From assembly GCA_001799195.1 (NCBI GenBank), contig MGSU01000112.1, positions 8,650 to 45,974 on the forward strand: 37,325 nt of DNA, in the 5' to 3' direction. Both the position numbers and the translations under genes were made by a program. The notes under the pieces were generated by a model, which did not search any database, was not told where the DNA came from, and was given only the letters and a program-made list of their open reading frames with translations. Source of the stretch: Deltaproteobacteria bacterium RIFOXYA12_FULL_61_11 (GTDB lineage Bacteria; Bdellovibrionota_F; JAHFAK01; YA12-FULL-61-11). Positions within the stretch are counted from its first letter, which is position 1. Each line of letters starts with the position of its first letter. Positions 1 through 37,325 of the stretch are shown here, one piece after another.

Positions 1-266
1 CACGAGGAGAACCGGGGGAATCTTGGAACTGCAGGCCTGGAAGGCCAGGAGCGAGAGTACCAACGTGCCGAGAGGAGCGAGCGATGACATGATCACCTCC
101 GAAGCATGGCAACAACGGCCTACGATGGACGAGGAGGGATCCGAGGTCAAGCATGGATTTCGGTCTCGAAGCCCCTCTCGAGAAGCACGCAGGTCGACAC
201 CCCGCTTGCCTTTTCCCTGTCTCAACGCTAGGAAGGATCTCGATGCATGATCCTCGGAGCGAGACC

Positions 267-1127
267 ATGAGCAACGGTTTCTTCCGCACTCACGATGGCT
301 TGAAACTCTATTACGAACGCCATGGCCAGGGTCCGGCACTGGTGTGCTGCAACGGCATAGGAGTCTCGACCTTTTTCTGGCGTTATATCCGCGACTACTT
401 CCAGGACCGTTGTTCGGTGGTCCTGTGGGACTATCGCGGCCATAACCGCTCGGAGAGCCCGACGGACCTCACCGCCCTGACCATGTCCGACAACGTCAAG
501 GATCTCCTCGCCTTGCTCGATCACCTCGACCTGCCACAGGCGGTCTTGCTCGGTCACAGCATGGGGGTGCAGGTTATCCTGGAATGCTCCCGCCAGGCTC
601 CGGACCGTTGCCGAGCGCTCGTACCCATGCTCGGCACCTACGGCACCCCGATGAAGACCTTCTTCGGCAATGACCTGATAGAACGCTTCTTCCCGGTGCT
701 CTTCCACCTCGGTTCCCGGGTCGACAGCCGCCCCCTGCTGCGCCCTCTGATGAACACCACCCTGCTCTACCATGGCGCGCGCCTGACCTCGATGATCAAC
801 CCGCAGTACTGTCCTCGTGAGGACATGGAGCCCTACTTCGATCACCTGCGCCGCATGGACCCCCGCATCTTCCTGCACATGGCCAAGTTCATGAACTCGC
901 ACACCTCCTTCTCGCACCTGTCCCAGATCACCCAACCGACGCTGATCGTGGCTGCCGAGAAGGACTATTTCACCCCGCTCTACCTCTCGCGGAAGATGCA
1001 CAAACTCATCCGCGGCTCGGAGTTGCTGGTCATCCGCAAGGGGTCCCATGCTGCTCTGGTCGAACATCCCGAACTGATCAACCTGCGCTTGGATAAATTC
1101 CTTCGAGAGAAGGTGGGCCTATGCTGA
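267..1127 (+). CDS. alpha/beta hydrolase
   Basis: ORF with nucleophile elbow GHSMG, VLWDYRGHNRS motif and C-terminal catalytic His region (KGSHAALVEHP). Start chosen at MSNGFFRTHDG; the longer ORF start at 153 looks spurious. Confidence 0.88.
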   Translation: MSNGFFRTHDGLKLYYERHGQGPALVCCNGIGVSTFFWRYIRDYFQDRCSVVLWDYRGHNRSESPTDLTALTMSDNVKDLLALLDHLDLPQAVLLGHSMGVQVILECSRQAPDRCRALVPMLGTYGTPMKTFFGNDLIERFFPVLFHLGSRVDSRPLLRPLMNTTLLYHGARLTSMINPQYCPREDMEPYFDHLRRMDPRIFLHMAKFMNSHTSFSHLSQITQPTLIVAAEKDYFTPLYLSRKMHKLIRGSELLVIRKGSHAALVEHPELINLRLDKFLREKVGLC

Positions 1128-1588
1128 CCCGGTATACCATCCTCGCGGTCCTGACCGTTCTCGCTCTCTCCTGCACGCTGCAGCGAGGAACGACTCCGCC
1201 GAATCCACCAGCAGGGGGCGGTGTCGAGGACCTAAACAATCGCATCGACGTCCACGTCAAACGCATCGAGATGGTCAATCTCGAGCTTGCCGAAGTCAAA
1301 GAACGCCTCGACCTCCTCGGAAAACAAATCGACACGTTAACCGCCCGCCTGGACGCGGTCCAAGCCGGCCAGGCAGGCCAAACCGCCCCGGTCCCGGGGA
1401 ACGAGCCCGAAGGGGGAATGGATCCCTATGCGGCCGATACGGCTCAGGGCCAGGATGCCGGCGCGGTCGACCAGCAACCGGCCACCGAACCTCCCACCCA
1501 GGCTCCCCCTCCCCAAGCGAACGACGGTCAACCCGCACCCGGGAAAACCCAAGATCCTTACGATTTCAACGAGTCGGACTTCCAGTGA
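1121..1588 (+). CDS. small lipoprotein with coiled-coil segment and Pro/Gln-rich tail
   Basis: MLTRYTILAVLTVLALSC lipobox, heptad-like segment NRIDVHVKRIEMVNLELAEVKERLDLLGKQIDTLTARLDAV; overlaps the upstream gene by 7 bp. Confidence 0.75.
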   Translation: MLTRYTILAVLTVLALSCTLQRGTTPPNPPAGGGVEDLNNRIDVHVKRIEMVNLELAEVKERLDLLGKQIDTLTARLDAVQAGQAGQTAPVPGNEPEGGMDPYAADTAQGQDAGAVDQQPATEPPTQAPPPQANDGQPAPGKTQDPYDFNESDFQ

Positions 1589-1592
1589 CCGT

Positions 1593-2258
1593 TCAGAAGT
1601 TGTAATAGACCCCAGCGTGCAAAGACAACCCCATGACCAGCAGGTCCGAGCTGTTCACCTTGTAGAGGGATTTTATCGTCTGGTAGCGCAACAGGAAGGT
1701 CAGTCCCCAGGAGGGCCCCAGGACCCAGTCGGTCCCGGTCACCAGGTTCGCGCCGAGAAAGAGACGGTTGCCGCGCATGAAGACGTTGGGATTGTCGGGA
1801 TACCGGGCGAGGAGCTGTCTCCGCCGGTGACTGTCCTCGAGGAAGACCTCGGCGTTGGCCAACATACCGACGAAGGGGTTCAGGGAATAATGGGACGTGA
1901 TCAGGACCGAGGTGTCACCGAGTTGCCGGAAATCGGTCCGGTCGCGCAAGCGGGGATAGTACTTGAAGCCCAGACCGGCATCGAGGAAATAGTACTCGTC
2001 ATCGAAGGTACCGCTGTCGCCGAGGACCTCGGGTCTGGTCACGGCGAACTCGGCGACGAGGTTGAGCCGATTGCCTCCGTCGTATTCGAAATACGCGAGC
2101 CAGATCGGGCCGTAGATGCCGTCGATGGTGCTCAACCCGACATCATTGTAGAACGACGCGCTGTACCCCGGCAGGAGGTCAACCCTGTTCTGGTACGCGC
2201 TTACCCCGAGAGGCAGGAGCAGGAACACCAGCAGCGGTCGGATCATGCGTCCGCTCAC
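1593..2258 (-). CDS. putative outer-membrane beta-barrel protein
   Basis: Signal peptide (MSGRMIRPLLVFLLLPLGVSA), alternating aromatic/polar strands, C-terminal aromatic residue (GVYYNF). Overlaps the stop of the upstream gene. Confidence 0.65.
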   Translation of the reverse strand: MSGRMIRPLLVFLLLPLGVSAYQNRVDLLPGYSASFYNDVGLSTIDGIYGPIWLAYFEYDGGNRLNLVAEFAVTRPEVLGDSGTFDDEYYFLDAGLGFKYYPRLRDRTDFRQLGDTSVLITSHYSLNPFVGMLANAEVFLEDSHRRRQLLARYPDNPNVFMRGNRLFLGANLVTGTDWVLGPSWGLTFLLRYQTIKSLYKVNSSDLLVMGLSLHAGVYYNF

Positions 2259-4189
2259 GACCCGGACGAGGCCTCGCCGGAATCGCCGGACGAAGTCTCG
2301 GCGCCCTCCGGTTTTTCCTCACCGCGCATGGCCTTGGAGAGATCGAATTCACCGTTCTTGATCATATCCCTGATCTTGGCCACGATCATCTTCTGGGCCT
2401 TGACCACGTCTTTGGCCGCGGTAGTGGACAACTTGTCGATCTCGAACTTGAGCATCTCCGCTCTGCGTTCGGGCAACACGCCGAGGATCTTACGCAACAG
2501 TTCTTCCTTCACCCCGACCAACGAGGTAGCGAGGACACTACGCGGAATCTGCTTGATGACTTCTTTGAGGGGTTCCTTGGAGACGAGCGTCAGGTCCTCA
2601 AACGTGAAGTACGCCTTCTTCAGATCGAGGGCTACCCGACTATCTTGTTCGCTGAGCGACGCCAGCAGCGAGCGTTCGTAACTCGGCTCAAGGTTGTCCA
2701 GGATCTGGACCAGAGTGTCGATGCCCGCACCGGGATAGAAATCGAAGCGGGGCATGGTCATCGACTTCTCGGCCAGCCGCCTGCCGACCGCGTTGATCAC
2801 GTCCACGTCGACATACTTGAGATTGCCTATTTCGGCCACCACGGCGCTGGCCATCCTCTCGTCCATCTGAGCGAGCACCTTGGCCGAACGTTGCGGCGAG
2901 AGGTGGGCCAGGAACAAAGCCAGGACCGGCACTCCCTCTCCCTTGACCAGATAAGAGATCTGCTCGTCGGACATCTTCCGCACGAAACCAAAAGGCCCGA
3001 CCGCGGCCTCGTCGAGGACGTTCTGGAGCCGGTGATTGCGCAGGAGATCGCTGAAGCGCGCGAGGGCTACGGCGGGTTCGTCATCATTCCACCCCTCCAC
3101 CGTAACGTAGTAGGAGAAGATGCGATTCACCACCGCGGCATCGAGAGCCTGGAACAAGCTCTTGGCCGTATCGACGCCGAAGACCCTGATCAGCGCGGCC
3201 AGGGAGCGCAAGCCTCCGTCCTCTCGCAAGACGTCCTCGGCGACCGCACACACGGCCTCGGGACGACTGAACATCATATTGATCACGTCCTGCTTGCGCC
3301 GTTCGAAATCGAAATCGTACCGAGGAACCTGCTTGTCGGACGTTTGGGCCGTGGACGGCTTGCCCGCGGTTTCTGATGATTCGGAGGACTGCTTGTTCTG
3401 ATTGATCGGCGCGGGTCGGGGCTCCTGGTACATGGGCTGGGGATAGGCCTGGAGCATGGGTGTGGGCTGGGGATAGTGGGGCATATACGAGTACTCGGTC
3501 TTCCTCCCTTTGAGTAGGAGGAGGACGAAGAGGACCAGGACGAGGAGGACTAAGCCGCCGAGGAGATACAACAAGGTGCGGTCCCCGGCGAGCATCTCGT
3601 CCAGGGCTGCGCTCCTCCCCTGCGTCTTCTCCGTCACCGGAGTCGGGGTCTGCTGTGCAACAGAGGACGCCTCGACCTCCCCGCCTCCGAAGTCGATGAT
3701 GCGCATGTTCAGCTCATCGCCGCGGTTGAGGTCGAGTTGGGCGGTTTTTATGGCAATGGCCTGTATGACCTCGGTCTTGGTATCGGGGACGTCCTTGTCG
3801 AGGAACAGCGTGAGGATGATGCGCTCGAGGGCTTGGGGTTCCCCTCCCGCGCCCTTGACGTTCGCCCTGCCATCCTCTTCTCTTTGTTGTTCGAAGCCGG
3901 GGAGCGGCAGATCGAGTACCCCGGGCAACTTCAGGTCGAGGCTGCGCAACTCGCTCGTGCTCTCCCTCAGTTTCAAGGATCCCGGGCGTTGATCCGTTTC
4001 GCTCTCGGTCAATTTGACGTCGGCGATGAGGATGAAATCCGTAGGAGCGAGGAAGGTGGCCAGCGCTTTGTTGACCCGTTCTTCGAGCCGCTTCTCGTAG
4101 AGCAACTCCTTCTCGAAGTTGAAGTCGAGCTGAGCGAAAGCTCCGCCGGCCAGCAGCAGCAACAAAGGGACGATGATCCGTGTGCTCAT
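2255..4189 (-). CDS. FliF C-terminal-like / FliG-like chimeric protein (signal peptide, periplasmic domain, one TM, cytoplasmic FliG N-M-C-like region)
   Basis: Signal peptide aa 1-19; FliF-C-like segment (YEKRLEERVNKALATFLAPTDFILIADVKL ... ERIILTLFLDKDVPDTKTEVIQAIAIKTAQLDLNRGDELNMRIIDF); TM about aa 205-226; FliG-like segments FVRKMSDEQISYLVKGEGVPVLALFLAHLSPQRSAKVLAQM and AYFTFEDLTLVSKEPLKEVIKQIPRSVLATSLVGVKEELLRKILGVLPERRAEMLKFEIDKL. Confidence 0.85.
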   Translation of the reverse strand: MSTRIIVPLLLLLAGGAFAQLDFNFEKELLYEKRLEERVNKALATFLAPTDFILIADVKLTESETDQRPGSLKLRESTSELRSLDLKLPGVLDLPLPGFEQQREEDGRANVKGAGGEPQALERIILTLFLDKDVPDTKTEVIQAIAIKTAQLDLNRGDELNMRIIDFGGGEVEASSVAQQTPTPVTEKTQGRSAALDEMLAGDRTLLYLLGGLVLLVLVLFVLLLLKGRKTEYSYMPHYPQPTPMLQAYPQPMYQEPRPAPINQNKQSSESSETAGKPSTAQTSDKQVPRYDFDFERRKQDVINMMFSRPEAVCAVAEDVLREDGGLRSLAALIRVFGVDTAKSLFQALDAAVVNRIFSYYVTVEGWNDDEPAVALARFSDLLRNHRLQNVLDEAAVGPFGFVRKMSDEQISYLVKGEGVPVLALFLAHLSPQRSAKVLAQMDERMASAVVAEIGNLKYVDVDVINAVGRRLAEKSMTMPRFDFYPGAGIDTLVQILDNLEPSYERSLLASLSEQDSRVALDLKKAYFTFEDLTLVSKEPLKEVIKQIPRSVLATSLVGVKEELLRKILGVLPERRAEMLKFEIDKLSTTAAKDVVKAQKMIVAKIRDMIKNGEFDLSKAMRGEEKPEGAETSSGDSGEASSGS

Positions 4190-4199
4190 GTGCTGCCGC

Positions 4200-5156
4200 C
4201 TACATCCCGAACTTGGACTTCATGAACTTGAGCATGTCGTAGACCTCGAGGTTGGAGGGATCCAATTCGAAGGCCTGTTGCCACGCCGCCATACAAGAAG
4301 GATAATCTTTTTTCAGATAGTAGATAGAACCTTGCATCGCATACGCAGAGGCGAGTTTCTCGCTGATCGAGAGCGCCTTGAAGGTTTCGACCAGGGCCTC
4401 GTCGAGGCGATCCATCTGGATCAAACGCTGGGCCCTCAGAATGTGTTGCATCGCCCGGTTGATACTTCGGATATCAACCCCCTCGCCCTCCTCCCGGGTT
4501 TCGTGTTTGAGTTGGTCGAGTTCCTGCCGCAAGCGTTCGTTCTCGGCCTCGAGACCCTGGAGAGGAGGGGCATCTCCGCTGGGGTCGTCTGCAACCACCT
4601 CGACGCCGGGGGAAGGTCCCGGCGCGGCCTCTGCAGTAACCGGCGAGGTAGCGTCTCCACCGCTCTTATTCTCGGCAGGGGGGGCTGGAGCTTCTAGAGT
4701 TCCCGGCTTGGACGTCGGCGTGGAAGTTCTTTCGGGCGCGGGAACCTTCGCGACCGGAGGGACCACGGGGGATGGTTCGGGCGGGAGCAGAGGTTCTTGC
4801 GCGGTGATCGGCGACGTCTCGAGCTTGCCTTCGAGCCCGGCGGCGGGAGGGGGGGCGAAACGCGGATCGAGTTCGGCTTCCAGCTTGACCATTAAATAGA
4901 TGTCCGTGCCGTCGAAGCCCCCGACATTGACTTCTTTGCGTTTGTATCCGTCAGTCTCGACCACGATCTTGCTCGAGGGACCGATATCATCTTTCTCGAC
5001 GCTGAAGGAAACGGGAGAATACCCCTTGAATTTCGCAGTCTTGAACGTCTGATAATACACTTTGGCGGTGATGGGTTCCGAAGCGATATGAAAAGTCCTC
5101 GAGGCACACGAGAGGCAGAACAGTGCGAGGATTGGAAGCATACTTCGAAACCGCAT
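4200..5156 (-). CDS. lipoprotein with PEGA-like domain, Pro-rich linker and C-terminal TPR repeats
   Basis: MRFRSMLPILALFCLSCAS lipobox; PEGA-like ITAKVYYQTFKTAKFKGYSPVSFSVEKDD...IVVETDGYKRKEVNV; TPR-like SAYAMQGSIYYLKKDYPSCMAAWQQAFELDPSNLEVYDML. Confidence 0.75.
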   Translation of the reverse strand: MRFRSMLPILALFCLSCASRTFHIASEPITAKVYYQTFKTAKFKGYSPVSFSVEKDDIGPSSKIVVETDGYKRKEVNVGGFDGTDIYLMVKLEAELDPRFAPPPAAGLEGKLETSPITAQEPLLPPEPSPVVPPVAKVPAPERTSTPTSKPGTLEAPAPPAENKSGGDATSPVTAEAAPGPSPGVEVVADDPSGDAPPLQGLEAENERLRQELDQLKHETREEGEGVDIRSINRAMQHILRAQRLIQMDRLDEALVETFKALSISEKLASAYAMQGSIYYLKKDYPSCMAAWQQAFELDPSNLEVYDMLKFMKSKFGM

Positions 5157-5308
5157 TTCCCTGCTCCGTGGACGAGGACCAAGCTGGAAAATCAATGGTT
5201 TGAGGATCGTAGCAAAGCCCATGAAAAAACACAATACTATTTTCCCCCCTGCATTTTATTCTCAACGAACTCAAGTGCTAGGATCGACGACCCCTGGGTT
5301 TTCTTCGC

Positions 5309-5337
5309 TTGACAGGCCTCTTCTCTTGACCTAGGAA
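5309..5337 (+). promoter_or_regulatory. sigma70-type promoter upstream of the PilZ gene
   Basis: TTGACA (5309-5314), 17-nt spacer, TAGGAA (5332-5337). Confidence 0.5.
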
Positions 5338-5356
5338 TGCTGCCGAAGCATGCGTT

Positions 5357-5734
5357 ATGACGACTCTAGGCTTCGAGGGACGAGAGGTCAGTATGCCGAG
5401 CAAACTCGACGAACTCCGCCGCGACACCCGCATTCCCGTGCGTCTGCGGGTCGATTTCCGTCAGCACGACAACTTCCTCTTCGAGTACACCGAGAATCTC
5501 AGCAACAGCGGCATCTTCATCATTACTCCGACCCCCCTCCCTCCCGGCACCATGCTCGAACTCGTCTTTCATCCCGACCAACCGAGCGCTCCGATCGAGA
5601 TCCGCGGCGAGGTCATCTGGATCAACCCGCCAGAACAATCGACAAAACCCGGCATGGGAGTGAAGTTCATCGACGTGCCGAGAAAGACCAAAGAGACGAT
5701 CACCCGCCTGGTCAACCGCCTGGCAGTGCTCTGA
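5357..5734 (+). CDS. PilZ domain protein (c-di-GMP binding)
   Basis: RRDTR (RxxxR) and NLSNSG (NxSxxG) motifs; true start may be ATG at 5393 (MPSKLDELRR). Confidence 0.88.
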   Translation: MTTLGFEGREVSMPSKLDELRRDTRIPVRLRVDFRQHDNFLFEYTENLSNSGIFIITPTPLPPGTMLELVFHPDQPSAPIEIRGEVIWINPPEQSTKPGMGVKFIDVPRKTKETITRLVNRLAVL

Positions 5735-5769
5735 TCTTATCCTTCAACCTGTCTTTACAGAGGTGGTTC

Positions 5770-6855
5770 ATGTTGAAAACGTGTCTTGGTCTAGTTGTTC
5801 TCGTCGCCTTCCTCGGTTGCAAACAACAACCCGGGAAACCATCGAACCCCGCCGATCAACCGTCCCAAGCCCCATCGGCCGACGTCCTCGCCGTGATAGA
5901 CGGCGATACCATCACGGAACAGGATCTCGTGCGCAGCATCAACACCGATGCCGACCTGTACCAGCGTTTCTACCAGATCTATCAGATCAAGAAGGACATC
6001 CTCGAACAGATCATCGACGAACGGGTGATCACCCAAGAGGCCAAGAAAGAGGGGAAGGACAGGGAGCAGTTCCTCAACGACCGGCTCAAGGACAAGATCA
6101 CGGTGGCCGACGAGGAGGTCGAGGGTTTCTACCAGAACGTCAAGGATAACCCGACCCTCAAGGGTACCGAGGAAGAGAAGAAGCAGAAGGTCCGCGAATA
6201 CCTCTCGGAACGCAAGCGCGTCACCCTCGAACGGAAAGAAGTCGAGGACCTCAAAGCCTTGCACAAGATCGAACTCCGCCTCGCTCCTCCGCCCTATCCC
6301 GAGGTCCAGGTTTCCATTGAGGGCGATCCCGTCCTCGGTCCGGCCGACGCGCCGATCACCATCATCGAATTCTCGGACTTCGAGTGTCCTTTCTGCCGCC
6401 GCATGGCGAGCATCCTCAAGAAGGTGCTGGAGCAATATCCCGGCAAGATCAAACTGGTCTTCAAGGATCTGCCTCTCACCAAGATCCACCCCGCCTCGGA
6501 ACAAGCAGCCCTGGCCTCCCACTGCGCCGAGGATCAGAACAAATACTGGGAGTACAGTGACCAACTCTTCGAATCGAACGGCGCCCTCGAGACCGCTGAC
6601 CTCGTGAAATACGCCACGACCCTCCAGCTCGACGTCGCGGCCTTCAGCGCCTGTCTCGAGCAGAAGAAACACCTCGCCGCGATCGAAGCCGACCGCGCCG
6701 AGGCCGATCGCGCCGGTATCAACGCCACTCCGACCATCATCATCAACAACAAGCTCATCACGGGTTCCAAATCCCTGAGCGGTTTCAAAGAGATCATCGA
6801 CGCCGAGCTGGCCAAGCTGGCCCCGGCGGCAGCTCCGCAACCGACGAAACCCTGA
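5770..6855 (+). CDS. lipoprotein thiol:disulfide oxidoreductase, SurA-N-like plus DsbA/thioredoxin_4-like domain
   Basis: MLKTCLGLVVLVAFLGC lipobox; VLAVIDGDTITEQDLVRSI... SurA-N-like region; FSDFECPFCRRMASIL active site (CPFC) and cis-Pro region GINATPTIIINNKLITGSK. Confidence 0.88.
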   Translation: MLKTCLGLVVLVAFLGCKQQPGKPSNPADQPSQAPSADVLAVIDGDTITEQDLVRSINTDADLYQRFYQIYQIKKDILEQIIDERVITQEAKKEGKDREQFLNDRLKDKITVADEEVEGFYQNVKDNPTLKGTEEEKKQKVREYLSERKRVTLERKEVEDLKALHKIELRLAPPPYPEVQVSIEGDPVLGPADAPITIIEFSDFECPFCRRMASILKKVLEQYPGKIKLVFKDLPLTKIHPASEQAALASHCAEDQNKYWEYSDQLFESNGALETADLVKYATTLQLDVAAFSACLEQKKHLAAIEADRAEADRAGINATPTIIINNKLITGSKSLSGFKEIIDAELAKLAPAAAPQPTKP

Positions 6856-6949
6856 GCCCTCTCCTCCGCGTCTCAACCTGCCCCCTCTTGCCTCTGCGCG
6901 TTCGTTGTGCCACAGTGCGCACCATCCTACCCGATCCAGGAGTCTCCTC

Positions 6950-8938
6950 ATGGCGACCTCTCTCTATTCTCCCTACCGACCCGAACTCTGTGTCTGGGAA
7001 CTGACCCTGGCGTGCAACCTGCGCTGCGGCCATTGCGGCTCCTCGGCGGGTACGGCCCGGCCCGATGAGCTGACCACGGCTGAGTGCCTCGGCCTGGTCG
7101 ACGACCTATCGCTCCTGGGTTGTCGTTTGATCACCCTCTCGGGCGGCGAACCGACGTTGCGGCCCGACTGGCCGCTCATCGCGCGCCGCATACGTTCCTC
7201 GGGCATGGCCGTCAACATGGTCACCAATGGGCTCACCATGACCGAGGCCCTGGCCGCGGAAGTCCGCGAGGCAGGCTTGGCCAACGTGGCCGTGAGCATC
7301 GACGGCCCCCCGGAGGTCCACGACGAGATCAGAGCGAAGGGATCGTTCCAACGAGCCCTCGCCGCGCTCCAAACCCTGCGCGGGGCCGGCGTGTCCACGG
7401 CGATCATCACCACCCTGCACACCCTCAACCTCGACTACCTCGATTACCTGTACCGGCTCGCAAAGGACCAAGGGGCCGCGATCTGGCGGTTACAGCTCGG
7501 CAAGCCCATGGGAAACCTGGCCAAGCACCGGGACCTGACCCTCGTACCCGAGGATTACCTGGAGCTCGTCCCCCTGATCGCCGAACTCAGCCGACGCGGG
7601 GGGACCCGCGTCGATGTAGGTGATTCTATAGGGTATTTCGGTCCCCACGAGAGTTGCATCCGCGGTACGAGCGCCGACGGCCGGCCGGGAGTCTGGGCCG
7701 GGTGTCAGGCCGGTATGCGCGTCATCGGCATCGAGAGCGACGGCGGCATCAAGGGCTGCCTCTCGATCCAGGCTTTGCGCGGAGAGAACGACCCCTATCG
7801 CGAGGGCAGCATCCGCGAGGAGAGTCTGGCCTCGATCTGGCACGATCCCGACCGCTTCGCCTGGAACCGCAAGTTCCGCAAACGCCAACTCCACGGGTAC
7901 TGCAAACGCTGCGACCACGCCGTCCGTTGCCGCGGAGGAGCGACCTGCGTGGCCACGGCCTTCACCGGACAGGTCGGGGATGACCCGTACTGTTACCACC
8001 GAGTGGTCGAACTGGCGAGAGAGGCCGCGTCGCCGCCGACCTTCACGCGCAAAGTGGCGACGACCACCGCCGCGGTGATGCTCACCTTGGCCGGATGCAG
8101 CGGAGATTCCCAGGTCACTACGGACCCGAACCGCAATACCTCGGACCTCCCGCTCACCCCTGCCCAACTCCAACAGACCTGCGCCCAGGTCGACTGCGCG
8201 GCCGATCCCTCGACCATCGCCCCTGCTTTATTCGCCCAGTGCTGTCAAACCTCCGCTGACCAACCTGCACAGCCTGGAATGCCGGTCCAGGACGGCGATG
8301 ATCCCACCTCCCCGACACCTCGCGCCGAGTATGCAGCGCCGGCCCCCATCGACCAACCCGACTACGGCGTGGCCGTACCCGAATACGGCGTCATCACCCC
8401 GCAACCCGACTACGGGGTGGTCACTCCCGATTACGGCATCGCCCAACCCGCCTATGGCGTGGATCTGCCGCCCACGCAAGCCCTCGATTTCGATACTCTA
8501 TTGAAGCCTTTCTATTCGGGTCTCACGACCGCCCAGGACCGCGTCATCGACAACGAAGCCGACTTCGCCGCCCTGTGGTCGGACTTGACCGACAACGGAC
8601 CCTCCGCGACCCGCCCGGCGGTCGACTTCGACACTCATCTCGTGATCGTCACCGCCATGGGCGAGAAACCCTCGGGCGGCTACAGCACCACGATCACCGA
8701 CCTCTCCCTCGAGGGTTCCCGCTTACGGATCGAGGTGGAGGACGAGGCTCCCGGGGCCTGTGGGGCCAGCATGGCCATGACCGCACCGGTGCACATCATC
8801 CTGGTGGAACGGACGTGGCTGGAGGAACTCTCGCTGCCCCCGCGGTTCGTCCACCAAGCCGTCACCGCGGACTGCGACGTCCCTCCTGCCCTCGAGTATG
8901 GGGTGGCCGTGCCGCTCTACGGGGTTTCTTTGCCGTAA
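6950..8938 (+). CDS. radical SAM/SPASM protein fused to lipoprotein-like segment, Y-G-[VI]-x-x-P repeats and PrcB_C-like domain
   Basis: CNLRCGHC radical SAM cluster motif, GGEPTLR, SPASM-like Cys set (CQAG...GCLSIQ...YCKRCDHAVRCRGGATC...CYHR), then RKVATTTAAVMLTLAGCSGD, YGV repeats, and DFAALWSDL...GEKPSGGYSTTITDL (PrcB_C-like), ending in YGVSLP-stop. Confidence 0.88.
   Translation: MATSLYSPYRPELCVWELTLACNLRCGHCGSSAGTARPDELTTAECLGLVDDLSLLGCRLITLSGGEPTLRPDWPLIARRIRSSGMAVNMVTNGLTMTEALAAEVREAGLANVAVSIDGPPEVHDEIRAKGSFQRALAALQTLRGAGVSTAIITTLHTLNLDYLDYLYRLAKDQGAAIWRLQLGKPMGNLAKHRDLTLVPEDYLELVPLIAELSRRGGTRVDVGDSIGYFGPHESCIRGTSADGRPGVWAGCQAGMRVIGIESDGGIKGCLSIQALRGENDPYREGSIREESLASIWHDPDRFAWNRKFRKRQLHGYCKRCDHAVRCRGGATCVATAFTGQVGDDPYCYHRVVELAREAASPPTFTRKVATTTAAVMLTLAGCSGDSQVTTDPNRNTSDLPLTPAQLQQTCAQVDCAADPSTIAPALFAQCCQTSADQPAQPGMPVQDGDDPTSPTPRAEYAAPAPIDQPDYGVAVPEYGVITPQPDYGVVTPDYGIAQPAYGVDLPPTQALDFDTLLKPFYSGLTTAQDRVIDNEADFAALWSDLTDNGPSATRPAVDFDTHLVIVTAMGEKPSGGYSTTITDLSLEGSRLRIEVEDEAPGACGASMAMTAPVHIILVERTWLEELSLPPRFVHQAVTADCDVPPALEYGVAVPLYGVSLP
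8363..8470 (+). repeat. five Y-G-[VI]-x-x-P coding repeats
   Basis: YGVAVP-E-YGVITP-QPD-YGVVTP-D-YGIAQP-A-YGVDLP read directly from the ORF. Confidence 0.95.
8897..8935 (+). repeat. two further Y-G-V-x-x-P coding repeats at the extreme C-terminus
   Basis: E-YGVAVP-L-YGVSLP followed immediately by TAA. Confidence 0.95.
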
Positions 8939-9088
8939 GAAGACCGTGAACTCCCTCGACGTGACGGAGTACAACCACCTATGCGCATCCTCTCCGCCCG
9001 CTGCGTCGAACTCGAGATCTGTGCTAGTATTGGTCACGATCAACCTCGAAATGCTGCCCGACCGACCCGTGCTCTTGGAGGAAAACCC

Positions 9089-11806
9089 ATGACCACCCAA
9101 CATCGTTTCACCCTCGGCCTCTTGCCCTTCCTGGCCCTCGTCGCCTGCATGAAGCAGAACGACTACGAGGTAGTGGAACCGAGCCAACCCGCCGCCCCTC
9201 CCGTGATGGCGACGGGAGGTCCCCAACATGCCGAGGTGGTCCTAGAAGGTCGCTACGACCTGCCCGAGGCCTATATCGACCGTTCCGAGAGCGGCCTGAT
9301 CCGGCAGATCAGCTCGTTCGAGGATCTCTTCACCCGGCAGGGCGAGGACGATTTCTTCGCCTCCATAGACCCGACCGAGGTCGACACCGTCCCCCTCACC
9401 CTGACGCTCCGCCGCGATCCGGTCAACCACCTCGGCGAACAAGACCTCCTCGCCGCCGTACGCAGCGACAAACCCCTGCTCCTGACCGTGGAATCCCATG
9501 ACGGGGGCCGCTGGACCTACACCTCGGTGGACCTGCGAGAGGCCAAGGCCATCACCTCCGAGGCAGGTACCCAGGCCCTCGAATTCGACCTGGCCATTCC
9601 CAAGGCTCTCACCTCCCCGACCCCGGTACTGGTCTTTATCTGTCTCGACGCCAACCTGAACGGCAAATGCAGCGACGAACCGGTCAAGAACCTCAACTTC
9701 TTCCTCAACCAGATCACGCCGGTGTTCATCATCGGGGGGGGCGATGTCCAGCGTGCCCTGGGAGACCTCATGGAAGAAAACGCCGAACAGCGCGCCGAGC
9801 GCTCCGCTTTCTCCGAGGGGTTGATCTTCTATTCCAGCCGCGCCGTGTTGGATCCCCGAGGTCGGACCTTCCTCGACTACGACGAGTATACAGGGGCCCT
9901 GCAGAACGACCTCCTCAAGCTGCTGACCGACGAACCCGAACAGTTCTCCGACGATGCCGCCCATAACGTCGCCTATGGCCAGGTCGACGGATTCGTGCGT
10001 TCGATCCCAGCCGAAATGGCCGCCGTCGATACCGGTGCGACCAGCTCTCTGGCTCTGACCATTCCCTTGGCCATGCTCGACCGGGCCCTGACCGGGGCCG
10101 AACAGGCCGGAGTTGCAACCTTCGACCTCTCGGAGTTCGCTGCCTCCACCACCGGCATCGAACAGGGCGGCGGCGGCGAGGAGGGGCTCGCGACCAGCGG
10201 CACGGAATTCACCGACGCGGTCCTACCGCTCTGGACCTGCAGTGCCGACTACACCTGCGTCTTCGACTACGCCGGCGAGTTCACCTCGGCCCAGGACTGT
10301 GCCACGGCCTGCAGGCCTCCGCGCTGGACCTGTTCGAGCAGCTATTCCTGCGAGCAGGATCCCGACGGGGTCTACGCGACGACCACCGCGTGCGAAGAGG
10401 AATGCTATCCTCCGGCCTGGACCTGCGACAATGCCTATCAGTGCGTGGTCGGCCGCGAGGGCGATTTCTCGACCCTCGAGACCTGCACCGAGGCCTGCCA
10501 ACGGCCCCCGCGCTATACCTGCACCGCCGGCTACCAATGCGTCGAGGATCCTTCGGGCCGTTATGGCACGCTCAGCGACTGTACCGAACTGTGCAAACCG
10601 GCTCCCTCGTATTCCTGCACCTCGGACTTCCGCTGCATCGAGGATGCTTCGGGCACTTATTCCACCCTGGCCTGGTGCGAGACCTCCTGCCAACCCCGCT
10701 ACGACTGTCGCAGCGATTACACTTGTGCTCAGGCCGCCGGCGGAGAGTATTCGACGCTCTCGGCCTGCCAGACCGATTGCCAACCCCCTCCCGTCTCGCG
10801 CTGGACCTGTTCCTCTACCTACCAGTGCGTCGAAGGCAGCAGCGGTCCCTATAGCAGCGTTGGCGCCTGCTCAACCGCCTGCGCCCCCCCGCCGAAATGG
10901 ACCTGTTCGAGCAACTACCAGTGCGTCCAGGGCAGCAGCGGCACCTACTCGGACCTGACCGCCTGTCAACAGAACTGCTCCCCGCCCCCGGCCATGCGCT
11001 ACAAGTGTTCTGGTTGCAACTGCGCCGAGGATCCCAGCGGTGCTTATTCCACGGCCGACAGTTGCCTCTCGGCCTGCGCCGGGTCGGTCAGCGAGAAGCA
11101 GCCGACCAGCGGCAGCGACTGCGACACCTATCTCCTGCCCCAGGATGCGGTCTGCCGCCAGCACTGCCTGACCAAAGCCCCACGCGATGCTACCTTCTAT
11201 TATCCCGGTACCCGTGGTTGTTCTTCGGGCTATGGGTGCTGCGCGAACAGCATCAAGAACGCCGACGGCGGGTGGTGCAAGTACAAGAAGGAGTGCTGCG
11301 GAGAACCGATCCCCTACGTGGTCAACTATCGCAACAACACCGGTTGTTTCGTCGAGGGTACCCCTATCCGGCTGGCCGACGGGAGCGAATTGCCGGTCGA
11401 ACGCTTGCGCCAAGGCCAGCTCCTGCTCGACCACACCGGCGAAGCTCACCTGATCGTCAACATCGTGGCAGGTCCGGAACGGCTACCGGTGCTGTGGCTG
11501 ACCCCCGCTGGAGGTCCTCGGCTCGGGGTCACCTCGACCCACCCCATGCTCACCGAGCGCGGCCTGCTCCAGGCCAAGGAACTCCACCGCGGCGATCGCT
11601 TATTGCTCGCCGACGGGAGTTTTGCCAGCCTCGAGGTGATCGAGGCAATGCCCTACCGAGGACTGGTCTGGAACGTCGAATTGGCCAGAAACGATCCTTC
11701 CGAACGGCGCTGGCTCCTCGCCTCGGGGATCGTCACCGGCGACCTCGCCCTCCAGGCCGAACTCGAACGAACCCCGGAGCCCGTGGCCCTCGCCCCCAGA
11801 CCGTGA
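9089..11806 (+). CDS. large lipoprotein with nine Cys-rich repeats and C-terminal Hint (hedgehog/intein) domain
   Basis: RBS TTGGAGGAAA before ATG 9089; lipobox LLPFLALVAC; nine (W/Y)xC...C...G.Y.T...C...C repeats; GCFVEGTPI ... TSTHPMLTERG ... GDRLLLADGS ... LASGIVTGD Hint blocks. Confidence 0.88.
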   Translation: MTTQHRFTLGLLPFLALVACMKQNDYEVVEPSQPAAPPVMATGGPQHAEVVLEGRYDLPEAYIDRSESGLIRQISSFEDLFTRQGEDDFFASIDPTEVDTVPLTLTLRRDPVNHLGEQDLLAAVRSDKPLLLTVESHDGGRWTYTSVDLREAKAITSEAGTQALEFDLAIPKALTSPTPVLVFICLDANLNGKCSDEPVKNLNFFLNQITPVFIIGGGDVQRALGDLMEENAEQRAERSAFSEGLIFYSSRAVLDPRGRTFLDYDEYTGALQNDLLKLLTDEPEQFSDDAAHNVAYGQVDGFVRSIPAEMAAVDTGATSSLALTIPLAMLDRALTGAEQAGVATFDLSEFAASTTGIEQGGGGEEGLATSGTEFTDAVLPLWTCSADYTCVFDYAGEFTSAQDCATACRPPRWTCSSSYSCEQDPDGVYATTTACEEECYPPAWTCDNAYQCVVGREGDFSTLETCTEACQRPPRYTCTAGYQCVEDPSGRYGTLSDCTELCKPAPSYSCTSDFRCIEDASGTYSTLAWCETSCQPRYDCRSDYTCAQAAGGEYSTLSACQTDCQPPPVSRWTCSSTYQCVEGSSGPYSSVGACSTACAPPPKWTCSSNYQCVQGSSGTYSDLTACQQNCSPPPAMRYKCSGCNCAEDPSGAYSTADSCLSACAGSVSEKQPTSGSDCDTYLLPQDAVCRQHCLTKAPRDATFYYPGTRGCSSGYGCCANSIKNADGGWCKYKKECCGEPIPYVVNYRNNTGCFVEGTPIRLADGSELPVERLRQGQLLLDHTGEAHLIVNIVAGPERLPVLWLTPAGGPRLGVTSTHPMLTERGLLQAKELHRGDRLLLADGSFASLEVIEAMPYRGLVWNVELARNDPSERRWLLASGIVTGDLALQAELERTPEPVALAPRP
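10229..11080 (+). repeat. nine tandem approx. 31-34 aa four-Cys repeats
   Basis: WTCSADYTC..., WTCSSSYSC..., WTCDNAYQC..., YTCTAGYQC..., YSCTSDFRC..., YDCRSDYTC..., WTCSSTYQC..., WTCSSNYQC..., YKCSGCNC..., each with a trailing C-x3-C. Confidence 0.92.
11345..11770 (+). other. Hint domain coding segment, starts with Cys-Phe after Gly
   Basis: TG|CFVEGTPIRLADGSELPVERLRQGQLL..., TxxH block TSTHP, ending LASGIVTGDLALQ without the intein HN dipeptide. Confidence 0.8.
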
Positions 11807-11828
11807 CGCACTGCATCTTCCTCGGCGC

Positions 11829-11857
11829 TTGACAGGCCCCCGGGCATCGACTAGGCT
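11829..11857 (+). promoter_or_regulatory. sigma70-type promoter upstream of the phosphohexomutase gene
   Basis: TTGACA (11829-11834), 17-nt spacer, TAGGCT (11852-11857). Confidence 0.5.
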
Positions 11858-11903
11858 CCGCACGCTTTGTTCGCGCGCGCCGCGCCCCTGCACGTGAGGC
11901 ATC

Positions 11904-13322
11904 ATGGACACCATTCGCTTCGGAACCTCGGGCTGGCGCGGTATCTTGGCAAAGGATTTCACCTACCGCAACATCGCCGTGGTGGTGCAGGGTATTTGCG
12001 ACTACCTCAAGGACATGGGCACTACCGCGAACGGGATCTACATCGGCCACGATTCCCGTTTCCTCGGCGAGCAGCTTGCCGAACTGGCCCGAACCGTCGC
12101 CACCGCAAATAACATCAAAGTATTGTATTCCACCGGTGAAACTCCTGCCCCGGTGATCTCCTGGGTCGTGCGTTCGCAACACCTCGATGGGGGCATCAAC
12201 TTCACCGCCAGTCACAACCAACCCGAGTACAACGGCATCAAGTTCACCCCTTCCTGGGGGGGGCCGGCCCTGCCGGAAACCACCAGTAAGATAGAGGAAA
12301 CCGTCCAAACCCTGTTGCGCAGCGGTCGGGACTACCACCTGGTCTCCGGGAAACCGGCGCTCTGCACCCCCATCGACCCTCGGCCGGAATATTTTCACCA
12401 TCTCAAAGGCTTGATCAATTTCGAAACCATCACCCGCTCCGGCCTCTCGGTGTTATGCGACCCCCTGTGGGGTGCGGGTCGCACCTATCTCAGCCCGCTG
12501 TTGGCCCAGGAAGGCATCAAGGTCAAAACCCTGCATAATTATCGCGATCCCTACTTCGGTGGCCGCGCTCCCGAGCCCTCTGCCGCCAATCTCTACGAGA
12601 TGGTCGAAGAATTGCGCGAGAGCGACGAACACAGCCTTGGGCTGGCCCTCGATTGCGACGCCGACCGCTTCGGAGTGCTCGACCTCGACGGCGAGTGGAT
12701 CCAACCCAATTACCTCCTGGCCATGATCCTCGACTATCTGCTCGAAACCCGTCCTCGACCGGCGGGTCTGGGAGTAGCCAGGACCGTGGCCACGACGCAC
12801 CTCCTCGACCGCATCGCCGAAGCGGCGGGGATCCCTCTGTTCGAGACCCCGGTAGGCTTCAAGTACATTGGAGACCTGATCAACAAGGATCAGATCCTCC
12901 TCGGCGGCGAGGAGAGCGGCGGTATCAGCATCCGGGACCATCTCCCCGAAAAAGATGGGTTGCTCGGTTGCCTGCTCACCCTCGAAATGGTGTGTCAGAG
13001 GGGTCACGGCCTGAAGAAGCTCCTCGGTGAGCTCTACGCCACTTACGGCTCGGTGCGCTGCCGCCGGCTCGATGTCTCCATCACCCCGACGATCCTTGCC
13101 AACGTGCGCGAGCGCTTGAGGAACCTACCGAACTCTCTCGGATCCAGGAAGGTACTCGAGGTGCGCTCCCTGGACGGTATAAAGATCCAGCTCGAAGGTC
13201 CTGCTTGGATCCTGTTCAGAGAAGCCGGCACCGAGCCTCTTGTTCGGGTCTACCTCGAAGCCGCGAGCGACGAGGAACTCGACCTCCTCGAGAGTCAGGC
13301 CCGGTCACTCCTGCTGGCCTGA
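11904..13322 (+). CDS. phosphoglucomutase/phosphomannomutase family protein
   Basis: RFGTSGWRGI, TASHNQPEYNGIKF phosphoserine loop, LDCDADRFG metal loop, GGEESGGIS sugar loop, REAGTEPLVRVY phosphate loop. Confidence 0.93.
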   Translation: MDTIRFGTSGWRGILAKDFTYRNIAVVVQGICDYLKDMGTTANGIYIGHDSRFLGEQLAELARTVATANNIKVLYSTGETPAPVISWVVRSQHLDGGINFTASHNQPEYNGIKFTPSWGGPALPETTSKIEETVQTLLRSGRDYHLVSGKPALCTPIDPRPEYFHHLKGLINFETITRSGLSVLCDPLWGAGRTYLSPLLAQEGIKVKTLHNYRDPYFGGRAPEPSAANLYEMVEELRESDEHSLGLALDCDADRFGVLDLDGEWIQPNYLLAMILDYLLETRPRPAGLGVARTVATTHLLDRIAEAAGIPLFETPVGFKYIGDLINKDQILLGGEESGGISIRDHLPEKDGLLGCLLTLEMVCQRGHGLKKLLGELYATYGSVRCRRLDVSITPTILANVRERLRNLPNSLGSRKVLEVRSLDGIKIQLEGPAWILFREAGTEPLVRVYLEAASDEELDLLESQARSLLLA

Positions 13323-13327
13323 GCACC

Positions 13328-14152
13328 ATGACCGAACCAGCCCCCAACCCGCTCGCCACCCTGGAGTGGTACCTTTACGGCCTTCGCAGTTGGGGCCTCA
13401 GCCATTACCCCCGAGTACGCTCGGGGAACACCGCCGTCCCCCAGGTCTCGCTCCGGCAACCCGCTCCCAACTTCGCACCTCCCTCACCGGCGACCACGGT
13501 GACAGTGCCACCATCATCGCCGACAACCTCGGTCGCGTCCCTCCCCGCTGAGCCCTTCACCTGGGAACCGGACCCTTCGGACGATCCTGCCGAGGGGCTC
13601 CGCGCGCTGCACCAGGAGCTCGGCGATTGTCGGCGTTGCGGCCTGGCCTCGACCCGCACCAAGCTCGTCTTCGGGACAGGTTCTCCAAGCGCAGCCCTCG
13701 TCCTGGTCGGTGAAGCTCCAGGCAGGGAAGAAGACCTCAAGGGAGAACCCTTCGTCGGCCGCGCCGGCCGGTTGCTCGACGAGATGCTCGGAGCCATCGG
13801 CTTGGCGAGGAACGAGGTGTACATCACCAACATCCTCAAGTGCAGACCCCCGGACAATCGAGATCCCGCCCCGCCAGAGGTCTCGGCCTGTGCGCCGTAC
13901 CTGCGCCGGCAGCTCCCCCTGCTCAAACCCCGGGTCCTGCTCACCCTGGGCAGATTCGCCGCGCAGACCCTGCTCGGGACCTCGGCACCGATCACCCGTA
14001 TTCGCGGAAAAATCTTCTGGGTCGGTCCCACGATACTCGTTCCGACCTTCCATCCCGCCTACCTGCTGCGCAACCCGAAGATGAAGGGCTTGGTCTGGAA
14101 AGACCTCCTGCTCGTCGCCGCCCTCCTCCGCGGGGAACCCGCGCAGCAGTAG
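13328..14152 (+). CDS. uracil-DNA glycosylase, family 4-like (Fe-S)
   Basis: CRRCGLASTRTKLVFGTGSPSAALVLVGEAPGREEDLKGEPFVGRAG, NILKCRPPDNRDP, PTFHPAYLLRN. Confidence 0.92.
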   Translation: MTEPAPNPLATLEWYLYGLRSWGLSHYPRVRSGNTAVPQVSLRQPAPNFAPPSPATTVTVPPSSPTTSVASLPAEPFTWEPDPSDDPAEGLRALHQELGDCRRCGLASTRTKLVFGTGSPSAALVLVGEAPGREEDLKGEPFVGRAGRLLDEMLGAIGLARNEVYITNILKCRPPDNRDPAPPEVSACAPYLRRQLPLLKPRVLLTLGRFAAQTLLGTSAPITRIRGKIFWVGPTILVPTFHPAYLLRNPKMKGLVWKDLLLVAALLRGEPAQQ

Positions 14153-14210
14153 CCGCCCTCTTTTTTGTAATGAATTCATAGTCTATCGACCAAGAGGCGG
14201 GAACGAGTCC

Positions 14211-15806
14211 ATGAAACCCCAGGCACAATGGTTGTCCCGATCCTCGAGGGAGCATCACCAAGACTGGTGGTGGATACTCCTGCTTGGAGCAGGTCTATCT
14301 ACAGGACTTGCCCTCTACGTGGAGCATCCCTCCTATGAAGATGCCTTCTATTACTCCTTGAACGGGTTGCGAATATCCGAGGGCAGGGGACTCACTGATC
14401 GAGCCATCACCTATTTTTACAGTGAACCAACAGAGTTGCCGACCGCCAGTCACGACTACTGGATGCCCCTGAGTTCCTTCCTGGCATCGGCAGGAGCCTT
14501 GCTCCATCAAGGCTACGGAGGAACTCGAATTCCGTTCACGATCCTGGCCGCACTGACCCCCCTCCTCTGCTACGTACTGAGCGGAATTTTCCTGGCTTCG
14601 CGTAGGAAGAGGTTGCTCGTCTCTCTCCTTGCCTTACTGGCAGGACCCCATAACGCGCTCTGGACCCAACCCTCCACCTTCATGCCCTTTCTGTGGTGCG
14701 GGGTGGCCAGCCTGTATTTCTCCTCCAGGATGCTCCTGCGGGATTCCCTCTGGTCGGTCCTGGGGGCTGGTTGTTTCGCAGGGCTAGCTCACCTTACGAG
14801 GGTAGATGGTTTCCTGTTCCTCGTGAGTAGCTTGCTGGTCCTGGTTCGGCAGCACACCAGTGGACGGGGATATTCCCTAAGGGCCAGGTTGTTGGCGGCG
14901 TTATTCCTGAATCTGGGGGGCTACCTCCTGGTCATGGCGCCCTGGTTCGTCCGCCAGTACACGACCTTCGGTACGCCGCTCTCCCCGGCGGGATTGCAGC
15001 CAATATTAATAAAAGATTTCATGGAGATGTATTCCTACACTACCTCTCTGGAGCTGCCGGCCTACCTTGTCACCTATACCTGGCATGACCTACTCGGTCG
15101 ATTGCAGGCAGCCTGTTGGAGCCTCTATCACTTGGTACTCATGACCACTTACGTGCTGCTGCTTCCCTTCTCAATAGCCGGCGCACGTGAGGTCTTCCGG
15201 AACCCGAGCATCGGCTTCAGGTGGCAGCCAGTGATGGTATACGCGATCCTGCTCGTCATCTTCCACGCTGTAGTCACCCCCCTGCAATCCTGGATGGGAT
15301 CGAGTATCCACTCCTCCATCGTCCTGTGGCCCTTCCTCATCATCCTGGCCATGGAGGGCTTCGACCGGATCTTGTCCTGGATTGTACTCCGGCGACCTCA
15401 CTGGGATCAGAGAAGGGCCAGGGTGGTGCTCCCCCTGATCTTCGTGCTCGGTTGCATTGGCAAAACTCTCGAGCATGGCTTGGTGGACCTGCGATGCAGC
15501 AGAGAATTCGCACAGCTTGGTGCGTTCCGTTCCTACTTGCATGAAGATGCCGTTGTCATGGCTTGGTATCCCTACGCGGTGGCCTATCATACCGGTTGTT
15601 CGGTAATAATCCCCCCGGCGGAGGGCTGGATGACTGCAAGAACGGTGATCCGGCGTTTCGGGGTGCAATACTTGCTGGTTATGGATGCAGGTCCCGACTA
15701 CTGGAAGGAGTTGTTGCACCTCCAGGAGAAACGGGCCGACATATCCCTGGTGTACCAAGGAGAAATGCTACGGCTGTACGCGGTTACTGCTGGGTCCGGA
15801 GATTGA
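14211..15806 (+). CDS. multi-pass membrane protein, glycosyltransferase family 39/PMT-like
   Basis: Repeated hydrophobic segments; N-terminal YEDAFYYSLNGLRISEGRG region resembling GT-C/PMT first loop (acidic motif). Confidence 0.6.
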   Translation: MKPQAQWLSRSSREHHQDWWWILLLGAGLSTGLALYVEHPSYEDAFYYSLNGLRISEGRGLTDRAITYFYSEPTELPTASHDYWMPLSSFLASAGALLHQGYGGTRIPFTILAALTPLLCYVLSGIFLASRRKRLLVSLLALLAGPHNALWTQPSTFMPFLWCGVASLYFSSRMLLRDSLWSVLGAGCFAGLAHLTRVDGFLFLVSSLLVLVRQHTSGRGYSLRARLLAALFLNLGGYLLVMAPWFVRQYTTFGTPLSPAGLQPILIKDFMEMYSYTTSLELPAYLVTYTWHDLLGRLQAACWSLYHLVLMTTYVLLLPFSIAGAREVFRNPSIGFRWQPVMVYAILLVIFHAVVTPLQSWMGSSIHSSIVLWPFLIILAMEGFDRILSWIVLRRPHWDQRRARVVLPLIFVLGCIGKTLEHGLVDLRCSREFAQLGAFRSYLHEDAVVMAWYPYAVAYHTGCSVIIPPAEGWMTARTVIRRFGVQYLLVMDAGPDYWKELLHLQEKRADISLVYQGEMLRLYAVTAGSGD

Positions 15807-16116
15807 GGCTCTCCAAGATGGACTCGAGAGGAAGAGGAGAGACCAACTGCCAGGGAAAACATATCCGACCTCTCTGACCAGGGATCTACTACCAAGATTC
15901 CCGTACCGAATACCAACACCTCATGCTCGTAAAAAAATCTAAATTTCCATACACAAGAGTACGTTTCACCACGTATTCGCACCCACCAGTTACAGCAAGA
16001 CATTGTTATGTTTATGCGGCCCCTCTTTTGCTTGAGCAAGCATGCAGCACCATGGCGAAACCCACGGTCATAGACGGGTGGAAGCGGCAACGCAGAGGTT
16101 CCTCGAGGAGGTCTTC

Positions 16117-17403
16117 ATGAATATTCCCAAGGTATTTTTCTGGGGTTGCGCGTTGATTCTCGTGGCCACCACGACGGGGTATAGCCAGGAGACCTCCTCT
16201 ACCGAGGAAGCCGCGGCCTTCGTCCGAGCATCGGTTCCCTGGTTCTCTCCCGATACCTATGCCCTCGAGAGGCTCACAACCTCGAACAGAGGGTGGAACG
16301 TCTCGCTGCAACTGAAAGACGTCGAGGATGACCATCGTCTGCACCTGTATTTCTCGTATTGGCAGGGTGCCATTGAGGGGAGCGCGGTCACCTTCATCAG
16401 AGTATCGGACTGGAGGGACTACGTCGAGGCAACCATGCCCATCACCGAGAAGACCCGCACACTCTTGCTCCGCGTCGTGCAGGCCGCCATGGACCGACCG
16501 GCCCCCTCGCAACAATCGGACGAGACCGAATTCGCCTACCTTCCCAAGGTCATGGAACTGCTCCGCACTGCGACCCTCCCAGAGCAACCAGACACGATAG
16601 CAAGCTGGAAGTTGTATACCCCGGGTCAAGGCGATGCCTTGAAAACCTACCTGCCATGGCTCGATTTTTCTCAGGTAGCCTTCGTCGAGAAGGAGATCGC
16701 CGATTTTCCCTTCGGAATTCCCGATACCGTCTTTTCCGACGCCGCGGACAACCGCATTTCGCTCGAGTACAGCAGTGAAGGGTCGTACGTTGTGTTTCTC
16801 AACGGAACTTCCCGGCAACGTGTAGGCTGCGACTTGACCCCGGAACTTGCTCGAGAATTGCTCGGCATGCTCGTAGCTCACGGAAAGTCGGTCCAGTCTA
16901 CGACGCTCTCCCAACTGCTCAAAACTTCCCCGATACGCTACGTACTTTCTGAACTTCTCCACAATGCGAAACGAGCTACCTCCGTCCGATCGACCCACTT
17001 GTCGACGACCCGCGTGGAGGAATACGAAGATCCGATCGGCCTCTTGAACGAACTCTCCGCGGCCATGCCGGAAACCCTCGCCGAGGAATACGCGGAGCAC
17101 TTGAGACGATCCGACCTGCGTTTCAACAACAAGGAGCGCCTCGTCGAAAGTCTCTATATCTATGCTCTGGTGCTGCGGGGGCACACCCTGTTCCATGGGT
17201 CGCTCGGTCAGACCATCGAGGCGCTCATGTCCTTGATCACCGATAACTTGGGTCTGGTGCTCAGTGGGATCAACCCAGCTCATATCACCTACCTCATGAA
17301 GAGCATCGGGGACGTCGAACTTCCACCGGACCTGCAACAACTGACCGCGACGCTCAGAGCGGTGTACAAAATTTTCAAGGCGCACGAGAAAACCCCCTTC
17401 TGA
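16117..17403 (+). CDS. secreted protein of unknown function
   Basis: Start at MNIPKVFFWGCALILVATTTGYSQ with an upstream GAGGAGG RBS; signal peptide followed by a globular alpha/beta sequence with no recognised motif. Confidence 0.75.
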   Translation: MNIPKVFFWGCALILVATTTGYSQETSSTEEAAAFVRASVPWFSPDTYALERLTTSNRGWNVSLQLKDVEDDHRLHLYFSYWQGAIEGSAVTFIRVSDWRDYVEATMPITEKTRTLLLRVVQAAMDRPAPSQQSDETEFAYLPKVMELLRTATLPEQPDTIASWKLYTPGQGDALKTYLPWLDFSQVAFVEKEIADFPFGIPDTVFSDAADNRISLEYSSEGSYVVFLNGTSRQRVGCDLTPELARELLGMLVAHGKSVQSTTLSQLLKTSPIRYVLSELLHNAKRATSVRSTHLSTTRVEEYEDPIGLLNELSAAMPETLAEEYAEHLRRSDLRFNNKERLVESLYIYALVLRGHTLFHGSLGQTIEALMSLITDNLGLVLSGINPAHITYLMKSIGDVELPPDLQQLTATLRAVYKIFKAHEKTPF

Positions 17404-17469
17404 GTGCTGTAGACTGCAGTCTGTATCATCACGAAAACGCAAGAAGCCTACCCGATCAAGCCCTGGAGG

Positions 17470-17820
17470 TCACTCCCCCTCCCCATGGCGGCGCCGGCGG
17501 CGATCCTTCTGCCGCCGCACTCTCAGGATTTCCAGCTTTCGGTTCGCCGGGAGCCCGGTCGCGGCCTCGAGTCGGTCGAGCAAGGTCCGTCTCGCCAGGA
17601 AGCGGTTGATGGCCTGCGAACGCTCGCGCTGGGCCTTGACCACGATCCCGGTGGGCAGGTGGCGCAGGACCACGCAGGTGGAGGTCTTGTTGACGTGCTG
17701 GCCCCCGGGCCCCGACGAACGCACGAACTGCTCCTCGAGATCCTCCTCCCGCACGCCGAGACGGTCCATGCGTTCCAATAACTCGGCAACCTTCTCGGGT
17801 CTGACCTTGAAATCGGGCAT
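17470..17820 (-). CDS. peptide chain release factor-like protein (GGQ domain only, C12orf65/ArfB-like)
   Basis: [50 protein letters not shown] and a basic C-terminal tail; start codon overlaps the rnhA stop (TGATG). Confidence 0.87.
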
Positions 17821-18332
17821 CAGGTCGCCCCTGCCGGGACTCCGGCCTCGTACCCCTGATCGATCGCGAGCTCTCCGTCCGTGACGGCCAGGTGGGTGAG
17901 CTCGTCGCAACGCTCGTTGTCGGGTTCGCCGGTATGCCCGCGGACCCAGTGCAGCCGCACCCGGTGTTTTTCGAGTTGGCCGAGCAACCGCAGCCAGAGA
18001 TCCTGGTTGAGCACGGCCTTCTTGTCGGCTCGCTTCCAACCGTTCCGCTGCCAGCCTTCGAGCCAACCGCGTTCGAGGGCATCGACGAGATAGCGGGAAT
18101 CCGAGGTCGCCTCGACGAGGCAGGGACGCTTGAGCGCCTCTAGACCGGCGATCAAGGCCATCACCTCCATGCGATTGTTGGTGGTCAGGCGATACCCGGC
18201 GAAGAGTTCCCGATAGTGCTCCCCGTAGCGCAGCACCACCCCGTACCCTCCCGGACCCGGGTTGCCGAGACAGCCCCCATCGGTCCACATCTGTACCGTG
18301 GGGCTGGTCGACCTCTGCTGCTCAGCCTGCAT
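17820..18332 (-). CDS. rnhA: ribonuclease HI
   Basis: [71 protein letters not shown]. Confidence 0.95.
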
Positions 18333-18361
18333 GGGGTTCCTGATGGTCTCCGGCAGAGGGT

Positions 18362-18961
18362 TCAGCGCAGTTCCGACAAGACCTCGAGGCTGTGCTGCCT
18401 GCCCAACGCGAAAGCCGCACGGTTGGCCTCGACCAGCGCTTGACCTTTCGACCCGAACATCCGTTCGAGCACGTCCAGATACAAGGGCACGTCGAAGGGC
18501 AGGAAGGGACTGACCGCCCCGACGAGGACGGTGCTCTGGGTCCGGGGATTTCCGGCTTCCCGGGCGAGGGCTTCGGCGTCGAGGAGGCTATGCCGGGGCC
18601 AGCGCTCCAACTCGGCCAGGACGAGGTCGCGCTCGGGATATTCTGCCAGGTTCTCCACGGTCACGGTACTGCTCACCACCGTACCTCCCGGCTTCAGGAA
18701 ATGCAGGTGCCGCAACGTCTCGAGGGGTTCGAGGCCGACCACCAGCTCGGCCCGGCCGGCGGGTATCAGTGGACTGTGAATAATCCCCCTCGCGAGCCGG
18801 ACATGCGCCTGCACCGTCCCGCCGCGCTGGGACATGCCGTGGACTTCCGACTGCTTGCAGGCCAGTCCGTGCTCGGCGGCAGTCAGGGTCAGCACCTGCG
18901 CCACGCTGAGGATACCTTGACCTCCGACACCGCACAGGATGAGCTCGATCGTCTCGTTCAT
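18362..18961 (-). CDS. iorB: indolepyruvate ferredoxin oxidoreductase beta subunit-like
   Basis: LILCGVGGQGILSVAQVLTLTAAEHGLACKQSEVHGMSQRGGTVQAHVRL. Confidence 0.9.
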   Translation of the reverse strand: MNETIELILCGVGGQGILSVAQVLTLTAAEHGLACKQSEVHGMSQRGGTVQAHVRLARGIIHSPLIPAGRAELVVGLEPLETLRHLHFLKPGGTVVSSTVTVENLAEYPERDLVLAELERWPRHSLLDAEALAREAGNPRTQSTVLVGAVSPFLPFDVPLYLDVLERMFGSKGQALVEANRAAFALGRQHSLEVLSELR

Positions 18962-20562
18962 GCCAGCCCCCTCTTCCGCCGGCGCGCGGCCTGGAGACAC
19001 TCCCTCGCCGCCACCACGACGGACAACCCTTGGTGTCTCAAGGCTTTTCTCAACACCTCGACGTTGGCGGCATGGTCTTGAGGCCGGGGCAGCAGGCTAT
19101 GTAGGTGTTCGGGATCGACGCCCAGCCCGGCCAGCAGGTTCAGCAGGGCCTCGCCCGAGAGCAGGCTTTGCTGTCCGCCGGTCATGGCCACGGCAGCGTT
19201 GTCCAGGATGATCACGGTCATGGGGACCTGGCCGCGGAGCGCGGAGAGCAGGGCCGGAATGCCGGAATGGGCGAAGGTGGACTCCCCGAGCACGGCCACA
19301 ACCGGCAGGACTCCGGCATCGGCCATTCCTCTGGCCATGCCGATGCTGGCGCCCATCGCCACGCAGGTCTGCAGGGCCTGATAGGGGGGCAGGGCTCCGA
19401 GGGTGTAGCAGCCGATATCGCCGGTGACGAAGAGACCGGGAAATTCTCGGCGAACCTCGGTCAGGGCCTTGAAGAGGTCAGCGTGACCGCAGCCTTTGCA
19501 CAACGAAGGAGGCCGTCCGGGCAAGGGCATCGAGGGTCCCCTCGAGGGAACCCCCTCGAAGCCGAGAGCCCGACCCACCAACTCCGGGGTAAGTTCACCG
19601 GTCCTCGGCAGATCCCCGCTGAGCTTACCGCGGACACGCACCCTCGGGTCGGCCAACAAGCCGCTGAGAGCTCTCTCCACATACGGTGAACCGTCTTCGA
19701 GGACGAGCACTTCGTCGACCTTCCTGGCGAGTGCGCGCAACGCTCCGGGTGCGAGCGGATAGCGCCGCACGTGCAGATGGGGCGGGCAGGAACCCGGGTC
19801 GGGATAGTGTTCTCGGAAATAGGCGTACCCAAGGCCCGCGGCGATCACCCCGAGCGGACCGGGAACTCCCTCCTGCACCTCGGAGACGGCACGCTCATCG
19901 AAATGGGCCATCAGCTTCTCCCGGGTTTCGAGCAAACGGCCCAGGCGACGACGGGCATTGACCGGGAGCAGGATCCAATCCTCGAAGCGTTCGGGCAAGG
20001 GCCGTCTGGCACGAGGCGGTTGGGGTTCCCTGCGATGTACTTGAGCCCGACAGTGGGCGAGCCTGGTCGTCAGCCGCAGCATCACCGGCACTCTGAAGTC
20101 CTCCGACAGAGAAAAACCTTCCTGCACCGCCTCATAGAGTTCCTGGTGTTCCGCGGGCTCGAGACAGGGGATGCCCGCGAATTCCGCCAATACCCGGCTG
20201 TCCTGTTCGTTCTGCGAGCTGTGCATCCCCGGATCATCGGCCACGACCACCAAGAAGCCTCCATTGCTGCCGGTCAGGGCCGAACTGACGAAGGGATCGA
20301 GGGCCACGTTGAGACCGACGTGTTTCATCGCCACCAGAGCTCGGTACCCGGCGAGGGAATGTCCGAGAGCCTCCTCCAGGGCTACCTTCTCGTTCGCGCT
20401 CCAACTCGCATGGACCTCGCCCTTCGCGACCTCGGCACTGCCCTGCAGGTACTCGAGGAGTTCGGTGGCCGGAGTCCCTGGATAGGAATAGGCGCCCCGC
20501 AAGCCGGCATCCAGCGCGGCTCTGGCGACAACTTCGTCCCCAAGCAACGGCTCGCTCAACAT
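18958..20562 (-). CDS. iorA: indolepyruvate ferredoxin oxidoreductase alpha subunit-like, lacking the C-terminal ferredoxin domain
   Basis: GLRGAYSYPGTPATELLEYL, LCKGCGHADLFKAL, FVTGDIGCYTLGALPPYQALQTCVAMGASIGMARG TPP-binding region; ends ARECLQAARRRKRGLA. Confidence 0.9.
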   Translation of the reverse strand: MLSEPLLGDEVVARAALDAGLRGAYSYPGTPATELLEYLQGSAEVAKGEVHASWSANEKVALEEALGHSLAGYRALVAMKHVGLNVALDPFVSSALTGSNGGFLVVVADDPGMHSSQNEQDSRVLAEFAGIPCLEPAEHQELYEAVQEGFSLSEDFRVPVMLRLTTRLAHCRAQVHRREPQPPRARRPLPERFEDWILLPVNARRRLGRLLETREKLMAHFDERAVSEVQEGVPGPLGVIAAGLGYAYFREHYPDPGSCPPHLHVRRYPLAPGALRALARKVDEVLVLEDGSPYVERALSGLLADPRVRVRGKLSGDLPRTGELTPELVGRALGFEGVPSRGPSMPLPGRPPSLCKGCGHADLFKALTEVRREFPGLFVTGDIGCYTLGALPPYQALQTCVAMGASIGMARGMADAGVLPVVAVLGESTFAHSGIPALLSALRGQVPMTVIILDNAAVAMTGGQQSLLSGEALLNLLAGLGVDPEHLHSLLPRPQDHAANVEVLRKALRHQGLSVVVAARECLQAARRRKRGLA

Positions 20563-21749
20563 GGTTCCACCTCGGGAAACGATTCTCCGTACAACAGGAA
20601 AGGGCGCCGGCGGGGCAAGAACTCGGCCACAGCTTCCTCGAGCAACCCTCGCAGCTCGTCGAGCGGCGCTCCTCGTTCCAGCATCGGCCGTACGCGCGCA
20701 TCGCCGACCAGGATATCAAAGGGCATACGATCCTGGACGTATTCATAGGGCGGCGGTAGCCAGGAAAAGGCCTTCCCGTGGGCGGCGAGCACCTCGCGCA
20801 GGAGCCAGAGGAAGGTGAGGACGGGCTTGAAACCTCTGCGATCGGTCACGTGGAGTTGCACGCCGGCACAGAGGGTACCGGCATGTTTGTCGAAAGTAGG
20901 TCTGAACCAGGCCTCGCGGAAAACCACTCCGGGGAGCTCCGCCCGCTCCAAGCGCTCGACCAAGGCCGGAGCCTCGAGATAGGGAGCACCGACCAACTCG
21001 AAGGGTCTGGTCGTGCCCCGACCCTCGCTGAGGTTCGTCCCCTCGAGCAGACAGCCCCCCGGGAACACGACCGCGGTATCCACGGTCGGCATGTTCGGAG
21101 AAGGATAGACCCACGGGAGCCCGAGTTCGTCGAGGTAGGCAGAGCGGTCCCAGCCTTCCATGCCGACGACCTCCAGCTCCCCGCGAAACCCGTGAGCCTC
21201 CTTGCCGAGAAGGAGCAACTCCCCCATGGTCATACCGTGCCGGAGCACGGTCGGGACCATCCCGACGAAGGAGCGCAGCCCGGGCTGCAGGCCGGTCCCC
21301 TCTACCGCGGTCCCGGAGATCGGATTGGGCCGGTCCAGGACCACGAGCTTCTTGCCGAGAGCCGAGGTCGCGGCCAAACAGTTGAGCAAGGTCGACACAT
21401 AGGTGTAGATGCGACAACCGACGTCGCACAGATCGCCCACCAACAATTCGACTCCTGCCAAGGTTTCTGCCCGGGGCGTTCTGGTGGAGCCGTACAAGCT
21501 GTAGACGGGCAAGCCGGTCCGGCCGTCCCGGCCATCCTCGGACTCGATCATGTTGGCTTGTTGCTCCCCGCGGAAACCATGTTGCGGGCTGAAGACCGCG
21601 ACCACCTCGTGTCCATGACCGCGCAGGAGATCGACGAGGTGCCGGAACCCGGGGCCGACCGAGGCATAATTGCAGACCACGCCGAGCTTATGGCCTCGCA
21701 CCACGGCCGAGAACCGCTCGAGGGAGCTGCGAAAGATGGTTCCCTCCAT
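20556..21749 (-). CDS. DUF1343 / NamZ-type exo-beta-N-acetylmuramidase family protein
   Basis: VVCNYASVGPG..., FSPQHGFRGEQQANMIESEDGRDGRTGLPVYSLYGSTRTP, LDRPNPISGTAVEGTGLQPGLRSFVGMVP. Confidence 0.9.
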   Translation of the reverse strand: MEGTIFRSSLERFSAVVRGHKLGVVCNYASVGPGFRHLVDLLRGHGHEVVAVFSPQHGFRGEQQANMIESEDGRDGRTGLPVYSLYGSTRTPRAETLAGVELLVGDLCDVGCRIYTYVSTLLNCLAATSALGKKLVVLDRPNPISGTAVEGTGLQPGLRSFVGMVPTVLRHGMTMGELLLLGKEAHGFRGELEVVGMEGWDRSAYLDELGLPWVYPSPNMPTVDTAVVFPGGCLLEGTNLSEGRGTTRPFELVGAPYLEAPALVERLERAELPGVVFREAWFRPTFDKHAGTLCAGVQLHVTDRRGFKPVLTFLWLLREVLAAHGKAFSWLPPPYEYVQDRMPFDILVGDARVRPMLERGAPLDELRGLLEEAVAEFLPRRRPFLLYGESFPEVEPC

Positions 21750-21770
21750 GCCGTTCCCGCACGAATACCG

Positions 21771-21799
21771 TTGCCAAGGACGCGACCCTACCATAGAAT
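21771..21799 (+). promoter_or_regulatory. sigma70-type promoter upstream of the Nif3 gene
   Basis: TTGCCA (21771-21776), 17-nt spacer, TAGAAT (21794-21799), in a divergent intergenic region. Confidence 0.45.
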
Positions 21800-21895
21800 G
21801 ATGCCCCCTGCAACGGCGCTCCGCTGCCCGCGGCCGAGCTCTGGGCAGCTCACGCGCCACATCGCGGGGGTGGACGCTCCCTTCGAGGCCTGCCG

Positions 21896-22651
21896 ATGCA
21901 GCTCCAGACCCTGACCTCCTATCTCGACACGCTCTTGCGCATCGACGAATACGCCGACAGCTCGCAGAACGGGCTCCAGGTCGAAGGCCGTGGCGAGGTC
22001 AACCACGTCGCCTTCGCGGTCGATGCCAATCTGCAAGTCTTCCAGCGCGCTACCGAGACCGACGTCGACCTCCTCGTCGTCCACCACGGGCTCTTCTGGA
22101 ACCAACCCGTACTCCTGACCCGCCTGCTCCGCCGGCGAGTTGGACACCTGCTCGGTCACGGGATCTCCCTCTACGCAGCCCACCTCCCCCTCGACCTGCA
22201 CCCCGAACTCGGCAACAATCGCCAATTGCTCAACCTGTTGGATCTAAACGACGGCCGGGAGTTCGGCCAGTACAAGGGGACCGCCCTCGGTTTCTCGGCC
22301 GAGTACCCGACCCCGATCCCCCTCGAGAACCTCTTGGCCGTCGTACGGGCCAAGCTCACCCCCCATTTCGCCCTCATCGGGTTCGGTCCCCGCCTCATTC
22401 GAACGGTGGCCGCCGTGAGCGGGGCTATCCCCACCGACATGCTCCAGGAAGCGTGGCTCCAAAAGGTCGATCTCCTCCTCACCGGCGAGACCGGGCATCA
22501 CCTCTCCCAAGATGCCGAGGATCTCGGCCTCAACCTCCTCTGCCTCGGTCATTACCTCTCCGAGACCTTCGGGATCAAAGCCTTGATGAGACACCTCGCC
22601 GCCCAGTTCCCGCTCCGGGTTTCCTTCATCGACCATCCAACCGGCTATTGA
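21896..22651 (+). CDS. Nif3-like dinuclear metal center protein
   Basis: [71 protein letters not shown]. Confidence 0.93.
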
Positions 22652-22661
22652 GGAGGCCCTC

Positions 22662-23114
22662 GTGCTCACAGCCGAACTGACGATCAACGTGCGCATCCTG
22701 GACCGGCGAGCACAGCTCCCCGAGTACGCCACTGCGGGAGCTTCGGGCATGGATGTCCGCGCCCTGCTCGACGTCCCGCTCGTCCTCGCCCCAGGCCAGA
22801 GGGCTGCCCTACCCACGGGCCTGGCCCTGGAAATTCCCTCGGGCTTCGAACTCCAGGTCAGACCGCGCAGCGGTCTTGCCCTCGGCCGTGGCTTGACCGT
22901 GCTCAATGCCCCGGGGACCATCGATTCCGACTATCGCGGGGAGCTCAAGGTCCTGCTGATCAACCTGGACAACGCTCCACAAACCATTCAACCGGGAGAG
23001 CGCATCGCCCAGTTGGTGGTAGCGCCGGTGCTCCGGGCGCAACTCCGCCCGACCGAGACCCTCCAGGATACCGCGAGAGGCGGCGGCGGTTTCGGCTCCA
23101 CCGGTTGTGCTTGA
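22662..23114 (+). CDS. dut: dUTP diphosphatase
   Basis: [62 protein letters not shown] start. Confidence 0.95.
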
Positions 23115-23141
23115 ACCCCTTGCCACGAGCTCGGAGACCCC

Positions 23142-24218
23142 ATGGCCAAGCTGTGTTTGGAAGCGATCGGAAAACACTTCGGAGAGGTCGAGGTCTTGCG
23201 GGACCTGTCCCTCGACATCTCGGATGGAGAATTCCACATCCTAGTCGGCCCCTCGGGGTGCGGGAAATCGACGATCCTTCGGCTCATCGCCGGCCTGGAG
23301 GAACTCGACTCCGGGAGGATCGTGATCGGTGACCGCGACGTCAGCACCGTACCGCCCAAGGATCGCGACATTGCCATGGTCTTCCAGAACTATGCCCTCT
23401 ACCCGCACATGAGCGTGGCCGACAACCTTGCCTTCGCCTTGAAACTGCGGAAGGTACCGCGTGCCGAGCGCGAACGCCGGGTCCACGACGTGGCCGAGAT
23501 CCTGGGCATAGAGGACCTGCTCGACCGAAAACCCAAGGCCCTCTCCGGCGGGCAGCGTCAACGCGTGGCCATGGGACGGGCCATCATCCGCGAACCCGCC
23601 GTGTTCCTCTTCGACGAGCCGCTCTCGAACCTGGATGCAAAACTGCGCGTCCAGATGCGGGCCGAGATCGGTCGGCTCCACCTCCGCCTATGCACGACCA
23701 CGGTCTACGTGACCCATGACCAAGTCGAGGCCATGACCCTGGGGCAACGCATCACGGTGCTCGACCGGGGGCGTATCCAACAGACAGGAACGCCCCTTGA
23801 ACTCTACGAACGCCCTGCCAACCGCTTCGTCGCCGGCTTTATCGGCCAGATGAACTTCTTGCCCGCTCGGATCGAGGAACAAAGTTTGTGTCTCGGCAAC
23901 GTGCGTCTACCGCTGGATCCAGCCACCGTCACCCAGAGGGGGAGTGGACGAGAAGTCCTGGTCGGTATCCGGCCCGAACACCTGGAACTCGTCCCCGAGA
24001 GCGGGTTGCCTGGCACCGTTGAGCTGATCGAGGCGCTGGGGGCCGAGACCTTCCTGCACCTCTCCACGCCCCTCGGTCCTACTCCGACGCCCCTGGTGGC
24101 GAGAGGTCCGGGCTCGACCTGCAAACACCTCGGCGAGAGAGTCTACGTGGCGCCCTGCGCCACGAAGATCCACCTCTTCGATCCCGAGGACGGCCGTTCG
24201 TTGCGGCTCCCTGGATGA
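23142..24218 (+). CDS. ABC transporter ATP-binding protein, MalK/UgpC-like
   Basis: Walker A GPSGCGKST, LSGGQRQRVAMGRAI, Walker B VFLFDEPLSNLDAKLR, C-terminal TOBE-like region. Confidence 0.93.
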   Translation: MAKLCLEAIGKHFGEVEVLRDLSLDISDGEFHILVGPSGCGKSTILRLIAGLEELDSGRIVIGDRDVSTVPPKDRDIAMVFQNYALYPHMSVADNLAFALKLRKVPRAERERRVHDVAEILGIEDLLDRKPKALSGGQRQRVAMGRAIIREPAVFLFDEPLSNLDAKLRVQMRAEIGRLHLRLCTTTVYVTHDQVEAMTLGQRITVLDRGRIQQTGTPLELYERPANRFVAGFIGQMNFLPARIEEQSLCLGNVRLPLDPATVTQRGSGREVLVGIRPEHLELVPESGLPGTVELIEALGAETFLHLSTPLGPTPTPLVARGPGSTCKHLGERVYVAPCATKIHLFDPEDGRSLRLPG

Positions 24219-24234
24219 TCCGAAACGAACAGCT

Positions 24235-24726
24235 TCAGGGATGTTCTACTGCTTCGCGGGGGGCGCGCTCGGGCAGAGATTGTTCCTGCCCGGGTAACGG
24301 ATAGACCTGGTGCTGGGCCTGGAGATGGGGTTCGTCGCAGATGACCTGCACCGCCCGTTTGTTCCTGCCATTGAACACGATGGGAGCCTGGAGGTTGGCG
24401 GTGATGCGTTTGCCCCCCTCGTGCACGGAGAGGATGACCAGGGTAACGAGGGTCTCGTGGTCTTCCTGCTTGAGGTCGATGATCGGAAAGTAGTCCTCGC
24501 GTATCACGAACTCATAATCGGTGAAGAAGACCCGCGGCTCGGCCACCAGGAAAGCGAGCTCCGGAATACCGCTGGCTTGGAGCCAGCGCAAGGTCCCGTT
24601 CTTGTCGTGGTCGACGAGACAGTACTCCTTGACCCGAGAGAACCCGAGCAGCCCCCGGGGAAAGGTGACCAGATTGCTCTCATCGATCTCGATGGTACCG
24701 AACCTCGTCGTTTCAATCCTCTTCAT
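24235..24726 (-). CDS. fliW: flagellar assembly factor FliW
   Basis: IETTRFGTIEIDESNLVTFPRGLLGFSRVKEYCLVDH ... VFFTDYEFVIREDYF ... ITANLQAPIVFNGRNKRAVQVI. Confidence 0.94.
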   Translation of the reverse strand: MKRIETTRFGTIEIDESNLVTFPRGLLGFSRVKEYCLVDHDKNGTLRWLQASGIPELAFLVAEPRVFFTDYEFVIREDYFPIIDLKQEDHETLVTLVILSVHEGGKRITANLQAPIVFNGRNKRAVQVICDEPHLQAQHQVYPLPGQEQSLPERAPREAVEHP

Positions 24727-25009
24727 GATCGCTTCCCTCCCGGTCCGGCCGCGACAACGAGGTCTTGGCGCTCTGCAGGCCGATCCCCGCGTAGACTTCC
24801 GCTGTTCTGGCCGCATCCAGGACATCGCTTTGGGAGGCCTGTTTGTTCTCCTCGACGATGCGCAGATACACCTCTTCGCGATAGATCGGTACGTTCGGCG
24901 GTGCGTCGATGGCCACCCGTACCCTATTCTTCCCGATATTGTGGATCCTGATCAGGATTTCGTGGTCGATCCTGATGCACTCTCCTTCCTTCCTGGTCAG
25001 TACAAGCAT
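24713..25009 (-). CDS. csrA: carbon storage regulator CsrA with extended C-terminal tail
   Basis: MLVLTRKEGECIRIDHEILIRIHNIGKNRVRVAIDAPPNVPIYREEVYLRI; overlaps fliW by 14 bp. Confidence 0.95.
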   Translation of the reverse strand: MLVLTRKEGECIRIDHEILIRIHNIGKNRVRVAIDAPPNVPIYREEVYLRIVEENKQASQSDVLDAARTAEVYAGIGLQSAKTSLSRPDREGSDHEED

Positions 25010-25068
25010 GTCACCCCGTCCTGTGGTGGCTGTTCATCTTTTTCGAAAACGAACGCAACGTAGCAATA

Positions 25069-27279
25069 TCACCGAAGGAAATCAAGCAGGGAAGGTTGGA
25101 GGATCTTCGCGGTCGCGGCAAGAATGGTCTGGAACAGACTCTGCTGTTGAGCCAACATCGCCGCCGCTTCGATCATATCCGTATCCTCGAGGGCCGAGAT
25201 GCTCTCGAGGTGCTTGTCGCCCTCGTATTCCAGATTCTTCTTCGTCGTCTCAAGCGAGGCCATGCGCGAGCCGATCACGCCCCGCACCTGAATGACTTGG
25301 TTGAAGAAACGGTCCAGCTTCTCGAGGGAGTTCCCGAGGAAGTCGGGTTGGTGATACTGCTCTCCCTGGTAGAAACCCGTGGCCTCGGCGTTGGGACTGT
25401 CCACCGAGATATGAACGTCGATCCCCGGATCGGCGAGGAGGCAGATCCGCGTGCCGTCCTGGTTGACCGTGGCGGTGATACCTGCCGTCGGCGGCAAGGA
25501 ATCGTTGACGGCCTGGACGAGGTCGTCGAGATCTCCGATCACCCCACCGGGCAAGGTGGCCGAAGTGATGGGCTGGCCGTTGATCTGGAATTCCTGTCCC
25601 GACAGCGTGAGCGGGACCGCGGCGAGGTCGAACGCCTTGCTCCCCTCGACCTTCACCGTTCCCTCCTCACGCAGACCATAGATGATCCCGTTGATCGTGT
25701 CGTAGATATTGACCCCGTCCTTGAGCCCGACCCCGGTGAACAATTCTTCTCCATTGGAGTTGATCTTCACCGTCGCGCTGAGATTTCGCACCACCGAGAT
25801 CAGCCCATCGGTGAAGCCGAGCCCGTCGAGCGCCTGATTGGGCACGGTCTCCTGGAAATAGAATCCGGTGCCGTTGATGGCCTGGTACTTGACCACTCCC
25901 TCGGTGAGACCGCCGATCCTCGCGCCGGTCGCGCTGGCTTCGACCAACATGTCCCGACCGGTCCGATCGATCAGCACTGCCCCGTCACCGGCTTGGTTCA
26001 GCACAGCGCTGACCCCCGTCTGGTCGGTATAGGCATTGATCGTGGCCAGGAGCTCGGCAAGCGTTGAGGTGGTCGCGGGCGCGACCGGCGGACCGCCCCC
26101 GCCTGAGAGGATGCTCACCCCGTTGATGGTCAGGTCCCCGGCGGCGAGGGTGTCTCCCGCGACCATACCGGCAGTCCCCAACTCACCGTTGACGTGGGAG
26201 TAAGCGTTCAACTTGACCGTCGAACGCCAGACCTGATCCCCCAGCGAGTCGCACCCGGCGATCGCCCTGCCCGCGGCCGAACCTTCCAGGGTGATATTGC
26301 GCCCATCATACGCGCTGAGCACCAGCTTGTTCCCCTGAGCCGAGGCCACCACGCCGTGCGTTCCCGTGCTCTCGTTCACCAGGTTGATCAAGTCGTTGAT
26401 ATTGTCCACCCGGCCGACGAGGTTGACCCCGTTGAGGCGCAGGTCCGCACCACCGGTAAGGCTCGCGGTGAGAACCCCGGTGCGGTATTCGTCGGGCAGA
26501 TCGACCTTGTTCGGCTCGACCGAGGCCACTACCCCGGTCGCGATAGATTGCCGGTTCAGGGCGGCGGCGACCGCAATTGCGCTGTTGTTTTCGTCCCCAT
26601 ACGCTGCGTAGGAGCTGGCGTCGACCATGTCCGCGGGATCGAGGGCCACGCCGTTGAGGAGGACTCCGCCCGGCAGGATATCGACCAGGGCCCCCGGGGG
26701 CGCCGAAGCCGGCACGCCGCTGCGTTCGATGAACGCGTCCTGGGTTTTATCGCTCACCAGGACCTTGATCTCCCCATCATTGCCGTTGTAAATCACCGGC
26801 GCCTGATAATTGACGTCTTCGGGGATGAGGGAGAAGGGCTGCACATCCGTACGATAGCCGCCGAAGATGAACTTGCCCTCGAAGCGGGTATTGCCCATCT
26901 CGACAATCTGCTTCCGGAGCGTGCGAATCTCCTCAATGATCATGGTCTTGTCATTCGTGTTCAAGATCCCGGAGTTCGCTTGGAGAGTCAGCTCCTTGAG
27001 CCGCATCACCGAGTTCTCGATCGCTTGCAGGGTATTCTCGGTGATCGAGAGCTGAGAACGACCGGTCTCGATGTTCTTCTGGTACTGGTCGGCCGCGATC
27101 ACCTGATTGCGGAGGGAGAACACGCGGTACCACTCCAAGGGTCCGTCGGAAGGCCGGTGGATCTTCTTGCCGGTGGAAATATTCTGTTGGATCTTGTCGA
27201 GATCCGTCCGCGCCTTGCCGATGGAATTCATCGCCCGCAGGTAACTGGAGGAGAAGGTCACGTTATAGAGTGTGGCCAT
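25069..27279 (-). CDS. flgL: flagellar hook-associated protein 3 (FlgL) with large Flagellin_IN-like insertion
   Basis: Flagellin-like N-terminus (MNSIGKARTDLDKIQQNISTGKKIHRPSDGPLEWYRV) and C-terminus (SALEDTDMIEAAAMLAQQQSLFQTILAATAKILQPSLLDFLR); 736 aa with several xxxNGVxx repeats. Confidence 0.9.
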   Translation of the reverse strand: MATLYNVTFSSSYLRAMNSIGKARTDLDKIQQNISTGKKIHRPSDGPLEWYRVFSLRNQVIAADQYQKNIETGRSQLSITENTLQAIENSVMRLKELTLQANSGILNTNDKTMIIEEIRTLRKQIVEMGNTRFEGKFIFGGYRTDVQPFSLIPEDVNYQAPVIYNGNDGEIKVLVSDKTQDAFIERSGVPASAPPGALVDILPGGVLLNGVALDPADMVDASSYAAYGDENNSAIAVAAALNRQSIATGVVASVEPNKVDLPDEYRTGVLTASLTGGADLRLNGVNLVGRVDNINDLINLVNESTGTHGVVASAQGNKLVLSAYDGRNITLEGSAAGRAIAGCDSLGDQVWRSTVKLNAYSHVNGELGTAGMVAGDTLAAGDLTINGVSILSGGGGPPVAPATTSTLAELLATINAYTDQTGVSAVLNQAGDGAVLIDRTGRDMLVEASATGARIGGLTEGVVKYQAINGTGFYFQETVPNQALDGLGFTDGLISVVRNLSATVKINSNGEELFTGVGLKDGVNIYDTINGIIYGLREEGTVKVEGSKAFDLAAVPLTLSGQEFQINGQPITSATLPGGVIGDLDDLVQAVNDSLPPTAGITATVNQDGTRICLLADPGIDVHISVDSPNAEATGFYQGEQYHQPDFLGNSLEKLDRFFNQVIQVRGVIGSRMASLETTKKNLEYEGDKHLESISALEDTDMIEAAAMLAQQQSLFQTILAATAKILQPSLLDFLR

Positions 27280-27285
27280 GATACG

Positions 27286-28692
27286 TCACCCAAGATTGAC
27301 TATGAGTTCTAGGAGTTCGGCGGAAACATTGATCACCCGCGCGCAGGCCTCGAAGGCCTTCTGGTAGATCATCAACTTGGTCGCCTCCTCGTCGATGCTG
27401 ACACCGGATTCGCCCTGCCGCCGCACTTCCAGTTGCGTGTAGAAATCACTATGTATCTGGTGATCGGTATACACTCCGCGGGCATCGAGACCGATCTTCT
27501 CGAGCAAGGTCCCGTACGCCGAGATAAAGGTTTGGTCATTGAGGCCGCTGATGGTCTTGTTGGCCATGTCCGCCAGGGCTACCGCGACCTCGTTGTTGTA
27601 CGGGATCTCGTCGGGGTCGCTGGACGAGGCGATGCGGATCGGGTTGTCGGCCAACTGCGGGTTGATGCTGATGTTGGCCGCTGCCATGGACCGCTCCTCG
27701 GCCGAGGAACCGATGGCGTTGAAGAAATCCCGGCCCGCGATACCGTCGAGGCCGACTCCCTGTTGGTGTACCCGGTTGACTTCTTGTACCAGGGTATAGG
27801 CGAGGTGGTTGAGTTGGTCGAGGTAGTCGGGGATGAACTTGTCCCTGACGTCCATCAAACCCTTGAAGCGCCCCTCGACGATCCGGTCGGTGACGTCGAC
27901 CCCGACCCCGCCGCGGTCCGAGGCGATGAACATCCTGATGTTGCCCATGTTGTCGACCCGGGCCTCGAAGCGGGAAACCTCGTTGTTGGTCACGACCGAG
28001 GTGTTGCCGATGAGGACCTGGAAATCGTGTTCGTTCTCGATGATATCGGTGTTGACCATCTCGGAGATCTTCCGGATGGTGTTGGTCCGCTCGTCGTAGA
28101 GCTCGTTGACCGGCGTCCCGGTGCCTTCGTAGCGGCGGATCTTCTCGTTGATCTCGGACAGGGTCGTGAGGTGGATGTTGAGATCGTCGATCAGGGCGCT
28201 GGCCTCTTTGTTGGTATCCGCGGCTAGATCGCGCAACCACTTGTCCACGCGTTGGAACTCCTGTCCGAGACGCTCGGTCTGGATGACCACGTTGTAGCGC
28301 TCGTTGAGGTTGGCAGGATTCGACGCCATCGAACTGACGGAGTTGAAGAAGCTGTTCAGGGCGAAGGCCAACCCGGCGTCCTCGGTCTCCTGGAAGGCAT
28401 CCTCGACATACCCGAGGAACTTCTTCTCTTCTTCGAGGGTTCCCAGATGCTCAGAGGTCTGGGTCATTTGGTTCTCGGTGAACCTGTTGAAATCTCTAAC
28501 TATATCGTCAACACAAACGCCATAGCCGGAGCCCGGCCCGCCGCCGGGGTTCGGAGCGAACATGACCCGCTGCTTGGTGTAACCCTCGGTGTTCATGTTG
28601 GCGATGTTGGCACCGGTCACCTCGAGCGCCTTGCGGTTGGCTCGAATGCCGGACAACCCGGTGTTCATCGTGGTAAGGATGCCGCTGCTCAT
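27286..28692 (-). CDS. flgK: flagellar hook-associated protein 1 (FlgK)
   Basis: ILTTMNTGLSGIRANRKALEVTGANIANMNTEGYTKQRV; C-terminal MIYQKAFEACARVINVSAELLELIVNLG. Confidence 0.95.
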   Translation of the reverse strand: MSSGILTTMNTGLSGIRANRKALEVTGANIANMNTEGYTKQRVMFAPNPGGGPGSGYGVCVDDIVRDFNRFTENQMTQTSEHLGTLEEEKKFLGYVEDAFQETEDAGLAFALNSFFNSVSSMASNPANLNERYNVVIQTERLGQEFQRVDKWLRDLAADTNKEASALIDDLNIHLTTLSEINEKIRRYEGTGTPVNELYDERTNTIRKISEMVNTDIIENEHDFQVLIGNTSVVTNNEVSRFEARVDNMGNIRMFIASDRGGVGVDVTDRIVEGRFKGLMDVRDKFIPDYLDQLNHLAYTLVQEVNRVHQQGVGLDGIAGRDFFNAIGSSAEERSMAAANISINPQLADNPIRIASSSDPDEIPYNNEVAVALADMANKTISGLNDQTFISAYGTLLEKIGLDARGVYTDHQIHSDFYTQLEVRRQGESGVSIDEEATKLMIYQKAFEACARVINVSAELLELIVNLG

Positions 28693-28693
28693 A

Positions 28694-29191
28694 TCACACG
28701 TCCATATGCATGACGCTACCGGTCAGCTTCCTGGGGGACAGCCCCCCCTTGCCCGTGTAGGTCGTGGTACGATTGTGCCGTTCGAGGGAGCGCCGCGATT
28801 GTTCTAGGCTGCGCAGGGTCAGACCGGCCAAGCCACCGTTGAGGGTATTCAGTTCGCTCACCGTCTGGACCAAGGACCGCATGGTGGACTGGAGCGCACG
28901 GACCCTCGAAGCCAGGGGTTCAGCCATGAGTTCGGCCAACCTAGTCATGGTGAACGTGGAACTCTCTTGAGAAAAACTCTCGGCCAACCGCGCAACCAGG
29001 GTCTTGCGGCTTTCCTCGAGGACGGCCAACCGTACGATGACCTGCTCTTTCTCTCCCGCGAGCACACGCAAGCGCTCGACCTCCATGCCGACCATGCGTT
29101 CTCGCTCTTCCTGCAGCAAGGCCAGGAGGTGCTTGTAATGGTCGAGTTGCCGCTGCAACACGACGATCAATTCCCCGCTCACGTCATCCAC
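28694..29191 (-). CDS. flgN: FlgN-like flagellar export chaperone
   Basis: Helical LQRQLDHYKHLLALLQEERERMVGMEVERLRVLAGEKEQVIVRLAVLEESRKTL; located between flgM and flgK. Confidence 0.75.
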   Translation of the reverse strand: MDDVSGELIVVLQRQLDHYKHLLALLQEERERMVGMEVERLRVLAGEKEQVIVRLAVLEESRKTLVARLAESFSQESSTFTMTRLAELMAEPLASRVRALQSTMRSLVQTVSELNTLNGGLAGLTLRSLEQSRRSLERHNRTTTYTGKGGLSPRKLTGSVMHMDV

Positions 29192-29209
29192 GATGATCTC
29201 CCTCTTGCC

Positions 29210-29515
29210 TCAGCGGCCCTCGAGAAGTTTCTCGGCGAGGAGGGCGGTATCCACCCGGTACTCGCCCGCTGCAAGGCGTTGGCGGAGCGAGGCCACGAGG
29301 TCGTCCCTGACCTCCGCGACGCCCTTCGCCTTGGCCTTCAATTGCTCGAACAACCTCACATCGTCGGAGAGGCTGACCTCGTCGGTCGGCAGGACCCTCT
29401 CCCCGGATTTTCCCCCGCCGATCCCTCCCTCGGCCTTGCGAACCCTCGCGGCGGCTCCGCCGTGCTGTGTCGTCAGGTCGTGCGTCTGGATGTGCTCGAG
29501 CAACTTCATCGCCAC
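29210..29515 (-). CDS. flgM: FlgM-like anti-sigma28 factor
   Basis: DEVSLSDDVRLFEQLKAKAKGVAEVRDDLVASLRQRLAAGEYRVDTALLAEKLLEGR and position. Confidence 0.75.
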   Translation of the reverse strand: MAMKLLEHIQTHDLTTQHGGAAARVRKAEGGIGGGKSGERVLPTDEVSLSDDVRLFEQLKAKAKGVAEVRDDLVASLRQRLAAGEYRVDTALLAEKLLEGR

Positions 29516-29516
29516 T

Positions 29517-30275
29517 TCACCTCTGCACCGTTACCTGCATCCCCAGGACCGTGCGGGGATCAACCGGGGCATCGGCCCGTCTCACCTCGAAGTGCAGGTG
29601 TGGACCAGTCGAACGGCCGCTCGAACCAACGGTCCCGAGCACCTGCCCCTGTTGCACCTCGTCGCCCTTGCCGACGAAGTTCTCCTTATTGTGGGCATAG
29701 ACCGTGCGCACGTCATCCCCGTGTTCGACGATGATCATTCTCCCGTAGCCCTCCCGTTCACCCGCGAAGACGACCCGGCCGGACAAGGCCGCCCGGATCG
29801 GAGTCCCCGCAGGAACAGCAAGGTCCATACCGTCATGGTGACGATCGCTCCCATCGAGGGGATCCACACGGGGCCCAAATTCCGAGGAAACCCTGCCGCG
29901 ACAAGGTAGTTGAGTTTTCTCGGAACACCCGCCGCGCAGCATTCCCAGGTCCACGAACTGGCGGTAGATCATCTCGGCGAGCCCCTGCTCCCCGCCTATT
30001 GACAGGTTCTTGACGTATTCGCCGTCAAGCATGGAGGTGAAGACATCCTCCCCGTAGCTCTTGCCGAGGAACCCGTCGGACGGCATGGCCTGACGCATCG
30101 ATTTCATCATCATGCCATAGACCATCTGCTCGAACTCCTTGGCTGCCTTGCGCAACTCGGTGGCCTCGAGAGTACCTTCGGCGGCTCCTTCGCTATGCCG
30201 GGCCAGTCGGGTTTCCAACTCTTGCGACCGAGCCTGGCCGGCGAGGCTGTCGAACGAAGCGGCGTCGTGGATCAT
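29517..30275 (-). CDS. flgJ: FlgJ-type rod-binding domain fused to M23 (LytM) peptidase domain
   Basis: ATELRKAAKEFEQMVYGMMMKSMRQAMP...YGEDVFTSMLDGEYVKNLSIGGEQGLAEMIYRQ then SSEFGPRVDPLDGSDRHHDGMDLAVPAGTPI...GRMIIVEHGDDVRTVYAHN...TGPHLHFEVRR. Confidence 0.9.
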   Translation of the reverse strand: MIHDAASFDSLAGQARSQELETRLARHSEGAAEGTLEATELRKAAKEFEQMVYGMMMKSMRQAMPSDGFLGKSYGEDVFTSMLDGEYVKNLSIGGEQGLAEMIYRQFVDLGMLRGGCSEKTQLPCRGRVSSEFGPRVDPLDGSDRHHDGMDLAVPAGTPIRAALSGRVVFAGEREGYGRMIIVEHGDDVRTVYAHNKENFVGKGDEVQQGQVLGTVGSSGRSTGPHLHFEVRRADAPVDPRTVLGMQVTVQR

Positions 30276-30285
30276 GCTCAGGTCC

Positions 30286-31383
30286 TCAGATGATTTCCAG
30301 ATCGGCCTGGAGAGCACCGGCGGCCTTGATCGACTGGAAGATAGCGATCATGTCCCTCGGACTCACGCCCAAGGCGTTGAGGGCTTTGACTACATCCCCG
30401 ATGGTCACGCCCATGGGGACGACCATGAGCTGGTTCTCGCTGCCCTCCTGCTCGACCTTGACCTGGGTGCTTTGCGTCACCGTCGTCTTTCCCTGGGCCA
30501 GGGGGTTGGGCTGCGAGACCTCCGGTTGCTCGGCGATGGAAATGGTCAGGTTACCGTGGGAAATCGCGATCGTGCTGATCCGCACGTTCTCACCGATGAT
30601 CAACGTCCCGGTGCGCTCGTTGAGCACGACCTTGGCCATAGCATCCGGCGTGACGTCGAGGTTCTCGATCCGCGCCACCAACTCCACGACCTTCTGGAAA
30701 TAGGTTTCCGGCACGTTGATGGCGATAGAACCCGAATCCTTAGCCAGAGCCACCCCGAGTTCCACCGAACCATTGATCACGTCGGCGACGCGCTTGATCG
30801 TGGTGAAGTCCGGAACATTGAGGACCAGTTCGAGGGATTTCCGGTCATTGAAATCGAAGGACACTTCGCGTTCGATGACCCCCCCATTGGTGATCTTACC
30901 CACGGTAACGTGGTTCCGCTGCGTCATGGTGTTGGCGCCGCCAGCTCCATATCCGCCGACCAACACCGGCCCCTGGGCAATACCATAGATCTTCTGGTTC
31001 GGCCCCTTGAGCGGCGTGAGCACCAGGGTTCCGCCTTGCAAGCTGCGGGCATCGCCGATCGACGAAACGAGGACATCGACCTTGCTGCCGATCTTGGCGA
31101 ACGGAGGCAGTTTGGCGGTAACCAGCACCGCAGCGACGTTCCGCACCTTCACCAGCGCGGGATCGACTCCGATGCCGAGTTTGCCGAGCATGCTGGTCAA
31201 AGACTGCACGGTGAACTCGGTCTGTTCGCGATCCCCGGTGCCGTTGAGACCGACCACCAACCCATAGCCGATAAGCTCGTTGACCCTCACCCCCTTGAAG
31301 GCGGAGATGTCCTTGATCCGGACCGCCCCTGCCGTGGAACCGAGGAGGATGGCGAGCACCAGTGTACAGACGAACCTCTTCAT
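30286..31383 (-). CDS. flgI: flagellar P-ring protein FlgI
   Basis: Signal peptide MKRFVCTLVLAILLGSTAGAVRIKDISAFKGVRVNELIGYGLVVGLNGTGD; TVTQSTQVKVEQEG...TIGDVVKALNALGVSPRDMIAIFQSIKAAGALQADLEII. Confidence 0.96.
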   Translation of the reverse strand: MKRFVCTLVLAILLGSTAGAVRIKDISAFKGVRVNELIGYGLVVGLNGTGDREQTEFTVQSLTSMLGKLGIGVDPALVKVRNVAAVLVTAKLPPFAKIGSKVDVLVSSIGDARSLQGGTLVLTPLKGPNQKIYGIAQGPVLVGGYGAGGANTMTQRNHVTVGKITNGGVIEREVSFDFNDRKSLELVLNVPDFTTIKRVADVINGSVELGVALAKDSGSIAINVPETYFQKVVELVARIENLDVTPDAMAKVVLNERTGTLIIGENVRISTIAISHGNLTISIAEQPEVSQPNPLAQGKTTVTQSTQVKVEQEGSENQLMVVPMGVTIGDVVKALNALGVSPRDMIAIFQSIKAAGALQADLEII

Positions 31384-31400
31384 CGTAGAGCTCCTCCTGA

Positions 31401-32102
31401 TCAGAACGGCCACAGCCAATCCATAACTCGGGCGAGCCACCCCGGCTGTTGCTTGTCGGAGATGACCCCACGGCCGGTGTATTCGATCCGCGCGTCGGCG
31501 ATGAACGACGACAGCACCGTATTGTCGATACGGATGTCTTGCGGCCTCACGACCCCCTTGAGCTTGAGGATCTGCTTCTCGCTGTTGACCGCGACCTCGC
31601 GTTGCCCCTCGATCGAATAATTGCCGGTCGGCAGGATCTCGACGATCATGACCGAAATACGGGCCTCGAGGTTCTCGCTGCGGGAGGTGGCGCCGTTCCC
31701 TCGGAAATCGTTGCGAGACGTGGCGGAAACGTTCGGGGAGAGATTCTTGGCCGTGCTCCACGGCAGATGGTTCCACACATTGCTGAACCCGGCCATGGCC
31801 GAGATATCGTTCTCGACCTCGGCCTGCTTGCCGAGATCGGTCGAGGCTTTGTTGGTGGCCGACGCCTCTTCCTGCACGATCACGGTGAGGATATCCCCGA
31901 CCCGATTGGCCTTGGTGTCGAGGAAGAAAGATCCCACCGAACCCTCGCCTCTCCAGAGAGAGCCGTTCGGGTCTTCTTCCTTGCCCAGATCCGTCTTGGG
32001 TTTGGGCATGATCGGCGGACCGGCGTCGACGGCGTCCTTCTTGGACGAGCCACAGCCGAGCAACAAGGCGCTGGCCAGAAAAATGGGGAGCAACACGTGC
32101 AT
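31401..32102 (-). CDS. flgH: flagellar L-ring lipoprotein FlgH
   Basis: MHVLLPIFLASALLLGC lipobox; GSLWRGEGSVGSFFLDTKANRVGDILTVIVQEEASATNKAST; GVVRPQDIRIDNTVLSSFIADARIEYTGRGVIS. Confidence 0.95.
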   Translation of the reverse strand: MHVLLPIFLASALLLGCGSSKKDAVDAGPPIMPKPKTDLGKEEDPNGSLWRGEGSVGSFFLDTKANRVGDILTVIVQEEASATNKASTDLGKQAEVENDISAMAGFSNVWNHLPWSTAKNLSPNVSATSRNDFRGNGATSRSENLEARISVMIVEILPTGNYSIEGQREVAVNSEKQILKLKGVVRPQDIRIDNTVLSSFIADARIEYTGRGVISDKQQPGWLARVMDWLWPF

Positions 32103-32122
32103 GACGACACCTCTCCTCGCGG

Positions 32123-32848
32123 TCACAGGTTCACCAGGACGAGCCCGGCGCTGACCAACCGGCCATGGACGATCTTTTTGGAATCGATGTTCTGGACCCT
32201 GACCGGCTGATCCAGATAGCCATCTTCGAGCAAGATCCCTTTACAACTGACCGTGACCGTGGCGTTACGCACCAGTAGGGAGACCACCTCGCCCCGTCTT
32301 GCCAGCGCCGTTGTCTCGAGCATGTCTCGGGTAATCGAGGCCCCCGCTGGGATCGAGCGGCTGACCTGCATGCCGGCCAGGTCATCGCCGGCCATAAGGG
32401 TGCCACCTGCCAACTCGGCGATGTTGACGACTCGCAGCTCGAGGTTGGAGGCGGCCAACGACTCACCTTTGCGCAGCGGCTTCCGGGCGAAATACACTCC
32501 CTTGAACAGATCGACTTGCACCGAGGCCCACACTTTGCGGTAGAGTTGCTCCCCGACGAAAATGCGCACCTCGACCGCAAACCGACCGAGAAAATCGGTG
32601 TTGGCGGGGCACACCAGTTCGGTGGTGAAGGTTTCTCCCGGCACCTCGATCACATTGGTCGGGTTGATCAACGAGAACATGACCTTGCCACCTTCTACGA
32701 CCTGCCGGAACTGAGGGTTCTCGGCAAGGGTCTCGAAGATCTGACGCTGGAGGTGTTCGCGGGTCAAGCTCGCAGCCTCGACCGAGGCGAGCGGACAGAA
32801 CACCACCCCGCCCATCAGCAAGATTCCGAGGATCTTCGTCGTCATCAC
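32123..32848 (-). CDS. flgA: flagellar P-ring assembly protein FlgA
   Basis: FARKPLRKGESLAASNLELRVVNI...GMQVSRSIPAGASITRDMLETTALARRGEVVSLLVRN SAF-like domain; position between flgG and flgH. Confidence 0.9.
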   Translation of the reverse strand: MMTTKILGILLMGGVVFCPLASVEAASLTREHLQRQIFETLAENPQFRQVVEGGKVMFSLINPTNVIEVPGETFTTELVCPANTDFLGRFAVEVRIFVGEQLYRKVWASVQVDLFKGVYFARKPLRKGESLAASNLELRVVNIAELAGGTLMAGDDLAGMQVSRSIPAGASITRDMLETTALARRGEVVSLLVRNATVTVSCKGILLEDGYLDQPVRVQNIDSKKIVHGRLVSAGLVLVNL

Positions 32849-32858
32849 CCTACCCCCT

Positions 32859-33644
32859 TCACCTGAGCACGTTCGAGTTCTGGATCATCTGGTCCGAGGT
32901 CTGGATGACCTTGGACGAGATCTCGTAGGCCCGCTGCGCCAGGATCATGTTGATCAATTCTTCGGCCACGTTGACGTTGGCGCTCTCGACAAAACCCTGG
33001 GCGAGGGTGCCAAGACCATCATTGCCCGGGATCCCGGTAATGGGCTGGCCCGAGGCTTCGGTCGGAGCGTAGAGGTTCTTCCCCTCGGCCTGCAACCCGC
33101 TCGGATTGATGAAATTGACCAGCTCGATGCGGCCGACATTGAGCTCGGTGTTGGTATCCGAGGAGAGTACGGTCACGGTGCCGTCATCGCCGATGTTCAC
33201 CTTGACCGCATCGTTGGGAATGATGATCGGAGGATCGAGGGGCAACCCGCTGGGATCGACCACGGAACCGTCGTTGGTGCGGTGGAAGATGCCTGCCCTG
33301 GTGTAGGCCAATTCTCCGTTCGGGCGCTTGAGTTGGAAAAACCCGTTGCCTTCGATAGCGAGGTCCAGCTCCTGCTTCGTATCTCGCAGTGAACCCTGAC
33401 TGAAGACCTTTTCCAACGCTACGGTCCGGGTACCATGCCCGATCTGAATCCCGACCGGAGCACGGGTCTGGTCCGTGGTCATCTTCCCCGGCAACTTGAT
33501 ATTCTGATACATCAGGTCTTCGAAATTCTCGCGGCTCTTCTTGTAGCCCACTGTATTCACGTTGGCCAAGTTGTTGGCAATGTTGTCGATCTTGAGCTGT
33601 TGGGCTTCCATGCCGGTAGCGGCGGTGAACAAGGCCCTGATCAT
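32859..33644 (-). CDS. flgG: flagellar basal-body rod protein FlgG
   Basis: MIRALFTAATGMEAQQLKIDNIANNLANVNTVGYKKSRENFEDLMYQ; C-terminal ESANVNVAEELINMILAQRAYEISSKVIQTSDQMI. Confidence 0.95.
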   Translation of the reverse strand: MIRALFTAATGMEAQQLKIDNIANNLANVNTVGYKKSRENFEDLMYQNIKLPGKMTTDQTRAPVGIQIGHGTRTVALEKVFSQGSLRDTKQELDLAIEGNGFFQLKRPNGELAYTRAGIFHRTNDGSVVDPSGLPLDPPIIIPNDAVKVNIGDDGTVTVLSSDTNTELNVGRIELVNFINPSGLQAEGKNLYAPTEASGQPITGIPGNDGLGTLAQGFVESANVNVAEELINMILAQRAYEISSKVIQTSDQMIQNSNVLR

Positions 33645-33693
33645 ACGCACCTCTCGTGGTTGCGGTTCTCGATTCGGTCCCTGGGCTCGGACC

Positions 33694-34458
33694 TCAGACC
33701 TTCGCGATCTGGACCACTGCCCTCGAATTGATCTTGTCGTAGTTCTGCAAGGTCCTGTTATAGGCCTCATAGAGCCTGCTCACGGCAATCAGCTCGGTCA
33801 TGCTGCGCGCGGTCTGGACATTGGAGCCCTCCAATCTTCCCTGCAAAATGCGGGTTTCCTTGGGAGCCTGGGCCCGTACCTCCTCATTGGTGAGGACGAA
33901 GCGATTGGCCCCGATTTTGAGCAATGGGGGATGCTCCCCGGGGAAATCGGCCAGCTCGAGCATGTCGGTGGGCTTGCCGTGTTGCAGCACCTCCCCGTTC
34001 TCCGCGAGGATGAAATCGGGATCCGTGATCCTGATCTCTCCGCTCCTGCCGAGTACCGGATGCCCCTCCCGGGTCACCAACATGCCTTTGGCGTCCAGGG
34101 TGAGACTGCCGTCCCGGGTGTACTGGATCTCGTCTCCTACTTTCACCTTGAAGAAACCTCGTCCCTCAAGCGCCAAATCGGTCTTTACGTTGGTGGCCTT
34201 GATCGGGCCCGGGGTGTGATCCGTGTATTTGGTGATGAGTGAATTGTAGACCGTGTCATCGATCGGCGCCTTGAGAGAGAAGAGTTTTTCGAAACTCTCC
34301 TGATGCTGATCGGTATCGCGGGGCAGCATGCTCTCGAAGGTCAGGTTGTCTCGCTTGAAACCAGTGGTCTGTGCATTGGCGAGGTTGTTGGCAAGAATCT
34401 CGAGATTGGCCTCCAGACTCTGACAACCCGACACGGTTGCGAATAAACTCTCGCTCAT
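33694..34458 (-). CDS. flgF: flagellar basal-body rod protein FlgF/FlgG family
   Basis: GCQSLEANLEILANNLANAQTTGFKRDNLTFESML; C-terminal EGSNVQTARSMTELIAVSRLYEAYNRTLQNYDKI. Confidence 0.9.
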   Translation of the reverse strand: MSESLFATVSGCQSLEANLEILANNLANAQTTGFKRDNLTFESMLPRDTDQHQESFEKLFSLKAPIDDTVYNSLITKYTDHTPGPIKATNVKTDLALEGRGFFKVKVGDEIQYTRDGSLTLDAKGMLVTREGHPVLGRSGEIRITDPDFILAENGEVLQHGKPTDMLELADFPGEHPPLLKIGANRFVLTNEEVRAQAPKETRILQGRLEGSNVQTARSMTELIAVSRLYEAYNRTLQNYDKINSRAVVQIAKV

Positions 34459-34595
34459 GGCGGCTACTCCTCGATCCTGTGGTTCATCCGCAGCTCTACG
34501 TCCAGAGATGGCGATCGACCGGCAACCTTCTGTCTCTCGCCCCTCTTGTGGCTGGAGCCATCACGCAGGACCTGCTCCAGGCGGGGGACCACGCT

Positions 34596-34611
34596 TCCAA
34601 AATTCCTGCCA
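34596..34611 (-). promoter_or_regulatory. possible sigma54-type promoter upstream of flgF
   Basis: Minus strand TGGCAGGAATTTTGGA compared with TGGCACGrNNNTTGCW: two mismatches at defined positions, one in the -12 GC. Confidence 0.35.
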
Positions 34612-34819
34612 GATCAACAGAATGTGAAAATTCAATCAGGTTGCAAGAATTCCGTCCCCCTCCGGGGCCCGATCGCCAACCCCTTGACGCACCTTCGTCA
34701 AGCTCAGCGACGAGCGGGGCCGCGGCAAGGGAGAGGACACTTCGCCACCCGGCACGTGCGACTCCCCTCAGTCAGAGTAGGTTCTCGGACTGTCAGACCG
34801 GGGAAGGAACCTCGAGGGT

Positions 34820-35836
34820 TCAGTCAGTGAGGGGGGAGGTAGAGGGAAGCGCCTGCTCGAAGGCGAACAGCCCGGCAGGAAACCCCTTGCTTCCCGATTG
34901 TGCCAGGGGACCGAAATACTGCGCCCGTTCGCGATACACCTGGTCGATGGCAACAAACTCGGCGTAGAAATTGCGGGAGGCGAAACCAAAGGCCGGTGCA
35001 GTAGCTCGTTCGATGATCTCGGCAAGATCCCTGCTCCCGGCTGAACGAGCAGCGTCGCGCAAACCTCCGACTCCGGTATTGTAGGCGGTTATTGCGAGCG
35101 GCCACGAACCGAGCTGTCGGTAATTCCTCGCGAGAATACCTGCTGCCGCTTTGGTGGATTTGAGAGGGTGACGGCGTTCGTCGACACGATGGTCGACCCT
35201 GAGCAACCCGCTCGCTCCCGTGCGAGTAATCTGCCACAGTCCGACCGCTCCTGCAGGGGACACCGCCGTCGGATCGAACATCGATTCTACGAAGACGAGG
35301 TTGACCAACTCCTCGGGTACATGCTGAGCGCGCAGGAGAGGCACCATGATCTTGCGATAGACGGCCGAACGTTCGACCGCTCGAGCCACCCCCTCGCGCA
35401 ACCCTCTCTGCCAACGAAGATTATTCCTTGCTGCTTCGATCCTCACGGGATCGGCCGCTCCGGCGAGCAACCCGACGAGACGGATTTGCTCACCGGTAAG
35501 ATAGTCAAAAGCGAGCTTCTTACCTGCGAGGGAAGCCAGTAGCTCCCGATAATACTCGAGCCGGCGCTCGACCACGCGTTCCAGGGCGATGCGCTCCAAC
35601 CGGGCATTGATGGGGAAAGAGAGGACCTCGTAGACGACTTCGAGGCGACGCGCATCATGGATGAGGATGTCATTCCGATCATACACCGCATATACCCGTT
35701 TCCAGAATTCGATCGGTGCTCGGAGCCGGGTATGCAACGATCGGATTTCCGGTTCCTGGTACAGGGACCTGGCGAGGCTCGGCGCAGGGATGGCTAGGAG
35801 AAGGCAGGTGACGGCTAACCAGGGACGTAGGGTCAC
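34820..35836 (-). CDS. lytic transglycosylase (SLT) domain protein
   Basis: LVNLVFVESMFDPTAVSPAGAVGLWQITRTGA...ITAYNTGVGGLRDA; signal peptide VTLRPWLAVTCLLLAIPAPSLA with probable GTG start. Confidence 0.85.
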   Translation of the reverse strand: MTLRPWLAVTCLLLAIPAPSLARSLYQEPEIRSLHTRLRAPIEFWKRVYAVYDRNDILIHDARRLEVVYEVLSFPINARLERIALERVVERRLEYYRELLASLAGKKLAFDYLTGEQIRLVGLLAGAADPVRIEAARNNLRWQRGLREGVARAVERSAVYRKIMVPLLRAQHVPEELVNLVFVESMFDPTAVSPAGAVGLWQITRTGASGLLRVDHRVDERRHPLKSTKAAAGILARNYRQLGSWPLAITAYNTGVGGLRDAARSAGSRDLAEIIERATAPAFGFASRNFYAEFVAIDQVYRERAQYFGPLAQSGSKGFPAGLFAFEQALPSTSPLTD

Positions 35837-35888
35837 TGTTGATTTGTTCCTTTCGTGTTGGTAGAACAGCACAGAAGAGAACGGCAGT

Positions 35889-36617
35889 GTGTATAGCATA
35901 CGAGGAGAGCGCTTGCAACGTCCGACCCCCAAGAACGAACCCGACCTCATCGGTCCTCATCGGTTTTATCCAACTACCGCGACCAATCCCCGAGCAGCCC
36001 TGCGGTTTCTCGTACTGGTCCTGCCTCTCCTACTGACCACGTGTGATGCCATCACTGCCGGCGAATACCAGATCAGCTATATTCTTCCTTCGAATACTCG
36101 TTTCTTCGGACAGAACGGCACAGAGATGCGACTCTTCTTCCAGATCCTGCTCTACAGGCTCTCCCGGAACAGCGACAAAACCGAAACCCTCGTCCCGGCT
36201 AACGACACCGCCCTCACCATCGACATCCCGGATAACGGGAAAAAAGTCGGGAAGTCCAAGATCAAGGTCTACGATGATTACGGCCGGTTGCTCAATTTCG
36301 ACAACGGAAAACCGATCACCAGTTTCAAGCCCTATACCGATGCCTTCGGTATGATCGAGTTCTCGGCGCGCTTCCCCTTCAGCGGCACCTACCTCTTCAC
36401 CATCGATAGTTCCATCGGTTCGACCAGCAAGAAAGGCTGCGTGATGATCTCGGATACCTTCGCCCTTCACGAGAACGTCCTGACCACCGGCACCGGAACC
36501 TCCGGTACCGGCTGCGATCTCTCCCTGCTCGATCAGCAGGTCACCGACACCAGTGATGCCAGTGACGATACCGACGAAGAAATTGAAGAAGATGAAGACA
36601 CCGAGGCGGCCTTATGA
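35889..36617 (+). CDS. putative lipoprotein, Ig-like domain, acidic C-terminal tail
   Basis: Hydrophobic LRFLVLVLPLLLTTC lipobox; PYTDAFGMIEFSARFPFSGTYLFTI Ig-like segment; tail DTSDASDDTDEEIEEDEDTEAAL. Exact start uncertain. Confidence 0.65.
   Translation: MYSIRGERLQRPTPKNEPDLIGPHRFYPTTATNPRAALRFLVLVLPLLLTTCDAITAGEYQISYILPSNTRFFGQNGTEMRLFFQILLYRLSRNSDKTETLVPANDTALTIDIPDNGKKVGKSKIKVYDDYGRLLNFDNGKPITSFKPYTDAFGMIEFSARFPFSGTYLFTIDSSIGSTSKKGCVMISDTFALHENVLTTGTGTSGTGCDLSLLDQQVTDTSDASDDTDEEIEEDEDTEAAL
35890..35918 (-). promoter_or_regulatory. sigma70-type promoter for the lytic transglycosylase gene
   Basis: Minus strand TTGCAA (35918-35913), 17-nt spacer, TATACA (35895-35890). Confidence 0.45.
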
Positions 36618-37270
36618 CCTCACGCCTCCCCATTGCCCTTTTGCTGGTCACCGTGGGCTGCGGCAGCGTCGATCACCCCGGAGCCGACGTCAAACTGGAG
36701 TTCACCGGCTTTGATGAACTCACGGTAGTACCGCCCAAAACGGAGATCACAAAAGTCTTCAAGCTCAGAGTATTAGGAAACCGCACCAGCCAGACCGAGG
36801 CTCTCGGCGCCACCACGTTACGCCCTCTCAACCAGGTGCGCCTGCGCATTTTCTCCCCAGAGGGCGTCGGTCAAGTCTATGATCGCAAACGTCCCAAGGC
36901 GACCTGCGCGGCCTCTCCGTATCTCCTGGCCAACGACATCCCCCGGGGGGGACATCAGTTCGTCTGGATTCGCGATGCCGTCGAAACCGAGGTGTGCACT
37001 CCCTTCGACATCCTCACCGACAAGTACGGAGAGGTCCACTTCGGGGTCAAGGTCCAGAAAATCACCTCCCCGGTGTCGGTGAACGTGATCGTGATTGCCG
37101 GACTCACGATCGAAATGCGCACCGTGCATTTCGTCCCCGAGGGGTATACCGGCGATCTCTCAATTACTGCCGATGCCTCACCGACTGTTCCCCCCACTTC
37201 GCCCCCCCCCAGTGTTCCCGAAGAGCCAGACAGCAGCGAAGACCCGGCCCTCCCTTCACCTTCTCTCTGA
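36614..37270 (+). CDS. putative lipoprotein, Ig-like domain, Pro/Ser-rich tail
   Basis: MTSRLPIALLLVTVGC lipobox; ILTDKYGEVHFGVKVQKITSPVSVNVIVIAG; ATGA overlap with the upstream gene. Confidence 0.7.
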   Translation: MTSRLPIALLLVTVGCGSVDHPGADVKLEFTGFDELTVVPPKTEITKVFKLRVLGNRTSQTEALGATTLRPLNQVRLRIFSPEGVGQVYDRKRPKATCAASPYLLANDIPRGGHQFVWIRDAVETEVCTPFDILTDKYGEVHFGVKVQKITSPVSVNVIVIAGLTIEMRTVHFVPEGYTGDLSITADASPTVPPTSPPPSVPEEPDSSEDPALPSPSL

Positions 37271-37325
37271 CCTCACACCTAGCGCACTCCTCTTCACAAC
37301 AGCCTGAGAGCTTGCAGGAAAAATT

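Follow-up and report, generated by a model that had tools for sequence, protein, structure and literature searches.

What becomes of an exported, cysteine-rich lipoprotein that ends in a Hint domain from which the terminal His-Asn (HN) pair is missing? The question is raised by one gene in the window, the whole 37,325-nucleotide stretch of DNA analyzed here, for which the initial annotation had proposed a Hedgehog-like Hint domain acting on an array of Cys repeats.

Anatomy of the lipoprotein

The coding sequence at 9089–11806 (+) starts with an ATG at 9089, is preceded by a GGAGG ribosome-binding site at 9077–9081, and encodes a 905-residue lipoprotein that carries Cys repeats and, at its C-terminus, a Hint domain, a layout matched by paralogues in the same genome. 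The signal peptide (9089–9148, +; MTTQHRFTLGLLPFLALVAC) closes on the lipobox L-V-A-C20, bearing out the proposed export as a lipoprotein, and lipoprotein-type N-termini are also present in all three of the other complete paralogues. Alignment with these three paralogues (30–35% identity) delimits an N-terminal domain of approximately residues 21–375 (9149–10213, +), which carries the conserved motif CLDxNxxGxCxDExxxNLNFxxNQ and had no match outside its own genome when 383 other genomes were searched.

The Cys-repeat array spans residues 382–663 (10232–11077, +). Eight units of the form C-x5-C-x13-C-x3-C occupy residues 382–630, whereas 2000 shuffles of this region yielded 0.016 such units on average and never more than 1. 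The array had been described as nine four-Cys repeats; eight are canonical, and the ninth (approximately residues 639–663) is a five-Cys variant, C-x2-C-x-C-x13-C-x3-C. The repeats had no match among phage records. Cysteine positions define the linker that follows (residues 678–737, nine Cys; 11120–11299, +), and the Hint domain extends from C753 to Q889 (11345–11755, +), with approximately 16 residues C-terminal of Q889. The pattern as a whole, as first annotated, recurs in four paralogues.

The C-terminal domain belongs to the Hint superfamily

Sequence comparison provides solid grounds for regarding the C-terminal domain as a real Hint domain. A profile built from 14 relatives of the domain was compared with PDB chains, and the best matches of solved structure were the bacterial intein-like (BIL) domain 2lwy (E = 4.2e-13, positions 5–122) and the Mtu RecA intein (E = 1.6e-7, positions 5–136, nearly the whole length). 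As a single sequence, the window domain matched Pfam Hint_2 with 27.7 bits (4.1e-6), just under the 28.4-bit cut-off, and Pretoxin HINT (PT-HINT; PF07591) with 21.9 bits against a cut-off of 27.7. The superfamily features are in place: the nucleophilic C753 and the TxxH block B, T815-S-T-H818-P (11531–11545, +). The domain opens NNTG|CF (G752, C753, F754) and ends LASGIVTGD-LALQ without HN, so the junction, the TxxH block and the ending all stand as initially annotated. A single-sequence AlphaFold2 model (pLDDT 33) was unusable, and neither the Cys1-His geometry nor the horseshoe beta fold could be read from it.

The same comparison bears on the proposed kinship with Hedgehog. Whereas BIL and intein chains scored between 4e-13 and 3e-7 against the 14-sequence profile, Hedgehog chains gave E values of 0.16–0.32 (6td6, 0.16; 1at0, 0.31). 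Nor are the G-C-F junction and TxxH block specific to Hedgehog, because Cys1 and TxxH occur superfamily-wide and G-C-F also opens a PT-HINT domain (at locus L043). Judged by these similarities, "Hedgehog-like" is a mechanistic analogy and not a statement of kinship.

The choice of search method affected which copies were seen. A search of the source genome with the PT-HINT model gave no match, though profile searches gave five copies, and one Pfam model alone is therefore misleading. Two contig scans for near-exact peptides yielded zero confirmed relatives, the method probably being too strict; relatives were recovered by profile search of whole genomes.

Five copies in one genome

The source assembly (4.64 Mb, 342 contigs), whose phylum is represented by two genomes in the comparison set, contains four Hint copies besides that in the window. 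Three are complete lipoproteins, with Hint identities of 39–41% to the window copy, and the fourth runs off the end of its contig. The Cys-rich middles vary in type and length between paralogues, and the G-C-F-x-E-G junction is present in all five copies despite their differing upstream repeats. Likewise, all five end G-[IL]-[VIL]-T-G-D-L-x-[LV]-Q. In a quick tree, the five copies form one group (support 0.82) beside family members from another phylum, with HN-type inteins and PT-HINTs outside.

The number of cysteines between the lipid-bearing Cys and Cys1 is even in all four complete copies (48, 10, 34 and 66), and the window copy has zero Cys after C753. Even counts with no later Cys are suggestive, in a sample of four proteins, of an arrangement in which C753 would be the only free thiol.

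A wider family with an altered C-terminal signature

A nine-sequence profile matched 74 of 195 genomes in one other phylum, and in a further phylum it matched 41 of 59; a single genome had as many as 13 matches. Relatives with a named host are encoded on replicons of Pseudoalteromonas (for instance WP_308363129.1), Embleya, Tistrella and Burkholderia, some with "Hint domain-containing protein" as their sole annotation. In the family members inspected, the Hint domain is at or near the extreme C-terminus. Three C-terminal Hint genes lie within ~8 kb at L041:4182-12261 in a 9-Mb genome, and similar Hint gene clusters occur elsewhere in that phylum. Among viral contigs there was a single partial match.

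An alignment of 56 non-redundant family sequences, for which the search profile already included Cys1 and the other scored positions, shows Cys1, the block B T/S and the block B His in 56/56. The residue at −1 is G in 44, S in 9 and A in 3, and F/Y occupies +2 in 55; on these counts G752|C753 (11342–11347, +) is the predicted scissile junction. The block F Asp is replaced by Asn in every sequence, and an HN ending occurs in 0/56. In place of the block G His-Asn stands the signature G-x3-G[D/S]-x3-Q (G880-x3-G884-D885-x3-Q889 in the window copy; 11726–11755, +), in which G880 is conserved in 54/56, G884 in 55/56 and Q in 56/56, and the variable position is D in 30 and S in 26. The window copy carries the full family definition: Cys1, a small residue at −1, TxxH, the block F Asn and the C-terminal signature. 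The five-copy profile from the source genome also retrieved HN-bearing inteins, one of them in a helicase-like gene of another genome (1.8e-11), and PT-HINTs, and these separate from the family in the tree.

The absence of HN bears on two readings at once. Canonical intein splicing would accord with the intein-type fold and Cys1, but there is neither a terminal Asn, a +1 nucleophile (Cys/Ser/Thr) nor a real C-extein, the protein ending V-T-G-D-L-A-L-Q plus a short tail; splicing is accordingly very improbable. The same small chance attaches to a pretoxin-type HINT that would free a C-terminal effector. Weak PT-HINT similarity and an N-terminal half shared with PT-HINT domains speak for it, but the ~16 residues after Q889 leave no room for C-terminal cargo, which strongly disfavors this reading, and the PT-HINT and intein matches whose ends were inspected finish in the HN that is missing here. 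Both readings were rejected for want of HN, C-extein or cargo.

A separate feature of the family is C-x3-C1, a Cys at −4 from the catalytic Cys, found in 34/56 sequences and absent from the window copy; a residue so placed might serve as a latch that puts the N–S shift under redox control.

Predicted cleavage of the anchored protein

Our analyses show how the protein is built, that its C-terminal domain is homologous to Hint domains, and that the residues of the first step are conserved throughout the family. Given that these residues are kept, and given the BIL and Hedgehog precedents, formation of a thioester between C753 and G752, followed by cleavage, is predicted. BIL domains without a +1 nucleophile yield mainly cleaved products (PMC7664689), B-type BILs without the C-terminal motif undergo N-terminal cleavage (PMC7765530), and the TxxH residues take part in the N–S acyl shift of Hedgehog, which is impaired when they are mutated (PMC4695875). 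We therefore regard it as reasonably probable, on the evidence of sequence, that the anchored protein self-cleaves at G752|C753 and sheds its Hint tail without splicing.

In the proposed sequence of events, the protein would be exported and lipid-anchored via C20, and the 48 remaining upstream cysteines would pair as disulfides, leaving C753 as the sole unpaired thiol. The Hint domain would then fold and C753 attack the G752 carbonyl in an N–S acyl shift aided by T815 and H818; hydrolysis or attack by a small nucleophile would then resolve the thioester. A Hint tail of ~17 kDa would be shed, and the Cys-repeat array would stay anchored with the new C-terminus ...NNTG752. Splicing is not expected, since the protein lacks both a terminal Asn and a nucleophile on the C side; the initial prediction of cleavage rather than splicing is thus retained, with the N–S acyl shift machinery conserved and HN absent. 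Its corollary, release of the Cys-repeat array, has to be reversed: the array is lipid-anchored at its N-terminus, so that cleavage would free the Hint tail instead. Cleavage should expose, or tag, the C-terminus of the array, and the chemical tagging envisaged at the outset is possible. As the block F Asp has given way to an invariant Asn and the G[D/S]xxxQ signature has no known catalytic role, the efficiency and outcome of cleavage are uncertain.

A non-catalytic Hint domain, serving as a structural or binding module with Cys1 kept for folding or for a disulfide, would account for the loss of both the block F Asp and the block G HN, and the Cys at −4 of many family members could pair with Cys1. 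A structural role would require neither the restriction of −1 to G/S/A nor the invariant TxxH His, however, and the other cysteines of the window copy are even in number; we consider this reading decidedly unlikely.

Alternatively, a specific nucleophile of the envelope (a lipid, a sugar, an amine or peptidoglycan) might act as acceptor for the thioester, as in Hedgehog-like conjugation, so that the array would be anchored at both ends. As in Hedgehog, the Asn step has been lost and the first-step residues retained; a Tetrahymena BIL forms isopeptide bonds (PMC8616854); and the strong conservation of G[D/S]xxxQ suggests more than simple hydrolysis. A further lead, and to be taken only as such, is Glu797 of a GPE motif (11477–11479, +), invariant in the five copies and nearly invariant in the 14-sequence profile. 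It lies 44 residues after Cys1, and Hedgehog Asp303 lies 45 after Cys258, a nearness in sequence position; neither the five copies nor the 14-sequence profile has a conserved Asp at the Asp303 position, the GPE Glu being close by. Against conjugation, the domain has no region resembling that for sterol recognition, the similarity to Hedgehog is not significant and a candidate acceptor is lacking, and we judge it unlikely. Somewhat more doubtful is the broader proposal that G[D/S]xxxQ Hints form a distinct autoprocessing class in several phyla, in which the motif would direct the thioester towards an acceptor in the envelope, tagging or doubly anchoring the C-termini of exported proteins, as a bacterial counterpart of Hedgehog lipidation.

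Neighboring genes

The second gene upstream (5350–6855, +) encodes a protein with SurA_N-like and DsbA/Thioredoxin_4 domains (Pfam Thioredoxin_4, 1.4e-37; DSBA, 1e-17), a plausible disulfide-forming partner or folding factor for the Cys-rich lipoprotein. Between the two lies a radical SAM/SPASM gene (6950–8938, +; Pfam, NCBIfam), which adjoins the Hint gene and whose best NCBIfam match, TIGR04103, is below cut-off. Beyond the maturase part, the frame stays open through a lipobox-like LTLAGC segment and a PrcB_C domain to a set of YGV repeats, and the product may be an enzyme that carries its own substrate.

A second radical SAM/SPASM gene (L012:7396-9000, −) adjoins a tandem pair of Hint lipoproteins, and none was seen near the Hint copies on L013 and L014. 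The 4.6-Mb assembly holds 30 SPASM matches, a high number, and the adjacency may therefore be due to chance; weighed against this number, the radical SAM neighbors at the two loci were not retained as partners.

Relation to described Hint domains and significance

The window domain resembles the Hedgehog Hog domain in its G-C-F junction, its TxxH block, its C-terminal position on an exported protein and the lack of Asn cyclization, and differs in having neither a second Cys nor a sterol-recognition region. T-G-D stands here where A-type BILs and inteins have their final HN; B-type BILs have intein-like motifs without a C-terminal HN, as does the window domain. C-type BILs, a sequence type with a PPS-1 domain, were defined by Dori-Bachash in 2009 from Bdellovibrio and other predatory bacteria (cited in PMC9185962). 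Family matches are dense in one phylum rich in 9–13 Mb genomes and in a second whose genomes measure 3–4 Mb, and these phyla may be the predatory groups. Burglin (2008) described bacterial C-terminal Hint-like domains, some with signal peptides, that are distinct from inteins, Hog and BIL domains, the members named being Myxococcus xanthus MXAN_6253, Stigmatella STIAU_1829 and proteins of Reinekea, Photorhabdus, Serratia and Yersinia (PMC2362128). That group shares conserved upstream cysteines with the window protein, a likeness drawn from its description; the text covered here, in contrast, mentions no lipid-anchored Cys-repeat passengers (PMC2362128). Judged by these descriptions, the window domain most likely belongs to either the Burglin group or the C-type BILs.

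The family of such Hint tails is large, previously noticed and poorly studied. What appears to be new is the lipid-anchored Cys-repeat passenger together with the quantified G[D/S]xxxQ signature; a literature search, mostly of non-subscription papers, found no reports of activity for this subgroup. If cleavage is real, bacteria would repeatedly mature exported Cys-rich surface proteins via a Hint tail; the near-invariant G[D/S]xxxQ found in place of HN would then be the sign of an outcome of Hint chemistry that has been little explored. The many natural variants, some of them in cultivable genera such as Pseudoalteromonas, would provide a test for bacterial relatives of Hedgehog-type C-terminal tagging.
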